Position numbers and translations under genes: made by a program. Positions 1 through 64,000 of a stretch of DNA of 64,000 nt are shown here, piece by piece (within the stretch, counting starts at the first letter, position 1; every line of letters begins with the position of its first letter). Source of the stretch: Sediminicoccus rosea (GTDB taxonomy: Bacteria; Pseudomonadota; Alphaproteobacteria; Acetobacterales; Acetobacteraceae); the NCBI RefSeq assembly GCF_033547095.1, contig NZ_CP137852.1, positions 2,597,501 through 2,661,500 of the forward strand. The letters run 5' to 3'. The notes below the pieces were generated by a model that was not told the DNA's origin, ran no database searches, and saw only the letters and a list, made by a program, of their open reading frames with translations.

Positions 1-313
1 GCACGGTGCGGCCGGGGCGCTCGATCACGATGCGCTCGGTGCCCGTGAGCGGCCGCCAGTTCACGCCGTTCTGGCGCGCGATGTTGATCAGGTTCTGGGT
101 TTCCAGGACCATCCGGCGGCCCGGCTGCGGGCTCGCTGCGATGACGCGCCCCGCCTGCGGGCCGGCATGGTCGAACAGGTCGGACAGGCGCAGCACCTCG
201 CCGTCCAGCAGGGCATGCGGGCGCAGGATGGCGGGCGGCGGCGGCGCGTTCTGCGCGCGCGCGGCCATGGGCCAGGCGAGGGCGCCGAGCGCCAGGAAGT
301 GGCGCCGCTTCAT
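1..313 (-). CDS. flgA: FlgA, flagellar P-ring assembly chaperone (N-terminal part, cut by window edge)
   Basis: The reverse strand encodes a protein starting MKRRHFLALGALAWPMAARA, a short export signal with a twin-arginine-like RRHFLALG motif, followed by a region running through DLFDHAG, NLINIARQNGVNW and TGTERIVIERPGR, which looks like the start of a FlgA/SAF domain. FlgA is the periplasmic chaperone for P-ring (FlgI) polymerisation around the rod. The start ATG overlaps the flgG stop by one base (TGATG), so the two are translationally coupled. The flgF-flgG-flgA order is the usual alphaproteobacterial one, with flgH expected beyond base 1. Only about 104 residues are visible. A Tat-type leader would be unusual for FlgA, and Sec export remains possible. 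Confidence 0.85.
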   Translation of the reverse strand, partial: MKRRHFLALGALAWPMAARAQNAPPPPAILRPHALLDGEVLRLSDLFDHAGPQAGRVIAASPQPGRRMVLETQNLINIARQNGVNWRPLTGTERIVIERPGRTV

Positions 314-1098
314 CAACGCAGCCTCGTCAGGGTGCTGAGCATCTCGTCGCTCGCGGTGATGACGCGGCTGTTCATCTCATAGGCGCGCTGCGCGGTGATC
401 AGCGAGGTGATCTCCTGCACCGTGTTGACGTTACTCGTCTCGATGAAGCCTTGCATGACCGAGCCGTGGCCCGGCTGGCCGGGTGCGGCCGCCTGTGGCT
501 GTCCGGAGGCTGGCGTGGCGAGGAAGAGGTTGTCGCCCACCGCCTCAAGGCCGCCCTCATTGGCGAAGATCGCGGTCTGGATCTGGCCCACATTCTGCGG
601 CGCCACCTGCCCGTCGAGGCGCGCCAGCACTTCGCCGCTCGCATTGATGGTTACGTCGCGCGCGGCGGCCGGGATGGTGATGCCGGGCTGCACCACGAAG
701 CCCTCGGCGGTGACCAGCACGCCCTCGGGGCTGAGGGCGAAGGTGCCGTCGCGCGTATAGGCGATCTCGCCGGAGGGCATCTGGATCTGGAAATAGCCAT
801 TGCCGCGGATGGCGAGGTCGAAGCGGTTCTCCGTCTGCTGCAGGTTGCCCTGCTCGGAGATGCGATAGACGGCGGCGGTGCGGACACCGAGGCCCACCTG
901 CGCGCCCGAGGGCAGCACGCTGCCCGTGTCGTTGCTCTGCGAGCCCACGCGGCGGAGGTTCTGGTAGATCAGGTCCTGGAACTCGGCGCGGCGGCGCTTG
1001 TAGCCGGTGGTGCCCATATTCGCGAGGTTGTTGGAGATGACCTCGACGTTGGTCTGCTGGGCCAGCATTCCCGTGGCGGCGATGGCGAGTGAGCGCAT
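313..1098 (-). CDS. flgG: FlgG, flagellar distal rod protein
   Basis: This 261-residue protein has the usual FlgG length. It begins MRSLAIAATGMLAQQTNVEV, continues with the rod/hook signature SNNLANMGTTGYKRRRAEFQ (about residues 22-41), and ends with the C-terminal helix VNTVQEITSLITAQRAYEMN that packs in the axial structure. FlgG polymerises into the distal rod that joins the proximal rod to the hook. It lies 15 bases downstream of flgF and overlaps flgA by one base, so it is the middle gene of a flgF-flgG-flgA operon that should be read from the sigma-54-type promoter at 1892-1906. No anomalies are seen. Confidence 0.97.
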   Translation of the reverse strand: MRSLAIAATGMLAQQTNVEVISNNLANMGTTGYKRRRAEFQDLIYQNLRRVGSQSNDTGSVLPSGAQVGLGVRTAAVYRISEQGNLQQTENRFDLAIRGNGYFQIQMPSGEIAYTRDGTFALSPEGVLVTAEGFVVQPGITIPAAARDVTINASGEVLARLDGQVAPQNVGQIQTAIFANEGGLEAVGDNLFLATPASGQPQAAAPGQPGHGSVMQGFIETSNVNTVQEITSLITAQRAYEMNSRVITASDEMLSTLTRLR

Positions 1099-1113
1099 GG
1101 GTCAGGCGTCCTT

Positions 1114-1857
1114 TCAGCTACGGCGGCGGAGCAGGCGGTCCACGGCGCTCTGCTGCCGCTCCCCTTCGCGCTCCAGGAATTGGGTGGCGAACTGGAACTC
1201 GCGCAGCTCGGCCATCATGCGCGTCATCTCAAGGACGGATTGCACGTTGCTGCCCTCCAGCGCGCCCTGCACCACCTGTGGGCGGGCGACCTCCTCCGGC
1301 GCCTGGCCGGCCGCATCCAGGTGGCGGTCGCCCTCGGCGCGCAACTGCTGCTCATCGGCGAAGCGCACGATGCGGAGCCGGCCGACCACGCCATTCTCGG
1401 TGCGGATGGTGCCATCGCCCTGCACCTCGATGCGCGTGTCGCCGGGCGCGACGGCGATCGGGCGTGAATCCGTGTTCAGGACGGGCGCGCCCGTCGCGTC
1501 CACGATCTGGCCATCGGCGCCGATGGCGAAGCGCCCGGCGCGGGTGTAGCGCTCGCCGCGCGGCGTCTCGACGACGAAGAAGCCCGCGCCCGAGATCGCG
1601 ATGTCGAGCGGATTGCCGGTGGCGCTGATGGCGCCGGGCTGCGTCTCGCGCCAGCTCGCACGGTCCCAGGCGTAGCCGACATTCCCGGCGCCGTTCGGGC
1701 CGTGCACGCGACCCTGCCGCTCGACATGCTCGGCAAAGACCGGGCGCGCCGCGCGATAGCCGGGCGTGTCGGCATTGGCGAGGTTGTTCGCCGTCAACTG
1801 GCTCGCGCGCATCTGGGCCGAGAGGCGCGAGAGCACGATGTAGCCTGGGCTGTCCAT
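1114..1857 (-). CDS. flgF: FlgF, flagellar proximal rod protein
   Basis: The 247-residue product starts MDSPGYIVLSRLSAQMRASQ and carries the rod-protein signature LTANNLANADTPGYRAARPV near residues 21-40. The C-terminal coiled segment is VQSVLEMTRMMAELREFQFA. FlgF forms part of the proximal rod of the basal body. The reading frame is open 32 codons further upstream, but the ATG at 1857 is preceded by a good ribosome site (GGAGGG) and gives the normal N-terminus, so I chose it. It is the first gene of the minus-strand flagellar operon, transcribed divergently from fliL, with a strong sigma-54 promoter match about 35 bases upstream. Confidence 0.96.
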   Translation of the reverse strand: MDSPGYIVLSRLSAQMRASQLTANNLANADTPGYRAARPVFAEHVERQGRVHGPNGAGNVGYAWDRASWRETQPGAISATGNPLDIAISGAGFFVVETPRGERYTRAGRFAIGADGQIVDATGAPVLNTDSRPIAVAPGDTRIEVQGDGTIRTENGVVGRLRIVRFADEQQLRAEGDRHLDAAGQAPEEVARPQVVQGALEGSNVQSVLEMTRMMAELREFQFATQFLEREGERQQSAVDRLLRRRS

Positions 1858-1891
1858 GATCCCTCCGGGGCGGTGCTTCGGGGGTGGTGGC

Positions 1892-1906
1892 GCAAGCGCC
1901 GTGCCA
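1892..1906 (-). promoter_or_regulatory. Sigma-54 (-24/-12) promoter for flgF-flgG-flgA
   Basis: Read on the minus strand the bases are TGGCACGGCGCTTGC. This fits the RpoN consensus TGGCACG-N4-TTGC at every fixed position, with the invariant GG and GC ten bases apart. Transcription would start near 1880, leaving a leader of about 23 bases that holds the flgF ribosome site. RpoN control of rod genes through an FlbD-type activator is known in other alphaproteobacteria; the activator gene is not in this window. Confidence 0.85.
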
Positions 1907-2051
1907 CGCCGCGCGGCGCCGGAAGGGCACGCCTTGCCGCGCGGGGCGGGCAAAGCCTGCCCGGTCCCGGCAAGGCGCGCCGCCGCAAGGCTTCGTTAAC
2001 CCGGCTGCGCCACACATCGCCTCTCCGATCACCAGAAGGGTGTTGAAGGCG

Positions 2052-2546
2052 ATGGCCGCGGCAAAGGGCGAAGAGGAAGCGGGGGAGGCCGAGGCCAAGC
2101 CCCGCGGGTCGAAGAAGAAGCTGATCCTGCTGGCGGTGCCGCTGCTGCTGGGCGGTGCCGGTGCGGGCGTGTGGTTCAGCGGCATCCTCTCGCCAGCACC
2201 GCCGCCCCCCGCGGCCGAGGCCGAGCCGCAGCCGGTGAACCGGCAGCCGGTCTTCGTGAACATGCCCGACATCACCGCCAACCTGAACGCGCCCGGCCGC
2301 CGCGCCTTCATCCGCGTGAAGAGCCAGGTCGAGGTGGCGGGCCCGGCCGATGCGGCGGCGCTGCAAGCCGCCATGCCGCGCCTCGTGGACCTCTTCACCA
2401 CCTATCTGCGCGAGGTGCGGCCCGAGGAGCTGCGCGGCAGCGCCGGGACGCATCGCCTGCGCGAGGAACTGATCGCGCGCGCCAACATCGCCGCCGCCCC
2501 CGCGCGGGTGACGGATGTGCTCTTCACCGAGATCCTCGTGCAATGA
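2052..2546 (+). CDS. fliL: FliL, flagellar basal body-associated protein
   Basis: The 164-residue product has a short cytoplasmic Lys/Glu-rich N-terminus, one transmembrane helix (LILLAVPLLLGGAGAGVWF, about residues 28-46), a proline-rich linker and a periplasmic FliL domain. That domain includes FVNMPDITANLNAPGRRAFI and ends DVLFTEILVQ, the usual FliL terminus. FliL sits next to the stators and supports motor torque. The frame is open well upstream of the chosen start, but ATG 2052 follows a GAAGG ribosome site and gives the expected short N-terminus. The in-frame TTG at 2043 is an alternative. Its stop overlaps the fliM start (ATGA), and it heads a long plus-strand flagellar/chemotaxis operon. 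Confidence 0.9.
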   Translation: MAAAKGEEEAGEAEAKPRGSKKKLILLAVPLLLGGAGAGVWFSGILSPAPPPPAAEAEPQPVNRQPVFVNMPDITANLNAPGRRAFIRVKSQVEVAGPADAAALQAAMPRLVDLFTTYLREVRPEELRGSAGTHRLREELIARANIAAAPARVTDVLFTEILVQ

Positions 2547-3631
2547 GCGGCGCTTCCGAAGAGGAGGACATGGCGGCCGCCTGGGGCGCCGCCCTGGCCG
2601 AGGAGGCGGGCGCGCCCGCCGAAGCCGCCGCCGAGGTGCCGGCCGAAGCGCCAGCGGACGCCGCGCGGGTGCTCAGCCAGGCCGAGATCGACAGCCTGAT
2701 GGGCTTCGAGGGCGGGGCAGGGGGCGATGCGGCCAAGAGCGGTATCGAGCAGGTGATCCATTCGGGCCTCGTCTCCTACGAGCGCCTGCCCATGCTGGAG
2801 ATCATCTTCGACCGGCTGGTGCGCATCCTCTCCACCTCGCTGCGCAACTTCACCTCCGACAATGTCGAGGTCTCGATCGAGCGGCTGGCGAGCCAGCGCT
2901 TCGGCGACTACCTGAACTCCGTCCCGCTGCCCGCGATGCTCGCCGTCTTCAAGGTTTCCGAATGGGACAATTTCGGCCTGATCGTGGTGGATTCCGCGAT
3001 GATCTACTCGGTGGTGGACGTGCTGCTGGGCGGGCGGCGCGGCACGGCGGCCATGCGCATCGAGGGCAGGCCCTACACGACGATCGAGCGCACGCTGGTC
3101 GAGAGGCTGATCGGTGTGGTGCTGAACGACCTGGGCGATGCCTTCGCGCCGCTGACCGATGTCCGCTTCGAGTTCGAGCGGCTCGAGGTGAACCCGCGCT
3201 TCGCCGCCATCTCCCGCCTGTCCAATGCCTGCGTGCTGACGCGGTTGCGGATCGAGATGGAGGATCGCGGCGGGCGGCTCGAACTGCTGCTGCCCTATGC
3301 GACGCTGGAACCCGTGCGTGAATTGCTGCTGCAGCAGTTCATGGGCGAGAAATTCGGCCGCGATAGCATCTGGGAACGCCACCTGGCCGAGCAGCTGCGC
3401 CACACCGACATCAGCCTCGACGTGGTGCTGGACGAGCAGGTGATGCCGCTTTCCTCCGTCATCGCGCTCAAGCCCGGGGACCGCATCATGCTGAACGCGC
3501 CGCCCGGTGCGCCCGTCCGGCTGCAATGCGGGACCGTGCCGCTCTTCGCCGCCGAGTGGGGCCGGCGCGAGAACCGGCCCGCCGTGCGGATTTCCGACAG
3601 CCTGCGTCCCCTCTGGGAGGTTCTGCCATGA
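2543..3631 (+). CDS. fliM: FliM, flagellar motor switch protein
   Basis: This 362-residue product carries the CheY-P-binding peptide LSQAEIDSLMGF at about residues 44-55, then the CheC-like middle domain and the C-terminal SpoA domain (DISLDVVLDEQVMPLSSVIA). FliM forms the C-ring with FliG and FliN and receives phosphorylated CheY. The CheY peptide normally lies at the extreme N-terminus; here an Ala/Glu-rich extension of about 40 residues precedes it. The start chosen overlaps the fliL stop (ATGA). An in-frame ATG at 2570 directly after GAGGAGGAC is a credible alternative and would shorten the extension by nine residues. Confidence 0.96.
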   Translation: MSGASEEEDMAAAWGAALAEEAGAPAEAAAEVPAEAPADAARVLSQAEIDSLMGFEGGAGGDAAKSGIEQVIHSGLVSYERLPMLEIIFDRLVRILSTSLRNFTSDNVEVSIERLASQRFGDYLNSVPLPAMLAVFKVSEWDNFGLIVVDSAMIYSVVDVLLGGRRGTAAMRIEGRPYTTIERTLVERLIGVVLNDLGDAFAPLTDVRFEFERLEVNPRFAAISRLSNACVLTRLRIEMEDRGGRLELLLPYATLEPVRELLLQQFMGEKFGRDSIWERHLAEQLRHTDISLDVVLDEQVMPLSSVIALKPGDRIMLNAPPGAPVRLQCGTVPLFAAEWGRRENRPAVRISDSLRPLWEVLP

Positions 3632-4038
3632 ATGCTCTGGAATGGGCGGTGCAGGTCACCGTCATCGGCCTGCTCGCGGCGACGCTGCCCATGGCGTGGC
3701 GGCTGGACCGCATGCTGCGCGCGCTTCGCGCCGACCGCGCCGCGCTCCAGCAGGGGGCGGAGGGGCTGGGCGAGGCCTCGCGGACGGCGGAGGCCGCGCT
3801 GATGCGGCTGCGCGCCACGACCGAGCTGGCCGGCCGGCAGGTGGCCGAGCGCGTGGCCGGCGCCGAGACCATCCGCGAGGACTTGCGCTACCTGGTCGAG
3901 CGCGCCGAGCGCCTCGCTGACCGCCTGGAGGCGGCGGTGCAGCAGGCGCGCCCGCTGGCGGGCGCGGCGCCCACCGCCGCACCCCCGGTCCGCAGCGAGG
4001 CCGAGCGCGAGTTGATCCGCGCGCTCGGGATGAAGTGA
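3628..4038 (+). CDS. DUF6468-like flagellar-operon membrane protein
   Basis: The 136-residue product has an N-terminal membrane helix (VQVTVIGLLAATLPMAWRL, residues about 8-26) followed by a long Ala/Arg/Glu-rich helical region likely to form a coiled coil, and it ends RELIRALGMK. It overlaps fliM (ATGA) and the following motE-like gene (TGATG), so it is co-translated with both. In related alphaproteobacteria a protein of this size and layout lies in the same place and is, to my knowledge, filed under DUF6468; I recognise it by position and architecture rather than by catalytic motifs. Its role is unknown. A single-helix motor accessory factor is a reasonable inference. Confidence 0.75.
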   Translation: MNALEWAVQVTVIGLLAATLPMAWRLDRMLRALRADRAALQQGAEGLGEASRTAEAALMRLRATTELAGRQVAERVAGAETIREDLRYLVERAERLADRLEAAVQQARPLAGAAPTAAPPVRSEAERELIRALGMK

Positions 4039-4685
4039 TGCGCTGGCCCACCCCCCGCCTGCTTCCGCTCGCATTGCTCGGCATGGTGGCACTGGCCGGC
4101 GTGAAGCTTGAGGCGGTGATCCGCGGCGGCGTCGCGCCCGGCCTCGTAGCGCCCGCCGTGGCCCAGGCGCCGGCCGCCCCGCCCGCGAGCCCGCCCGCCG
4201 CCCCACCCGCAAGTCCCATGGCAAGTCCAACCGCCGGGGCCGCGCCCGCCGCCGCTGCGGCGCCCCCGGCGCCCGACCAGGCGGCCGAGCGGGCGGTGCT
4301 CGAGGCGCTGCGCGCGCGCCGCGCCGAGATCGAGGCGCGCGAGGCGGCACTCGCCCAGCGCGAGATGCTGATCGCCGCCGCCGAACGCCGCCTCGCCGAC
4401 CGGCTCGAGGAACTGACCCAGCTGCGCCAGCGGCTGGAGGCCGAGGGCCGCCAGCGCGACGAGCGGACCGAGCAGGGCTGGCGCCAGATGGTGCGCCTCT
4501 ATGAGGGCATGCGCCCGCGCGATGCGGCCGGCATCTTCGACGAGCTGGAGATGCCCGTCCTCATCCAGGTGGTGGACCGCATGCGCGAGGCGAAGGCGGC
4601 CCCGGTGCTGGCCGCCATGCGGCCCGAGCGCGCGCGGGCGCTGACCACCGAACTCGCGCGGCATCGCTCCCGCCCGCTCGAATAA
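4038..4685 (+). CDS. MotE-like flagellar protein with MgtE-N-type domain
   Basis: The 215-residue product has an N-terminal signal-anchor (LLPLALLGMVALAGVKLEAV), a Pro/Ala-rich linker and a long coiled coil from about residue 75 to 150. The C-terminal segment VRLYEGMRPRDAAGIFDELE, continuing MPVLIQVVDRMREAKAAPVL, is the MgtE intracellular/FliG-like repeat found in MotE. MotE of rhizobia is a periplasmic chaperone for MotC; the same fold is often placed beside fliM in alphaproteobacteria. ATG 4038 overlaps the upstream stop (TGATG); a GTG one codon earlier is possible. MotE-like is a family call; a specific MotC partner is not seen here. Confidence 0.8.
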   Translation: MRWPTPRLLPLALLGMVALAGVKLEAVIRGGVAPGLVAPAVAQAPAAPPASPPAAPPASPMASPTAGAAPAAAAAPPAPDQAAERAVLEALRARRAEIEAREAALAQREMLIAAAERRLADRLEELTQLRQRLEAEGRQRDERTEQGWRQMVRLYEGMRPRDAAGIFDELEMPVLIQVVDRMREAKAAPVLAAMRPERARALTTELARHRSRPLE

Positions 4686-4742
4686 CCGCATCTTAACCGT
4701 GGCCGGCGCAACAAGGGGCGCCGCAGCAAGGAGCAACCGCCG

Positions 4743-5129
4743 ATGGCCCTGGACAAGAACATGAACGTCCTCATCGTGGACGACTACAAGACGATGTTGC
4801 GCATCATCCGCAACCTGCTCAAGCAGCTCGAATTCGACAATGTCGAGGAGGCGACCGACGGCGCCGAGGCGCTGGCCAAGCTGCGCGCCGGCAATTTCGG
4901 CCTGGTCATCAGCGACTGGAACATGGAGCCGATGACGGGCCTCGACCTGCTGAAGGAGGTGCGCGCCGATGCGCGGCTGAAGAACCTCCCCTTCATCATG
5001 ATCACGGCCGAGAGCAAGACCGAGAATGTGGTCGCCGCCAAGGCGGCCGGCGTCTCCAACTACATCGTGAAGCCCTTCAATGCGGAGACGCTGCGCGAGA
5101 AGATCGAGAAGGTGCTGGTCCATGCCTGA
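4743..5129 (+). CDS. cheY: CheY-type single-domain response regulator
   Basis: The 128-residue product is a bare receiver domain. The acidic pocket is VDD near residue 13, the phospho-acceptor aspartate lies in LVISDWNMEP near residue 58, the conserved threonine is in IMITAES, and the lysine is in YIVKPFNAETL. The DWNMP-like segment and the KPF motif are characteristic of chemotaxis CheY rather than of DNA-binding regulators. Phosphorylated CheY binds FliM to reverse or stop the motor. It lies 57 bases downstream of the motE-like gene, behind a ribosome site AAGGAG, and overlaps cheZ by eight bases, so the phosphatase is made with its substrate. The cognate CheA is not in the window. Confidence 0.93.
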   Translation: MALDKNMNVLIVDDYKTMLRIIRNLLKQLEFDNVEEATDGAEALAKLRAGNFGLVISDWNMEPMTGLDLLKEVRADARLKNLPFIMITAESKTENVVAAKAAGVSNYIVKPFNAETLREKIEKVLVHA

Positions 5130-5712
5130 CGGAACCGGACAGGACCCGATCGAGGCCGCCGTCCGCGAGGTGCTGGGCAGCCTCTCCGGCGACATGACAT
5201 CCACCGAAGCCGCCCTGCTGGGCGAGCTGGAGGCGCTCGGCCGCGAGGTGCAGCGCGCCAAGTCCGAGATCGCGGCGCTGCGCGTGGATGACATCAACGC
5301 CCGTCACATCCCCAGCGCGACCGATGAGCTGGACGCGGTGGTGGAGCACACGGCGAATGCGACGAACGAGATCCTCGACGTCTGCGAGGGGCTGGAGGCG
5401 ATGCAGACGCGCCTGCCGGCCGCCGAGGCCGAGGCGCTGGGCACCGCCGTCACGCGCATCTACGAGGCCTGCGGCTTCCAGGACATCACCGGCCAGCGCA
5501 TCAGCAAGGTCGTGACCGCGCTGAAGGCGATCGAGGCGCGCGTCGCGACCGTCACCGCCCGCTTCGGCTCGACCGAGGCGCTGCCGCCACTGGAGGAGGA
5601 GGCGCCCGCAACACCGGTCACGGAGGGCCGCGCGCTCGCCAATGGCCCGCAGATGCCCGGTGCGGGCACCAGCCAGGAAGAGATCGACAAGCTGCTGGCG
5701 AGCTTCGATTGA
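5122..5712 (+). CDS. cheZ: CheZ, CheY-P phosphatase
   Basis: The 196-residue product is almost entirely helical. It carries the catalytic segment FQDITGQRISKV, in which Asp121 and Gln125 match the D-x3-Q pair of CheZ (Asp143/Gln147 in E. coli). It ends with QEEIDKLLASFD, the amphipathic C-terminal CheY-tethering helix, joined by a Pro/Gly-rich linker. CheZ dephosphorylates CheY-P. The start at 5122 lies inside the end of cheY (eight-base overlap), and the stop overlaps the next start (TGATG). CheZ is less common in alphaproteobacteria than in gammaproteobacteria, but the catalytic pair and tail make this call firm. Confidence 0.9.
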   Translation: MPDGTGQDPIEAAVREVLGSLSGDMTSTEAALLGELEALGREVQRAKSEIAALRVDDINARHIPSATDELDAVVEHTANATNEILDVCEGLEAMQTRLPAAEAEALGTAVTRIYEACGFQDITGQRISKVVTALKAIEARVATVTARFGSTEALPPLEEEAPATPVTEGRALANGPQMPGAGTSQEEIDKLLASFD

Positions 5713-8700
5713 TGCGGCCTGCGGCACTCGCCCTCGGTCTTGCTCTCCTCGCGCTGCCGGTGGCGGCGCAGGAGAGGGTGGGCGTGCGCACCGGGGATCA
5801 TCCCGGCCATGGCCGCATCGTCTTCGACTGGGCGGCGGCGCCGGCCTATCAGGTGGAGCAGCAGGGCGACCGCGTGATCCTGCGCTTCCCCAATGCCGAT
5901 GCGATCGACCTTGCCGGCGCGCGGCGGCTGCCGCGCAACATCCTGGCCGTGGCCAAGGTGCCCGGCGGCGTGGAGCTGACCTTGCGGCCGGGCTCGCGCA
6001 TCCGCCATTTCCGCAACGGCCCGAAGGTGGCGCTGGACGCGCTGGACCCCAGCGAGACCCGTGAGGCGACGGCGCCACGCCCGCCCGCCGAGCCGCCGCG
6101 CGCCGCGGCCCCGCGCCCGGTGCGGGAGGTCGCCACGCGGCCGGCCACGGCACCGCCCGCCGCCACATCGTCCGTGTCCGCACCGCCCGCTTCCGCAGCG
6201 CCTGCTTCAGCACCGGCATCGGTGCAGCCGGAGCCAACCCGTTCGGAGCCCCCCCGCGCGGAGGCGGCGCGGGCCGAGGTCGCTCGCCTCGAACCGCCGC
6301 GCGCCGAACCGGCGCGCGTCGAACCCGCCCGAGCCGAAGCCGCCCGAGCCGAAGCCGCGCGTGCCGAAGCCTTGCGCCCCGAGCCTACGCGAACCGAGCC
6401 TCCGCGCGCCGAACCCGCGCGCGCCGAGGCCCCGCGCGTCGAGGCCGCCGCCGAGCCGCCCCGCGCACCGCCGCGTCCGGCCGCCGCGCCCCCGCCGCTC
6501 GGCAGCCTCGCCGGCCCGCCGCCCGTCCGCGCCCGCCTGCTGGACGAGCCGGGCATCGGCCCCGGCATGCGCCTGCCGCTGGGCGCCGGCAGCGGTCTCG
6601 CCGCCTTTCGCCGCGGCGAGCAGGCGCTGATCCTCGCCGAGACGGAGCGCCCGATCGAATTCGGCGGCCTGCTGCGCGAGCCCGCCTTCCAGGGCATCCA
6701 GGCGCGGCCCGTGCCCGGCGCCACGCTCATCACCTTCCCGCTGGCGCTCGGCCAGCAGCTGGCCCTGCGGCATGAGGGGAATGACTGGTTCCTCTCCGTC
6801 GTGCCGCGCCAGCATCCGGCCGCCAGCGCCACCCCCACGCTGCGCGCCGAGTTCGACCAGGGGCGCGCCATCCTGCATGCGCCGCGCCCCGGCCGCGTGC
6901 TCAGCCTGCCCGATCCCCTGACCGGCGGGCCGCTGCTGGTGGGCCTCGTCACCCAGGCGGGGCCACGCCAGCTTGGCACGCGCGGGCTGGCGGAGCTGGA
7001 CCTGCTCGAGACCTTCCTGGGCGTCGCCGTGCTGGCTCGCGCCGATCGCGTGGCGCTGCGGCCGGGGGCGGGGCGCTTCCTGCTCTCGATCGAGGGCGGC
7101 AGCGTTTCGCTCGCGGCCGCGCCCGATGCGATGCAGGGCCTCGCACCCGGCATGACGCGCAGCTTCGACATGCCGGCCCAGCCCATGGCGGCGCTGCTCG
7201 AGCGGCTGCGCGCGCAGCAGGCCGGCATCGCCTCCGCCCCGCCGCTCACCCGTGCCGAGCCGCGCCTGGCCGCCGCGCAGACGCTGCTGGCCCTCGGCCT
7301 CCCGCAGGAGGCACAGGCCATGCTGCGCCTGGCCGCGCAGGAAAGCCCGGAGGCGGCGATGGACCGGCGCCTCGCCTTCCTCGGCGGCATGGCGGCGCTG
7401 CTGGCCGGCCGCCCGGGCGAGGCAGCGGGGCTGGATGCCGAGATCCCCGGCTCGGACGAGGTGCTGCTCTGGCGCAGCCTGCGCGCCGCGATGCAGGGCG
7501 ATGCCCAGGCCGCCGGCCCCGGCCTCGCCGCCGCCTGGCCCCTGCTGCAGGCCTATCCCGAGGGGCTGCGCCGGCGCGTGGTGGGGCCCGCGGCCGAGGC
7601 GCTGGTGGAGGGCGGCCAGCATGCCGCCGCGCGCCGCCTGATCGAGGCGATGGCCGACGATCCCGCCATCCTCCTCGCCCAGGCGATGCTGGAGGAAGCG
7701 CAGGGCGAGCCCGCCCGCGCGCTGGAGGCCTATGCCGCCGCCGCCCAGGGACGGGACCGGCTGATGCGGGCCCGTGCGCTGCGCCGGGGCATCGAATTGC
7801 GCCTTGCCACCGGGCGGCTCGATGCCGCCGGCGCCGCGCGCGCACTGGAATCCGCGCTCTTCGCCTGGCGCGGCGATGGTATCGAGCTCACCACGCGGGA
7901 GCGCGTGGCGGCGCTGCGGCGCGAGGCGGGCGATCCGCGCGGTGCGCTCGCCCTGCTGCGCGAGACGGCGGAGGCCTTCCCCGAGCAGGCGGCGCAGCTG
8001 CGTGCGCCCATCCAATCCGCCTTCCTGCACGCGCTGGAGACCGAATCGCCGCTCGGCGCCGTGGCGCTGGCCGATGCGCATCCCGAGCTGCTGCCATCGG
8101 GCGAGGCGGGGGAGGGCGTCCTGGCGATGCTGACGGAGCGGCTGGTGGCGCTTGACCTCGCCGACCGCGCCTCCGCCCTGCTGCGCCGCGCGATGGAGCA
8201 TGCCCCGGCCGGCGAGCATCGCGCGGCGCTCGGCGCGCGCCTTGCCGCGCTGCGCCTGTCGGAACGCGATGCCGAAGGGACGCTGGCGGCCCTCGCGGCC
8301 AGCTCCGCGCCGCGCCTGCCGCATGGACTGGTCGAGACGCGCAGCCTGCTGGCGGCACGGGCCGAGGCGCGGCGGGGCAACCGGGCGCTGGCGGCCGAGG
8401 CACTTCAGGCGCTGGGCCCGGCGGGGGACGAGGCACTCTCGGAAATCCTCGCCGAGGCGCGGGACTTCAACGGCGCGGCCGCGGCGCTGGGCCGCCACCT
8501 CGCCACCTTGCCGGCCAGCGGGCCGCTGCCCGAATCCGCGCAGCGCCTGTTGCTGCGCCAGGCCGCCTGGCTCGCCATGGCCGGGGATCAGACGGCTCTG
8601 GCGCAATTGCGGGCCCGGCATGGCGCGCAAATCGCCTCCAGCCCGCTCGCCAGCGCCTTCGAGATGCTGGCGACCGACCCGGTGCGCGGCCTCGCCGACC

Positions 8701-8789
8701 TCCCGCGCTTGGCGCGGGAACTGAACCTCTTCCGGAGTTTGCCGCAACGGCTGGAGCCTTTGCGGACCGCGCAAGGCCCGGCCGGTTGA
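5712..8789 (+). CDS. Large periplasmic TPR protein with N-terminal AMIN-like domain, end of flagellar/chemotaxis operon
   Basis: This 1025-residue protein has a cleavable signal peptide (LALGLALLALPVAAQ), then an AMIN-like beta domain of about 90 residues (GHGRIVFDWAAAPAYQVEQQ onward). A low-complexity segment built on PRAEPARVEPARAEA-type repeats spans roughly residues 175-250. A second beta-rich region follows (about 270-490), then a long array of TPR-like helical pairs to the C-terminus (for example AEALVEGGQHAAARRLIEAM). The start ATG overlaps the cheZ stop (TGATG), so it belongs to the motility operon; a terminator-like hairpin follows at 8796. The function is unknown. Placement suggests an envelope scaffold linked to the flagellar motor. 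No enzyme motif was found. Confidence 0.8.
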   Translation: MRPAALALGLALLALPVAAQERVGVRTGDHPGHGRIVFDWAAAPAYQVEQQGDRVILRFPNADAIDLAGARRLPRNILAVAKVPGGVELTLRPGSRIRHFRNGPKVALDALDPSETREATAPRPPAEPPRAAAPRPVREVATRPATAPPAATSSVSAPPASAAPASAPASVQPEPTRSEPPRAEAARAEVARLEPPRAEPARVEPARAEAARAEAARAEALRPEPTRTEPPRAEPARAEAPRVEAAAEPPRAPPRPAAAPPPLGSLAGPPPVRARLLDEPGIGPGMRLPLGAGSGLAAFRRGEQALILAETERPIEFGGLLREPAFQGIQARPVPGATLITFPLALGQQLALRHEGNDWFLSVVPRQHPAASATPTLRAEFDQGRAILHAPRPGRVLSLPDPLTGGPLLVGLVTQAGPRQLGTRGLAELDLLETFLGVAVLARADRVALRPGAGRFLLSIEGGSVSLAAAPDAMQGLAPGMTRSFDMPAQPMAALLERLRAQQAGIASAPPLTRAEPRLAAAQTLLALGLPQEAQAMLRLAAQESPEAAMDRRLAFLGGMAALLAGRPGEAAGLDAEIPGSDEVLLWRSLRAAMQGDAQAAGPGLAAAWPLLQAYPEGLRRRVVGPAAEALVEGGQHAAARRLIEAMADDPAILLAQAMLEEAQGEPARALEAYAAAAQGRDRLMRARALRRGIELRLATGRLDAAGAARALESALFAWRGDGIELTTRERVAALRREAGDPRGALALLRETAEAFPEQAAQLRAPIQSAFLHALETESPLGAVALADAHPELLPSGEAGEGVLAMLTERLVALDLADRASALLRRAMEHAPAGEHRAALGARLAALRLSERDAEGTLAALAASSAPRLPHGLVETRSLLAARAEARRGNRALAAEALQALGPAGDEALSEILAEARDFNGAAAALGRHLATLPASGPLPESAQRLLLRQAAWLAMAGDQTALAQLRARHGAQIASSPLASAFEMLATDPVRGLADLPRLARELNLFRSLPQRLEPLRTAQGPAG
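6235..6456 (+). repeat. Degenerate tandem repeat encoding RAE(P/A)-type units
   Basis: Within the TPR gene, units of about 9-15 bases around GCCGAACCGGCGCGC and GCCGAAGCCGCC recur for some 220 bases. They encode alternating Arg-Ala-Glu, Arg-Val-Glu and Pro-Arg steps. The segment makes a charged, extended linker between the two beta domains. Copy number is likely to vary between strains through slippage, but no second copy of the locus is available here to test that. Confidence 0.75.
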
Positions 8790-8795
8790 GTCTTG

Positions 8796-8826
8796 CGCGG
8801 GGTGGGGGGGAGCTCCGCGATTTTTT
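8796..8826 (+). terminator. Rho-independent terminator-like hairpin after the flagellar operon
   Basis: CGCGG (8796-8800) pairs with CCGCG (8815-8819), with a further GGAGCTCC self-complementary stretch inside the loop, and a run of six T follows at 8821-8826. It begins seven bases after the stop of the TPR gene and separates it from the speD promoter. Confidence 0.55.
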
Positions 8827-8850
8827 CGGGCCGCCCAGGCGGAATTTCAT

Positions 8851-8879
8851 TTGACCCCCGGGGTGCCTTGCCCCATATG
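8851..8879 (+). promoter_or_regulatory. Possible sigma-70-type promoter of speD
   Basis: TTGACC (8851-8856) and CATATG (8874-8879) are separated by 17 bases. The -35 element is good and the -10 weak. It lies just after the terminator-like hairpin and about 90 bases before the speD start, which is where a promoter is needed. Confidence 0.4.
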
Positions 8880-8966
8880 CCCCCTCCGCTGACCTGTTCG
8901 AACCGACGGCCGCTGGGGCCGCACAGCCGACAATTGGTCATCTGCTGGTGGGAAAGGGAACCCGAC

Positions 8967-9434
8967 ATGGACTCTCTCGTCCGACTGGGGATGGACTCGG
9001 AAATGCTCCCGAGCGACGCCCAGAACACGACTCATGCCTCGGCCGGTTCGGTCAGTGAGACGAAGGATTATTTCGTCGAGCGCAACGGCGTCCGCTACGC
9101 CGGCACGCATCTGATCATCGACCTCTGGGGTGCCACGAACCTCGATGATCCCGGCCATATCGACGCCGTGCTGCGCGAGGCCGCGATCGCCTCGGGTGCC
9201 ACGATCCTGCACGGGCATTTCCATCACTTCTCGCCCAATGGCGGCGTGAGCGGCGTGCTGGTGTTGGCCGAGAGCCACGTCTCGATCCACACCTGGCCCG
9301 AGCGGGACTATGCGGCGCTGGACATCTTCGTCTGCGGCGATTGCGACCCCTACAAGGCCATCCCGCTGCTGAAGACCGGCTTCCTGCCGGAGCGCGTGCA
9401 GCTCGCCGAGCACAAGCGCGGCATGGTGGGCTGA
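8967..9434 (+). CDS. speD: S-adenosylmethionine decarboxylase proenzyme
   Basis: The 155-residue product is a short prokaryotic SpeD. The self-processing site is in LAESHVSIHTWPE: cleavage between Glu102 and Ser103 would convert the serine to the pyruvoyl cofactor. His108 and the cysteine in FVCGDCDPYKA match the other active-site positions. The enzyme makes decarboxylated SAM, the aminopropyl donor for spermidine. The frame is open upstream, but ATG 8967 follows a GGAAAGGG ribosome site and leaves an N-terminal extension of about 30 residues before the conserved domain; ATG 8991 is an alternative. speE follows, with a hairpin between them that could set a different level for each gene. Confidence 0.95.
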   Translation: MDSLVRLGMDSEMLPSDAQNTTHASAGSVSETKDYFVERNGVRYAGTHLIIDLWGATNLDDPGHIDAVLREAAIASGATILHGHFHHFSPNGGVSGVLVLAESHVSIHTWPERDYAALDIFVCGDCDPYKAIPLLKTGFLPERVQLAEHKRGMVG

Positions 9435-9459
9435 CCGCCCCCGAGCGATGCAATGAACG

Positions 9460-9491
9460 GGGCCGGGCGGCAACGTCCGGCCCTTCTTCTT
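9460..9491 (+). terminator. Hairpin with T-rich tail between speD and speE
   Basis: GGGCCGG (9460-9466) pairs with CCGGCCC (9477-9483) over a ten-base loop and is followed by TTCTTCTT. It looks like an intrinsic terminator or attenuator, and speE starts only 33 bases beyond it, so partial read-through is likely. Confidence 0.55.
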
Positions 9492-9523
9492 GGATGGGCT
9501 TCCTGGCCTGAAGGATTCCGACG

Positions 9524-10387
9524 ATGACCGATGTGTGGGTGAATGAAACGCTCTATCCCGACTGGGGCCAGCGCTTCCTGGTGAAGCGCGAGCTGGCCCG
9601 CGTGAAGAGCGAGTTCCAGGACATCATGCTCTTCGAGAGCACCTCGCATGGCCGCGTGATGGTGCTGGACGGCGTGATCCAGATCACCGAGCGCGACGAG
9701 TTCGTCTATCAGGAAATGCTCACCCATGTGCCCCTTCTGGCGCATGGCGCGGCCAAGCGCGTCCTCATCATCGGCGCCGGCGATGGCGGCGTGCTGCGCC
9801 GCGTGCTGCAGCACCGCAACGTCGAGAAATGCGTGATGGTGGAGATCGACGGCGAGGTGATCCGCCTCTGCCAGGAGCACATGCCCGACGTGGCCGGCGA
9901 TGCCTGGACCAACCCGCGCGGCCAGGTGATCGTGGGCGACGGCATCGACTATGTGCGCCAGGCCGAGGCCGGCAGCTTCGACGTGGTGATCGTGGACAGC
10001 ACGGACCCGATCGGCGTGGGCGAGGTACTCTTCACCGACGAGTTCTACCACAATGCGGCGCGCCTGCTCTCGGACAACGGGCTCATCGTGAACCAGTGCG
10101 GCGTGCCCTTCATGCAGGCGGACGAGCTGCGCGAGACCTCGCTGCGCCGCGGCAAGTTCTTCCCGGACATCTCCGCCTATGTGGCGGCGGTGCCGACCTA
10201 TGTGGGCGGCTTCATGACGCTCGGCTGGTCGGCCAAGACCAAGGGCCTGCGCGACGTGCCGGTGGCGGAGATCCGCCGCCGGGCCGAGGCGGCCGGCATC
10301 CTGGGCACGACGCGCTACTGGACGCCCGAGATCCACGTGGGGTCGTTCAACCTGCCGCCCTACATCGCCGAGAACCTGCCGGGCTGA
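9524..10387 (+). CDS. speE: Spermidine synthase (polyamine aminopropyltransferase)
   Basis: The 287-residue product matches the family length. It has an N-terminal beta domain with SKFE-like SHGRVMVLDGVIQITERDEF and the Rossmann motif VLIIGAGDGGVLRRVLQH. It also has the acidic substrate residues in VEIDGEVIRLC and the catalytic aspartate in DVVIVDSTDPIGVGEVLF. It transfers the aminopropyl group from decarboxylated SAM to putrescine. With speD immediately upstream, the pair forms a complete spermidine branch. No ornithine or arginine decarboxylase is present in the window to supply putrescine. Confidence 0.97.
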   Translation: MTDVWVNETLYPDWGQRFLVKRELARVKSEFQDIMLFESTSHGRVMVLDGVIQITERDEFVYQEMLTHVPLLAHGAAKRVLIIGAGDGGVLRRVLQHRNVEKCVMVEIDGEVIRLCQEHMPDVAGDAWTNPRGQVIVGDGIDYVRQAEAGSFDVVIVDSTDPIGVGEVLFTDEFYHNAARLLSDNGLIVNQCGVPFMQADELRETSLRRGKFFPDISAYVAAVPTYVGGFMTLGWSAKTKGLRDVPVAEIRRRAEAAGILGTTRYWTPEIHVGSFNLPPYIAENLPG

Positions 10388-10397
10388 GGCAGGTTTC

Positions 10398-10414
10398 CCG
10401 GAACCTGGTTCCGG
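10398..10414. repeat. Perfect inverted repeat downstream of speE
   Basis: CCGGAACC, one T, then GGTTCCGG form a perfect 17-base palindrome ten bases after the speE stop. With a small loop it could act as a terminator stem, though no T-run follows; it could equally be a protein-binding site. Confidence 0.5.
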
Positions 10415-10501
10415 CCGCCGCCGCGTCGCATGCGCGTGTTCGCGGCGATGCCTCCTCTCGCCACCGGTTGGCGCGGCCCGCGGGCTGCCTCGGCCGGGTG
10501 T

Positions 10502-10520
10502 CCCCCCTCATGACGGGGGG
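10502..10520. repeat. C6/G6 hairpin in the speE-CMD intergenic region
   Basis: Six C (10502-10507) face six G (10515-10520) across TCATGAC. The convergent genes on either side make a bidirectional terminator plausible. Apart from this and the repeat at 10398, I see nothing in the 205-base gap. Confidence 0.4.
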
Positions 10521-10592
10521 CGTCGCGACGGGGCCTCGCCTGGGGTTGCGCCCCGCTCACGTCATGCCCGGCGGCGGCCGGTTTCTCCGGCG

Positions 10593-10988
10593 CTATAGCG
10601 CGCCCTGTTCCTTCAGCACCTGCTCGGCCATCCGCAGCGCGTCGATCGAGGCGGGAAAACCGCAATAGGCGACGGCGTGGGTGAAGACCTCGCTGATCTC
10701 CTCGGCTGTGCAGCCATTGTTCAGCGCCGCCACCAGGTGGATTCGCAGTTCATGCGGGTGGTTCAGCGCGCAGAGCATGGCGAGCGTGATCAGGCTGCGC
10801 TGCTTGCGGTCCAGCACTGGGCGCGTCCAGAGCGTGGCATAGGCCATCTCCTCCGAGAGCGCGCGGATGGCGGCGTTGAAGGGTGTGGTGGTGGCGTCCC
10901 GCGCCTCGGTATAGGGCGCGCCCAGGATCTCGCGCATTTCCTGGCGGCCGCGCTGGCGCAGCGCCGCGTGGGCTTCGGTCTCGTTCAT
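10593..10988 (-). CDS. Carboxymuconolactone decarboxylase family protein
   Basis: The 131-residue product has the length and fold signature of PcaC-like proteins. The stretch LITLAMLCALNHPHELRIHL, then NNGCTAEEISEVFTHAVAYC and GFPASIDALRMAEQVLKE, follows the CMD domain. The CxxC pair of AhpD-type peroxidase relatives is absent, so a decarboxylase/isomerase-like role is likelier than peroxidase. PcaC acts in protocatechuate degradation, but no other pca gene is nearby, and stand-alone CMD proteins often have different substrates. It is convergent with speE. The exact reaction is unknown. Confidence 0.85.
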   Translation of the reverse strand: MNETEAHAALRQRGRQEMREILGAPYTEARDATTTPFNAAIRALSEEMAYATLWTRPVLDRKQRSLITLAMLCALNHPHELRIHLVAALNNGCTAEEISEVFTHAVAYCGFPASIDALRMAEQVLKEQGAL

Positions 10989-11037
10989 TCGGCTGGTCCT
11001 CCCTGATGGCGGGAGGGTAGGCCGGTTCAGCCGGCCG

Positions 11038-11277
11038 TCAAAACGGCTCGGCCGTGTCCCGGCGGAGCAGGCGGCGGAAGGCGCCCGCGGAGCGGTCCTG
11101 CCCGGTCACCTTGTCGGCCAGCGCATCGAGCCAGCCGGAGAACCAGGCCTTCCCCCAATCGCCCGTCTGCGCCATCGGGTTCTCCAGCACAGAGGCGCCG
11201 GCCGCGAAGGCTTGGCGGCCGGCGGCATAGGCGTCATCGCTCACGAAATCGTCGTTCGGGTCCACGTCCTCGGGCAT
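11038..11277 (-). CDS. Ribosome modulation factor-like small protein
   Basis: The 79-residue product contains DAYAAGRQAFAAGASVLENP followed by a short variable stretch and WGKAWFSGWLDALADKV. The spacing of the Gly-Arg, Gly-x-Ser, Asn-Pro and Trp-x-x-Gly-Trp elements resembles RMF of E. coli, which dimerises ribosomes in stationary phase. It is longer than RMF (55 residues) at both ends, with an acidic N-terminus and a basic C-terminus. It is divergent from uvrB, with 69 bases between the two starts. RMF/CrpP-type is the family inference; 100S formation by this protein is not shown. Confidence 0.7.
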   Translation of the reverse strand: MPEDVDPNDDFVSDDAYAAGRQAFAAGASVLENPMAQTGDWGKAWFSGWLDALADKVTGQDRSAGAFRRLLRRDTAEPF

Positions 11278-11334
11278 CGGGGCATCCTGTGATGGCCCGC
11301 GGCATATGGCATCGCAGGGGCGGGGGCGCCATCC

Positions 11335-11340
11335 TATATT
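11335..11340 (+). promoter_or_regulatory. Candidate -10 element for a leaderless uvrB transcript
   Basis: TATATT ends six bases before the uvrB ATG, so transcription would start at or next to the start codon. No good -35 element is seen 17 bases upstream, and no Shine-Dalgarno sequence precedes the ATG, which fits a leaderless message. Confidence 0.4.
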
Positions 11341-11346
11341 GCGGGG

Positions 11347-13545
<2,199 letters not shown>

Positions 13546-13557
13546 CCCCGGCGAGCC

Positions 13558-13776
13558 CTATCGGGCCGTGCCCCTGGGCTTCGCCGCGGCCTCGCCCTCG
13601 GCGCGCGTCGCGTGCTGGTCGAGGAAGCGCTCGAAGTCGCGTGGGATGATGCGGAACTCGCGCCCGACATCGATGGCGCGCAGGTCGCCCTGCCGGATCC
13701 ATTGGCGCACCGTCGCCTCGCCCACCTGCGCGAGCTCGGCCACCTCGCGGACCGTCATGAATTTCCGTGTGAGCAT
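13558..13776 (-). CDS. Excisionase/MerR-like helix-turn-helix small DNA-binding protein
   Basis: The 72-residue product has a winged helix-turn-helix of the excisionase (HTH_17) type: FMTVREVAELAQVGEATVRQ, then WIRQGDLRAIDVGREFRI, followed by IIPRDFERFLDQH. This family reads short DNA sites in phage excisionases and in many stand-alone chromosomal regulators. The start ATG 13776 follows AGGGA. It lies 12 bases beyond uvrB in the opposite direction and is divergent from the universal stress gene, so it might regulate that gene; this is position-based inference only. No integrase or phage gene is nearby. Confidence 0.8.
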   Translation of the reverse strand: MLTRKFMTVREVAELAQVGEATVRQWIRQGDLRAIDVGREFRIIPRDFERFLDQHATRAEGEAAAKPRGTAR

Positions 13777-13838
13777 GTCATCCCTGCCTCACCGCGCCTG
13801 ACCGTGGTTGACGATATTCGAGCATCGTTGAAGCCGGT

Positions 13839-13852
13839 TTGACAAAGATCAA
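13839..13852 (+). promoter_or_regulatory. FNR/FixK-type binding site upstream of the universal stress gene
   Basis: TTGAC-AAAG-ATCAA differs at one base from the FNR/FixK consensus TTGAT-N4-ATCAA. It lies about 130 bases upstream of the universal stress protein start. Universal stress genes are common targets of oxygen-sensing Crp/Fnr regulators. The regulator gene itself is not in this window. Confidence 0.65.
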
Positions 13853-13982
13853 TGCCGCCCGCCCGCGCTGGCGCCAGTTTGATGGCGTTGGGTCCATCCC
13901 GCCGCAATGTGGCGGGGCCCACGCCAACCGGGCGGCGGCCGGAAGCCGGCGGCCCGCCCACAACAGGCCGGGAGATTGCCTC

Positions 13983-14765
13983 ATGTCGCTCACCACCATC
14001 CTCTGCCAGGTCGAGCCCGGCGATGCCGCGATGCTGGACGCAGCCGTGGCCACGCCCTTCGCCCTGGCCGAGGCGCATGGCGCGCAGCTGACCGCGCTGG
14101 TCTTCGGGGTCGAGGCCGAACACACCATCGCCGCCGAGGAGCAGGCGGCCGCGATGGTGCGCACCGCCGCCGAACGCCGCGGCATCCCCTGCGAGACCCG
14201 GTCGCGCAGCAGCTTCGCCTATGGCGTGGGCGATGTCTTCGCCGACCATCTGCGCGTGTCGGATCTCGGCGTGGTCGTCACCCGTGCCGGAGGCGGGGCG
14301 GTGCAGCGCCTGATGCTGGGCGCCGCGATCTTCGACAGCGGCCGCCCGGTGCTGGTGGTGCAGCAGCAGCACCCGCTCGAGGTCATGCCCGCGCGCGTCG
14401 TGATCGCCTGGGACGCGACGCCGGCTTGCGTGCGGGCCGTGCATGGGGCCATGCCCTTCATCCGCCGCGCCGCGGAGACGCTGGTCGTCACCGTGACGGA
14501 TGACAAGGAGCTGCGCGCCGGCCAATCGGGCATCGAGCTGACGCATCTGCTGGCGCGCCACGGCGCGACGGCGCGCTTCACCGCGGTGCCGCGCGCCGGG
14601 GGTGGCGTGCCCGAGGCCGTGCTCGGCGCGGCGCCGGGCGGGCCGGGCCAGATGCTCGTCATGGGCGCCGTCCGGCATGCGCCGCTGCACAACATCGTCT
14701 TCGGCAGCGCGACGCAGGAGCTGTTCGATCGTGGCCCGCGCCTGCCCACCCTGGTCGCTGCCTGA
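13983..14765 (+). CDS. Universal stress protein, tandem-domain type
   Basis: The 260-residue product has two UspA-like halves. The first is LTTILCQVEPGDAAMLDAAV, with the helix following HGAQLTALVFGVEAE. The second is RVVIAWDATPACVRAVHGAM, ending LVMGAVRHAPLHNIVFGSAT, which resembles the C-terminal nucleotide-binding GxxxxxxxxxxGS region of ATP-binding Usp proteins. Such proteins support survival in stasis or oxygen limitation. The frame is open upstream, but ATG 13983 follows GGGAG and begins the conserved strand. The FNR-type box at 13839-13852 points to control by oxygen. Confidence 0.87.
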   Translation: MSLTTILCQVEPGDAAMLDAAVATPFALAEAHGAQLTALVFGVEAEHTIAAEEQAAAMVRTAAERRGIPCETRSRSSFAYGVGDVFADHLRVSDLGVVVTRAGGGAVQRLMLGAAIFDSGRPVLVVQQQHPLEVMPARVVIAWDATPACVRAVHGAMPFIRRAAETLVVTVTDDKELRAGQSGIELTHLLARHGATARFTAVPRAGGGVPEAVLGAAPGGPGQMLVMGAVRHAPLHNIVFGSATQELFDRGPRLPTLVAA

Positions 14766-14799
14766 GGAAGGCCGCGCAGCCGGGCCGGGGAGCGCTTCG

Positions 14800-16278
14800 C
14801 TACAATTGCTCCTCGACCGGCAGGCGGCGCACCAGCCCGGCCAGCAGCCGCCGCCAGATTCCGGCGCCGGGCTCGCGCGGGGCGAGGGCCGGGCCGTCTC
14901 GCCAGACCAACTCGCCCCCCTCCAGCATCACCTGCCAACTCATCGCGGGGTCGGCCAGGCGGGCATGCTCGGCGGCGATGCCCGCGGCGATGCCGGCGTC
15001 GCGCACGAAGCAGCCCATCTCGGTGTTGAGCGCGGCCGAGCGGGGATCGAGATTGAAGGAACCGACGAAGCCGAGCCGCCCATCCACCGCGAAGGCCTTG
15101 GTGTGCAGCGCGGCGCCGCGTGAGCCGAGCAGGCTCGGCGGCGTGTCGCGCCATTCGGGCTTGAGCTCGAAGAGCGTGGCGCCCATGGCCAGCAATGCGC
15201 GGCGATACTTGGCATAGCCGCCATGCACCGCCACCACGTCCGTCGCCGCCAGGGAATTGGTGATGACGGAGACACGCACGCCCCGCGCGCGCAATTCGCC
15301 CAGCAGCGCCATGCCGGCCCGGCCGGGCACGAAATAGGGCGAGATGAGCAGCGCCTCCTGCCGCGCTGCGCGCAGCGCATCGGCGATCTCGGCGGCGATG
15401 CCGCCCGCCGCGCGCGCCGCCTTGCGCGCCCGGAGGCCACGCTTCGCCTTTTCCGGCGGATCGGCCACGACCTGGATGGCATCGGGCGGCAGCAGCGTCA
15501 GCGCGCGGTCGAGCTGCGCGCGCAGCGGCGCCTCGGCCCCGGCCAGGAGGGCATCGGCCGCCGGGCGGTCATCCGCCCCGGCGAGGACGGCGCGCAGCGC
15601 GGGCAGGCCGCCCGCGCGCTCGGCCGTGGCGGCGACGAGGCGTGCGGGGCGGGCCAGCGGGCTCGTCCAGTAGCGCTGGAAGACCCGCGTGGCCTGGTGC
15701 GCGGCCGGGCCGGCCAGCGCCAGGTCCAGGTCGCGGAAGCGGATGCTGCCGCGGCCCGCCAGGCCGAAATAGGCATCGCCCAGGTTGCGCCCACCCACCA
15801 CGGCCAGCCGGTCATCGGCGATCCAGGACTTGTTGTGCATGCGCCGGTTCAGGTGCCGCCCGCCGAAGGCCAGCTCCAGCAGGAAGCCGAGGCGCCCGAA
15901 GCGCCGCCAGCGCGTGCCGTTGAACAGTCGCACCTCGATCAGCGGGTGCGCGTCGAGCGCGGCGAGCGTGCGCTCCCGGCCCAGCGCATAGACGTCATCC
16001 AGCAGCAGGCGGACCTTCACGCCGCGATCGGCCGCCGCCAGCACCTCGCAGGCCAGAAGCTGGCCCGTCACATCGCCGCGCCACATGTAGTATTGCAGGT
16101 CCAGGCTGCGCCCGGCTGCGCGCGCGCTCGCAACGCGCAGCGCGAAGGCGGCGGCGGCCTCGGGCAGCAGGGCCACGCCGCTGGTGGCCGGCGGGGCCAT
16201 GCCCAGCGCCGCGGCCACGTCCTGCTCGAGGCCGGTCGGGGCGCGGCGGACGGGCGCGAAGGGCGGTCTGGTCATCAT
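14800..16278 (-). CDS. Phospholipase D-family protein (cardiolipin synthase-like)
   Basis: The 492-residue product has both PLD catalytic motifs: HNKSWIADDRLAVVGGRN in the first half and HTKAFAVDGRLGFVGSFN in the second, each fitting HxKx4D. It lacks the N-terminal membrane helices of ClsA and resembles the ClsC/YmdC group. The reaction is probably phosphatidyl transfer or phospholipid hydrolysis at the membrane. The start is uncertain: AGGAG runs straight into two adjacent ATG codons (16278 and 16275). It is divergent from the TctC-type gene. A second, membrane-anchored Cls lies at 18281, so the window encodes two enzymes of this fold. Confidence 0.88.
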   Translation of the reverse strand: MMTRPPFAPVRRAPTGLEQDVAAALGMAPPATSGVALLPEAAAAFALRVASARAAGRSLDLQYYMWRGDVTGQLLACEVLAAADRGVKVRLLLDDVYALGRERTLAALDAHPLIEVRLFNGTRWRRFGRLGFLLELAFGGRHLNRRMHNKSWIADDRLAVVGGRNLGDAYFGLAGRGSIRFRDLDLALAGPAAHQATRVFQRYWTSPLARPARLVAATAERAGGLPALRAVLAGADDRPAADALLAGAEAPLRAQLDRALTLLPPDAIQVVADPPEKAKRGLRARKAARAAGGIAAEIADALRAARQEALLISPYFVPGRAGMALLGELRARGVRVSVITNSLAATDVVAVHGGYAKYRRALLAMGATLFELKPEWRDTPPSLLGSRGAALHTKAFAVDGRLGFVGSFNLDPRSAALNTEMGCFVRDAGIAAGIAAEHARLADPAMSWQVMLEGGELVWRDGPALAPREPGAGIWRRLLAGLVRRLPVEEQL

Positions 16279-16378
16279 CTCCTGGCCCCAACAAGGCCGG
16301 GCCGCGTGGGTTGCGGCCGGCGGGTTGCCCGAGGGGGCCGCCGGGGGGCAGCATGCCACGAACCACGGGAGAGACGCC

Positions 16379-17356
16379 ATGAAACGCCGCCACCTGCTCC
16401 AGGCCCTGCCACTGCTGCTGCCCGCGGGTGGCGCCCTCGCGCAGGGGGCGGAGGCCTGGCCCTCGCGCGCCGTGACCATCCTGGTGCCCTTCGCCCCGGG
16501 TTCCTCCTCCGACATCATCGCCCGTGCCATGGCGCAGTCCATGCAGGCGGCGACAGGCCGCGCCGTCACCGTGGAGAACCGGCCGGGTGCGACGGGCGAG
16601 GTCGGCGCGCGGCAGGTGATCCGCTCGGCACCCGACGGCTACACGCTGATGCATGCGCCGATCAGCACCTGGGCGATCAACGTCGCGCTGCGCCCCAACC
16701 TCGGCTACGACCCGCTGACGCAGCTCACCCGCATCATGCAGACGGTGCGCACGCCCAATGTGCTGGTGATCAACAGCGCCGCGCTGCCGGCGACGGACTT
16801 GGCCGGCGTGCTGGCCTGGCTGCGCGCGCCCGGGCGCAATGCCAGCTATTCGACCAGCGGCGCCGGCTCCTCCGACCATCTCACGATGGAGATGTTCCGC
16901 CAGGCCACGGGCACCGACATCACGCACATCCCCTTCCAGGGCGGCGCGCCGGCGACGACGGCGCTGCTGCAGGGGACGGTGCAGCTCTCCTTCCAGAATC
17001 TCGGCTCGATCATGCCGCAGATCGCGGAGGGGCGGGTGCGGCCCATCCTGATCACCTCTGAGGCGCGCAGCCCGCTGTTGCCGCAGGTGCCGACGGCGGT
17101 GGAACTCGGCCTGCCTGATTTCGTCGTCTATTCCTGGCAGGGCTTCGGCGGCCCGCCCGGCATGGCCGAGCCGCTGGTCCAGCGCGTGCATGCGGCGGCG
17201 GAGGCGGCGCTGCGCGCGCCCGCCGTGGCCGCGCGGCTTGGCGAACTCGGCTTCGAGATCGTCGCCAGCGCGCCGTCGCAATTCGCGGCCTTCCAGGCGG
17301 GCGAGATTGCGCGCTGGCAGCGCGTGGTGCGGGCCGGGCGCATCACGGTGGATTGA
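16379..17356 (+). CDS. Bug/TctC-family tripartite tricarboxylate transporter binding protein
   Basis: The 325-residue product has a signal peptide (MKRRHLLQALPLLLPAGGALA, twin-arginine-like). The Bug domain follows, with WPSRAVTILVPFAPGSSSDI near the start, ENRPGATGEVGARQVIRSAP, and the ligand-loop region SYSTSGAGSSDHLTMEMFRQ. Such proteins bind carboxylates or other small acids in the periplasm. The matching TctA/TctB membrane genes are absent, as is common for the many orphan Bug genes in this group of bacteria. It precedes a PEP mutase-like enzyme by 63 bases, so a shared C3-C4 acid substrate is possible but unproven. Confidence 0.92.
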   Translation: MKRRHLLQALPLLLPAGGALAQGAEAWPSRAVTILVPFAPGSSSDIIARAMAQSMQAATGRAVTVENRPGATGEVGARQVIRSAPDGYTLMHAPISTWAINVALRPNLGYDPLTQLTRIMQTVRTPNVLVINSAALPATDLAGVLAWLRAPGRNASYSTSGAGSSDHLTMEMFRQATGTDITHIPFQGGAPATTALLQGTVQLSFQNLGSIMPQIAEGRVRPILITSEARSPLLPQVPTAVELGLPDFVVYSWQGFGGPPGMAEPLVQRVHAAAEAALRAPAVAARLGELGFEIVASAPSQFAAFQAGEIARWQRVVRAGRITVD

Positions 17357-17419
17357 GGCACACGGATTGACGGGGACGGGCAGGGGCCTAGCCTTCCCTC
17401 ACCAATGCTGAGGAATGCC

Positions 17420-18277
17420 ATGACCCCGCCCGATCGCCTGCGCGCCCTTCTCGCCGAACCCGGCTTCGTCACCATGCCCGCCGTCTGGGATGGGCTGAGC
17501 GCCAAGCTCGCCGCGGTTGCCGGCTACAAGACGGCCTTCCTCTCCGGCTCCTGCGTGGCGGCGAGCCGGCTCGGTGGGCCGGATCTCGACCTCATCTCCT
17601 TCGCCGAGATGTTCGACAGCTTCCACATGGTGCATGGCGCCGCGCCCGGGACGCTGATCCTGGCCGATGGCGACCATGGCTATGGCAATCCGCTGAACGT
17701 GCAGCGCACCGTGCGCGCCTATGGCCGCGCGGGGGCCGCCGCGATCCTGATCGAGGACAAGATCACGCCGCGGCAGCTCACCTCCTCCGGCAAGCCCTGC
17801 CTGCCGCGCGAGGAGGCGCGGATGAAGATCCGCGCGGCGGTCCAGGCGGCGAAGGACAGCGGCATCCTGGTGCTGGCCCGCACCGATTGCCGGCCGACCC
17901 AGGGCATCGACGAGGCGGTGGCGCGCATCGAGATGTTCGTGGAGGAGGGGGCGGATATCCTCTTCCTTGACAGCCCGGCCGATGACGCGGAGTTCCGCCG
18001 CGCGGTGGCGGCGGCGCAGGGCCGGCCCTCCTTCGCCGTGCTCTCGCCGGGGCCCGGGCGCCGCATCCCGACGCGGCCCGAGGCGGAGGCGCTGGGGATC
18101 AAGATCGGCACCTATCCCACGGCCATGCTCTCGCCCGCCATCGCGGGCATGCAGGCGGGGCTCGCCGCGCTGGTCGCCGGCGGCGCGGAGAGCGACATGG
18201 CGCTGGCGCCGGCCGCGCTGCGCGAGACGCTCGGCTATCCGGACTACGACGTTCAGGGCAAGCCGTTCCTCGTCTAG
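17420..18277 (+). CDS. Isocitrate lyase/PEP mutase superfamily enzyme
   Basis: The 285-residue product shows the superfamily core: MPAVWDGLSAKLAAVAGYKT, the metal-binding ADGDHGYGNPLNVQRTV, AAAILIEDKITPRQ and the strand LVLARTDCRPTQG. The flexible active-site loop that carries a cysteine in lyases reads TSSGKPCLPREEA, so the lyase KKCGH motif is not present in standard form. Members cleave or rearrange C-C or C-P bonds of 2-hydroxy or 2-oxo acids (methylisocitrate lyase, oxaloacetate decarboxylase, PEP mutase); I cannot assign the substrate. ATG 17420 is chosen over 17405 because GAGGA precedes it. Confidence 0.85.
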   Translation: MTPPDRLRALLAEPGFVTMPAVWDGLSAKLAAVAGYKTAFLSGSCVAASRLGGPDLDLISFAEMFDSFHMVHGAAPGTLILADGDHGYGNPLNVQRTVRAYGRAGAAAILIEDKITPRQLTSSGKPCLPREEARMKIRAAVQAAKDSGILVLARTDCRPTQGIDEAVARIEMFVEEGADILFLDSPADDAEFRRAVAAAQGRPSFAVLSPGPGRRIPTRPEAEALGIKIGTYPTAMLSPAIAGMQAGLAALVAGGAESDMALAPAALRETLGYPDYDVQGKPFLV

Positions 18278-18280
18278 CCC

Positions 18281-19693
<1,413 letters not shown>

Positions 19694-19779
19694 GGGCGCT
19701 CGCCGGTTGCGAGGCAGGCTGCGAGCGGGGCCCTGGCATGGGCCTTGCGGGGCAGCGGGCACCCTGAGTGGAGCCGCCC

Positions 19780-21006
19780 ATGCCCTTCGATTCCGTCCCC
19801 GCCGCCACCGCCTCCGCCGAAACGCGGCCGCTCAGCGTGCTCTACGTCCTCTCCTCCTTCCCGGTGCTGTCCGAGACCTTCGTCAGCAACGAGATCCGCG
19901 CCATGCGCGCGCTCGGCCACAAGATCGTGCCGCTCACCATCCGCGACCATCACGGCCCCTGCCAGCCGGAGGACGAGGCGCTGAAGCCCGGCATCCAGCG
20001 GCTGGAGGAGCTGCCGCGCGTCACCGCCATGCTGCGCGCCGTGATGGGCCCCGCCCGGCTGCGCGCGGCGATGCGCTTCATCCGGACGCAGCAGGGCCTG
20101 CCGCGCCGCTCGCTGCTGCTCGCCGCAGCCCGGGTGGCGCTGGCCGCGCGGCGGCATGGCTGCACCCATGTCCACGCGCATTTCGCCCATGCGGCGACGG
20201 CCACCGCCATTGCCGGCGCGCGCCTGGCGGGCTGCACCGTCTCCTTCATCGGGCATGGCTTCGAGGTCTATGGCACGCCCGCCGACCTGCCGCTGAAGCT
20301 CGCCAGTGCCGACCTCGCCGTCGCCACCTGCTTCGACATGCGGGACGACATGCTCGCCATGGCGCCGGGGGCGCGCGTGGTGGTGGTGCCCTGCGGCATC
20401 GATCCCGCCCGCTTCCGCCCGCGCTCCGGCGCCTCCAATGGCCGGCTGCTCGCCATCGGCCGCCTCGCGCCGCAGAAGGGGTATGAGCTGCTGCTCGATG
20501 CCCTGGCCGCGCTGCCGCCCATGGCGCGCCCCTGCATCGACGCGGTGGGGGAGGGCGCGCTGCGCCCGGTGCTGGAAGCGAAGATCGAGGCGCTGGGCCT
20601 TTGGCCCTGGATGCGCCTGCTGGGCGCGCGCCCGAGCGGCTGGATCGCCGAGGAGGGGCCGCGCTACCAGGGTTTCGTCGCCCCCTACGTGATCTGCGCC
20701 GATGGCGACCGCGACACCGGCCCCATCGTGCTGAAGGAGGCGATGGCCATGGGCCTGCCTGTCCTCGCCTCGGCCCTGATGGGCATGAAGGAGACAGTGG
20801 CCGATGTCGGCGGAAGGCTGATCCTGCCGGGCGACCGCCGTGCCCTGACCGATGGCCTGGGCTGGATCGCCGGCCTCTCGGCGGCGGAGCGCGCTGCCAT
20901 CGGCCGCGCCGGGCGCGCGCATATCGAGGCGGGGTTCAGCCTGGCATCCCAGGCGCGGCAGCTGGGCGCGCTCTTCGCCGGCCTGCAGGCCCGCCCCCAT
21001 GCTTGA
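19780..21006 (+). CDS. GT4-family glycosyltransferase
   Basis: The 408-residue product has the GT-B layout: an N-terminal half with VLYVLSSFPVLSETFVSNEI, VHAHFAHAATATAIAGARLA and SFIGHGFEVYG, and a C-terminal half with LLAIGRLAPQKGYELLLDAL and GPIVLKEAMAMGLPVLASAL, the donor-binding E-x7-E region. It would transfer a sugar from a nucleotide donor to a lipid or glycan acceptor on the cytoplasmic face. ATG 19780 is preceded by GGAG; a GTG at 19768 is possible. It overlaps the next GT4 gene by eight bases, opening a four-gene glycan locus. Confidence 0.9.
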   Translation: MPFDSVPAATASAETRPLSVLYVLSSFPVLSETFVSNEIRAMRALGHKIVPLTIRDHHGPCQPEDEALKPGIQRLEELPRVTAMLRAVMGPARLRAAMRFIRTQQGLPRRSLLLAAARVALAARRHGCTHVHAHFAHAATATAIAGARLAGCTVSFIGHGFEVYGTPADLPLKLASADLAVATCFDMRDDMLAMAPGARVVVVPCGIDPARFRPRSGASNGRLLAIGRLAPQKGYELLLDALAALPPMARPCIDAVGEGALRPVLEAKIEALGLWPWMRLLGARPSGWIAEEGPRYQGFVAPYVICADGDRDTGPIVLKEAMAMGLPVLASALMGMKETVADVGGRLILPGDRRALTDGLGWIAGLSAAERAAIGRAGRAHIEAGFSLASQARQLGALFAGLQARPHA

Positions 21007-22174
21007 GCGCCGCACCGACATCCTGATCTGGGTCGCGGGCAAGCTCGACAAGCGCGGCTCCTTCGAGGACTACCTGCTGCGCCTGGGGCGCGGCCTGAAG
21101 ACGGCCGGTCTCAGCACGCATCTCGTCGCCGGTCCGCCCTGGGATGCGGGGCTGCGGCGGGACCTCGCGGCGCTGGGCCTTGGCCTGACGGAACTGGGCG
21201 AAGGTGAGTTGCGCTCTGCCTGGCGCGCGGCCGGCATCCTGGCCCGCACGCGGCCGCGCCTCGTGCATTACCATTTCGGCTCGCCCAGCTCGAAGCTCGC
21301 CGCGCTGGCCGCGGTCTCGGGCGTGCCGCGCTTCGTCTTCACGGATCACGGCTCGCGCACGCAGGTCGAGGCGGGGGGCGCTGGTCTCGCCGCCGCCAAG
21401 CGCTGGATGCGGCGGGCGCGCGCCTCTCTCGTGGACCTCTATCTGCCCGTCTCGAACGAGGTGGCGGGGCATCTCCGGCAGGAGATCGGCCTGCCGCCCG
21501 CCCGGCTGCACCGGCTCATGAACGGCGTGGACCTCGCGCGCTACCGTCCCGCGGGTGCTGAGGAGCGCATGGCCCTGCGCCAGCGCCTGCTGGGGCTGGG
21601 CGGGGCGGAGCCCGTGCTGCTCTATGCCGGGCAGCTCACCGCCGAGAAGGGCGTGGAGGATCTGCTCGCCATCCAGCCCGCGCTGCTCCGCGCCTTTCCG
21701 GGCCTCACCATCGCCTGGGCCGGGGACGGCCCGCTGCGCGGCGCGGTGGAGGCCGCATCCGGCCAGGGCGTGCGCGTGCTGGGCCGTCGCGGCGACATGC
21801 CGGAACTGCTGCGCGCGGTGGATCTCGTCGTCGCGCCCTCGCGCTGGCGGGAGGCCTTCTCGCTCATCCTGGCCGAGGCCGCGGCCTCGGGCCTGCCCGC
21901 CATAGCCTCGCGCATCGGCGGCATCCCGGAGGTGGTGGCGAACCAGGTGACGGGCGAGCTGGTGCCGCCTGGCGAGCCGGCGGCGCTGCTCGCCTCGCTC
22001 TCGGGGCTGATCGAGCAGCCCGCGCGCCGCATCGCCATGGGGCAGGCGGCACGCCGCCGCGCCGAGGCGCTGTTCGACCTCGACGGCATGATCGCCGCCA
22101 CCCTCCGCCACTATGCGGCACTGCTGCCGCTGCCCACCGCCTCGCTCACGCCCGCCCTGGAGTTCCGCTCATGA
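20999..22174 (+). CDS. GT4-family glycosyltransferase
   Basis: The 391-residue product is a second GT-B enzyme. VHYHFGSPSSKLAALAAVSG and FVFTDHGSRTQVEAG lie in the acceptor half. YAGQLTAEKGVEDLLAIQPA and AVDLVVAPSRWREAFSLILA, with EAAASGLPAIASRIGGIPEV, form the donor half. It starts inside the end of the preceding GT4 gene and overlaps the dioxygenase gene at ATGA. The two GT4 proteins differ clearly in sequence, so they probably add different sugars rather than being a recent duplication. Confidence 0.9.
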   Translation: MLERRTDILIWVAGKLDKRGSFEDYLLRLGRGLKTAGLSTHLVAGPPWDAGLRRDLAALGLGLTELGEGELRSAWRAAGILARTRPRLVHYHFGSPSSKLAALAAVSGVPRFVFTDHGSRTQVEAGGAGLAAAKRWMRRARASLVDLYLPVSNEVAGHLRQEIGLPPARLHRLMNGVDLARYRPAGAEERMALRQRLLGLGGAEPVLLYAGQLTAEKGVEDLLAIQPALLRAFPGLTIAWAGDGPLRGAVEAASGQGVRVLGRRGDMPELLRAVDLVVAPSRWREAFSLILAEAAASGLPAIASRIGGIPEVVANQVTGELVPPGEPAALLASLSGLIEQPARRIAMGQAARRRAEALFDLDGMIAATLRHYAALLPLPTASLTPALEFRS

Positions 22175-23142
22175 CCGTCACCGAGATCACCGCCGCGCTG
22201 GAGCGCGACGGCATCGCGCCGCTGCCCCGGCTGATCGCACCCGAGGCGCTGGCCGGCCTGCAGGCGGCCTTCAGCGGCGCCCTGCGGCGGCCGAGCTTCA
22301 ACACCTGGATCGGCTTCGAGCAGAACGAGAAATGGCGCCTGCTGGTCGAGAACCTGCTGGCGCTGCACCCGGCCTGCCTCGAGCTCGCGCTGCATCCGCT
22401 GGTGGCCGGCGCGGTGCGCGAATATGTCGGCCCCGAGGTGGCGCTGACCGAGGCGCGCGGCTGGCGCACCATCCGCACCACGCGCAACTTCCATGGCTGG
22501 CACGCCGATGCCTGGCACGCGCCCGAGGTGACGACGGCGCCGCGCGAGGTGAAGCTCGCGGTCTATCTGAGCGATGTGGAGAGCGGGCATTTCGCCTATC
22601 TCGCCGGCACGCACCGCCAACGCGGCGCCGCCCGCCACTGGGGCCCGGCGGATGTGGCGCCGCTGATGCACCGGGAGCGCGCGATGCGCGGCCCGGCCGG
22701 CACCGCCTTCCTCTTCGACACGGCGGGCGTGCATCGGCAGACCACGCCCTGCCTCTCGCCGCGCGACGTGATGTTCTTCAACTTCCATGACCCTGCCGTG
22801 CCGATCCAGGCCGAGGATGTGGCGCATGGCCGCTACCAGCCGCTGCTGCTGAACGCCGGCTACCTGCCGCCGCTGACCGCCGAGCAGGCGGCGATCCTGG
22901 GCTTTGGCCGTGCCCGCGCCCAGCCCGAAGCGGGCATGGTGGGCCGCCCCGCGCTGCGGCGCTATCCCTGGCTGCATGACGCCATGGCGGCGGGCCTGTG
23001 GGCGCGGCTCGAATGGCAGGAGGTGGCGCGCATGGCGCGGCAGGGCCGGCGCTTCGCCGCGCGCCGCCTGGCGCGGCTGATCCCCGGCGTGGCGCGCCCG
23101 AGCTCTGGCGCCGCGCGGCCCGCGAAGGAGGCTCACTCGTGA
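22171..23142 (+). CDS. Phytanoyl-CoA dioxygenase (PhyH)-family protein
   Basis: The 323-residue product has the iron-binding HxD in FHGWHADAWHAP (residues about 109-120) and the distal histidine in FDTAGVHRQTTP, about 80 residues later. An arginine for 2-oxoglutarate should lie just after, near SPRD. The fold is the non-haem Fe(II)/2-oxoglutarate oxygenase family, whose bacterial members hydroxylate lipids, sugars or small metabolites. Its place between three glycosyltransferases suggests that it modifies a lipid or glycan precursor made by this locus. The C-terminal 100 residues are Arg-rich and atypical. Confidence 0.85.
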   Translation: MTVTEITAALERDGIAPLPRLIAPEALAGLQAAFSGALRRPSFNTWIGFEQNEKWRLLVENLLALHPACLELALHPLVAGAVREYVGPEVALTEARGWRTIRTTRNFHGWHADAWHAPEVTTAPREVKLAVYLSDVESGHFAYLAGTHRQRGAARHWGPADVAPLMHRERAMRGPAGTAFLFDTAGVHRQTTPCLSPRDVMFFNFHDPAVPIQAEDVAHGRYQPLLLNAGYLPPLTAEQAAILGFGRARAQPEAGMVGRPALRRYPWLHDAMAAGLWARLEWQEVARMARQGRRFAARRLARLIPGVARPSSGAARPAKEAHS

Positions 23143-24119
23143 GCGCGCCCCGTCTTTCCGTCATCATCCCCACGCGCAACTGCCTGGCATGGCTGCCCCG
23201 CGCCATGGCGAGCGCGCTGGCCGTGCCGGTCGAGGGCATCGAGGTCATCATCGTGGATGATGGCTCGACCGACGGCACCGCGAATTTCCTGGCCCATGCC
23301 GCAGCCTCGGGCCTGCCCATCCGCGTGCTGCGCCGCACGGGCGGCGAGGGGGCTGCGGCGGCGCGCAATGCCGGCCTCGCCATCGCGCGGGCGCCCGTGG
23401 TGGGCTTCCTCGACGCCGATGACATCTGGCAGCCCGATCGCATCGCCGAACGGCTCGCCTGGCATGAGGCGCATCCCGAGACCGCGCTGAGCTTCGGCGA
23501 ATACGAGACGCTCTATGCCGACAACCGCCGCGAGCCGCGGCTGATCGGCTACATGCCGCGCTTCGCCGCCGCCGTCACGCCGCTGGACGAGCCCTGGCGG
23601 GACGAGATCGGCTGGCTGGGCCCGGCCGGCGCCGGGCTGATCTATGGGGAGAATCCGGTCTGCACCTCGGTCGTCCTCGCCTCGCGCGCGGCGGTGGAGG
23701 CGGTGGGCGGCTTCGATGTCTCGCTCGGCCAGGCGGAGGACTGGGACCTCTGGATCCGCCTCGCGCTGCACGGCCCGGTCGCCTATGCGCCGCGCTCGCA
23801 GGGGCTGCACATGCATCGCGCCGACTCGCTGAGCAGCGAGGTGCGCGCGCGCTGCCTTGCCGTCGCGACGGTGCTGGACCGCTACGGCCCGGCGATCCGC
23901 GCGCGTGATGCGGGCGCCTTCCGCTGCAGCCGCGCCTTCGTGGCCGAGGCGCGCGCCGAGATGGCGGAGGCCGAGGGGCGGCGCCTCGCGCATCTGGCCT
24001 GGCAGGCCAAGGCGCTGCTCTGGCAGCCGAGCCGCCGCCGGGCGCGCTCGGCCGCACGCGCGTTGCTGCGGGGGCTGCGGCCGCGCATGCCGGCGCCGCT
24101 CATGGCACGGGCGGCGTGA
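23139..24119 (+). CDS. GT2-family glycosyltransferase
   Basis: The 326-residue product has a GT-A domain: RLSVIIPTRNCLAWLPRAMA, IEVIIVDDGSTDGTANFLA, the DxD-type FLDADDIWQPDRIAERLAW and the catalytic-loop QAEDWDLWIRLAL. The start is a GTG overlapping the previous stop (GTGA), supported by AAGGAGG eight bases upstream. A basic, Arg-rich C-terminus may bind membrane. It closes the GT4-GT4-PhyH-GT2 locus. No flippase, polymerase or sugar-nucleotide genes are present, so the final product cannot be named. Confidence 0.92.
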   Translation: MSAPRLSVIIPTRNCLAWLPRAMASALAVPVEGIEVIIVDDGSTDGTANFLAHAAASGLPIRVLRRTGGEGAAAARNAGLAIARAPVVGFLDADDIWQPDRIAERLAWHEAHPETALSFGEYETLYADNRREPRLIGYMPRFAAAVTPLDEPWRDEIGWLGPAGAGLIYGENPVCTSVVLASRAAVEAVGGFDVSLGQAEDWDLWIRLALHGPVAYAPRSQGLHMHRADSLSSEVRARCLAVATVLDRYGPAIRARDAGAFRCSRAFVAEARAEMAEAEGRRLAHLAWQAKALLWQPSRRRARSAARALLRGLRPRMPAPLMARAA

Positions 24120-24192
24120 AGATCCGATGCCGGATGATGGGTGACTTGGCGTCTGCCCTGTGTGACCCTGGCCCATCACCGGAGAACCTCGG

Positions 24193-25224
24193 ATGCGGCT
24201 CGATCGCCGTGGCGTGCTCGCCACATCCCTTGCCCTGGGCGGAGCGGCCACCGCCGCGCCCGTCCCGGGCAAGATCGCCCTGGAGGAGCATGTCATCATC
24301 CCCTCCTTCCTCGACTACCTGAACAAGGCCATGCCGCCGGTCTCGGCGGAGGCGCGGGCCGTGCTGGTCCGCCGCATGCTGGATTTCGGCGAGGAGCGCC
24401 TGGCCGCCATGGATGGCGCGGGCGTGTCGCGGGCCATCCTCTCCATCTCGGGCCCCGGCGTGCAGGTGGAGCCCGACACGGCGCGGGCGACGCGCCTGGC
24501 GGCGGAGGCGAATGACGCGCTGGCGCGCGAGATCCAGCGCCGGCCGGACCGCTATGGCGGCTTCGCGCACCTCGCCATGCAGGACCCCGCTCAGGCCGCG
24601 CGTGAACTCGAACGCTGCGTGCGGGAGCTCAACTTCCAGGGCGCCATGATCAACCACCACACGCTGGGCGTCTACCTGGATGACCCGCGGAATGACGTGT
24701 TCTGGGAGCGGCTCCAGGCGCTGGAGGTGCCGCTCTACCTCCATCCGGATGACAGCTTCCGCATGCCGCATGTGCTCGAGGGCGTGCCCGAACTGCACAA
24801 GCCGACCTGGGAATGGACGACCGAGACCGCGACCCACGCGCTGCGCCTGATCGTCACCGGCGTCTTCGACCGATTCCCGCGCGCGCAGGTCATCCTCGGG
24901 CATATGGGCGAGACCTTGCCCTACATGCTCTGGCGGCTGGACAGCCGCTACGCCTTCACGCCGACGCGCCGTCCGATCCGGCGCAAGCCCTCGGACTATG
25001 TGCGCTCCAACATCTCGGTCACCACCTCGGGGCAATGCGATGACGTGCCGCTGACGGCGGCACTGGCGGCGCTCGGCGAGAGCCGCGTGATGTTTTCGAT
25101 CGACTACCCTTATGAGGACTCCGCGACGGCCGCGCGCTTCATCGAGAAGGCCGCGATCGCGGAGGATGTGCGGGCCCGGGTGATGCACGGCAATGCGCGC
25201 GCGCTGCTGAAGCTGCGCAGCTGA
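24193..25224 (+). CDS. Amidohydrolase 2-family protein (gamma-resorcylate decarboxylase-like)
   Basis: The 343-residue product carries a twin-arginine-like leader (MRLDRRGVLATSLALGGAAT), then KIALEEHVIIPSFLDYLNKA, LYLHPDD, ILGHMGETLPYMLWRLDSRY and MFSIDYPYED. The metal-ligand positions and the terminal SIDYPYE motif match the aromatic acid decarboxylase branch of amidohydrolase 2 (2,6-dihydroxybenzoate decarboxylase). The usual ExHxxP near the N-terminus appears as LEEHVIIPS. An exported member is unusual, since characterised enzymes are cytoplasmic. The substrate is unknown. Confidence 0.85.
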   Translation: MRLDRRGVLATSLALGGAATAAPVPGKIALEEHVIIPSFLDYLNKAMPPVSAEARAVLVRRMLDFGEERLAAMDGAGVSRAILSISGPGVQVEPDTARATRLAAEANDALAREIQRRPDRYGGFAHLAMQDPAQAARELERCVRELNFQGAMINHHTLGVYLDDPRNDVFWERLQALEVPLYLHPDDSFRMPHVLEGVPELHKPTWEWTTETATHALRLIVTGVFDRFPRAQVILGHMGETLPYMLWRLDSRYAFTPTRRPIRRKPSDYVRSNISVTTSGQCDDVPLTAALAALGESRVMFSIDYPYEDSATAARFIEKAAIAEDVRARVMHGNARALLKLRS

Positions 25225-25382
25225 GACCGCGCGGCTGACGGGCAGGGCGCGCCGCGCCGGGTGGCCCGCCAGCCGCCCCAGCTCGCCGGCGGCGGCGCGG
25301 CCGCGTCCGAGCGGGCCGCGAGGCGCCGCACCGGGCCGCCCCTGCGCTGCATGAACGAACCGCGCAGATCCTCCCCGGAGGG

Positions 25383-25850
25383 TCAGCCTCCGGAGGCCTG
25401 CCGTTCCGGTGCGGCGTGCGTTGGATCGTGGATGGCAGCACCCACGGCCTGCGGGATCGGCATCACATTGATGCCGCCCAGCCTGACGCCGCGCTCCCGC
25501 ACCAGGGCCTTGGCGAAATGGCGGATCTCGCCCGCGGGCCCGCGCAGCAGCGCAACCTCGATGCAGTGATGGTGGTCGAGATGCAGATGCACGGTCGTCA
25601 CGCCGAGATCGTGGTGCGCGTGTTGCGCTTCGGTGAGCCGGCGGCCCAGGTCGCGCTCATAATGGTCGTAGATGTAGGACACCGCGGCCACGCATGGCAG
25701 CATCGGGTCCTGCTCTCCCGCCGCATCGCGCAGCCCGGAACGGAGCAGGTCCCGCACCGCCTCCGAGCGGTTGCCGTAGCCGCGGCCCGCCATGAAGGCA
25801 TCCAGCGCGGCGGCCGTTTCGTGATCGAGGCTGATGGTCAGGCGCTGCAC
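25383..25850 (-). CDS. nikR: Nickel-responsive regulator NikR
   Basis: The 155-residue product has an N-terminal ribbon-helix-helix (VQRLTISLDHETAAALDAFM) and a C-terminal ACT-like nickel domain. The square-planar nickel ligands of E. coli NikR (His76, His87, His89, Cys95) have counterparts at His77, His88, His90 and Cys96 in QHAHHDLGVTTVHLHLDHHH-C. The GTG at 25850 is preferred because it follows GGGAG and begins the first strand; the frame runs 25 codons further upstream. It is transcribed away from a nickel-type ABC transporter, with a NikR-type operator between them. Confidence 0.95.
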   Translation of the reverse strand: MQRLTISLDHETAAALDAFMAGRGYGNRSEAVRDLLRSGLRDAAGEQDPMLPCVAAVSYIYDHYERDLGRRLTEAQHAHHDLGVTTVHLHLDHHHCIEVALLRGPAGEIRHFAKALVRERGVRLGGINVMPIPQAVGAAIHDPTHAAPERQASGG

Positions 25851-25905
25851 CTTGCACTCCCGTCGCGATGGCGGCCTCTGCCCGGGGTCCGGGTGCCGAT
25901 GATGT

Positions 25906-25935
25906 GTTATGACGAATATTGGCAATCTTCTTAAC
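25906..25935. promoter_or_regulatory. NikR operator
   Basis: GTTATGA (25906-25912) and TCTTAAC (25929-25935) are inverted half-sites with six of seven bases matching, separated by exactly 16 bases. That is the architecture of the E. coli NikR site GTATGA-N16-TCATAC. It sits between nikR and the ABC transporter, where it could control both. Confidence 0.75.
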
Positions 25936-25978
25936 GACAGCTAGCCTCCAAGTCGTCCTAGCGGAGGATATCCCCCTG

Positions 25979-27544
25979 TTGTCGCGCCGTCTCTGCCTCG
26001 TCCTCGCAGCGGCCCTCGGATTGTCGGTGCCCCAGCCCGGCCCGGCGCGGGCGCAACCGATGGGAGGTGTCGCGGTGATCGCCGTGGCCGGCGACCCGGG
26101 GCATCTCAATCCGGCGATCTCGACCGCGGGGCCGCTGCATGCCGTGGCCGGCTCCTTGTTCAACGGCCTGGTGGCGCTGGACGAGGCGGGCAATCCGGAA
26201 CCTGACCTCGCGGAATCCTGGGTGGTCGCGCCCGATGGGCTGAGCGTGACGTTCCGGCTGCGCGCCGGCGTCCGCTGGCATGATGGCAGGCCCTTCACTG
26301 CTGCCGATGTGAAGACCAGCTTCGAGCAGGTGCTGCTTCGCTTCCACGCCCGTGCCCGCGCCGGCCTGGCGCCCGCCATCGCGGGAATTGACGCGCCGGA
26401 CCCGCTGACCGCGGTGTTTCGCTTGAACCGGCCGCACCCCGCCCTGCTGCGGCAGCTCGACGTCACCGAAGCGCCGGTGCTGCCCGCGCATCTGTTCGAC
26501 GGCACGGACCCCAACACCAACCCGGCCAATCTGCGCCCCGTCGGCACCGGGCCCTTCCGCTTCGAGAGCTACCAGCGTGACAACCAGGTCGTGCTCCTGC
26601 GCAACCCGGACTACTTCAAGCCCGGGCTGCCGCGGCTGGATCGCGTCGTGTTCCGGATCATCCCGGACTCGAACACCCAGGTGAACGCGCTCCTGGCGGG
26701 CGAGGTGGACATGCTGGCCCGCGTGTCCGCGCCCGATGCCGCTCGGCTGCGCGGCCGCGGCGTGACGCTCGCGGAAACCCGCGCCGCCGCCGGCGGGTCC
26801 AATTGCGTCATGACGCTCGCCTTCAACCTCGACCGTTCGGCCACCGGCCAGGTCGCGCTGCGCGAGGCTTTCGCGCTGGGCCTCGATCGCCAGCGGATGC
26901 TGGAACTGGTGGCCTTCGGCCAAGGGCGCGTCGCGGAGGCGCCGATCGCCTCGGGCATCGCCTGGGCGCATGCGCCGCGCGCGCTGGCGGCGTGGCGGCC
27001 CGATCCGGCCGAGGCCAATCGGCGGCTGGATGCGGCGGGCCTCGCGCGCGGACCGGATGGCGTGCGCGCCACGCTCGATATCCTGCACTTTCCGGCTTTC
27101 GCCCGCTGGTCGGACATCCTGCGCCAACAGCTCGCACCGCTCGGCATCACCTTGCGGGTGCGGATGATGGACCCCGCCGCCTTCGCCCAGGCGGTGTTCA
27201 CCCGGCGTGACTTCGACCTGGCGCTGGTCTCCTATTGCAACGGCACGGATCCGGAGATCGGCGTCCGGCGCATGGTCCATTCCTCGGCCGTCGGCAATGT
27301 CCCCTTCTCCAATGCGGCGGGCTACCGGAACGCGGAGGTGGACCGGCTGTTCGATGCGGCGGCCTCCGTGCAGGACGAGGCCGCCCGGGGCGCGGCGTAT
27401 CGCGCGGCACAGGCGATCCTGGCGCGCGATCTGCCCTATTGGTGGCTGGTCGAGACCGACTTCACCGCCGCCTGGCGCGACCGCTTCGCCGATTTCGCGC
27501 CCTGGAGCGGCCAGGTGGCGGAACGCGCCTGGCGACGGCCGTAG
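25979..27544 (+). CDS. ABC transporter substrate-binding protein, nickel/peptide (SBP family 5)
   Basis: The product, about 521 residues from the TTG at 25979, has a signal peptide (LCLVLAAALGLSVPQPGPAR-A) and the family 5 hallmarks: GPLHAVAGSLFNGLVALDEA, LAESWVVAPDGLSVTFRLRA, GVRWHDGRPFTAADVKTSFE and GTGPFRFESYQRDNQVVLLR. GCGGAGGA lies ten bases before the TTG; no ATG is well placed. Family 5 includes NikA, DppA and OppA. The adjacent nikR and operator favour nickel, perhaps as a metal chelate. Two permease genes follow without a gap. Confidence 0.88.
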   Translation: MSRRLCLVLAAALGLSVPQPGPARAQPMGGVAVIAVAGDPGHLNPAISTAGPLHAVAGSLFNGLVALDEAGNPEPDLAESWVVAPDGLSVTFRLRAGVRWHDGRPFTAADVKTSFEQVLLRFHARARAGLAPAIAGIDAPDPLTAVFRLNRPHPALLRQLDVTEAPVLPAHLFDGTDPNTNPANLRPVGTGPFRFESYQRDNQVVLLRNPDYFKPGLPRLDRVVFRIIPDSNTQVNALLAGEVDMLARVSAPDAARLRGRGVTLAETRAAAGGSNCVMTLAFNLDRSATGQVALREAFALGLDRQRMLELVAFGQGRVAEAPIASGIAWAHAPRALAAWRPDPAEANRRLDAAGLARGPDGVRATLDILHFPAFARWSDILRQQLAPLGITLRVRMMDPAAFAQAVFTRRDFDLALVSYCNGTDPEIGVRRMVHSSAVGNVPFSNAAGYRNAEVDRLFDAAASVQDEAARGAAYRAAQAILARDLPYWWLVETDFTAAWRDRFADFAPWSGQVAERAWRRP

Positions 27545-27549
27545 CCGGC

Positions 27550-28503
27550 TTGGCCGGCTTCCTGCTCCGTCGGCTCGGCTTCGGGCTGCTCGCGCTCCTC
27601 GCCTCGGCGAGCCTTGCCTTTCTGCTCGCCTGGCACGCGCCGGGCGGGCCGGCGGTGGGGCTCGGCGGCGAATACGGCGCGCCGGGTTACCTGGAGGAAG
27701 TGGCCGCCCGCTACGGCCTCGACCGCCCGGGCGCCGAAGTCTGGTTCGGCTGGATGGTCCGGCTGGCGCAGGGTGATCTCGGCCAATCCTGGCGCGAGCA
27801 GGCGCCGGTCTCGATGCTGATCCTGGAGCGGCTTCCCCTGACGCTGAGCCTGACCTTCGCGGCGGCGGCGCTGGCCGCGCTGGCTGGCACGCTGATCGGC
27901 GTCGCGGCGTCGCAAAGCGATGGGCGCTGGCCCGTCGCAGCGCTCTCGGCGCTGCACGCCGTGCCGGGCTACATCGTGGCGCAGGCGCTGGTCCTGGTCT
28001 TCGCGCTGGGGCTTGGCCTGCTGCCGGTGCAGGGCATCGCCGATCCACGCGAGCCCGCCGGGGGCGGCCTGGCGCTGGTGGCCGAAAGGCTGCGGCACCT
28101 CGCCCTTCCGGTTCTGGCGCTGGCGCTGCATCAGCTCTGTTTCGTGAGCCTGCTGGTGCGTGCCGGTCTGATCGCGCAGATGCGCCAGCCCTATGTCGTC
28201 GCGGCCGAGGCGCGGGGCCGCTCGCGCGCCGGGGCGCGATGGCGGCATGCCCTGCCCAATGCGCTGCTGCCCGTCGCCACCCTGACCGCCATGCGGCTCG
28301 GCAGCCTCGTGGGCGGGGCTTTGGTGATCGAGGTGGCCTTCGCGCTGCCGGGCCTGGGGCGACTTGCGGTCTCGGCCGCCCTGGCGCGCGACCATCCGGT
28401 GGTGATCGGCACGGTGGTGACGGCCTGCCTCATCGCCTGGGTCGCGAACCTCGTGGCGGATGCCACGGCGCCGCTGCTCGACCCGAGGCTGCGGGCGCGA
28501 TGA
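27550..28503 (+). CDS. ABC transporter permease (NikB/DppB type)
   Basis: The product, about 317 residues, has six membrane segments, an N-terminal LLRRLGFGLLALLASASLAF typical of DppB/NikB, and the EAA loop [20 protein letters not shown] contacted by the ATPase. The start is unclear: no ATG or GTG is placed near the expected N-terminus. TTG 27550, six bases after the upstream stop, is the best choice. The region DLGQSWREQAPVSMLILERL is the usual DLG-x-S motif before the second helix. It overlaps the next permease at ATGA. Confidence 0.9.
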   Translation: MAGFLLRRLGFGLLALLASASLAFLLAWHAPGGPAVGLGGEYGAPGYLEEVAARYGLDRPGAEVWFGWMVRLAQGDLGQSWREQAPVSMLILERLPLTLSLTFAAAALAALAGTLIGVAASQSDGRWPVAALSALHAVPGYIVAQALVLVFALGLGLLPVQGIADPREPAGGGLALVAERLRHLALPVLALALHQLCFVSLLVRAGLIAQMRQPYVVAAEARGRSRAGARWRHALPNALLPVATLTAMRLGSLVGGALVIEVAFALPGLGRLAVSAALARDHPVVIGTVVTACLIAWVANLVADATAPLLDPRLRAR

Positions 28504-29270
28504 GCCGGCTTGTCGCGGGGGGAAGCCTCGCCTGTCTCTACCTGGCCTGCCTGATCCTGGCGCCCGGTGGGTCACTGACGACGCTCGAGGCACATGCGGC
28601 CTTGCTGTCGCCGCGCCTCGCGCATCCATTCGGCACCGATGATCTCGGGCGCGACATGCTGGCGGCGCTGCTCCAGGGCGGGCGCACCTCGCTGACCGTC
28701 GCGACGGTCGCGACCCTGCTGGCGCTGGCCATCGGGCTGGTGGTCGGGCTGGTCGCGGGGATCGGGCCGGCCCTGCTGGATGAGGCCCTGATGCGCGTGG
28801 CGGAGATCACCGCGAGCCTGCCGGCCCTGCTGCTGGCGGTGCTGCTGGCGGCGTTGTTCGGCGGGTCTGCCTGGAACCTCGCGCTGCTGCTGGGACTGAC
28901 GCGCTGGCCCTTGGTCGCGCGGATCGTGCGCATGGAGGTGCGCAGCCTGCTGGGCCGGGAATTCCTCCGTGCCGCCTGGGCCCTTGGCGCCTCGCCCACA
29001 CATGTCGCGCACAGGCATCTGGTGCCGCATCTGGCCGGGCCGCTCCTGGCGGCCGCGGGCATCGTGTTCGGCGGTGCGGTGGTGGCGGAAGCAGCGCTCG
29101 CCTTTGTCGGGCTGGGCGATCCGGCGGTGACGAGCTGGGGGCAGATGGTGGCTGCCGGCTTCGCCGTGATCGGCCTCGCCTGGTGGGTCTGGCTTTGGCC
29201 GGCCGCCATGCTGGTCCTGGTCAGTGGGCTGGTCGCCGCCATGGCCGACCTTGGGGACGAAGGCCGCTGA
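28500..29270 (+). CDS. ABC transporter permease (NikC/DppC type)
   Basis: The 256-residue product shows the NikC/DppC pattern: HPFGTDDLGRDMLAALLQGG at the start of the transport domain, and the EAA loop REFLRAAWALGASPTHVAHR with HLVPHLAGPLLA. It closes with ALAFVGLGDPAVTSWGQMVA. It lacks the long N-terminal segment of many DppC proteins. It is the last gene of the transporter unit: the next gene is the convergent urea transporter, and no ATPase gene follows, so energy must come from NikD/NikE- or DppD/F-type subunits encoded elsewhere. The 206-base gap after it holds nothing I can recognise. Confidence 0.9.
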   Translation: MSRLVAGGSLACLYLACLILAPGGSLTTLEAHAALLSPRLAHPFGTDDLGRDMLAALLQGGRTSLTVATVATLLALAIGLVVGLVAGIGPALLDEALMRVAEITASLPALLLAVLLAALFGGSAWNLALLLGLTRWPLVARIVRMEVRSLLGREFLRAAWALGASPTHVAHRHLVPHLAGPLLAAAGIVFGGAVVAEAALAFVGLGDPAVTSWGQMVAAGFAVIGLAWWVWLWPAAMLVLVSGLVAAMADLGDEGR

Positions 29271-29476
29271 GCCATGCGAGCGCCCAGGGCAGGTTGGGAT
29301 CCGCGCGCCGAACGAGGCCCCTCCAGGGCCGCTTGGGCAGTGCTGGTTCGCCCAGCTGGTGTGCGGCATGTCGCGTATCGCGTGGCGCCCATCCCAGCGC
29401 CGCAGGAGGCGCCAGCACCCTGGCCGTCACGGGGAGAGCGGTCGCGCTTGCGCCGCGATTCCCGCCGGGCGCCGCG

Positions 29477-30475
29477 TCACGCTCCGCCGGAGGCCGGCTC
29501 GGTGCCCGCCGAATGCCCCGCCACGGGCTTGTGCGGATGTGGCACCATGAGCTTCTTCGGGGCGATGAAAAGGTACATCGTCAGCACATAGGGCGCGGTG
29601 AAGGACGGCACGCCGGACGGTGCCACGATGATGTCGAGCGCGCCCTGGACGAACACCGTCACCACGGTCGCGAGCGCGGCGTAGAGCGCGACGCGCGGCG
29701 AGGGCCGCAGGAAGATCACGCCGACCGCCAATGCGGTGAGCACCGGGCTGAAGCCGTACAGCCCCTGCCGGACCAGGGCGGGGTCGGCGGCCATCGCGAC
29801 GGAGACGATGATGGCGATGACCGACCCGGCCACCACAGCGATGCCGGCGGCGACCGAGGCAATGAAGATGCCGGCCAGGATGATCGCCCCACTGACCGCA
29901 CTGCCAAGCAGATAGACCTGCCCGATATTGCGGAAGAAGATTTCGACCAGCTCGATCCCCTGCGGGATGACCATCGCGTGCTGCGTCGTGGCCGTCGGCA
30001 GGCGCGGCGAATCGCCGATCACGTCGAGCCCGCCGAAGGAATACGCGCCGGCGACCATCAGCCATCCGGTCAGGACGAAGGGGCCGGTCGAACCTGGCAC
30101 GCCGAACACCCTGGTGACCGTGGCGCTGAAGGCCGCGGTGAAGACCGTGCTGGCCGCGGCGCCCACCACGACATAGACCCAGAGCTGCGGCGACGCGGCG
30201 ATGAAGGTCGGCAGGGCCGCGCCGACGAGGATGCCGTTGAAGCCGTACAGCCCCTGTTCGATCGAACCCTCGTCGAGGTCCAGCACCTGCGCCGTCAGCG
30301 TCGCGACGACGATGCCGACCGCGGCCCCGATGGTCGTCGCCCAGACCCCGGAGACATAGGACGCGTAGGCCATGGCGACGAAGAAGATCGCCCCGGTCAG
30401 GGCGTTCTCCATGAAGAAGACCTGGCTGGTTCCGCGCAGGCAGACCGTCAGGAAATTGCTCTTCGTCTGCGTCAT
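29477..30475 (-). CDS. Urea transporter (UT family)
   Basis: The 332-residue product is an integral membrane protein with two homologous halves. The first has EQGLYGFNGILVGAALPTF and the second has RQGLYGFSPVLTALAVGVI followed by GVPSFTAPYVLTMYLFIAPK, the paired signature of the UT urea channel family. It passes urea down its gradient. Its position facing the NikR-linked transporter fits a urea-use locus, since urease needs nickel, although no urease gene is in the window. The N-terminal MTQTKSNFLTVCLRGTSQVF is the short cytoplasmic end. A C-terminal His/Pro-rich tail is present. Confidence 0.9.
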   Translation of the reverse strand: MTQTKSNFLTVCLRGTSQVFFMENALTGAIFFVAMAYASYVSGVWATTIGAAVGIVVATLTAQVLDLDEGSIEQGLYGFNGILVGAALPTFIAASPQLWVYVVVGAAASTVFTAAFSATVTRVFGVPGSTGPFVLTGWLMVAGAYSFGGLDVIGDSPRLPTATTQHAMVIPQGIELVEIFFRNIGQVYLLGSAVSGAIILAGIFIASVAAGIAVVAGSVIAIIVSVAMAADPALVRQGLYGFSPVLTALAVGVIFLRPSPRVALYAALATVVTVFVQGALDIIVAPSGVPSFTAPYVLTMYLFIAPKKLMVPHPHKPVAGHSAGTEPASGGA

Positions 30476-30695
30476 CGTGTCCTTGCCTCGCTGATCACCG
30501 CGAGGAGGATACTTCGGGCAGGCGCCTGACGCGCAATTCTTCGTGGGCGATGCGCCGGAAGCAACGGACCTCCTGGCGCATTTCGCAGAATTCGCTCCGG
30601 ACGGCGCGCAGCATCAGGCCCGCCGCATTGGGCGGGCGGGACACGCCGGAGACCGCGCGAGGAACCCGTGGCGGAATTCGGCTCACTGCGCTGTC

Positions 30696-30720
30696 TTCTG
30701 TGGAAGGCTGGCTCCGGCGG
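30696..30720 (+). repeat. Distal copy of a tRNA-Asn 3'-end repeat (possible att site)
   Basis: The 25 bases ending TGGCTCCGGCGG match 36831-36855 at 22 positions without gaps. The other copy overlaps the last 12 bases of tRNA-Asn. The 6.1-kb region between them could be an integrated element. Confidence 0.5.
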
Positions 30721-30918
30721 CGGTGGCGCGTGGGGTCGTGATGCACTTGGCCCTATGCGGGCTTGGGGTGCTGAAGAAGCCGCCGATCGAAGCACGCTCA
30801 ATCGGGCAGGGCGGCCCGGACGTGGGGGGTGTCCCGCAACCCCTTGTGGACGCGTTTGTGAATCATCCAGCTTGGTTGCGGAAAAATCGCAATATAAATA
30901 ATACTTTGACATGTGATC

Positions 30919-31005
30919 ATGGCGAATGAGCTGTCCGCCAAGGTGGGATCCCGGCCTGTCTCTCGCTGTCGCAAGGGTGGCCTATTTCCTGTGATGGATC
31001 GGTGA
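30919..31005 (+). CDS. Possible 28-residue peptide upstream of the PqqD-like gene
   Basis: ATG 30919 opens a 28-codon frame ending at a TGA; the peptide starts MANELSAKVGSRPVSRC and ends with KGGLFPVMDR. It lies directly after the AT-rich promoter-like patch and has no clear Shine-Dalgarno sequence. It is the only short frame here with such a placement and it contains Ser and Cys residues, so it is a candidate substrate for the adjacent modification genes. Nothing beyond position and length supports that. Confidence 0.2.
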   Translation: MANELSAKVGSRPVSRCRKGGLFPVMDR

Positions 31006-31239
31006 TTTCACCGTCCTGTTGCAGGGTGTTGCGCCGGCGCCTGCCTCGCGTTCGGGCCTCCACTCGCGTTCACGCCCCGGGGGCACGCGGCACGGTGCAG
31101 GCGAGGGCGGTGTCACCGCGGGCGCGCAGCGGATCTCGGTGCCAGTAACCCGTCCCTCGACTCGTCGCTGGCACAACCGCCATGGACATGCGAAAGTGAG
31201 TGCCGGTGGAATACGAACCGGCCGGTGCTTACCGTCTTT

Positions 31240-31253
31240 CCGGTGTACACCGG
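31240..31253. promoter_or_regulatory. Perfect 14-bp palindrome upstream of the PqqD-like gene
   Basis: CCGGTGTACACCGG is a perfect palindrome flanked on both sides by CTTT and lies 36 bases before the chosen start of the PqqD-like gene. Another CCGGTG occurs 20 bases upstream. It has the form of an operator for a dimeric regulator. Confidence 0.4.
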
Positions 31254-31289
31254 CTTTCAGCCGACCTTCCCCGCTGGATCAATACCACG

Positions 31290-31718
31290 ATGTCTTCCAT
31301 GCTCTATGTCAGCAACGCTGCGGTGGTCGCTTCGGAGCAGTTTGATGGCGAACTCGTTGTCATCCAGTTCGATACAGGCAGGTATTTCAGCCTCAGCGGG
31401 ATGGCCATGCCGGCGTGGCAGCTCCTGCAGTCGCCGGTCACGCGCGATGCGATGCTCTTCGCTCTGTCCCAGGCGGCCGGCGATACCGCGCCCGAACCTG
31501 CCGAACTGGCGTCGCAGCTCGATGCGCTGATTGAACAGCTCGTCGCCGAAGCCCTGCTCATCGAAGCCGAGGCACCCGGCATCGCCGCGGTCATCGAGCC
31601 CTTCAACTACGCCGCTCCCCGCGTGGATATCTACTCTGACCTCGCTGACCTCGTATCGCTCGACCCGATCCATGATGTGGACGCGATGATGGGCTGGCCA
31701 CGCACGGGCGCGGCGTGA
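31290..31718 (+). CDS. PqqD-family peptide recognition protein (HPr-kinase-associated type)
   Basis: The 142-residue product opens with a PqqD/RRE-like domain: LYVSNAAVVASEQFDGELVV then IQFDTGRYFSLSGMAMPAWQ and helices to about residue 95. A conserved-looking tail follows: FNYAAPRVDIYSDLADLVSL then DPIHDVDAMMGWP. PqqD-like domains bind leader peptides and present them to modifying enzymes. ATG 31290 places the start just before the first strand; the frame is open back to a GTG at 31200, and no strong ribosome site separates them. It overlaps the kinase-like gene (GTGA). This is the first gene of an unusual five-gene unit. Confidence 0.8.
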   Translation: MSSMLYVSNAAVVASEQFDGELVVIQFDTGRYFSLSGMAMPAWQLLQSPVTRDAMLFALSQAAGDTAPEPAELASQLDALIEQLVAEALLIEAEAPGIAAVIEPFNYAAPRVDIYSDLADLVSLDPIHDVDAMMGWPRTGAA

Positions 31719-32770
31719 ACAGCACGGTCTTGCCGACCAGCGTCGCGGATCTGGTGCCCGCCCATCGCCTCGACGAATTCATTGCGGCGACCCCACCCCG
31801 CCTGTTCGGGATCGGCCCGGTCTCCATCGCCCTGCATGCCTCCGATGCCCGCCTGGCCGCGTTGCTCGGCGCAGCACTCGCGCATGCGGCCTGCGACACG
31901 CCGCGGCCCTGCCATCTGCGCGTCGCTGCGATTGACACCGGGGCGATCGGCTGGCCACGACCGCCCGGGGTCCCGGGCACGGAACATCTTCGCCCGCCGA
32001 TGGACGAGGTAAATCTGCGTGCCGGCAGGCTCATCCAGGCGATCCACCAGGCAGGATCCTGTACCTGGGAGAGCTATGACGCGGGCACCCGGACGGGCCT
32101 GCTGCTGACCGCCGATGCCGCATTGGTCGCCCCCTGGGAATGGGCATCGCCGCTCAAGCGGCACATCGCCTGGGCCACGCGCGAGGAGCCCTTCGGGCTG
32201 CTGCACGGTGCGGTGATCGGAGATGCGGCCGGTGGGGTCATGCTGGCCGGCGGATCGGGGGTGGGAAAATCCACCACGGCGGCGGCCGCGCTGCAGGCGG
32301 GGCTGTCGAGCGCCGGCGATGACCTCACGCTGCTTTCCCTCGACGCGGATAGCGGGGTTGTGGCCCATGCCGCCTTTGACGCGGTGAAGTTGAGCGACGC
32401 CACCTTGCGCCTCATCGGCGCCGCGCCACCGCCCGGCGGCGTGGCGAGTGGCGCGGGCATCGCGAAGCACATCCTGCCGCTCAGCACGCTCGGCGCGGGT
32501 CGGCTCGCGCCGCGCGTGCCCCTTCGCGCGATCCTGCTGCCGCGCCTGGCCGGCGGCCCGCGGAGTGCGATCCGCCCGGCCGTGATGGCGGCGGCGCTGC
32601 GTGCCCTCGGCCCGGTGTCGGGCTTCGTCATGCGGGTGACGCCGGAATCCAGTTTTGCCCTGGCCGCCCGCATGGTGCGGGATCTGCCCTGTTTCGCGCT
32701 CGACATCGGCGAGGATCCGGCGGAAGCCGCGCGCTGCATCGCCGCCTTCCTGGAAGCCCGGCGACCATGA
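31715..32770 (+). CDS. HPr kinase-like protein (HprK-related)
   Basis: The 351-residue product has a poorly conserved N-terminal half and a C-terminal HprK-like kinase core. The core has the P-loop MLAGGSGVGKSTTAAAALQA (Lys185) and the second acidic motif SSAGDDLTLL (Asp202/Asp203), which corresponds to the metal-binding aspartates of HprK. The PTS-associated HprK signature region is absent and no HPr or PTS gene is nearby, so the substrate is not HPr. Homologues in some lasso-peptide clusters phosphorylate the precursor peptide. The GTG start overlaps the PqqD-like stop; the next gene overlaps at ATGA. Confidence 0.8.
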   Translation: MNSTVLPTSVADLVPAHRLDEFIAATPPRLFGIGPVSIALHASDARLAALLGAALAHAACDTPRPCHLRVAAIDTGAIGWPRPPGVPGTEHLRPPMDEVNLRAGRLIQAIHQAGSCTWESYDAGTRTGLLLTADAALVAPWEWASPLKRHIAWATREEPFGLLHGAVIGDAAGGVMLAGGSGVGKSTTAAAALQAGLSSAGDDLTLLSLDADSGVVAHAAFDAVKLSDATLRLIGAAPPPGGVASGAGIAKHILPLSTLGAGRLAPRVPLRAILLPRLAGGPRSAIRPAVMAAALRALGPVSGFVMRVTPESSFALAARMVRDLPCFALDIGEDPAEAARCIAAFLEARRP

Positions 32771-33465
32771 GCCGCCCGCGCATCTCCGCCATCGTCACGG
32801 CGCTGAACTTTGAACGCTTCATCGCCGACGGGATCCGCTCGATCCAGGCGCAGAATGTGCCGATCGAGGAGATTCTGGTGGTGGACAGCCGCTCCGAGGA
32901 CGGCACCGCGCGGATCATCGCGGCGATGGCCGCCGCTGATCCCCGCATTCGCCTGCTCGAAGCCGAACGGCACAGCCCAGCGCGGTCACGCAATGTCGGC
33001 CTCGCCGCCGCAACTGGTGATGTGATCGCCATGCTGGATGGCGATGACACCTGGCCGCGCGGCAAGCTCGCCGCCCAGCTCGCGCTGCTCTCGGAGCCAG
33101 GGGTCGCCGTGGTGTCGGGGCTGACCGGCTTTTGCGACGCGATTGACCCCACAACGCAGGCGCCGCCGCCGGGAGCACGGGTGGAGACGGTCGCCGCGGT
33201 GAATGTCGGCGCCTGCCTCTATCGCGCCACGGTCTTCGCATCGCTCGGCCCCTTCGACGAAGGCTATCGCTATGCGGATGACTGGGATCTCATGCTGCGC
33301 CTGCGCGATGCCGGCCTGCGCGACATCAAGCTGCCCGAGGTCATGCTGTGGCACCGCCGCTACCCCGGATCGCTGCTGACGACGCCCGACCCCCACCGCA
33401 AGCAGGAGCTGGCGGTCGCGGTCGGGCGCTCGCTCGCGCGGCGCCGTGCGAGCCGGCTGGCATGA
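32767..33465 (+). CDS. GT2-family glycosyltransferase
   Basis: The 232-residue product is a compact GT-A enzyme: RISAIVTALNFERFIADGIR, ILVVDSRSEDGTARIIAAMA, the metal-binding AMLDGDDTWPRGKLAAQLAL and the catalytic-loop YADDWDLMLRLRDAG. It has no membrane segment and is short for a polysaccharide synthase, so it may act on a protein or a small acceptor. It overlaps both neighbours by four bases. It differs from the next GT2 gene but shares its size and layout, so the pair may have arisen by an old duplication. Confidence 0.88.
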   Translation: MSRPRISAIVTALNFERFIADGIRSIQAQNVPIEEILVVDSRSEDGTARIIAAMAAADPRIRLLEAERHSPARSRNVGLAAATGDVIAMLDGDDTWPRGKLAAQLALLSEPGVAVVSGLTGFCDAIDPTTQAPPPGARVETVAAVNVGACLYRATVFASLGPFDEGYRYADDWDLMLRLRDAGLRDIKLPEVMLWHRRYPGSLLTTPDPHRKQELAVAVGRSLARRRASRLA

Positions 33466-34163
33466 CGCGGATCTCGGTTGTCATCCCGGCCTGGCAGGCC
33501 GCCGGCACCATTGCCGAGACGCTGGCCAGCGTCGCCGCCCAGACGCGTCCCGCCGACGAGGTCATCATCGTGGATGATGGATCCACCGACGGCACGGCCG
33601 AGGTGGCGCGGGCGGCGCTACCCTCCGCGCGCATCATCCGGCATGCCCATGGCGGTGCTGCGGCGGCGCTCAATGCCGGGTTTGCCGCGGCGGAGGGCGA
33701 TCTTCTGGCCCCGCTGGATGCTGACGATCTCTGGCTTCCGGGCAAGCTCGCGGCGCAGGAGGCAGCGCTCATGCGCGCGCCGCCTCTGGCCGGCGTGGGC
33801 GGGCTCATGGAGACTTTTTTCTGCGCCAGCATGCCCCCGCAGGCCCGCGCCGCAGTGCGCCTGCCGGTGGGACCTTCGCCCTGGCTGCTCTCCGGCGCCC
33901 TCCTGCTGCGACGCGCTGCCTATGACGCGATCGGCCCACATGACGAGGCGTTGCGCGCCGGCCAGTCCATTGACTGGATGCACCGGGCCCGGCTGGCAGG
34001 GCTTGCCTTCGAGGTGCTGCCGGAGGTCGTGTTGCGCCGGCGGATCCGCCAGGGCTCGCTTTCCTCGCGTGCCGGCGGCGCCGACGCAGCCTTCCTCGCC
34101 ATGGCCCGTCGCGCCATTGAACGGCGGCGTGCTGCCGCCCCGCCGCCGAAGGAGGAGCCCTGA
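33462..34163 (+). CDS. GT2-family glycosyltransferase
   Basis: The 233-residue product has RISVVIPAWQAAGTIAETLA, EVIIVDDGSTDGTAEVARAA and the donor-site APLDADDLWLPGKLAAQEAA. The catalytic-loop equivalent SIDWMHRARLAG replaces the usual EDWDLW with an Asp-Trp pair only, so activity should be tested rather than assumed. It ends in a Pro-rich segment. It overlaps the neighbouring GT2 (ATGA) and the nucleotidyltransferase (TGATG). The substrate is unknown; context suggests that it works with the PqqD/HprK-like pair. Confidence 0.87.
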   Translation: MTRISVVIPAWQAAGTIAETLASVAAQTRPADEVIIVDDGSTDGTAEVARAALPSARIIRHAHGGAAAALNAGFAAAEGDLLAPLDADDLWLPGKLAAQEAALMRAPPLAGVGGLMETFFCASMPPQARAAVRLPVGPSPWLLSGALLLRRAAYDAIGPHDEALRAGQSIDWMHRARLAGLAFEVLPEVVLRRRIRQGSLSSRAGGADAAFLAMARRAIERRRAAAPPPKEEP

Positions 34164-35581
34164 TGGAGCTCGTCGCGCAGCACTATTGGCCGGACCGGGC
34201 CGATACATTGCTGCTCATGACGGCGCTGCACCCGGATGAGGAGCGCGCGCGAACGGCTTGGCGTGCCTGGGAGGAGATGCAGCGCTTCGAGACGGCGAAC
34301 TGGGCAAAGCTTCGCATCTTTCCTGTGGTCGCACGCCGCCTGCCGCAACTTGGCCTCGACAGTGAGTTGCTGCCGAGGCTGGCCGGCGTGCGCCGCTTCC
34401 TCTGGACCAAGACGCGTCTCCTGCACCGCACCGTGGCGCCCCTGCTGGAGGGCCTGCGCGCGGCTGGCATCACGCCGATGCTGACCAAGGGCGCAGCACG
34501 CGTCGCGCTTGATCCGGCGGCGGCGGCCGAGCGCTACAGCCATGACGTTGACGTCCTGGTCCCCACCGCTGCCTGGGAGGCGGCGGTGGATGTGATGTAC
34601 GCGCATGGCATGGAAGCCGCCCAGAAACTCACGCGGGAACAGGTGCTGCAAATCCGTCACCGCTTCCACGGGATAGGCTTCGGCAAAGCCGAGGCGCAGC
34701 TCGATCTCCACTTCTTCGCGCTCAAGCGCAACCGCTGCGAGGGCGATGATGACGGTTTGTGGGCGCGCGCCCAGGCTGGAAGCTTCGTCGGCGTGCCGGT
34801 GCTGGCACCGAGCGCCGAGGACCGGCTCGTGATGGCGCTCGCGCATGGGCTGCTGGTCAGCCCCGGGCGGGTGACGGATTGGGTGTTTGACGCGGTCGCA
34901 GCGCTCTCCGTTTCTGGCTTCGACTGGAAGCACGTGCAGCGGGAGTTGATCCGGCGCGGGCTCTCCGCCTTCGGCATGGTCGGGCTCCGCTTCCTGCGTG
35001 AGCGCCTGGCCCAGCCGGTGCCCACGGCACTCATCGCGGCGCTGCGGGCGGATACCTCCCAGGTCTTCGCCGAGGAGTTCAACTGCCTGCACGAGACATA
35101 TTGGGCCCGCACGGAACGCGAGCACGCCCTGCTGACCCTTGCCGATTACGAGCGTGCGCGCCGCGCGGCCATGGCCTTGCCGGCGGGCGCGCCGCAGGGC
35201 AGGCGCGGCACGCCCTGGGCCGATGCGGCCCTCGACCCTCCAACGCGCGCCCGGGCGGGCGACGCGGTGATCCCGGTGCCACCCTGGATCAGCCGGGGAG
35301 ATCGGCCGAAGCTCGACCTCACGGTCCAGTTGCCGCAGCCGCAGAAAGGGCAGCGTCTGATGCTGGAATTGACGTGCTTTGCCGCGCACCAGACCAGCCT
35401 GCAGCAGCGCTTCGTCGCGGTCGCCGAGGGCCGCGCCGCCTTGCGCTTCGTCCTGCCTGCCGACTTCATGGCGATGCGCCGGCCGGACCGGCTCGCATTG
35501 CGGGCATGGGGCGTGGATGCGACCAGCGGCGCAACGCGCGTGCCCGTTCTCGCGGCCCGCCACCGATGGCGCTCTTCGTGA
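34163..35581 (+). CDS. Nucleotidyltransferase family protein (NTP_transf_5-like) with C-terminal beta domain
   Basis: The 472-residue product has a helical N-terminus, then a nucleotidyltransferase core: PMLTKGAARVALD and the acidic YSHDVDVLVPTAAWEAA (DxD), followed by AQLDLHF, which supplies the third acidic position. This arrangement matches the NTP_transf_5 group seen beside HPr-kinase-like genes. The last 110 residues (LDLTVQLPQPQKGQRLMLEL onward) look like a separate beta-sandwich domain, possibly for binding the substrate. It is the fifth and last gene of the coupled unit; an adenylyl- or guanylyl-transfer reaction is inferred. Confidence 0.8.
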   Translation: MELVAQHYWPDRADTLLLMTALHPDEERARTAWRAWEEMQRFETANWAKLRIFPVVARRLPQLGLDSELLPRLAGVRRFLWTKTRLLHRTVAPLLEGLRAAGITPMLTKGAARVALDPAAAAERYSHDVDVLVPTAAWEAAVDVMYAHGMEAAQKLTREQVLQIRHRFHGIGFGKAEAQLDLHFFALKRNRCEGDDDGLWARAQAGSFVGVPVLAPSAEDRLVMALAHGLLVSPGRVTDWVFDAVAALSVSGFDWKHVQRELIRRGLSAFGMVGLRFLRERLAQPVPTALIAALRADTSQVFAEEFNCLHETYWARTEREHALLTLADYERARRAAMALPAGAPQGRRGTPWADAALDPPTRARAGDAVIPVPPWISRGDRPKLDLTVQLPQPQKGQRLMLELTCFAAHQTSLQQRFVAVAEGRAALRFVLPADFMAMRRPDRLALRAWGVDATSGATRVPVLAARHRWRSS

Positions 35582-36041
35582 TTCGGGCCGGGTGTCTGCA
35601 CCTGGCAGCGCGCATCGGGCTTGCGCGGCCCATGCCGCTTCCGTGATGGCGGGTCCCGTGCTGCCCCACCACACCACCATCCTGCACGCTGCCGCTGCCG
35701 CGCGTGCCTGGCTGCCTGGCGCATCGCGAGGACGGCACGCTGCTGGTCGCGATCGCGGAGGGTGTGGGTCGCTTGGACCCTGCCTCCGGCGCGCTCTCCG
35801 CAGCGCTGCCATTCGAGACGGATCGCCCAGGCCATCGCAGCAATGACGGCAAGGCCGGCCCCGACGCCGCCCCGCCCGTGGCCGAGGCAGTTGCGAGGGA
35901 GACAGCCGCGGCGATTGCCTCCAGGGACGCGGCTGACATCGCTGACGCGATCGCGGCCAGAACCTTTGCCGCAGCCTCGGAGCGGGGCGTTGAACCTTCA
36001 AGTGATGGTAACGATGTCAAGAGCGCAGCCGTGGGAGGGGA
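35582..36041. other. 460-base interval with a gene remnant
   Basis: Apart from the SMP-30-like remnant (35701-35865), the interval contains only an Ala-rich open frame running on from it and the GGGAGGGGA ribosome site of the next gene. I see no promoter or terminator with confidence. Confidence 0.6.
35701..35865 (+). pseudogene. Remnant of an SMP-30/gluconolactonase gene
   Basis: The frame reads HREDGTLLVAIAEGVGRLDP, ASGALSAALPFETDRPGHRS and NDGKAGPD, which follows the middle of SMP-30/gluconolactonase proteins around the conserved R-x-NDGK metal-site segment. The N-terminal blades, everything after NDGKAGPD and any sensible start are missing; the frame continues into unrelated Ala-rich sequence. 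About 55 of some 290 residues survive. It is probably debris from an insertion or deletion event. Confidence 0.65.
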
Positions 36042-36530
36042 ATGCGAAGCCAAGCCCAGACTGAAGCCGCGGTGCTCCTTCCCATGGAGGTGATCCGCAA
36101 TTTCGCGGATCGAGCGCCCATGGACCTCGATGCGATGGCCCGCGCCCTCGGTGTGGAGGTGCGGCGCGGCCAAAACCTGGCTGCGAATGTCTCAGGGAAG
36201 ATCGAACGGCGCGGGGCTGGCTTCGTGGCGACGATCAATGCTGCCCACTCGGCCAAGCGCCAGCGCTCCACCCTGGCGCACGAGCTGGCCCATCGCATTT
36301 TTCACAGCGACCTGATCGGTGATGGCATCTCCGATGATGGGCTGTATCGAAGCAGCGTATCCGACGACATTGAGCGCCAGGCAAATGCCTTCGCTGCCGG
36401 GCGGCTTGTGCCCGCGCGGTTGGTCCGGAAGCTCTACCGTGAGGGGATGAAGGACACGCCGAGCATCGCGGAGCGATTCGATGTCTCCGACGATGCGGCC
36501 AGGGTGCGGCTGCGCGAGCTTTTTGGGTAG
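36042..36530 (+). CDS. ImmA/IrrE-type metallopeptidase (COG2856)
   Basis: The 162-residue product carries the zinc motif HELAH in QRSTLAHELAHRIFHSDLIG and the third-ligand helix ERQANAFAAGRLVPARLVRK, then ends in a helix-turn-helix-like SIAERFDVSDDAARVRLREL. ImmA-type proteases cleave a partner repressor in mobile elements, and relatives act in stress responses. The usual upstream Xre-type repressor gene is missing, as is any toxin. GGGAGGGGA directly before ATG 36042 supports the start. It lies in the island-like segment, consistent with descent from a mobile element. Confidence 0.88.
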   Translation: MRSQAQTEAAVLLPMEVIRNFADRAPMDLDAMARALGVEVRRGQNLAANVSGKIERRGAGFVATINAAHSAKRQRSTLAHELAHRIFHSDLIGDGISDDGLYRSSVSDDIERQANAFAAGRLVPARLVRKLYREGMKDTPSIAERFDVSDDAARVRLRELFG

Positions 36531-36830
36531 GGCCGGAAGGCGCCCCGCTTCACCGGGCGTTGGGAGGGCGTCAGCCGCGGATGAAGGGGCGAATCGGGCT
36601 GTCTCCGGACCGGCTCGGCTACGCCCCCATTCGGCAACCCGCACCAGTGCCTTCATCGGCATGGCAGCCTACTCTAAGCCGCAGCTCGAGGTGGCCGGCT
36701 GCGAGGCACCATCCACTGCGCTCGGCAGGGGAGGGCGCTTCGCCATTCAGATGTGCGCCTATCCGCCTGAGCCGGCCAAGCCGTAGCCGCATCTGTAGGC
36801 TGGAAGCCGCACCGCCCGGAACGCTAGGTT
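36531..36830. other. Interval without recognisable genes next to tRNA-Asn
   Basis: No reading frame here has family features, and I see no integrase remnant, which would be expected next to a tRNA-integrated element. Only GC-rich short inverted repeats without T-runs are present. Confidence 0.5.
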
Positions 36831-36855
36831 TTCTGTGGATGAGTGGCTCCGGCGG
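36831..36855 (+). repeat. tRNA-proximal copy of the putative att repeat
   Basis: Bases 36831-36855 match 30696-30720 at 22 of 25 positions. The last 12 bases are the 3' end of tRNA-Asn, including the encoded CCA. The side of the tRNA on which the other copy lies is the side expected for an element integrated into the tRNA 3' end. Confidence 0.5.
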
Positions 36856-36918
36856 TAGGATTCGAACCTACGACCAACGGATTAACAGTCCGCTGCGCTA
36901 CCGCTGCGCCACGCCGGA
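36844..36918 (-). tRNA. tRNA-Asn (anticodon GTT)
   Basis: The minus strand folds as a full cloverleaf: acceptor TCCGGCG with CGCCGGA, anticodon arm GCGGA-CTGTTAA-TCCGT giving anticodon GTT, and T arm GTAGG-TTCGAAT-CCTAC. The discriminator is G and CCA is encoded at 36844-36846. Confidence 0.97.
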
Positions 36919-36969
36919 TCACCATGGGCGGGGGAACTAGCAGGGGTGGCGCGGGAGCGCAACCGCCCC

Positions 36970-37530
36970 TCAGCCCTCTTCTCGCACAAGACGGATCTCC
37001 ACCTCGCGCTCCACGAAATCCCATTCGCGCTGGGCGCGCAGCCGCGCCAGCATCTCGTCGAACGCGGCCTCGTGCGTGGGCGCGAATTCGAACCAGGTGA
37101 GGAAATCGAAGGGCTCGCCCAGTTCGCGGCTGTGGTGCAGCCGGCGGGCCACGGCGGGCAGGTAGTCCATGCCGATGGCGATGTGGCGAGATTCGGCCTC
37201 CAGGATGGCGCGGCGCTCATCCTGTGCCAGCGACCACCAGGCCTCGCTCTTGCGGATCGGGATGAGGGCAGCGTGCCGCGCCTCGGGCCGGGCAAGGCCC
37301 TGCTGGCGCGCGGCGAGCGAATCGGCCTCGGCGCGCTCCGTGTAGCGCTGGTTCCCGGTGCTGCCCGCCAGCGTCCAGGCGATGGCGCCGCCGGGTGCGC
37401 CCGCCATGCCCTCCTGGACGGCGATGCGGTCCACGGCGGGCAGGGCCGCGCCCGCCAGCGCCCGCATCCGCGTCACGCGCCAGGGGCCCGCGGCGCCGCC
37501 GTGGAAACGGACCATCAGGGGAGGGGGCAT
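36970..37530 (-). CDS. Short chlorite dismutase-family haem protein
   Basis: The 186-residue product matches the short (lineage II) branch of chlorite dismutases. The core is WWSLAQDERRAILEAESRHI, AIGMDYLPAVARRLHHSREL and GEPFDFLTWFEFAP. His116 fits the proximal haem ligand and Arg129, 13 residues on, fits the distal catalytic arginine, the same spacing as His114/Arg127 in the Nitrobacter enzyme. This points to a true chlorite-degrading type rather than a coproheme decarboxylase, though activity is inferred. The start ATG 37530 follows a G-rich ribosome site. It lies between two tRNA genes on the same strand. Confidence 0.85.
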   Translation of the reverse strand: MPPPLMVRFHGGAAGPWRVTRMRALAGAALPAVDRIAVQEGMAGAPGGAIAWTLAGSTGNQRYTERAEADSLAARQQGLARPEARHAALIPIRKSEAWWSLAQDERRAILEAESRHIAIGMDYLPAVARRLHHSRELGEPFDFLTWFEFAPTHEAAFDEMLARLRAQREWDFVEREVEIRLVREEG

Positions 37531-37608
37531 GGCAGGCTCCGGCACGGCTTGCCGCTCACCATGCAAGAAACACGGTGCAAGAACCACGCGCATATCGGGG
37601 AAAGAGCT

Positions 37609-37682
37609 TGGAGGTCCGAGGCGGAATTGAACCGCCGTAGCAGGTTTTGCAGACCTGTGCCTGACCACTCGGCCATCGGACC
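37609..37682 (-). tRNA. tRNA-Cys (anticodon GCA)
   Basis: The minus strand folds with acceptor GGTCCGA/TCGGACC, anticodon arm CAGGT-CTGCAAA-ACCTG giving GCA, and T arm GGCGG-TTCAATT-CCGCC. The discriminator T (U73), a cysteine identity element, precedes the encoded CCA at 37609-37611. Confidence 0.97.
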
Positions 37683-37805
37683 CCAAGGCCCCGCTGTATC
37701 GGCCCGCTTGGCCGCCGGGTCAAGGCGGGGATGCGCCCCCCGGCAAGCTTTCCGCGGCCCGCCGCCCGGCCTATAACCTCCGCATTGGCCGGCCAGGAGA
37801 CCCGA

Positions 37806-38477
37806 ATGCTCGCTTTGGATGTGGATTTCGCCCGGGCACGCCGCTTCATGCGCGATGGGCAGCTGACGCCCAATGGCGTGACCGACCCCCTGCTGCTCCA
37901 GGCGATGGACGAGATCCCGCGCGAGAATTTCGTGCCCGAGGCGCTGCGCGAGCGCGCCTATGCCGATGCGCCGGTGCCGCTCGGCCAGGGCCGGGCCATG
38001 CTCGCGCCCATGGTGCTGGCCCGCCTTCTCCAGATGGCGCTGCCCCAGCCGGGCGAGCGCGCGCTCGTGCTTGCCGCCGGCACCGGATATGGCGCTGCGG
38101 TGCTCGCGCGCATGGGCCTCCAGGTCACGGCGATCGAGAGCGACCCGGCGCTGGCCACCGCCGCGCGCCATGCGCTGGACTTTTCCCTGACCGAGAATCG
38201 GCCCGTGGTGCAGCAGGGCGATCCGCGCCTGGGCGCCCCCTCGGGCGCGCCCTTCCGGCTCATCCTGATCGAAGGGATGGTGGAGGAGGTTCCCGGCGGG
38301 CTCTTCTCCCAGCTGGGCGAGGGCGGGCGCCTCGTCACCGTGCGGCATGAGGCCGGGCCGGTCGGCCGTGGCATCCTGCTGCGCCGGGCCGGGGGCGCCG
38401 TCAGCGAGATCGCCGGCCTCGATGCCGCCGCGCCGCTGCTGGCCGAATTCGCGCCCGCACCCGGTTTCGTGCTGTGA
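37806..38477 (+). CDS. Protein-L-isoaspartate O-methyltransferase family protein
   Basis: The 223-residue product has the Pcm layout: VTDPLLLQAMDEIPRENFVP, ADAPVPLGQGRAMLAPMVLA (the Pcm lid region) and the SAM loop ALVLAAGTGYGAAVLARMGL. The usual post-I motif reads VTAIESDP. The catalytic-site threonine/serine stretch of E. coli Pcm (around MIGSG) is replaced by GQGRAML, so the repair function is not certain. In alphaproteobacteria a divergent Pcm-like gene just before tolC is common. AGGAG precedes the start. Confidence 0.85.
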   Translation: MLALDVDFARARRFMRDGQLTPNGVTDPLLLQAMDEIPRENFVPEALRERAYADAPVPLGQGRAMLAPMVLARLLQMALPQPGERALVLAAGTGYGAAVLARMGLQVTAIESDPALATAARHALDFSLTENRPVVQQGDPRLGAPSGAPFRLILIEGMVEEVPGGLFSQLGEGGRLVTVRHEAGPVGRGILLRRAGGAVSEIAGLDAAAPLLAEFAPAPGFVL

Positions 38478-38583
38478 GAGGTTTCAATTTGTGACCGGAG
38501 GGCCCCGAAGGGCGCGCAGCCCTTGGCGCGACGCGGCCGGGACGGGCTATACTCCGCGGGAAGCTTGAAGGGGACATGGACGG

Positions 38584-40038
38584 ATGCATCTGGGCATGAA
38601 GGCGACACTCCTCGCGGCGGCCGCGGTCATCGGCACCGCGTTCACCGGTGGCACGTCGGGCGGCGCGCAGGCCCAGACCCTGCAGGAAGCCCTGGCCGTG
38701 GCCTACAGCAACAACCCGACGCTGCTGGCCGCCCGCGCCCAGCTGCGCGGCGTGGATGAAGGCGTGCCCCAGGCGCTGGCCGGCTGGCGCCCCACCGTGG
38801 TGATGGCGGGCAGCTACGGCGCGGCCGATGTCCGCACCCGCAGCCAGGTGCAGCAGTTCCGGGCCGATGGCAGCTTCTTCTTCCGCGATCCGGCCTTCCC
38901 GCAATCCACCACCATCCGCCAGGAGCGTTCGCCGGCGACTGCGACGGTCACGCTGACCCAGCCGATCTACCGCGGCGGCCGTACCACGGCGCAGACCCGT
39001 CAGGCCGAGAACCTCGTCCTCGCGCAGCGCGCGCGGCTGATTGCGGCCGAGCAGCAGGTGCTGGGCGATGCCGTCTCCGCCTATATCTCCGTCATCCAGA
39101 ATGGCGAGCTGCTGCGGCTGAACATCAACAATGAGCAGGTGCTGGCGCGCCAGTTGCAAGCGACGAACGAGCGCTTCCGCGTGGGCGAGATCACCCGCAC
39201 CGACGTGGCACAGGCCGAAAGCCGCCTCGCCGGCGCGCGCACCGCCCGCGTCCAGGCCGAGGGCAACCTGCAGATCGCGCGCTCCGTCTATGAGCGCGTG
39301 ATCGGCGAGGCGCCGCGCCGCCTGACCAACCCGCAGCCGCTCCAGCTGCCGGTCCGCAGCCAGGCCGAGGCGCAGTCCATGGCGGTGGCGAGCAACCCGA
39401 CCGTGGTGGCCGCGCTCTTCAACGCCGCCGCCGCGCGCGACAACATCGACGTGCAGGCCTCGGCGCTGATGCCGCAGCTCTCGGGCAACGCCCAGGCCTT
39501 CCGGAACGACAATGCGACGCTGCCGCACACCCGCCAGAATGGCGGGCAGGTGACGCTGAACCTCTCGGCGCCGATCTACCAGGGCGGCGCCGAATACTCC
39601 TCCGTGCGTCAGGCGCGGCAGGTGGCGCAGCAGAACCTGGCCCAGGTGGACGAGGCGCGCCGCTCGGCCGCCGAGGCCGCCGCCCGCGCCTGGGAGACGC
39701 TGACCAGCGCCCGCGCGGCCGTGACCAGCGTGCGCGTGCAGATCCGCGCGCAGGAAATCGCGCTGGATGGCGTGCAGCGCGAGGCCATCGTCGGCAGCCG
39801 CACCACGCTGGACGTGCTGAACGCCGAGCAGGAGCTGCTGAACGCGCGCACCAGCCTGGTGAACGCGCTGGCGCAGGTGGTCACCGGCTCCTATGCCTTG
39901 GCCGGCTCGGTCGGGCGGCTTACCGCGCAGGATCTCGGCCTCAATGTCGAGCTCTACGACATGACGGCCTATTATCAGGCGGTGCGGAACCGCTGGGCCG
40001 GGCTTGGCGACTATTCCAACGTCTCGGCGCGTCGCTGA
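38584..40038 (+). CDS. tolC: TolC-family outer membrane efflux channel
   Basis: The 484-residue product has a signal peptide (ATLLAAAAVIGTAFTGG), then two repeats of the outer membrane efflux domain. The first starts TLQEALAVAYSNNPTLLAAR and the second SQAEAQSMAVASNPTVVAAL; FRVGEITRTDVAQAESRLAG and EAIVGSRTTLDVLNAEQELL mark the paired coiled-coil hairpins. It is the outer-membrane exit for tripartite pumps and type I secretion. ATG 38596 is an alternative start. The gene continues into popZ with three bases between them. Confidence 0.94.
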   Translation: MHLGMKATLLAAAAVIGTAFTGGTSGGAQAQTLQEALAVAYSNNPTLLAARAQLRGVDEGVPQALAGWRPTVVMAGSYGAADVRTRSQVQQFRADGSFFFRDPAFPQSTTIRQERSPATATVTLTQPIYRGGRTTAQTRQAENLVLAQRARLIAAEQQVLGDAVSAYISVIQNGELLRLNINNEQVLARQLQATNERFRVGEITRTDVAQAESRLAGARTARVQAEGNLQIARSVYERVIGEAPRRLTNPQPLQLPVRSQAEAQSMAVASNPTVVAALFNAAAARDNIDVQASALMPQLSGNAQAFRNDNATLPHTRQNGGQVTLNLSAPIYQGGAEYSSVRQARQVAQQNLAQVDEARRSAAEAAARAWETLTSARAAVTSVRVQIRAQEIALDGVQREAIVGSRTTLDVLNAEQELLNARTSLVNALAQVVTGSYALAGSVGRLTAQDLGLNVELYDMTAYYQAVRNRWAGLGDYSNVSARR

Positions 40039-40041
40039 GCC

Positions 40042-40647
40042 ATGTCGGGCCAGACCCCGCCCGGCGGTGCCGATCCCTCGATGGATGACATCCTGGCATC
40101 CATCCGCAAGATCCTGAACGAGGAGGAGCCGCCCCAGCCGCCGGCCCCCCCGGCCGCCGAGGCGATCCAGCTCACGCCCGAGATGATGGTGGCGCCGCCC
40201 GAGAAGCTGGCCGGCCCCGCCGCCGCCCCGCCCGCCCCGAGGCCCGAGCCGGAGCCGCTGCCCGAGCCCGAGCCGCCGCCCGCCCCAGCGCCGCCGCCGC
40301 CGCCCCCTCCGGCGCCCGCCGCGCCGCCTCCTCTCACGCCCACGCGGGTGCCCACGAACATCATGCAGCCTCTCCAGCCCGCCCCGCAGCCTGCGGCCGC
40401 GCCCGCGCCGGCCAACCTGCTCGACCCCATGGCCGCTGCCGCGGCGGCGGCCGCGCTCGGCCAGTTGAGCCGCGCCGTCTCCCAGGAGCGCACCGCGAGC
40501 GTGAGCCGCGGCGGCCCCACCATCGAGGATGTGGTGCGCGAGGAGCTGCGCCCGCTGCTCAAGGCCTGGCTCGATGCGCACCTGCCCGCGACGGTGGAGC
40601 GCCTGGTCCGCGCCGAGATCGAGCGGGTGATGGCCCGCCAGGGCTGA
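40042..40647 (+). CDS. popZ: PopZ, polar organising protein (DUF2497)
   Basis: The 201-residue product has the PopZ pattern: the N-terminal recruitment motif DPSMDDILASIRKILNEEE, a Pro/Ala/Glu-rich disordered centre (residues about 30-130), and the C-terminal oligomerisation helices TIEDVVREELRPLLKAWLDA then HLPATVERLVRAEIERVMAR. PopZ forms a matrix at the cell pole that anchors ParB and recruits polarity factors. The position between tolC and valS is the standard alphaproteobacterial context. Confidence 0.93.
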   Translation: MSGQTPPGGADPSMDDILASIRKILNEEEPPQPPAPPAAEAIQLTPEMMVAPPEKLAGPAAAPPAPRPEPEPLPEPEPPPAPAPPPPPPPAPAAPPPLTPTRVPTNIMQPLQPAPQPAAAPAPANLLDPMAAAAAAAALGQLSRAVSQERTASVSRGGPTIEDVVREELRPLLKAWLDAHLPATVERLVRAEIERVMARQG

Positions 40648-40652
40648 GGCCG

Positions 40653-40670
40653 GCCCCCCGCGCGGGGGGC
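40653..40670. terminator. G+C hairpin after popZ
   Basis: GCCCCCC pairs with GGGGGGC around GCGC, an 18-base perfect palindrome six bases after the popZ stop. No T-run follows, so it may slow or end transcription before valS, or only protect the message. Confidence 0.45.
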
Positions 40671-40724
40671 TGATCCGCGCCGCCAGGGCTTGACGCGCCG
40701 CGCCGCGCGTTGGACCAGTCGCGC

Positions 40725-43421
40725 ATGCTCGACAAGGCCTTCGACCCCGCCTCCCTGGAAGCCCGGCTCTATGCCGCTTCCGAAGCTTCCGGCGCGTTCA
40801 GCGCGGATCCGGCGCGCAATGCCGCGCCCTTCACCATCGTCATCCCTCCGCCCAACGTCACGGGCAGCCTGCATATCGGCCACGCGCTGAACAACACGTT
40901 GCAGGACGTGCTGGTGCGCTACCGCCGCATGCAGGGGCGCGACGCGCTCTGGATGCCTGGGACCGACCATGCCGGCATCGCGACGCAGATGGTGGTGGAA
41001 CGCCTGATCGGCACCGAGGGCCTGACCCGCAAGGGGCTGGGGCGCGAGGCCTTCCTGCAGCGCATCTGGAACTGGAAGGCCGAGAGCGGCGGCACCATCA
41101 CCCGCCAGCTCCGTCGCCTGGGCGCCAGCCTCGACTGGCCGCGCGAGCGCTTCACCATGGATGAGGGCCTCTCCAAGGCCGTCATCGAGGTCTTCGTCCG
41201 CCTGCACCAGGAAGGCCTGATCTACCGCGACACGCGCCTGGTGAACTGGGACCCGGTGTTCCAGACCGCCATCTCCGACCTGGAGGTCGAGAGCCGCGAG
41301 GTGAAGGGGAATATCTGGACGCTGCGCTATCCGGTGGAGGGCCAGCCGGGCCGCTTCATCGAGGTCGCGACCACGCGGCCCGAGACCATGCTGGGCGACA
41401 CCGCGATCGCCGTGCATCCGGAGGATGCGCGGTTCAAGGATTTGGTGGGATGCCGCGCCATCCTGCCGCTGACCGGCCGTCTGATCCCCATCGTCGCCGA
41501 TGATTACAGCGACCCCGAGAAGGGCACGGGCGCGGTGAAGATCACCCCCGCGCATGACTTCAACGATTACGGTGTGGGCCGCCGGCATGACCTGCCGATG
41601 CCCTCCGTGCTCGATGCCGAGGCGCGGATCTGGCTGGACGAGATCGCGGCCGATCTCCGCGCCGTGGACGGCATCGCCGATCCGGACTTCGTGCGTGGCC
41701 TGGCCGGGCAGGATCGCTTCGTGGCGCGCAAGGCCATCCTGGCCGAGCTGGAGCGCCTGGAATTGCTGGTGAAGGCCGAGGCCCACACCAACATGGTCCC
41801 GCATGGCGACCGCTCAGGCGTGCCGATCGAGCCGCGCCTGACCCTGCAATGGTATTGCGACGCGGCGACGCTGGCGAAGCCCGCCATCGAGGCGGTCGAG
41901 ACCGGCAAGACCGAATTCGTGCCCAAGCAGTGGGAGAACACTTTCTTCGCCTGGATGCGCGACATCCAGCCCTGGTGCATCTCGCGCCAGCTCTGGTGGG
42001 GGCATCGCATCCCCGCCTGGTATGGCCCCGAGGGCAGCGTCTTCGTGGCGCGCGACGAGGCGGCGGCGCAGCAGGCCGCGCGGGCGCAATTCGGCCGCGA
42101 GGTGGAACTGACGCGCGACGAGGATGTGCTGGACACCTGGTTCAGCTCGGCGCTGTGGCCGTTCTCCACCCTGGGCTGGCCGGACAGCACGGCGGAGCTG
42201 AAGAAGCACTACCCGACGGACGTGCTGGTGACGGGCTTCGACATCATCTTCTTCTGGGTCGCCCGGATGATGATGATGGGCATCCATTTCATGGGCGAGG
42301 TTCCCTTCAAGCACGTGGTCATCCATGGCCTTGTGCGCGACGAGAAGGGGGCGAAGATGAGCAAGTCGAAGGGCAATGTCCTCGACCCGCTCGAACTGAT
42401 CGACGCGCATGGCGCGGATGCGGTGCGCTTCACCCTGTGCGCGCTGGCCTCGCCGGGGCGGGACATCAAGCTCTCCAAGCAGCGGATGGAAGGCTACCGC
42501 GCCTTCGCCACCAAGCTGTGGAACGCGGCGCGCTTCTGCGAGATGAACGGCATCGCGGCGCAGCCAGGCTGGGACCCGGCGACCGCGGCCACGCCGCTCG
42601 CGCGCTGGATCCTGGATGGCGCGAACCAGGCCGCTGCCGAGGCGGGGGCAGCGCTGGACGCCTTCCGCTTCGACGACTACGCGGCGGCGCTCTACCGCTT
42701 CACCTGGAACAGCTTCTGCGACTGGTTCCTGGAATTCGCCAAGCCCGTGCTGAACGGGCCCGATGGTGCCGAAAAAGATGAGGTGAAGGGCGCGGCCCAG
42801 CACGTGCTGGGCGTGATCCTGCGCCTGCTGCACCCCGTCATGCCCTTCGTGACGGAGGAGCTCTGGACGCAGCTCGGCTATGGCGGGGAGGCGAGCCTGA
42901 TCACCGCGCCCTGGCCCGTGGCGAGCCCGGTGCAGGGGGCGGAGGCGGCGCGGGCGGAGCTGGATGGCATCGTCCGCCTGATTTCCGAGGTGCGCGCCGT
43001 GCGCTCCGAGGTGAATGTGCCGCCCTCGATCAAGACCAAGCTCCTGGTGCAGGGCGCCGCGCCCGAGACCATGGCGCGGGCCGGCCGCTGGCTGGAGGCG
43101 ATCCAGCGCCTCGCGCGCGTCACCGAGATCGAGACGCTGGAGGGCGCGCCACCAAAGGGTGTGGCCCAGGCCGTGATCGGCGAGGCGACGCTGATGCTGC
43201 CGCTGGCCGATGTCATTGACCTCGGCGCCGAGCGCACGCGGCTGGAGAAGGCCCGCACGGCTGCCGCGGCCGAGATCGGCAAGATCGAGAAGAAATTCGC
43301 CAATGCCGAGTTCATGGCCAAGGCGAAGGAAGAGGTGATCGAGGAGAACCGCGAGCGCCTCGAGAATTTCACGGCCGAGATCGCCCGTCTGGACGCGGCG
43401 CTGGCCCGCATCGCAAACTGA
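40725..43421 (+). CDS. valS: Valyl-tRNA synthetase
   Basis: The 898-residue product has class I motifs HIGH (SLHIGHALNNT, near residue 50) and KMSKS (GAKMSKSKGN, near residue 544), the editing domain with TTRPETMLGDTAIAVHP, and a C-terminal coiled coil (RTRLEKARTAAAAEIGKIEK) that binds tRNA. It charges tRNA-Val. ATG 40725 fits the family N-terminus MLDKAFDPASLEARLY; the TTG at 40710 is possible. Neither has a clear ribosome site. Confidence 0.98.
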   Translation: MLDKAFDPASLEARLYAASEASGAFSADPARNAAPFTIVIPPPNVTGSLHIGHALNNTLQDVLVRYRRMQGRDALWMPGTDHAGIATQMVVERLIGTEGLTRKGLGREAFLQRIWNWKAESGGTITRQLRRLGASLDWPRERFTMDEGLSKAVIEVFVRLHQEGLIYRDTRLVNWDPVFQTAISDLEVESREVKGNIWTLRYPVEGQPGRFIEVATTRPETMLGDTAIAVHPEDARFKDLVGCRAILPLTGRLIPIVADDYSDPEKGTGAVKITPAHDFNDYGVGRRHDLPMPSVLDAEARIWLDEIAADLRAVDGIADPDFVRGLAGQDRFVARKAILAELERLELLVKAEAHTNMVPHGDRSGVPIEPRLTLQWYCDAATLAKPAIEAVETGKTEFVPKQWENTFFAWMRDIQPWCISRQLWWGHRIPAWYGPEGSVFVARDEAAAQQAARAQFGREVELTRDEDVLDTWFSSALWPFSTLGWPDSTAELKKHYPTDVLVTGFDIIFFWVARMMMMGIHFMGEVPFKHVVIHGLVRDEKGAKMSKSKGNVLDPLELIDAHGADAVRFTLCALASPGRDIKLSKQRMEGYRAFATKLWNAARFCEMNGIAAQPGWDPATAATPLARWILDGANQAAAEAGAALDAFRFDDYAAALYRFTWNSFCDWFLEFAKPVLNGPDGAEKDEVKGAAQHVLGVILRLLHPVMPFVTEELWTQLGYGGEASLITAPWPVASPVQGAEAARAELDGIVRLISEVRAVRSEVNVPPSIKTKLLVQGAAPETMARAGRWLEAIQRLARVTEIETLEGAPPKGVAQAVIGEATLMLPLADVIDLGAERTRLEKARTAAAAEIGKIEKKFANAEFMAKAKEEVIEENRERLENFTAEIARLDAALARIAN

Positions 43422-43445
43422 GTTGAGACACCGAGGAACACGCCA

Positions 43446-45164
43446 ATGACCAAGTGGGACAAGACCAAGCTGCCGAGCCGCCATGTGACGGTCGGCCCCG
43501 AGCGCGCGCCGCATCGCAGCTATTATTTCGCGATGGGCATGACGCGTGAGGAGATCGAGAGCCCGCTGGTCGGCGTGGCCTCCTGCTGGAACGAGGCGGC
43601 ACCCTGCAACATCGCCCTCTCGCGCCAGGCGCAGGCAGCGAAGCGCGGCGTGGCGGCGGCCGGCGGCGCGCCGCGCGAGTTCACGACCATCACGGTGACC
43701 GACGGCATCGCCATGGGCCACCAGGGCATGAAGTCCTCGCTGGTCAGCCGCGAGGTGATCGCCGATTCCGTCGAGCTCACCATGCGCGGCCATTGCTATG
43801 ACGCGCTGGTGGGTGTCGCCGGCTGCGACAAGACGCTGCCGGGCATGATGATGGTGATGTGCCGCCTGAACGTCCCCAGCGTCTTCCTCTATGGTGGCTC
43901 CATCATGCCGGGCCGCCATCGCGGCCGCGACGTGACCGTGCTCGACGTCTTCGAGGCGGTCGGCCAGCACGCGGCCGGCAACATGTCCGACGAGGAGCTG
44001 AAGGAGCTGGAGGAGCATGCCTGCCCGGGGGCTGGCGCCTGCGGCGGCCAGTTCACCGCCAACACCATGGCCTGCATCTCCGAGGTGATCGGCCTCGCGC
44101 TGCCCTATTCGGCGGGCGCCCCCGCGCCCGACACCGAGCGCGACGAATACGCCTACAAGTCCGGCTTCGCGGTGGTGGACCTGATCCGCAAGCAGCTCCG
44201 CCCGCGCGACATCGTGACGCGCAAGGCGCTCGAGAACGCGGCGCGCATCGTGGGTGCGACCGGCGGCTCGACCAATGCGGCGCTGCACCTGCCCGCCATC
44301 GCCAATGAGTGCGGCATCGACTTCCCGCTGGAGGAAGTGGCCCGGCTGATGCGCGACACGCCGCACATCGCCGACCTCAAGCCCGGCGGCAAGTATGTGG
44401 CGCTGGACGTGCACAACATCGGCGGCATCCCGGTCATCATCAAGGCGCTGCTGGAAGGCGGCCTGCTGCATGGCGACTGCATGACCGTCACCGGCAAGAC
44501 GCTCGCCGAGAACCACAAGGACGTGGTCTTCCCGAAGGACCAGGACGTGGTGCGCCCCGTCTCCAACCCGATCAGCAAGATCGGCGGCGTGGTCAGCCTC
44601 TTCGGCAACCTGGCGCCCGATGGCGGCATCGTGAAGATCGCCGGCATGGAGAAGCTGCGCTTCGAGGGCACGGCGCTCTGCTTCGACTGCGAGGAGGATG
44701 CCTTCGCCGCGGTGGACCAGCGCGCCTACAAGCCGGGCGACGTCATCGTCATCCGCTACGAGGGCCCGAAGGGCGGCCCTGGCATGCGCGAGATGCTGTC
44801 CACCACCTCGGCCATCTACGGCCAGGGCATGGGCGACAAGGTGGCGCTGATCACCGATGGCCGCTTCTCGGGCGCCACCCGCGGCTTCTGCATCGGCCAT
44901 GTCGGGCCCGAGGCGGCGGTGGGCGGCCCCATCGGCCTGCTGCAGAACGGCGACAAGATCGTGATCGACGCCGAGAAGGGCACGATCGACGTGATGCTCT
45001 CTGACGAGGAGCTGGCGCGCCGCCGGGCGGAGTGGAAGCCGCGCGGCCACAACTTCAACTCGGGCGTGCTGTGGAAGTATGCGCAGACCGTGGGTTCCGC
45101 CCGGCACGGGGCGGTGACGCAGCCCGGCGCCAAGGCCGAGACGCACATCTACGCGGACATCTGA
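43446..45164 (+). CDS. ilvD: Dihydroxy-acid dehydratase
   Basis: The 572-residue product matches IlvD throughout. It has SCWNEAAPCNIALSRQA with the first cluster cysteine, VGVAGCDKTLPGMMMVMCRL with the second, and HACPGAGACGGQFTANTMAC with the third, the last being the 2Fe-2S/4Fe-4S signature region. The C-terminal GRFSGATRGFCIGHVGPEA is also typical. It makes the 2-oxo acids that precede valine, leucine and isoleucine. It follows valS by 24 bases, so synthesis of valine and its charging enzyme are neighbours. Confidence 0.97.
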   Translation: MTKWDKTKLPSRHVTVGPERAPHRSYYFAMGMTREEIESPLVGVASCWNEAAPCNIALSRQAQAAKRGVAAAGGAPREFTTITVTDGIAMGHQGMKSSLVSREVIADSVELTMRGHCYDALVGVAGCDKTLPGMMMVMCRLNVPSVFLYGGSIMPGRHRGRDVTVLDVFEAVGQHAAGNMSDEELKELEEHACPGAGACGGQFTANTMACISEVIGLALPYSAGAPAPDTERDEYAYKSGFAVVDLIRKQLRPRDIVTRKALENAARIVGATGGSTNAALHLPAIANECGIDFPLEEVARLMRDTPHIADLKPGGKYVALDVHNIGGIPVIIKALLEGGLLHGDCMTVTGKTLAENHKDVVFPKDQDVVRPVSNPISKIGGVVSLFGNLAPDGGIVKIAGMEKLRFEGTALCFDCEEDAFAAVDQRAYKPGDVIVIRYEGPKGGPGMREMLSTTSAIYGQGMGDKVALITDGRFSGATRGFCIGHVGPEAAVGGPIGLLQNGDKIVIDAEKGTIDVMLSDEELARRRAEWKPRGHNFNSGVLWKYAQTVGSARHGAVTQPGAKAETHIYADI

Positions 45165-45212
45165 CTGGGCCGGTTTAACCGTTTCTTGGGCTTTCCCTGG
45201 GAAGCTTGTGAA

Positions 45213-45238
45213 GGCGGAGGGATCCCCCCTCCGCCTTT
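45213..45238 (+). terminator. Stem-loop between ilvD and flagellin
   Basis: GGCGGAGG (45213-45220) pairs with CCTCCGCC (45228-45235) and three T follow. It may end ilvD transcription. If the flagellin promoter lies upstream, the stem would sit in the flagellin leader 20 bases before the start, where the FlbT-type control of flagellin messages acts in some alphaproteobacteria. Confidence 0.5.
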
Positions 45239-45259
45239 CGAGCAAAGGGAAAAGCCCCA

Positions 45260-46267
45260 ATGACGATGAATTCGGTTCAGACCAATATCGGTGCGATGGT
45301 GGCGCTGCAGTCGCTCAACCGCACCAACGAGGAAATGGCGGCGACGCAAAAGCGCATCTCCACCGGTTTCCGCGTGGCGGATGCCAAGGATGACGGCGCC
45401 GCCTATGCCGTGGCCCAGCGCGTCCGCGGCGACATCGCGGGCCTCAGCGCCGCCAATGAGCAGCTCGGTTCCACCAAGGGCCTGCTCGAGACCACGATGG
45501 GCGCGCTGAACGAGGCGTCCAAGAATCTCACCAAGATCCGCGAGACGCTGACCAAGCTCTCCTCGGACACGCTGAGCTCCTCGGACCGCGAGACCTACAC
45601 CAAGGATTTCGAGAACCTGGTGAACCAGACGAACCGGGCGCTCGGCGATGCCAGCTACAACGGCCGCAGCCTGCTCGGCTCGCAGGACTCGAACAAGTCC
45701 GCCTCCAGCGCCGCGGTGAACACGGGCGTCGTCCGCAACGAGCGCGGCAACACGCTGAACATCACCGGCGTGGACGCCGCGACCCTCACCTTCGACACGC
45801 GCGTGGCGACCGGCGGCCGGGACATCGCGGGCACCTTCGAGAACCCGACCTCCTTCGTCTTCAACGGCGGTGCGGCCATGACCTCGGAGCAGGCGCGCGT
45901 GATGCTGGGCAATGGCGATGCCAGCGCCACCGGCCCGCTGCAGGACACCATCGCCGCCTATGCCGATGAGGCGAATTTCGGCGGCGGCGCGGCGGCGTCC
46001 AACATCAAGACCTTCGCGACGGTCGAGACCGCGCTGAACACGGCCCTCTCCAAGTTCGGCGCCGATTCGCGCGACATCGACGGCGCGCTGAGCACCAACC
46101 GCCAGAAGATGGACTCCATGGAAAGCGGCCTCGGCTCGCTCGTGGATGCCGATCTGGCGAAGGAAAGCGCCCGCCTCCAGGCGTTGCAGATCCGCCAGCA
46201 GCTCGGCACGCAGTCGCTCTCCATCGCGAACCAGGCGCCGCAGGCCCTGCTCTCGCTCTTCCGCTGA
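45260..46267 (+). CDS. fliC: Flagellin
   Basis: The 335-residue product has the conserved D0/D1 ends: SVQTNIGAMVALQSLNRTNE, MAATQKRISTGFRVADAKDD and GAAYAVAQRVRGDIAGLSAA at the N-terminus, and DADLAKESARLQALQIRQQL, GTQSLSIANQAPQALLSLFR at the C-terminus. The variable D2/D3 region is small. It is exported through the flagellar type III apparatus and builds the filament. The start follows AAAGGGAAAA. No FliS-type chaperone is adjacent; flaF is. Confidence 0.95.
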   Translation: MTMNSVQTNIGAMVALQSLNRTNEEMAATQKRISTGFRVADAKDDGAAYAVAQRVRGDIAGLSAANEQLGSTKGLLETTMGALNEASKNLTKIRETLTKLSSDTLSSSDRETYTKDFENLVNQTNRALGDASYNGRSLLGSQDSNKSASSAAVNTGVVRNERGNTLNITGVDAATLTFDTRVATGGRDIAGTFENPTSFVFNGGAAMTSEQARVMLGNGDASATGPLQDTIAAYADEANFGGGAAASNIKTFATVETALNTALSKFGADSRDIDGALSTNRQKMDSMESGLGSLVDADLAKESARLQALQIRQQLGTQSLSIANQAPQALLSLFR

Positions 46268-46283
46268 TCCCATCCAGCGCCAG

Positions 46284-46305
46284 CGGGCCGGCAAAACGCC
46301 GCCCG
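46284..46305 (+). terminator. Hairpin between flagellin and flaF
   Basis: CGGGCCGGC (46284-46292) pairs with GCCGCCCG (46298-46305) with one bulged base, then GCTCTTCCC. It would cut flaF expression relative to the abundant flagellin message. Confidence 0.4.
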
Positions 46306-46335
46306 GCTCTTCCCTAGTTCTTACCAGAGGTCTTC

Positions 46336-46683
46336 ATGCACGCCGTTACCGCGCCCCACCCCGATGCCGCCGCCGCCTATCGCCAGCGCCGCACGCCGCG
46401 GCAGATGGAGGCCGAGGTCTTCGTGCGCGCCAATCGCAGCATCCGCGAGGCGCTCGCCGAGCAGACCCAGACCGCGCTCGCCCGTGCCCGCGCCGACAAC
46501 CGCCGCCTCTGGGATGTGGTGCTGGGCCTCGTGATGGACCCCGCCAACCAATTGCCCGCCCCGCTCCGCAGCCAGGTCGCCTCGCTCGCCCATGCGGTGC
46601 TGCGCGAATGCGAGAGCGAAACGGCCGATCTCCAATTCATCTCCGAAATGAACGACGCCATCGCGGGCGGTCTCTGGAGCTGA
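46336..46683 (+). CDS. flaF: FlaF, flagellin synthesis regulator
   Basis: The 115-residue product fits FlaF: helical, with MEAEVFVRANRSIREALAEQ, LWDVVLGLVMDPANQLPAPL and the C-terminal VLRECESETADLQFISEMND. In Caulobacter FlaF permits flagellin synthesis and secretion, opposing FlbT. The gene lies 68 bases after flagellin, which is the usual position; flbT is not in the window. AGAGG precedes the start. Confidence 0.9.
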   Translation: MHAVTAPHPDAAAAYRQRRTPRQMEAEVFVRANRSIREALAEQTQTALARARADNRRLWDVVLGLVMDPANQLPAPLRSQVASLAHAVLRECESETADLQFISEMNDAIAGGLWS

Positions 46684-46756
46684 TGTCCGTCTGGCAGTCA
46701 TTTTTGGCTGTCAGCCCGGCTTGACGTTTCGCCTCTGGCTTGGAACAGGTGCGGCT

Positions 46757-47509
46757 ATGGACCGCACCGAGATCGCGAGCCACAGGGGGGGCGCCTTCCT
46801 TTGGCCTGAGAACAGCCTGCTTGCCTTCCGCAAGGCGCTCACCTGGCCCGCCGAGCAGATCGAATTCGACGTTCACGCCAGCGCGGAGGGGGAGCCGGTC
46901 GTCATCCATGACGCGACGCTGGATCGCACGACGGATGGCTCGGGCCCCGTGGTCGCCATGCCCTGGGGCGAGTTGCAGCGGCTGCGCGTGAAGGGGACGG
47001 GGGGCGAATGCGTCCCCCATCTCTCCGAGGTGGCGGCGCTGATCGGCCCCTCGGCGCAGCGCCTGCGGCTCGAGGTGAAGGCCGATCCGGAGAAGCGGCC
47101 CTATCCCGGCCTCGTCGCCCGCTGCGGTCGCCTGCTGGACAGCCTGGGCCTGAAGCCCCGCACCATCATGATGAGCTTCGAACGCCCCTCGGTGGCCGAG
47201 GCTGCCGCCCTGGGCGGGTTCGAGCAGATCGTCTGGCTGGTGGATGGCCCCGCGCTGCGCGCCGCCACCCCGGGCGACCTCGTGCGCGAATGTCAGGGGC
47301 TCGGCGCGACCGAGGTCGGCGTGCATGTGAAGGGCGCCACCGAAGCTCTGCGTGATGCGCTGCGCGCCCAGGGCCTGCGCCTCTCCGTCTGGGGCGCCAA
47401 CCATGCCGACACGATCCACCGCGCGCTGATGTTGGGTGTCGACGTGCTGGCGACGGATGACCCGCCGCTCGCCATCGAGTTGCGGCGCGACGCAAAGCCG
47501 TTGCGCTGA
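46757..47509 (+). CDS. Glycerophosphodiester phosphodiesterase family protein
   Basis: The 250-residue product has the GDPD signature ASHRGGAFLWPENSLLAFRK, then IEFDVHASAEGEPVVIHDAT and LDRTTDGSGPV. The metal and catalytic positions are Glu and Asp in EFDVH and the two histidines in SHRG and IHD. It would release glycerol 3-phosphate from glycerophosphodiesters. There is no signal peptide, so it is probably cytoplasmic. The gene is alone between flaF and the leucine catabolic operon. Confidence 0.92.
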   Translation: MDRTEIASHRGGAFLWPENSLLAFRKALTWPAEQIEFDVHASAEGEPVVIHDATLDRTTDGSGPVVAMPWGELQRLRVKGTGGECVPHLSEVAALIGPSAQRLRLEVKADPEKRPYPGLVARCGRLLDSLGLKPRTIMMSFERPSVAEAAALGGFEQIVWLVDGPALRAATPGDLVRECQGLGATEVGVHVKGATEALRDALRAQGLRLSVWGANHADTIHRALMLGVDVLATDDPPLAIELRRDAKPLR

Positions 47510-47697
47510 CCAGCGCCCCCCGCTTAGCCTTCCATGCGAGAACAAGGTCCGGGAGGCGGGGTTGCCGAGACACGGCCGCGATGCGCGGGCGAGACCAGAA
47601 TGTTGAGCCGCGACCCGGCCCGGCGCGCTGAGGCGCCGGGAGATCCCTGGCTTCACGTCATGCGGGCGCCACGGGCGCCGGCTTCAGAGAGAGCAAC

Positions 47698-48873
47698 ATG
47701 CTGCCCAATATGAGCATCCCGACGCTGGATTTCGGCCTCGGCGAGGAGATCGACGCCCTCCGGGATTCCGTGCGCGGCTTCGCGGCCGACCGCGTGGCGC
47801 CCATCGCGGCCGAGATCGACCGCACCGATGAATTCCCGCGCTTCCTCTGGCCCGAGATGGGCGCGCTCGGCCTGCACGGCATCACGGTGGATGAGGCGCA
47901 TGGCGGTGCGGGGATGGGCTACCTCGCGCATTGCGTGGCGGTCGAGGAGGTCAGCCGCGCTTCCGCCAGCGTGGGCCTCAGCTATGGCGCTCATTCCAAC
48001 CTCTGCGTGAACCAGCTCGCCCGCAACGGGAATGCCGCGCAGAAGGCGAAATACCTGCCGAAGCTCATCAGCGGCGAGCATCTGGGCGGCCTCGCCATGA
48101 GCGAGCCGGGGGCAGGCTCGGACGTCGTCTCCATGAAGCTGCGCGCCGAGAAGCGCGGCGACCGCTACGTGCTGAACGGCACGAAGATGTGGATCACCAA
48201 CGCGCACTACGCCGAGACGCTGATCGTCTATGCCAAGACCGACCCGGAGGCGGGGCCCAAGGGCATCACCGCCTTCATCGTGGAAAAGGGCATGAAGGGA
48301 TTCACCCCGGCGCAGAAGCTCGACAAGCTTGGCATGCGGGGCTCGCCCACCAGCGAACTCGTCTTCGAGGATTGCGAGGTGCCGGAGGAGAATGTGCTGG
48401 GCGCCGTGAACGGCGGCGTGCGCGTGCTGATGTCGGGCCTGGACTACGAGCGCGCGGTGCTGGCGGCCGGCCCCCTGGGCATCATGCAGGCCTGCCTCGA
48501 CGTGGTGGTGCCCTACATCCATGAGCGCAAGCAGTTCGGCCAGCCGATCGGCGAGTTCCAGTTCATCCAGGGCAAGGTCGCGGACATGTACACGCGCTTC
48601 AACGCGGCGCGCGCCTATGTCTATGCGGTCGCGCGCGCCTGCGATGCGGGCAAGACCACGCGCAAGGATGCGGCGGGCGCCATCCTCTTCGCCGCCGAGG
48701 AGGCCACGCGCGCGGCGCTGGACGCCATCCAGATCCTGGGCGGCAATGGCTACATCAACGACTACCCGACAGGCCGCCTGCTGCGTGATGCCAAGCTCTA
48801 CGAGATCGGGGCAGGCACCAGTGAAATCCGCCGGCTGCTGATCGGCCGCGAATTGTTCCGGGAGACAGCGTGA
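47698..48873 (+). CDS. ivd: Isovaleryl-CoA dehydrogenase
   Basis: The 391-residue product is an acyl-CoA dehydrogenase with [20 protein letters not shown] and [19 protein letters not shown]. The isovaleryl-specific base Glu251 is in [15 protein letters not shown], and the C-terminal sequence is [20 protein letters not shown]. Glutamate in the G helix, rather than in the usual later position, separates this enzyme from other acyl-CoA dehydrogenases. It converts isovaleryl-CoA to 3-methylcrotonyl-CoA in leucine breakdown. The next gene starts inside its stop (GTGA). Confidence 0.94.
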
Positions 48874-50468
48874 TCCCCTCCGCCATCAACACCCGCAGCG
48901 AGGAATTCCGCGCCAATGCCGCGGCCATGCAGGCGCTGCTCGACCAGCTCGCCGCCCGCACCGCGGAGGCCGCCCAGGGCGGCAGCGAGGCGGCGCGCGC
49001 CAAGCACACGGCCCGCGGCAAGCTGCTGCCGCGCCAGCGTGTGGAGCGCCTGCTCGACCCCGGCGCGCCCTTCCTTGAGCTTTCGCCGCTTGCCGCGAAC
49101 GGCATGTATGGCGGTGAGGTGCCGGGGGCCGGCGTCATCACCGGCATCGGCACCGTCTCGGGCCGCGCCTGCGTCATCGTCGCCAATGACGCGACGGTGA
49201 AGGGTGGCAGCTACTATCCGCTCACGGTGAAGAAGCACCTGCGCGCGCAGGAGGTGGCGGCGCAGAACAATCTGCCCTGCCTCTACCTGGTGGACAGCGG
49301 CGGCGCGAACCTGCCGAACCAGGACGAGATCTTCCCCGACCGCGAGCATTTCGGCCGCATCTTCTTCAACCAGGCGAACATGTCCGCCGCCGGCATTCCG
49401 CAGATCGCGGCCGTCATGGGCAGTTGCACCGCGGGCGGCGCCTATGTGCCCGCCATGTGCGACGAGGCGGTGATCGTCCGCAACCAGGGCACCATCTTCC
49501 TGGGCGGCCCGCCCTTGGTGAAGGCGGCCACCGGCGAGGTGGTGAGCGCCGAGGATCTGGGCGGCGGGGATGTCCACACGCGCCTCTCCGGCGTGGCGGA
49601 CCATCTGGCGGCGGATGACATGCACGCGCTGGGCCTGGTGCGCCGGATCGTGGGCAACCTCAACGCGAAGGCGCCGCCCATGCCTCCGCACGCGCCGATC
49701 GCGCCGCTTTACGCGCCCGAGGAACTGAACGGCATCATCCCCTCCGACGTGCGCCAGCCCTATGACGTGCGCGAGGTGATCGCCCGCATCGTGGACGGAT
49801 CGGCGCTGGACGAATTCAAGCCGCGCTACGGCACCACGCTCGTCACCGGCTTCGCGCGGATCTGGGGCATGCCGGTCGGCATCATCGCGAACAACGGCAT
49901 CCTCTTCAGCGAGAGCGCACAGAAGGGGGCGCATTTCATCGAGCTGTGCTGCCAGCGGAACATCCCGCTGCTCTTCCTGCAGAACATCTCGGGCTTCATG
50001 GTCGGCCGCAAATACGAGACGGGCGGCATCGCCAAGGATGGCGCCAAGCTGGTCACCGCCGTCGCCACGGCCTCGGTGCCCAAGATCACCGTCATCATCG
50101 GCGGCAGCTTCGGCGCGGGCAATTACGGCATGTGCGGCCGCGCCTACAGCCCGCGCTTCCTCTTCGCCTGGCCCAATGCGCGGATTTCCGTGATGGGCGG
50201 CGAACAGGCGGCGAGCGTGCTGGCGACCCTCAGGCGCGACAATCTCGAGGCCGGCGGCAAGGCCTGGAGCGCCGAGGAGGAGGAGGCCTTCAAGGCGCCG
50301 ATCCGCGAGAAATACGAGCGGGAAGGGGACCCCTACTACGCGACCGCGCGCCTCTGGGATGACGGCATCATCCCGCCGGCCATGACGCGCGACGTGCTGG
50401 GCCTCGCCTTCAACGCGGCGCTGCACGCGCCCATCCCGCCGACGAAATTCGGCCTGTTCCGGATGTGA
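48870..50468 (+). CDS. mccB: Methylcrotonyl-CoA carboxylase beta subunit (carboxyltransferase)
   Basis: The 532-residue product has the MCC beta pattern: [40 protein letters not shown] and [20 protein letters not shown]. It also has [20 protein letters not shown] and the C-terminal [20 protein letters not shown]. The wide CoA/biotin pocket motifs identify the 3-methylcrotonyl rather than the propionyl subtype. It transfers carboxyl from biotin to 3-methylcrotonyl-CoA. It is coupled to ivd and mccA by GTGA overlaps. Confidence 0.95.
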
Positions 50469-52429
50469 TCGCGATGTTCAGCAAGATCCTCATCGCCAAT
50501 CGCGGCGAGATCGCCGTCCGCATCATCCGCACCGCGCGGCGGATGGGCATCGCCACCGTCGCGGTCTTCAGCGAGGCGGATGCGAACGCACTGCACGTGC
50601 GCGAGGCGGACGAGGCGCACGCGATCGGCCCCGCACCCGCCGCGCAATCCTATCTGCGCGGCGATGTGATCCTCGATGTGGCGCGGCGCAGCGGTGCTGA
50701 GGCGGTCCATCCGGGCTATGGCTTCCTCTCCGAGAATGCGGAGTTCGCCGAAGCCTGCGCCGCGTCCGGCATCGCCTTCATCGGCCCGCCCGCTGCGGCC
50801 ATCCGCGCCATGGGCAGCAAGGCGGAGAGCAAGCGCCTGATGGTCGCGGCCGGCGTGCCCACCGTGCCCGGCTATCACGGCGAGGCGCAGGAGGAGGCGC
50901 TGCTGGCGGCCGAGGCCGCGCGCATCGGCTTCCCCGTGCTGATCAAGGCGAGTGCGGGCGGCGGCGGCAAGGGCATGCGGCCGGTGTACGCGGCCCAGGA
51001 TTTCGCGGCCGAACTCGCTGGCGCGCGGCGCGAGGCGCAGGCCGCCTTCGGTGACGCGCGCGTGCTGATCGAGAAGTACCTGCAACGCCCGCGCCATGTG
51101 GAGGTGCAGGTCTTCGGCGACAGCCATGGCCGCGTGACCCATCTGCACACGCGCGACTGCTCGGTGCAGCGCCGCCACCAGAAGGTGCTGGAGGAGGCGC
51201 CGGCGCCCGATCTCTCGGATGTGCTGCGGACCTCCCTGCACGAAGCGGCCGAGAATGCGGCGCGCGCGGTCGGCTACACCAATGCCGGCACGGTGGAATT
51301 CGTCGTCGAGGGCGAGCACGCCTATTTCCTCGAGATGAACACCCGCCTGCAGGTCGAGCATCCGGTGACCGAGATGATCACCGGCCTCGACCTCGTCGAG
51401 TGGCAGTTGCGCGTGGCGGCGGGCGAGGCCTTGCCCACCCATTGGCCGCCACCCGCGCAAGGCCATGCCGTCGAGGTGCGCGTCTATGCCGAGGAGCCGG
51501 AGCAGGATTTCCGCCCGGCCACCGGCCGGCTGCGGAAGTTCACGCTGGCTGATGCCGGGGCGCGCTTCGACACGGGCTTCACGCCGGGTGACACCGTCAC
51601 CGCCGCCTATGACCCCATGCTGGCCAAGGTGATCGTGGCGGGCACGGACCGTGGCGCGGCGCTCACGCGCCTCGCTTCGGCACTGGATGCGCTGGAGATC
51701 GAGGGTCTGGGCAACAATGCCCGCTTCCTCACGCGCCTCGCCCGCCACCCGGCGCTGCGCGCGGGTGAACTGGATACCGGCTTCATCGCGCGCCATGCCG
51801 AGGCGCTGCTGACGCCGCGCGGCCCGGCGCCGGAGCGCGTTCTGATGGCCGCCGCCGCCGCCCTCGCGGAGGCCGGGCGGCGCGCGCCCGCGGCCTCGCC
51901 CTGGCTCGGCCGGCAGGGCTGGCGGCTGCAAGGCGCCGCCGAGACGGTGGAGGCCTGGGATGACGGCACCGGCCCGCGCCAGGTCACGCTGCGCTGGCTG
52001 CCCGGCGGCCATGCCGTGGCGGTGGGCGAGGGGGCGGCGCGGATCCTCTCCATTCGCGGCACGGGCACGCGGCTGGCGCTGGTGGAGGGCGACGCGGCCG
52101 AGGCCTTCACCCTCACACCCGAGGCCGATGGCTGCACGCTCCGCATGGGCGGCGAGAGCTGGCGGCTCCATCGCCGCGATCCCCATGCGCCCGCCAGCGA
52201 GGATGCGGCGGGCGAGAGCCGGCTTTCCGCGCCCATCCCGGGCCGGGTGGTGAAATTGCTGGCCGCGGTGGGCGATGCGGTGGTCAAGGGCCAGCTCCTC
52301 GCGGTCCTGGAAGCGATGAAGACCGAGATCAAGATCACCGCGCCGCGGGACGGCGTGGTGGCCCATCTGGGCTGCGCGGAGGGAGAAAACGTCGAGGAAG
52401 GCGTCGAAATCCTGAGCCTTGCCACATAG
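50465..52429 (+). CDS. mccA: Methylcrotonyl-CoA carboxylase alpha subunit (biotin-containing)
   Basis: The product, about 654 residues, has a biotin carboxylase domain ([60 protein letters not shown]), a middle BT-like domain and a C-terminal biotinyl domain with [11 protein letters not shown], where Lys619 is the biotin site. It carboxylates its own biotin using ATP and bicarbonate. The GTG at 50465 overlaps the mccB stop; ATG 50474 is an alternative. Enoyl-CoA hydratase and HMG-CoA lyase genes, usual in this operon, are absent here. Confidence 0.95.
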
Positions 52430-52618
52430 GAAACTGTGCAATCACCGTCACTTGTCGCAAAAATACAACCATAGGGACGCATGCCTGCGCTCAGATTCAG
52501 CCACTGGTCGCTATTGCATGTTTTTTTTGCCGCCTAATATCCCTAACGGGTCGGATGAGATGGCAATGACCGCCGGTTGAGCAGTCAAGCGATCCCGTCC
52601 GTGGGAAAAGGGGTTGTG

Positions 52619-52798
52619 ATGATGGTGAGTGAGCAGGAAGCTCCGGCCGTGGCCGCTGTGCCGCGCCGGCCGCCCGTGAATGTGATCCGTCTCTCCAAGG
52701 AGGAAGAGGGTCCGGTCAAGGGTGAATTCTGGGCCTTGGCCCGCGCCTTGGCGCTTCTCGTAGGAACGATGGTGGTGATCGGCTACGTCATCGCCTGA
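52619..52798 (+). CDS. Small membrane protein of unknown function
   Basis: The 59-residue product starts MMVSEQEAPAVAAVPRRPPV and ends with one membrane helix (ALARALALLVGTMVVIGYVI) reaching the C-terminus. AAAAGGGG lies seven bases before the first ATG. It is a tail-anchored-like layout with a basic/acidic cytoplasmic part. The 189-base gap upstream has an AT-rich stretch with eight T in a row (52521-52528) and TAATAT at 52535, so it has its own promoter region. I recognise no family. Confidence 0.6.
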   Translation: MMVSEQEAPAVAAVPRRPPVNVIRLSKEEEGPVKGEFWALARALALLVGTMVVIGYVIA

Positions 52799-52800
52799 GG

Positions 52801-54132
52801 TCAGGCTGCGCGGCCCAGCACGGGGCCGCGCAGATTCAGGAATTCGCGGAAGGCGGCGGTGAAGCCGCTGAGGTCGGTCGGCGCCAGCGGCAGGCTGAGC
52901 GCCACCATTCCGCGGCGGGCCAGGTAGAAGCCGGCCTCGAGCATATCCAGGAAGAACAATTCGCGGCGCTGCTCCTCCTCCGGGGTGGCGGCATAGGGCG
53001 CCTTGATCGCGCCCGTGCGGAAATGCGCCGTCATCATGCTGCCCGCGCCGGTGAACTGCATCGCGACCCCCGCCTCGGCGCAAAGGGCGTTGAGCTCGGC
53101 GCGCAGCTTTTCGCCGCGCTGGAACAGCGCCTCCACCACCTCGCCCCGGAACAGCTCGCCGAGTGCCACGCAGCCGGCGGCCATGGACCAGACATTGTTG
53201 TTGAAGGTCCCCGCATGCGGCAGGGCGCCCGGGCGATGCGCGTCGAACACATCCATGATGGCCGCGCGCCCGCCGAAGGCGCCGACATTCATGCCGCCCG
53301 CGATGTATTTGCCGAGCGTCGTCATGTCCGGGATCACGCCATGGCGCTGCTGCAGCCCGCCCTCGCTATGACGGCTCGTCATCACCTCGTCGAAGATCAG
53401 CACGGCGCCCGTCTCGGTGCAGGCGTCCCGCAGCGCGGCCAGGAATTCGCGCGTGGCGGGGATGCAGCCGCCCGAGCCCAGCATCGGCTCGACCAGCACG
53501 GCGGCCAGCTTGTCTCCCGCTTCGCGGATGGCGGCGACGGTGCCTTCCACGTCGTTATAGGCGAGGAAGCGCGTCGGCACCGGCAGGTTCACCGGGCTCT
53601 GGCCGGTGGCGAAGGTCATCACCCCGCCATGATAGCCGCCCTTCGCAACCATGATCTCGGCCCGGCCGGTGAAGGCGCGGGCGGCGGAGAGGGCCATGAT
53701 GTTGGCCTCGGTGCCCGAATTGGTGAAGCGCACGCGCTCGATCGAAGGAAAGCGGGCGCAGACCAGTTCGGCGAATCGGATCTCGTTGGCGCCCGCGCCG
53801 GCCAGGTTGATGCCGGTGTCCATCGCGGCCCGCGCGGCGTCCAGGATGCGGCGCTCGCTGTGGCCGAAGAGGCCGGCGGTGTATTCACCCAGCAGGTCGG
53901 TATAGGCGTGGCCATCCGCGTCCCACAGGCGCGCCCCTTCGCCACGGACCATGCTGATGGGGAAGGGGGACCAGAAAAGCACGGTGCGCGTGTTGCCGCC
54001 CGGCATGACGCGGCGCGCCGCCTCGTGCAGTTCCGCGCTTTTCGGGCGTGCCGCGGCATAGGTCGCGCGCGCTTCGAGCAGCGCGCTCTCCAGGTCGGAA
54101 TTGCGGGGGGGCGGTTGGTCGAGCGGGGCCAT
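52801..54132 (-). CDS. Class III aminotransferase, glutamate-1-semialdehyde aminomutase-like
   Basis: The 443-residue product follows the HemL-like fold. It has RRVMPGGNTRTVLFWSPFPI, LWDADGHAYTDLLGEYTAGL and RFTNSGTEANIMALSAARAF. The PLP aspartate is in VLIFDEVMTS and the Schiff-base lysine in TTLGKYIAGGMNVGAFGG. It is not the haem enzyme by context; paralogues of this type act on amino or beta-amino acids in catabolism. It is divergent from a D-amino-acid-dehydrogenase-like gene, with 97 bases between starts, so a shared amine substrate is possible. Confidence 0.88.
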   Translation of the reverse strand: MAPLDQPPPRNSDLESALLEARATYAAARPKSAELHEAARRVMPGGNTRTVLFWSPFPISMVRGEGARLWDADGHAYTDLLGEYTAGLFGHSERRILDAARAAMDTGINLAGAGANEIRFAELVCARFPSIERVRFTNSGTEANIMALSAARAFTGRAEIMVAKGGYHGGVMTFATGQSPVNLPVPTRFLAYNDVEGTVAAIREAGDKLAAVLVEPMLGSGGCIPATREFLAALRDACTETGAVLIFDEVMTSRHSEGGLQQRHGVIPDMTTLGKYIAGGMNVGAFGGRAAIMDVFDAHRPGALPHAGTFNNNVWSMAAGCVALGELFRGEVVEALFQRGEKLRAELNALCAEAGVAMQFTGAGSMMTAHFRTGAIKAPYAATPEEEQRRELFFLDMLEAGFYLARRGMVALSLPLAPTDLSGFTAAFREFLNLRGPVLGRAA

Positions 54133-54229
54133 GCGTGAGCCTGTCGCCAGACCCGGCACCGCGTCAATCGGGACTTGCCGGGGGCCGCGGGCGCGTGCTC
54201 CATCGGGGCCTCGGTGAGGGGCGGATGGC

Positions 54230-55330
54230 ATGCTGGTGGATGCGATCGTGGTGGGCGGCGGGCTGGTGGGTTCGGCCATCGCCTGGGGCTTGCAGCGCGA
54301 AGGGCTGGCGACCGTCCTGCTGGACGAGGGGGACCTCGCCTTCCGCGCCAGCCGGGGGAATTTCGGCCTGGTCTGGGTGCAGTCCAAGGGGCTGGGCGCG
54401 CCGCATTACCAGCGCTGGACCCGCGCCTCGGCCGAGGCCTGGGAGGGGCTGGCGAGCGAACTCGCCGCCGGCACCGGCATGGATTGCGGCCTGCGCCAGC
54501 CCGGCGGCGTGCATCTCTGCCTGAGCGAGCAGGAATTCGCGGACCGCGCCGCCCGCATGGCCCGGATGAAGGCCGAGGCCGGGAACTACGCCTATGACTA
54601 CCGCATGCTGGACGCGAAGGAGGTGCGGGACATGCTCCCCGGCCTTGGCGAGCGCGTGGTCGGCGCCTCCTGGACGCCCTATGACGGCCATGCCAACCCC
54701 TTGAACCTGCTGCATGCCCTGCACCGCGCCTTCAAGGCGGCGGGCGGCCGCTACGTGCCCGAAGCCGGCGTGACCGGGGCCAGCGCCGCCCCGCGCGACT
54801 TCAGGGTGAGCACGCCCGCCGGCGACTTCGCCGCACCCCGCATCGTGCTGGCCGCCGGCCTCGGCAATGCGAAGCTGGCGCCCCTCTTCGGCCTCGCGGC
54901 ACCCGTCCGCCCGCAGCGAGGCCAGGTGCTGGTGACCGAGCGCACGCGGGAGGTGCTGCCCATCCCCACCACCTCGATTCGCCAGACCGACGACGGCACC
55001 CTGCTGCTGGGCGACAGCCAGGAGGAGGTGGGGTTCGACCTGCACCAGACGCAGGATGTGATGGCGATGATCGCCCAGCGCGCCGCCTGGTCCTTCCCCT
55101 GGATCGCCCGGCTGAACATCGTCCGCGCCTGGTCGGCCTTGCGCGTCATGGCGCCGGACGGCCTGCCGATCTATGACGAAAGCGAGGAATTTCCTGGGGC
55201 TTTCACCGCCAATTGCCATTCGGGTGTGACCCTCGCCGCCGCCCATGCGCGGCTCTTCGCCCCCATGGTGGCGCGCGGCGCGCTGGAGCCGGGGATGGAG
55301 CTGTTCTCGGCCCGGCGTTTCGCCGCCTAG
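54230..55330 (+). CDS. FAD-dependent oxidoreductase, D-amino acid dehydrogenase/HcnC-like
   Basis: The 366-residue product has the N-terminal FAD motif VDAIVVGGGLVGSAIAWGL and the family C-terminal TANCHSGVTLAAAHARLFAP, with RVMAPDGLPIYDE before it. It resembles the catalytic subunit of HcnABC/opine-oxidase-type complexes. Partner subunits (2Fe-2S and FAD/NAD proteins) lie 2.2 kb downstream in the same operon. It would oxidise an amino acid or N-alkyl amino acid and pass electrons to its partners. The exact substrate is unknown. Confidence 0.88.
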   Translation: MLVDAIVVGGGLVGSAIAWGLQREGLATVLLDEGDLAFRASRGNFGLVWVQSKGLGAPHYQRWTRASAEAWEGLASELAAGTGMDCGLRQPGGVHLCLSEQEFADRAARMARMKAEAGNYAYDYRMLDAKEVRDMLPGLGERVVGASWTPYDGHANPLNLLHALHRAFKAAGGRYVPEAGVTGASAAPRDFRVSTPAGDFAAPRIVLAAGLGNAKLAPLFGLAAPVRPQRGQVLVTERTREVLPIPTTSIRQTDDGTLLLGDSQEEVGFDLHQTQDVMAMIAQRAAWSFPWIARLNIVRAWSALRVMAPDGLPIYDESEEFPGAFTANCHSGVTLAAAHARLFAPMVARGALEPGMELFSARRFAA

Positions 55331-55393
55331 GGCTTGGCCGGCCTGGAATCTTGGCGCTTTGCGGCGGCGCTCCGTTCCGTGTAGACAGCGCGG

Positions 55394-56911
55394 ATGGACC
55401 GTAGAGATTTCCTGGCCGGGCTGTCGGCGCTCGCCGTCGCATCCGGCACCGCTGGCAGCAGAACCGCCGGGGCCCAGACCGCCGGTGCTGCCGCCCGCAC
55501 CATGGTCGCCTCGCCCGAGGCGATGCAGCGCCTCTCCGCCCGCCTCATGCGGTTGGAGGAGGACGGGCTCGACCCGCGCTGGTACGGGCTGAACCCCGGC
55601 AACCAGGAAGATCCCGCCGCCATCACCCGCGCCACCGCCGGCGCGCTGGCGGATATCGTCCAGGGCCGCGTCGCGAGCTTGCCCGGCCGCGTGGACCTGC
55701 GGCGCGACCCCAACCCGGCCACGCTGAACCTCTGGGTGCAGCGCATCGCCGAGGCCGCGGAGCCCGCCGAGGTGATCGACCTCGCCTCCAACGCCACGCC
55801 GGACATGGCGCTGCTCAAGCCCGCACTCGCCGCCGCCCGCACGCGCGCGAGCGGCAGCTGGCCCGGCTTCCCGGTCGGCGGCCGCACGCTCGAGCCCGGC
55901 GCCTTCGACGAGAACCGCGTGGCTGCGCTGCGCGCCCGCCTCGTCCTGACCGACCCGATCCTTGCCGCCAATCCCGGCACGGGCGGCAGCTATGACGAGC
56001 GCCTGCAGGCTGCCGTCCGCCGCTTCCAGACCGCCGTCGGCACCGAGCCCGACGCGCGCATCGGCACCGCCACGCAGCAGGCGCTCAACCGCTCGCCCAT
56101 GGCGACGGTGAACCAGCTCCGCGTTGCGATCGACATGCGCCGCGCCCAGCCCGCGCTCTCCTCCGAGCGGCGGGTGGATGTGAACATCCCAGACTATCGC
56201 CTCCGCATGATGGAGGACGGGCGCACCGTCATCGAAATGGCCGTGGTGGTGGGCCGCCCGAGCCGCGCGACGCCGATGATCACGACGCGCCTGACCTCGG
56301 TGCAGTTCAACCCCTCCTGGGGCGTGCCGCAGCGCAACGCGCGCGAGGACCTGCTGCCCCGCCTGCGCCGCGACCCGACGGCGCTGCAGCAGCGCGGCTT
56401 CCGCATCTTCGGCCGGGTGGATGGCCAGGTGGTGGAGATCGACCCCACCACGGTCGATTGGCGCGCCATCAACCCGGACCGCTTCCCCTACGTCATCCGG
56501 CAGGATGCGGGCGATGCGAATGCGCTCGGCCGCATCAAGTTCAACATGCCGAACAACGACGACATCTACATGCACGACACGCCCGACCGGCACTACTTCC
56601 GCCGGGCGGATCGCGCGCAATCCTCGGGCTGCATCCGCCTGGAGCGGCCGATGGATTTCCTGATGGTGATGCTGGACGGTACGCCGGGCTGGGACCGCGA
56701 GCGGGTGGACCGCGTGCTCGCCACGCGCAACACCCAGACCGTCCCGCTGCGGCGCCAGCCGCCGGTGCGCCTCTTCTATTCAACCGTCACCGTGGAGGGC
56801 AGCGAGTTGCGAGTCCGACAGGATATCTACGGCCTGGACGAGGCCTATGCGCGGGCCATGGAAGCCCGCAACCGCCCGCAGGGCATTCCGATGGCGGCGG
56901 CGCAGGGCTGA
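55394..56911 (+). CDS. L,D-transpeptidase with peptidoglycan-binding domain (YcbB/LdtD type)
   Basis: The 505-residue product has a twin-arginine-like leader (MDRRDFLAGLSALAVASG) and an N-terminal scaffold domain. It then has a PG-binding repeat (YDERLQAAVRRFQTAVGTEP) and the YkuD catalytic domain. The catalytic motif is YMHDTPDRHYFRRADRAQ followed by SSGCIRLERP, with the nucleophile cysteine near residue 412 and histidines in place. It forms 3-3 cross-links or attaches D-amino acids to peptidoglycan. It lies three bases before an M15-type gene and between parts of an amine dehydrogenase. Confidence 0.93.
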   Translation: MDRRDFLAGLSALAVASGTAGSRTAGAQTAGAAARTMVASPEAMQRLSARLMRLEEDGLDPRWYGLNPGNQEDPAAITRATAGALADIVQGRVASLPGRVDLRRDPNPATLNLWVQRIAEAAEPAEVIDLASNATPDMALLKPALAAARTRASGSWPGFPVGGRTLEPGAFDENRVAALRARLVLTDPILAANPGTGGSYDERLQAAVRRFQTAVGTEPDARIGTATQQALNRSPMATVNQLRVAIDMRRAQPALSSERRVDVNIPDYRLRMMEDGRTVIEMAVVVGRPSRATPMITTRLTSVQFNPSWGVPQRNAREDLLPRLRRDPTALQQRGFRIFGRVDGQVVEIDPTTVDWRAINPDRFPYVIRQDAGDANALGRIKFNMPNNDDIYMHDTPDRHYFRRADRAQSSGCIRLERPMDFLMVMLDGTPGWDRERVDRVLATRNTQTVPLRRQPPVRLFYSTVTVEGSELRVRQDIYGLDEAYARAMEARNRPQGIPMAAAQG

Positions 56912-56914
56912 GCC

Positions 56915-57520
56915 ATGCGCCTGTTTCAGCACGCCTGCCCGGCCTGTGCGGCCGGTGATTCCCTCGATTGCCCCAATGAAGGGAGCCTGACCCGCCGCGG
57001 CCTGTTCGGCGCCGCCCTAGGTCTCGGCTTCGCCGCCATGCCCGAGGAGGCGGTCGCCCAGCGCCTGGGCAATGCCGGCACCCGGTCCATCTCCATCCGC
57101 CGCGCCCAGACGGGCGAGAGCTTCCAGGGCGTCTATTGGCGCGACGGCCGCTATGACCGCGACGCGCTGCAGCGCCTCGACCTCGTGCTGCGCGACCCCG
57201 GCATGGACGAGGCCACACCGATGGACCCGCGCCTTTTCGACGTGCTGGTGACGGTGCAGCGCGCGCTCGATTCCACCGACACCTGGGAAGTCATCAGCGG
57301 CTATCGCGCGCCCGAGACCAATGCGGCCCGCGCCCGCCAGTCCCGCCGGGTCAGCCGTGCCTCGCTGCACATGTCGGGCATGGCCTGCGATTCCCGGCTG
57401 CCGGGGCGCAATTCGCTCGGCATCGCGCGCGTCGCGGCCGACATGCAGACGGGCGGCGTCGGCCTCTACCGGCGCGACGGCTTCGTCCATCTGGATTGCG
57501 GCCCCGCGCGGCGCTGGTAG
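56915..57520 (+). CDS. DUF882/M15-type YcbK-like envelope protein
   Basis: The 201-residue product has a cysteine-rich start (HACPACAAGDSLDC), then a twin-arginine-like signal (LTRRGLFGAALGLGFAA). The DUF882 domain follows: DLVLRDPGMDEATPMDPRLF, EVISGYRAPETNAA, the zinc-site SLHMSGMACDSRLPGRN and FVHLDCGPARRW. The conserved His, Asp and His match the M15 metal positions. Such proteins are paired with L,D-transpeptidases of the YcbB type, as here. A role in peptide trimming is inferred. Cysteines in front of a Tat motif are odd; a shorter start is possible. Confidence 0.88.
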   Translation: MRLFQHACPACAAGDSLDCPNEGSLTRRGLFGAALGLGFAAMPEEAVAQRLGNAGTRSISIRRAQTGESFQGVYWRDGRYDRDALQRLDLVLRDPGMDEATPMDPRLFDVLVTVQRALDSTDTWEVISGYRAPETNAARARQSRRVSRASLHMSGMACDSRLPGRNSLGIARVAADMQTGGVGLYRRDGFVHLDCGPARRW

Positions 57521-57523
57521 CGG

Positions 57524-57811
57524 ATGTTCCGGCGCAGCGGCCCCACGGATTGCGAGATCACCTGGAATGGGGCGCCGATCCCCGCGCGGCAGGGTGAGTC
57601 CCTGGCCGCGGCCTTGCTCGCCGCCGGGATCGCCCATTTCCGCGATACGGCCCTTTCGGGCAGCCCGCGCGGTCCGCTCTGCCTGATGGGCGCCTGCTTC
57701 GACTGCCTGGTGGAGGTGGAGGGCGTGGCGAACCGCCAGGCCTGCCTGGTCACCGTCACCCCCGGCCTCTCCGCCCGCATCCAGCATGGTGCCCGGGAGA
57801 CGGGGGCGTGA
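57524..57811 (+). CDS. (2Fe-2S)-binding subunit, HcnA-like
   Basis: The 95-residue product has the ferredoxin-like spacing CLMGACFDCLVEVEGVANRQ with a later cysteine in ACLVTVTPG, giving C-x4-C-x2-C and a fourth ligand. It opens with ITWNGAPIPARQGESLAAAL, the usual start of these small subunits. It should pass electrons from the HcnC-like dehydrogenase to the HcnB-like partner. It lies three bases after the M15-type gene and overlaps the next gene (GTGA). Confidence 0.92.
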   Translation: MFRRSGPTDCEITWNGAPIPARQGESLAAALLAAGIAHFRDTALSGSPRGPLCLMGACFDCLVEVEGVANRQACLVTVTPGLSARIQHGARETGA

Positions 57812-59175
57812 GGGAGGTTCCGCTGCTCATCCTGGGCGCGGGGCCGGCCGGCCTCGCCGCCGCCGCCGAGGCCGCCGCCCAGGGCATCGCGGCCCTTCTG
57901 CTGGATGAGAACCCCGCGCCCGGCGGGCAGGTGCACCGTGCCGTGGGCGGCTTCTACCGGCCGGCCCCGGGCGCACCCGGCGCCGACCAGGCGGCCGAGG
58001 GGCTGGCGCTGATCCAGGCCGCCGCCGCCTCGAGCACGGAATGCCGCTACGGCGCCACGCTCTGGGCGATCCAGGAGGATGGCGTCGTTACCTGGTCCGA
58101 GGGCGGGCAGGCGCAGCAGGCGCTGGCCTCGGTGCTGCTGCTCTGCCCGGGTGCGACCGAGCGCGCCATGCCCATTCCGGGCTGGACGCTGCCGGGCGTG
58201 ATGGGCGTGGGGGCCGCGCAGATCCTGATGAAGACGGCCGGCATGCTGCCGGACGGCAAGACCTGGTTGGCGGGGCAGGGGCCGTTGCTCTGGCTCTATG
58301 CCGCGCAGCTGCTGGACAAGGGCGTGCGGCCGGCGGGGATCGTGGATCTCTCACCGCCGGGGCTACCCTGGCGGGCACTGCCGCATCTGCCGCTGGCGCT
58401 GCGCGCGCCGGGCTATCTGGCCAAGGGGGCCGGGTGGATGTGGCGCATCCGCCGGGCCGGCATCCCGGTGATCCGCGGGCGGGCGCTGGCGGCGCTGGGG
58501 CGTGACCGTCTGACCGGAATTTCCATCGACGGCAGGGAGTTCGGGGCCGATCTTCTGTTGCTGCATGATGGCGTCGTGCCCAATACGCAGGTGACGCGGG
58601 CGCTGCCCGGCTGCGCCCATGCCTGGGATTCCGCGCAGATGTGCTTCCGCCCCGTGCTGGATGAATGGGGCAACACCACCCTCAAGGGCCTGCTGGTGGC
58701 GGGCGATGGCGGCGGCATCGGCGGCGCTCGGGCGGCGGCGCTCTCGGGGCGGATCGCCGCACTGGAAGCCGCCCGCTGGCTCGGCCGCCTCACGGTCGAG
58801 CAGCGCGACGCGCTGGGCGGCCCGCTGCTGCACAAGCGCAGCGCCGAGCTGGCGCCGCGCGGGCTGCTGGACGCGCTCTACCCGCCGCTGCCCATGGCGC
58901 GCGTGGCCGATGACACGCTGGTCTGCCGCTGCGAGGAAATCACCGCCGGGCGGGTCCGGGCCGCCGTGGCGCTGGGCGCGCAAGGGCCGAACCAGATCAA
59001 GGCCTTTCTCCGCGCGGGAATGGGGCCGTGCCAGGGCCGGGTGTGCGGCCCGGCCGTGCATGCGCTGATGGCGGAGGCGCGCGGCGTGGCGCCCGAGAGC
59101 CTGGAGCCGCTCAGGACGCGGTTTCCGACGAAGCCGGTGACGGTGGGGGAAATCGCGGCGCTGGCGGGGGAGTGA
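57808..59175 (+). CDS. FAD/NAD-binding subunit with BFD-like [2Fe-2S] domain, HcnB-like
   Basis: The 455-residue product has the FAD motif LLILGAGPAGLAAAAEAAAQ, a second nucleotide-binding half, and a C-terminal BFD-like domain with VCRCEEITAGRVRAAVALGA and GPNQIKAFLRAGMGPCQGRVCGP. The four cysteines are in place for a cluster. With the 2Fe-2S and HcnC-like subunits it completes a heterotrimer of the HcnABC/opine-oxidase/D-hydroxyproline-dehydrogenase type. Cyanide formation is not implied, since most members of this family oxidise amino acids. Confidence 0.92.
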   Translation: MREVPLLILGAGPAGLAAAAEAAAQGIAALLLDENPAPGGQVHRAVGGFYRPAPGAPGADQAAEGLALIQAAAASSTECRYGATLWAIQEDGVVTWSEGGQAQQALASVLLLCPGATERAMPIPGWTLPGVMGVGAAQILMKTAGMLPDGKTWLAGQGPLLWLYAAQLLDKGVRPAGIVDLSPPGLPWRALPHLPLALRAPGYLAKGAGWMWRIRRAGIPVIRGRALAALGRDRLTGISIDGREFGADLLLLHDGVVPNTQVTRALPGCAHAWDSAQMCFRPVLDEWGNTTLKGLLVAGDGGGIGGARAAALSGRIAALEAARWLGRLTVEQRDALGGPLLHKRSAELAPRGLLDALYPPLPMARVADDTLVCRCEEITAGRVRAAVALGAQGPNQIKAFLRAGMGPCQGRVCGPAVHALMAEARGVAPESLEPLRTRFPTKPVTVGEIAALAGE

Positions 59176-59177
59176 TC

Positions 59178-59221
59178 CCAGGGGCGCTGCCCCTGGACCC
59201 CGGAAGGGGGCGGGCCCCCTT
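59178..59221. terminator. Paired hairpins between convergent genes
   Basis: CCAGGGGC-GCT-GCCCCTGG (59178-59196) and AAGGGGGC-GG-GCCCCCTT (59204-59221) are two perfect stems. They lie between the stop of the HcnB-like gene and the stop of the convergent enolase-family gene, so they may serve as a bidirectional terminator. Confidence 0.6.
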
Positions 59222-59227
59222 CACCCC

Positions 59228-60364
59228 TCACACATAGCCCGGGCCCTCAATCGCCGGGTGCTTCACCAGAAATTCCTCGTTTACCTCCACGCCGATGCCC
59301 GGCGCCTCGTTCGGGCGCACCGTGCCATCCGGGTGGATGCGCCAGGGGAGGCTGCACAGCTCGTCGCGGAATTTGTTGGCGCGGCTGATATCGGCCTCGA
59401 AGTAGCCGGGGTTGTCGATGGCGCAGAGCAGGTGGATGGAGGCCGCCTGGTTGATCCCCGTCATCGAGGAATGCGGGTGGAAGGGGATCTTGAAGGCCGA
59501 GCCCATGGCGGCGATGCGCATGCACTCCGTCACGCCGCCCGCCTTGGAGAGGTCGCCCTGCCAGATGCGGATCACCCCATCCTCCAGCACGCGGGAGAAT
59601 TCGTAGCGCGTGAAGTGGTTCTCGCCGGCGGCGAGCGGCGTGCGGCCGTAGCCGGCGGCCTGCTTGTAGCTGGCGTGGTCATGCGCGGGGAAGGGCTCTT
59701 CCAGCCAGCCGATGTTCAGCTCGTCCATCACCGGCATCACGCGGCGGACATCCTCGATGGTGTAGCCGATATTCGCATCGGTCAGGATGTCCACCTCGTC
59801 GCCGAAGGCGTTGCGGACGGCCTGCATGCGCTCGATATCGGCGCGGGGGCTGTCACCCACGCGCAGCTTCAGCGCCTTGTAGCCCGCCTCCATATGCGGC
59901 GCCGCCTCGTCGATCAGCTGCGCGGGCGGCTGGTAGCCCAGCGCCACGCCGCCGGCATAGGCGGGCACCGCCTTGGAGCGGCCGCCGAGCAGCTTGTAGA
60001 GCGGCCAGCCGCAGGCCTTCCCGCGAATGTCCCACAGCGCCATGTCAATGCCGCTCATGGCGAGCGAGGTGCCGGCACCCATCCCGTGCGAGGCGAGCTG
60101 GTACTGGTAGATCTTCGCCCAGATGCCGACCACGTCGCTCGCGTCCATGCCCATGATGAGCGACTTCAGCGTGGTCTCGATCAGGCGGGCCACGGCGGTA
60201 TGGGCGCGGCCATGGTGGGATTCGCCCCAGCCCACGATGCCGTCCTCGGTCGTCACCTTCACCATCACGGCGTCGCGCTTCACGGCCTGGCCGATGCCCA
60301 GGCGCGGGCCGCCCGGCGGCAGGGCGAAGCTGGTGGGATAGGCCTTGATGTCCACGATCTTCAT
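59228..60364 (-). CDS. Mandelate racemase/muconate-lactonising enzyme family protein
   Basis: The 378-residue product has the enolase-superfamily layout. The lid includes GWGESHHGRAHTAVARLIET. The catalytic KxR segment is in YKALKLRVGDSP (Lys166 region), the metal ligands are in LTDANIGYT (Asp196), LEEPFPAHD (Glu222) and GENHF (Glu248), and the distal histidine is in PFHPHSSMTG. It abstracts an alpha-proton next to a carboxylate; the substrate (a sugar acid or related compound) cannot be named. The start is fixed by ATG 60364 before the conserved MKIVDIKAYPTSFALP. Confidence 0.92.
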   Translation of the reverse strand: MKIVDIKAYPTSFALPPGGPRLGIGQAVKRDAVMVKVTTEDGIVGWGESHHGRAHTAVARLIETTLKSLIMGMDASDVVGIWAKIYQYQLASHGMGAGTSLAMSGIDMALWDIRGKACGWPLYKLLGGRSKAVPAYAGGVALGYQPPAQLIDEAAPHMEAGYKALKLRVGDSPRADIERMQAVRNAFGDEVDILTDANIGYTIEDVRRVMPVMDELNIGWLEEPFPAHDHASYKQAAGYGRTPLAAGENHFTRYEFSRVLEDGVIRIWQGDLSKAGGVTECMRIAAMGSAFKIPFHPHSSMTGINQAASIHLLCAIDNPGYFEADISRANKFRDELCSLPWRIHPDGTVRPNEAPGIGVEVNEEFLVKHPAIEGPGYV

Positions 60365-60517
60365 GGGCGCGTTCCTCCGTGTTTGGCGGGGAGGGTGTCG
60401 CCTTGCGCGGGGGCTGGCAAGCGGGCCAGTATCGCGCCGCCCCGTCCTGCCCCGGGCGATCCGGCCTTGCGCCGCTTCGCCCGCGATCGTCAGGCCGGGC
60501 AGATCAGGAGTGCGACG

Positions 60518-60727
60518 ATGGCCGAGCCCAAGCTTGTTCTGCCGACCATGGATGCGATCCAGCGCTGGCAGGGGATCGCCGTGCCCAACGCGGCGGCGCG
60601 GCACGCGCTGGCCGATTTCGAGGCGCTGATCGCGGACCTGGAAAAGCTGCGGGGCGAGATGGCCTTCGAGGAAGAGCCGGCTGGCTTCGAGGCGGCGCTG
60701 AGGGATTGCCGGGACCCGGGTTCGTGA
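60518..60727 (+). CDS. Small hypothetical protein
   Basis: The 69-residue product is helical and acidic (LPTMDAIQRWQGIAVPNAAA, ADFEALIADLEKLRGEMAFE) with no signal or membrane segment. AGGAG lies seven bases before ATG 60518, and codon use resembles that of its neighbours, so I judge it real. It resembles short proteins of unknown function often next to amidase genes in this group, but I recognise no family with certainty. Confidence 0.55.
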   Translation: MAEPKLVLPTMDAIQRWQGIAVPNAAARHALADFEALIADLEKLRGEMAFEEEPAGFEAALRDCRDPGS

Positions 60728-60736
60728 CCGTTTTCC

Positions 60737-60766
60737 TTGTATCGGGACGGGTTTCTGGCTTATATT
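60737..60766 (+). promoter_or_regulatory. Promoter for the amidase operon
   Basis: TTGTAT (60737-60742) and TATATT (60761-60766) are 18 bases apart, a good sigma-70-type match in otherwise GC-rich sequence. Transcription would start near 60773, leaving a leader of about 130 bases before the amidase start. Confidence 0.55.
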
Positions 60767-60906
60767 CCTATACATGACGCGCCATCCCGCCAGCTCCGAC
60801 CGTGCATCCTTCGCCGGCCGCAACGCTCCGGGTTTTCCCCTGATGGCCCAGGGGCTTGCGGCCGCGCCGCGCCCCGGCATTCGTCCAAAAACCGCATGGT
60901 GCCGCG

Positions 60907-62322
60907 ATGAGCCCTGATGTTCTCTCCGAACTCTCGATGACCGAGGCGGCCGATGCCTTCGCCCGCGGCGAGGTCACGGCCCGCGCCCTGGTCGAGGCGA
61001 TGCTGCACCGGCTGGGCAAGCATGAGGGCCAGGTGAACAGCCTGATCCGCCTGGACCGCGAGGAGGCGCTGCTGGCCGCCCACGCGGCCGACAAGGCGCG
61101 CGCGGCGGGGCAGAAGCTGGGCCCGCTCGCCGGCGTGCCGATGCTCCACAAGGACATGTACTACCGCGCGGGCAAGGTCAGCACCTGCGGCAGCAAGATC
61201 CGGCGCGACTTCGTGCCGCCGGTGACGGCCACCGTGCTGAATCGGCTGGACGCGGCAGGCGCGATTGATGGCGGCACGCTGAACATGGCCGAATTCGCGC
61301 AGAACCCGACGGGCCACAACGCGCATTTCGGCGATGTGATGAACCCCTGGAACGCGGCGCATTGCACGGGCGGCTCCTCCTCCGGCTCCGGTGCGGCGGT
61401 GGCCGCGCGCTTCGTGACGGCGGCCCTCGGTTCCGACACGGGCGGCTCGATCCGGCTGCCGGCGGCGATGTGCGGCGTCACCGGCCTCAAGCCCACGCAG
61501 ACGCGCGTGCCGCGCACGGGCGTCATGCCGCTCTCCTTCTCGGCCGACAATGTCGGGCCGCTCTGCCGCACGGCGCGCGATGCCGCGCGCTTCCTCTCCG
61601 TCATCGCGGGCGCCTGCCCCGGTGACCCGACCAGCGCGCGCGAGGCGGTGCCGGATTACGAGGCGGCGCTGACGGGCGATCTGCGCGGCATGCGCATGGC
61701 GGTGGTGGAACCCTGGTTCCTGGACGGCATCGAGGAACCGGTGGCGCTGGCCTTCGAGGCGGCGATCCGCACGCTCCAGGGCCTCGGCGTCCGCACCGAG
61801 ATGATCAGCCCGGCCTCGATGCATGGCATCGTGACCTACACGGCCGTCGTCTCCCGCGTGGAGGGGGCCACGATCCACCAGCGCTGGATGCGCGAATGCC
61901 CGGGCGACTACGCGACGCATCTCTCGGCGCGGATCTATGGCGGCTATGCGATCCCGGGCACGGCCTATCTGGAGGCGCTCTCCCGCCGCGGCCCACTGCT
62001 GCGGCAATTCTGCGAGGAGGCGCTGACCGGCTTCGACGCGGTGCTGACGCCCACGCTGCGCACCCGCGTGCCGACGCGCGCCGAGACGGATGTGGATGCC
62101 GACCCGGAGAACTGGGGCCGCTTCATGGGGCTCTCGGCCAATACACGCCCCTTCAACTACCTGGGCCTGCCGACCATCAGCGTGCCGGCGGGCTTCGATG
62201 ATCGCGGCCTGCCGGTGGGCCTGCAGATCGCGACACGGCCCTTCGGCGAGGCGCGGCTGCTCCGCATCGCGGATGCCTTCCAGCGCGAGACGGATTGGCA
62301 CAAGCGCAATCCCTTCCCGTGA
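60907..62322 (+). CDS. Amidase signature-family hydrolase
   Basis: The 471-residue product has the Ser-cisSer-Lys triad: Lys82 in PMLHKDMYY, Ser157 in CTGGSSSGSGAAVA and the nucleophile Ser181 in LGSDTGGSIRLPAAM. The family includes GatA, but no gatB or gatC is nearby and the C-terminal half is of the general amide hydrolase type. The frame is open upstream, but ATG 60907 begins the usual N-terminus (MSPDVLSELSMTEAADAFA). It overlaps the next gene at GTGA. Confidence 0.92.
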   Translation: MSPDVLSELSMTEAADAFARGEVTARALVEAMLHRLGKHEGQVNSLIRLDREEALLAAHAADKARAAGQKLGPLAGVPMLHKDMYYRAGKVSTCGSKIRRDFVPPVTATVLNRLDAAGAIDGGTLNMAEFAQNPTGHNAHFGDVMNPWNAAHCTGGSSSGSGAAVAARFVTAALGSDTGGSIRLPAAMCGVTGLKPTQTRVPRTGVMPLSFSADNVGPLCRTARDAARFLSVIAGACPGDPTSAREAVPDYEAALTGDLRGMRMAVVEPWFLDGIEEPVALAFEAAIRTLQGLGVRTEMISPASMHGIVTYTAVVSRVEGATIHQRWMRECPGDYATHLSARIYGGYAIPGTAYLEALSRRGPLLRQFCEEALTGFDAVLTPTLRTRVPTRAETDVDADPENWGRFMGLSANTRPFNYLGLPTISVPAGFDDRGLPVGLQIATRPFGEARLLRIADAFQRETDWHKRNPFP

Positions 62323-63056
62323 GCACGCCGACCAAGGACGCGCCGCACCGGCCGTGCAGCCAGGCGCCGCTCGGCATCGGCTTCATGTGCAAGCCGCCGG
62401 TCGCGGGCGTCAGCAAGACCCGCCTCGCCGCCGTGGTCGGCGCGGAGCGCGCGGCCGAGTTGGCGCGCGCCTTTCTGCTGGACAGCGCCGCCATCGCCCG
62501 CCAGCTCGCCACGCGCGAGCATGCGGCGCTGGCGGCCTTCCACAGCCCGGATGATGCTGGCGAGGCCATGGCCGCGCTGCTGCCCGGCTGGCGCCTCGCG
62601 CCGCAGGGGGGCGGCGATCTCGGCGCGCGGATGGCGCGCGCGGTGGAGCGGCTCTTCGCCGAGGGCGCGGGCCGCGCGCTGCTGATGGGCGCCGATGCGC
62701 CGACGCTGCCGCCCGCCCTGCTGGAATTGCTGCTGGCGGCATTGCGGGACGGCGCGGATGCGGCGGTGATCCCGGCGCTGGATGGCGGCTATTGCGCCAT
62801 CGCTTTCGCGCGCCCCTTGCCCGCGCTGCTCACGGGCATCGCGTGGTCCACGCCCGCCGTGCTGGCCGAGACGCGCGCGCGGGCGGACGAGCTGGGCCTC
62901 AGGCTCGATGTGCTGCAGGCCTGGCACGATGTGGATGAGGCGGCCGATCTCGATCTGCTGCGCCTGACCCTCGATGGCGCGCAGCCGCCGGGCGGCTCGC
63001 CCCTGCCATCCTTCCGCGCGAGTGCGACGCGCGGGGCGATGGGCCTGGGCGCCTAG
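62319..63056 (+). CDS. DUF2064/TIGR04282-type glycosyltransferase-like protein
   Basis: The 245-residue product fits DUF2064: the start GIGFMCKPPVAGVSKTRLAA carries the K-x4-G-x-S-K-T-R-L pattern, followed by RALLMGADAPTLPPALLELL (DxP), ALDGGYCAIAFARPLPALLT and WSTPAVLAETRARA. The fold is GT-A-like; the best-known relatives act in arsenosugar synthesis. A GTG start overlaps the amidase stop (GTGA). No arsenic genes are close, so the acceptor is unknown. Confidence 0.88.
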   Translation: MSTPTKDAPHRPCSQAPLGIGFMCKPPVAGVSKTRLAAVVGAERAAELARAFLLDSAAIARQLATREHAALAAFHSPDDAGEAMAALLPGWRLAPQGGGDLGARMARAVERLFAEGAGRALLMGADAPTLPPALLELLLAALRDGADAAVIPALDGGYCAIAFARPLPALLTGIAWSTPAVLAETRARADELGLRLDVLQAWHDVDEAADLDLLRLTLDGAQPPGGSPLPSFRASATRGAMGLGA

Positions 63057-63117
63057 GGCGCGCCCCCACCCCGAAGGCCTGCCGCCGTTCCGCCCCGCTT
63101 CGTCCGAAACCGCGCCG

Positions 63118-64000
63118 CTAGAGCTGCCGGTGCAGCCAATGCGCGATGGCGCAGGTGCGCGCATCCTGATGCGCCTGGCCGATCACCTGCGCGCCGAATG
63201 GCATGCCCTCCACCGCCATCACCGGCAGGGTGACGCAGGGCACGCCCAGCGCCGAGGTCGCGGCATTGGCCGCGATGTCGCCGGTCGGGCGCGGGTTCTG
63301 CGTGTCATCGGGATCCCAGAGAGGCGCGATGCCGGGGGCGGCGGGGGCGATGAGCGCATCCACGAAGGGGGCCACGCGGGCCATGGCGGCGCGCATCTCC
63401 TCGCGCGTGGCCAGCGCCGCGCGGTAATCCTCGGCGGTCAGCGCCTCGGAGGCGCGCAGCCGGGCGATGGCCCGCGCGCTGAGGCCGCCCGGGTGGTTGG
63501 CTTCCAGGTTCAGCAGCGCCCAGCGATTCTCGAAGCCGACGATCACCGCCGTCACCGCCTTGCCCTCGGCCGCGATGCGTTCCAGCGCCGCCAGCGCCGG
63601 GTGGTCTTCCTTGCGCAACACGGGGATGCCGAGGGCGCGGATGCGCTCCAGCAGCGCCTCGAAGACCTCGCGTTCGGCGGGGCGCAGCATGGACCAGGCC
63701 TCGGTCTCGAGCACGCCGAGGCGCTCGGGCCGCGCCGGCAGCGGCGGCGTGTCGGGGCCGACCAGGCCGAGCATGCCCGGATCGCCGCCCGCGCGCTTCG
63801 CGATCTCGATCGCGACCTGCCACATGTCCTCGTAGCTGTTGGCGTGCACGCCGGCCGTGCTCTGGCTGGAGCCCTGCCGCTCGCCGCGATGGATGCCGCC
63901 CTGCGTGGGCTTGAGCGCCACATTCCCGCAGAAGGCGGCGGGCCGGATGATGGAGCCGCCCACCTGCGTGCCGATGGCGGCCGGCACCATGCCGGCGGCC
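63118..64000 (-). CDS. Amidase family protein (C-terminal part, cut by window edge)
   Basis: About 294 residues are visible. They begin inside the catalytic region, with AIGTQVGGSIIRPAAFCG holding the amidase nucleophile segment (GTQVGGSI), and end EGMPFGAQVIGQAHQDARTC followed by AIAHWLHRQL. The N-terminal part with the catalytic lysine lies beyond base 64000. It differs clearly from the amidase at 60907 in the nucleophile segment (GTQ against GSDT), so the two are not recent duplicates. Confidence 0.9.
   Translation of the reverse strand, partial: AAGMVPAAIGTQVGGSIIRPAAFCGNVALKPTQGGIHRGERQGSSQSTAGVHANSYEDMWQVAIEIAKRAGGDPGMLGLVGPDTPPLPARPERLGVLETEAWSMLRPAEREVFEALLERIRALGIPVLRKEDHPALAALERIAAEGKAVTAVIVGFENRWALLNLEANHPGGLSARAIARLRASEALTAEDYRAALATREEMRAAMARVAPFVDALIAPAAPGIAPLWDPDDTQNPRPTGDIAANAATSALGVPCVTLPVMAVEGMPFGAQVIGQAHQDARTCAIAHWLHRQL

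Follow-up and report, generated by a model that had tools for sequence, protein, structure and literature searches.

Lasso peptide clusters of the paeninodin/pseudomycoidin type encode a discrete RRE (B1), an HPr-kinase homologue and a nucleotidyltransferase, and the accessible parts of PMC8498205 describe phosphorylation followed by glycosylation of the phosphate. The paeninodin kinase targets a C-terminal Ser, and phosphorylated pseudomycoidin gains a hexose via the nucleotidyltransferase in vivo (PMC8498205). The LPP systems of Bacillota, as set out in the available sections of PMC13381572, combine a discrete lasso-like RRE, an HprK-like kinase and an NTP transferase with no macrolactam cyclase, and are patchy, horizontally spread and close to polysaccharide genes. 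Their clusters further encode a leader peptidase of the SpI type, an exporter resembling MsbA, and separate precursors that carry the motif YxxPxVLxHQxIxFETxxS and have variable C termini. Similar to paeninodin, LppA is phosphorylated by an HprK-like enzyme; LppK accepts Ser only, S3T and S3Y not being phosphorylated, and deletion of the NTP transferase gene in the heterologous host had no effect (PMC13381572). Nucleotidyl transfer proper by an NTP_transf_5-type enzyme is not mentioned in the accessible parts of PMC8498205 and PMC13381572. Discrete RREs are further described as scaffolds to which modifying enzymes are recruited (PMC7470986, available portion).

In the window, the whole 64,000-nucleotide stretch of Sediminicoccus rosea that was analysed, five overlapping ORFs lie on the same strand at positions 31290-35581. 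The genes and the segments of the first protein are as follows:

31290..31718, + strand, PqqD-like RRE protein of 142 aa with a C-terminal peptide extension
31608..31637, + strand, leader-like segment of this protein, residues 107-116, YAAPRVDIYS (YxxPxV)
31638..31703, + strand, near-invariant tail peptide of this protein, residues 117-138, DLADLVSLDPIHDVDAMMGWPR
31715..32770, + strand, HprK/PEPCK-type kinase-like protein of 351 aa with a GTG start
32767..33465, + strand, GT2a, soluble GT2 glycosyltransferase of 232 aa with an LDGDD motif (PF00535, 82.2 bits)
33462..34163, + strand, GT2b, soluble GT2 glycosyltransferase of 233 aa with an LDADD motif (PF00535, 103.2 bits)
34163..35581, + strand, NTP_transf_5 nucleotidyltransferase-family protein of 472 aa (PF14907, 79.3 bits)

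The genes overlap by 4, 4, 4 and 1 bases (GTGA, ATGA, ATGA and TGATG in order), in agreement with the overlaps of 1-4 bases given in an earlier note on this DNA. Pfam analysis supported PqqD (28.4 bits against a cut-off of 23.4), Glycos_transf_2 (82 bits for GT2a and 103 for GT2b) and NTP_transf_5 (79 bits against a cut-off of 31.2). The last protein retains the KGAA, HDVDVLV and LDLH motifs, and is the single match to PF14907 genome-wide at E <= 0.1. No lasso cyclase, protease or exporter was assigned by Pfam among the five proteins, nor is a macrolactam synthetase (Asn synthase-like) among them, and a genome-wide search for the B2 leader peptidase PF13471 gave no match (E <= 0.01); the earlier statement that lasso cyclase and protease are absent thus holds among the five proteins. 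None of the five had any match in PADLOC, and a promoter/terminator scan and the composition of the window were uninformative.

Compared to paeninodin/pseudomycoidin clusters (PMC8498205), the cassette lacks the B2 protease, an operon cyclase and a lasso precursor, and has GT2s in addition. Compared to LPP, it has one to three added soluble GT2s and a near-invariant peptide fused to the RRE, an extension not mentioned in the available part of the LPP description (PMC13381572). Neither an SpI-like leader peptidase nor an MsbA-like exporter was found among the five proteins or in the block shared with L014, the locus of the closest relative. This block contains no sixth ORF as a separate LPP-type precursor, and the tail differs from such precursors in sequence and hardly varies. 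The discrete lasso-B1-related RRE and the HprK-like kinase of LPP both have counterparts here, the latter below curated cut-offs with its H/K/DD residues invariant; the PF14907 protein of the window may correspond to the LPP NTP transferase LppN. The cassette also resembles HprK-related kinase A (TIGR04352, HprK_rel_A) and SynChlorMet (TIGR04248/TIGR04249; ScmD, ScmC) in its PqqD-like and HprK-related proteins, but the window proteins score far below the cut-offs (35/200; 18.8/100; 18.4/125 bits).

The kinase-like protein scored 18.9 bits against Hpr_kinase_C, below the cut-off of 33.3. Nevertheless, H164, G179, G184, K185, D202 and D203 are invariant in 18/18 aligned relatives, which bears out the Lys185 and Asp202/Asp203 singled out earlier. 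Structural similarity search using the AF2 model (pLDDT 90) against Foldseek databases gave PEPCK as the best match (7.8e-9), with no HPr kinase among the best 50 matches listed, whereas in the sequence profile search HPr kinases come first (HprK 1jb1, 8.7e-6 over residues 162-213). Open-access literature yielded nothing under the names "hprk-related kinase" and "PF14907".

In the PqqD protein, a lasso-B1-type RRE is joined on its C-terminal side to a leader-like segment and then to a near-invariant peptide. The RRE fold matched best to TbiB1 and TfuB1. In the comparison with RREs of known type, the E values were 7.4e-18 for TbiB1 and 1.4e-7 for LppB (9x8z); Foldseek with the PqqD model found no match below E 0.001. 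The ORF extends 45-50 residues beyond the RRE, and these residues are for the most part conserved. Residues 107-116 fit the RRE-binding motif [Y/W]xxPx[L/V/I/F/A] given in the accessible part of PMC13381572. The aromatic-xxPx-aliphatic form occurs in 12 of 19 rows, with Tyr in eight and Phe in four, and is absent from L014. In the predicted structure, residues 101-120 are ordered (block pLDDT 97 and 88) with a strand at residues 111-115, whereas residues 121-142 are loose.

Conservation in the protein is highest in the tail, which ends in DP[IV]H[DE]...GWP and has a mean pairwise identity of 55% compared to 28% for the RRE (16 rows). The window and L014 share 21 of 22 tail residues but only 49 of 92 over residues 1-92. 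D125, H128, G135, W136 and P137 are present in 17/17 aligned tails, in which no Ser, Thr or Tyr is conserved. In three f39 loci, which retain the RRE, GT2 and NTP genes, the proteins stop at DPPLP and lack H..GWP. In the tree, a single branch (91/84) sets the full- and short-tail RREs apart from the rest. The tail, which the earlier note missed, may be an enzyme substrate or a docking site.

Among the 23 chosen genomes and a draw of 386, all tail-profile matches at E <= 2e-6 fall on PqqD ORFs; six further rows of the 23-genome search, at E 0.096-0.95, lie outside this tally. Within the genomes searched, the tail was found only on the RRE clade of the window PqqD, and no stand-alone tail peptide was recognised among the candidates scored per genome (23 + 386 genomes). 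A match in Methylorubrum extorquens (E 9) was rejected for want of a PqqD-like ORF at that position, as was one in genome G324 (E 0.006), where another frame resembles a biotin-carrier protein by eye; phage matches were at E 6 and were likewise set aside. The 17 tails hit no NCBIfam family at E 10, and gave one match among PDB sequences, at E 0.32. Neither the motif wording (dpihdv) nor an RRE-precursor fusion was found in open-access literature. GT2 genes accompany the extension in 12/12 loci that have it and in 1/40 that lack it (p = 6e-11, with rows that are partly related).

The earlier note had grouped RRE, HprK-type, GT2 and NTP_transf_5 genes as a set and proposed checking their co-occurrence across neighbourhoods; the set is recurrent but patchy in its distribution, and some loci are incomplete. 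All four kinds are present in 14 of the 21 loci examined, and 10 of the 21 have the order PqqD/kinase/GT2(1-3)/NTP_transf_5 on one strand. Genomes with 10 different family labels carry the same kind of set, and so does one cyanobacterium, on a plasmid with PqqD-nucleotidyltransferase-HPr kinase-FkbM-GT (as annotated). Among the 14 loci retrieved with the PqqD profile alone (L081-L094), HprK is present in 12, GT2 in 14 and NTP_transf_5 in 10. The kinase is missing in L022 (a 3.7-kb contig), L083 and L089, and NTP_transf_5 in the stretches read of L083, L084, L087 and L090, so that neither is shown to be obligatory; L083 has a tail-bearing PqqD with GT2s and no other of the four kinds.

Alignment of L014 with window positions 18001-45000 by blastn is confined to the five genes. 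Since homology starts and stops with them, the two loci have no sixth gene in common, and the hoped-for conserved sixth gene was not found in cis with this closest relative. The DNA comparison was extended to three further pairs or groups of loci. When the ORFs of 50 aa or more from six loci other than L081-L094 were compared all against all (E <= 1e-6), the matches were module proteins, other glycosyltransferases and their antisense shadows, in addition to two isolated weak matches between flanking ORFs (L014-L020 and L020-L021). GT-B type glycosyltransferases lie close to L081, L083, L086 and L087, two large GT2 proteins lie near L014, and a GT4-GT4-PhyH-GT2 cluster lies 7 kb upstream in the window. 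Small repeated secreted-looking proteins were seen near the L092-L094 modules only, in one genus; they were considered as candidate trans precursors and set aside.

We propose that the cassette may be a self-contained, horizontally spread peptide-modification module with a logic akin to LPP/paeninodin-type RiPP clusters. Residues 107-115 would sit in the leader groove of the RRE itself, presenting the flexible residues 117-138 in cis to the enzymes. The kinase would most likely phosphorylate the peptide, NTP_transf_5 might put a sugar (or a nucleotidyl group) on the phosphate, like its lasso counterpart with pseudomycoidin, and the GT2s could add or extend sugars. We infer this order, phosphorylation then glycosylation, by analogy with paeninodin, pseudomycoidin and LPP (PMC8498205, PMC13381572, as far as accessible). 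If the enzymes use the tail, then the tail is the peptide substrate, and recognition element and substrate share one chain as an RRE-precursor fusion, a reading that we favor tentatively and with somewhat less than even confidence. In that case the absence of a conserved Ser, Thr or Tyr requires another acceptor (Asp, His or Trp), given that LppK and the paeninodin kinase use Ser. Several observations argue against the tail as substrate: no protease among the five proteins would release a product, the f39 tails are short, gene sets are incomplete, the leader motif occurs in only 12 of 19 rows, and the tail hardly varies, unlike RiPP cores, which are usually variable. The unchanged outcome after deletion of the NTP transferase gene in the LPP host, the lack of a Foldseek match below E 0.001 for the PqqD model and the absence of HPr kinases from the 50 matches listed for the kinase model also speak against this reading. 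As for the earlier remark that an obvious precursor is absent, no separate one exists among the five genes, but the peptide-like tail of PqqD had been overlooked.

A somewhat less probable alternative is that the tail is a docking tag by which GT2, kinase and NTP_transf_5 are brought to the RRE, the latter presenting a separate peptide or protein encoded elsewhere in the genome. The invariant D/H/G/W/P residues with no Ser/Thr/Tyr acceptor resemble a binding motif, the f39 loci keep enzymes with half of the tail, and enzyme recruitment is a role ascribed to discrete RREs (PMC7470986, available portion). However, no such peptide in or beside the operon is common to the window and L014, the multi-locus comparison covering ORFs of 50 aa and longer, and an in-cis leader-like segment should compete with any trans leader.

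We consider it improbable that a glycan or lipid-linked sugar is the target of the enzymes, in which case a sugar phosphate or activated sugar would be formed by the kinase and NTP_transf_5 and polymerised by the GT2s, with PqqD organising the complex. Extra glycosyltransferases near several loci (L081, L083, L086, L087, L014 and the window) would fit, as would the presence of LPP loci also within capsule loci (PMC13381572, accessible part), but peptides are what a lasso-type RRE with a leader-like segment binds, the conserved unit has no flippase or polymerase, and in L083 the tail-bearing PqqD stands with GT2s alone. A remnant of a lasso cluster that lost cyclase, protease and precursor is already disfavoured and very improbable: although the RRE is closest to lasso B1 proteins and the kinase and NTP enzyme types are common to paeninodin clusters (PMC8498205, in part), the ORFs are intact, the active-site residues are retained and the same kind of set recurs across families and in a cyanobacterium, which indicates a conserved state rather than decay. 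Finally, despite the weak Hpr_kinase_C similarity, the reading of the kinase-like gene as a PTS HPr kinase, which the earlier note had set as grounds for refutation, is itself refuted for practical purposes by a better HprK (44.4 bits) at C1:4426587, followed by ORFs that by eye resemble RapZ, EIIA, HPr and PtsI, and by the lack of any match to the kinase subfamily at E <= 1e-10 in 8/8 same-genus genomes searched.

Returning to the tail as a fused substrate, it is conceivable, though on the whole unlikely, that the cassettes form a RiPP-like class of Pseudomonadota and Cyanobacteria with a precursor permanently fused to the RRE and a nearly invariant peptide. Asp, His or Trp within DP[IV]H[DE]..GWP would then receive a phospho-glyco modification from kinase, GT2s and NTP_transf_5, perhaps to give one conserved product. 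PQQ and mycofactocin are each one conserved product rather than a variable antibiotic.

Altogether, the new element is a near-invariant in-cis tail on an RRE that is linked to GT2 genes, with LPP and paeninodin/pseudomycoidin as the nearest known systems. The orphan RRE/HprK/GT2/NTP_transf_5 set thereby gains a concrete, testable part, a short tail with invariant residues. Should the tail prove to be modified, a single chain would unite recognition element and substrate of a RiPP-like system, and the acceptor chemistry would be unusual; as a docking tag, it would exemplify how discrete RREs gather glycosyltransferases. On either reading, the tail motif provides a handle for finding more cassettes.

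The cassette consists of five ORFs on one strand, with successive overlaps of 4, 4, 4 and 1 bases, which bears out the overlapping genes described in the earlier note. The window corresponds to G000:C1:2597501-2661500 in a genome of 5.1 Mb. PqqD, both GT2 proteins and NTP_transf_5 score above the Pfam cut-off; the second protein (HprK-like) matches Hpr_kinase_C below it, and reaches 35 bits against TIGR04352 (cut-off 200).

Features of the window and of a cyanobacterial plasmid
19768-24116 (+): adjoining GT4, GT4, PhyH-type dioxygenase and GT2 genes, a small glycan-type cluster ~7 kb upstream of the cassette
29480-30475 (-): urea transporter upstream of the cassette (PF03253, 264 bits)
31290-35581: five-gene cassette
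36042-36530 (+): downstream protein with an IrrE/M78-type peptidase domain (62.7 bits), outside the block common to the window and L014
NC_019735.1, 5896-15357 (L120): cyanobacterial cassette version, also with an FkbM methyltransferase, a TPR protein and a second nucleotidyltransferase

The second GT2 gene of the cassette (GT2b) and the upstream-cluster GT2 share a 42-base match at 93% DNA identity. A scan of genome contigs revealed one close relative (67%), L014, in a MAG labelled Roseomonas mucosa, with the same five genes in the same order. Nucleotide homology to L014 spans 31323-35493, and neither flank aligns. This confinement suggests that the cassette was transferred as a block, and the alignment, flanks included, contains no common sixth gene of the kind that the earlier note had proposed to look for by neighbourhood comparison.

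The cassette is real, conserved and patchily distributed. The NTP_transf_5 query matches 5 of 120 relatives at E <= 1e-5 (own genome counted), with no match among the 20 listed genomes of the same genus; the kinase subfamily is likewise missing at E <= 1e-10 from all eight same-genus genomes tested. The PqqD profile found the full tail, a C-terminal extension ending DP[IV]H[DE]...GWP, in 6/386 class and 7/397 phylum genomes, and gave 3/250 in an order draw (own genome counted in each), 1/35 in another class, and a short-tail form in three class genomes. The loci compared number 21, of which 18 have a full tail and three a short one: the window, L014, L020-L023, L081-L094 and L120, its gene content taken as annotated. 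HprK occurs in 18 of them, GT2 in 20 and NTP_transf_5 in 17, the last by construction in the six that are the window or NTP_transf_5-query finds. All four gene kinds stand together in 14, and ten keep the order PqqD-HprK-GT2(1-3)-NTP on a single strand. The genes co-occur, and the recurrent set holds, with HprK, GT2 or NTP absent from some loci; such absences are local, as stretches of 3.7 to 30 kb were read, some stopping at contig ends. The 14 loci found through PqqD alone have HprK in 12, GT2 in 14 and NTP in 10. The kinase subfamily is present at E < 1e-75 in 16/18 genomes with either tail, a count partly by construction because these same proteins supplied the profile; G078 and G396 have weak matches only.

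Stretches of 2.2-3.4 kb around each PqqD were compared for 12 of these 14 loci (those with a stretch returned by the search) and for 40 tail-less matches given a stretch, a subset of all. GT2 adjoins PqqD in 12/12 with extension (9 full, 3 short) versus 1/40 tail-less (Fisher p 6e-11, which is too small since rows are partly kin, three being f39 and three from one genus). An HprK-like gene adjoins in 10/12 (100-394 bits) versus 19/40 (22-82 bits), and NTP_transf_5 lies nearby in 3/12 versus 6/40. The tail-bearing RRE (recognition element) and GT2 form the most constant pair, given the f39 short tails and the loci without kinase or NTP.

The f39 loci (L086, L088 and L089) are a divergent branch of the system, with a short PqqD tail (..LDPPLP), GT2, and two NTP_transf_5 copies, one with the DxD or third-Asp motif lost or altered. 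L120 lies on a Crinalium epipsammum plasmid typed mobilizable. Two genomes, G246 (L083, L084) and G291 (L081, L087), each carry two tail-PqqD loci; L083 holds PqqD and GT2s but neither HprK nor NTP_transf_5, and in L087 two ~360-residue proteins that match no Pfam family are encoded between the kinase and GT2 genes. The cassettes of L092-L094, from one genus, are separated from an ABC-transporter-type ATPase gene by the genes of 2-3 small, mutually similar, secreted-looking proteins (signal-like start, end ..DRNLFGN or ..DRNLYGR).

Forty tail-less PqqDs end 0-8 residues past the matched RRE stretch. In the tail clade a linker comes next, then a leader-like segment (Y107-A-A-P110-R-V112 in the window) and then a peptide with the consensus D[LM]xxL(x)3DP[IV]H[DE]...GWP. 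D125, H128, G135, W136 and P137 are invariant in 17/17 tails, and the Crinalium tail agrees. Mean pairwise identity over 16 full-tail rows is 0.55 for residues 117-138 versus 0.28 for the RRE; between the window and L014, the tail shares 21/22 residues, residues 1-92 share 49/92 and the leader-like segment 2/10. A tail-only profile (E <= 2e-6; 23 chosen genomes plus the 386-genome draw) matched PqqD ORFs exclusively, at a first look that scores limited candidates per genome, such that rare stand-alone tails could escape. A tree built from nothing but the RRE part places full- and short-tail forms on the same side of one branch (support 91/84; 89% of bootstrap trees); it has few columns, and many of its inner forks are open.

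By analogy with paeninodin, pseudomycoidin and the linear polyphosphorylated peptides (LPP) of Bacillota, we propose that the cassette may perform a phospho-glyco modification guided by the RRE, which would present its own tail in cis. In the accounts drawn on here, the paeninodin kinase acts on the C-terminal Ser, and the pseudomycoidin nucleotidyltransferase puts one or two hexoses on the phosphate (PMC8498205). The acceptor is the weak point: the tail has no conserved Ser/Thr/Tyr, whereas Ser is the acceptor of such kinases as described in the paeninodin and LPP accounts (PMC8498205; PMC13381572). Moreover, the LPP NTP transferase had no effect in its heterologous host (PMC13381572). We therefore give nearly equal weight to the tail being a docking tag. 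That the kinase-like protein is a PTS HPr kinase, as the earlier note had considered, is all but ruled out by a better HprK at C1:4426587 (44.4 bits), after which come ORFs that on visual reading resemble RapZ, EIIA, HPr and PtsI; the surrounding L024 (G000:C1 4420000-4434000) is an apparently complete regulatory PTS locus. A lasso cluster is rejected, as PF13471 has no match genome-wide.

For lasso peptides and LPP, an RRE/HprK/NTP logic has already been published. As far as our literature searches show, what is new in the cassette is the pair of GT2s and, most notably, the near-invariant tail carried in cis.
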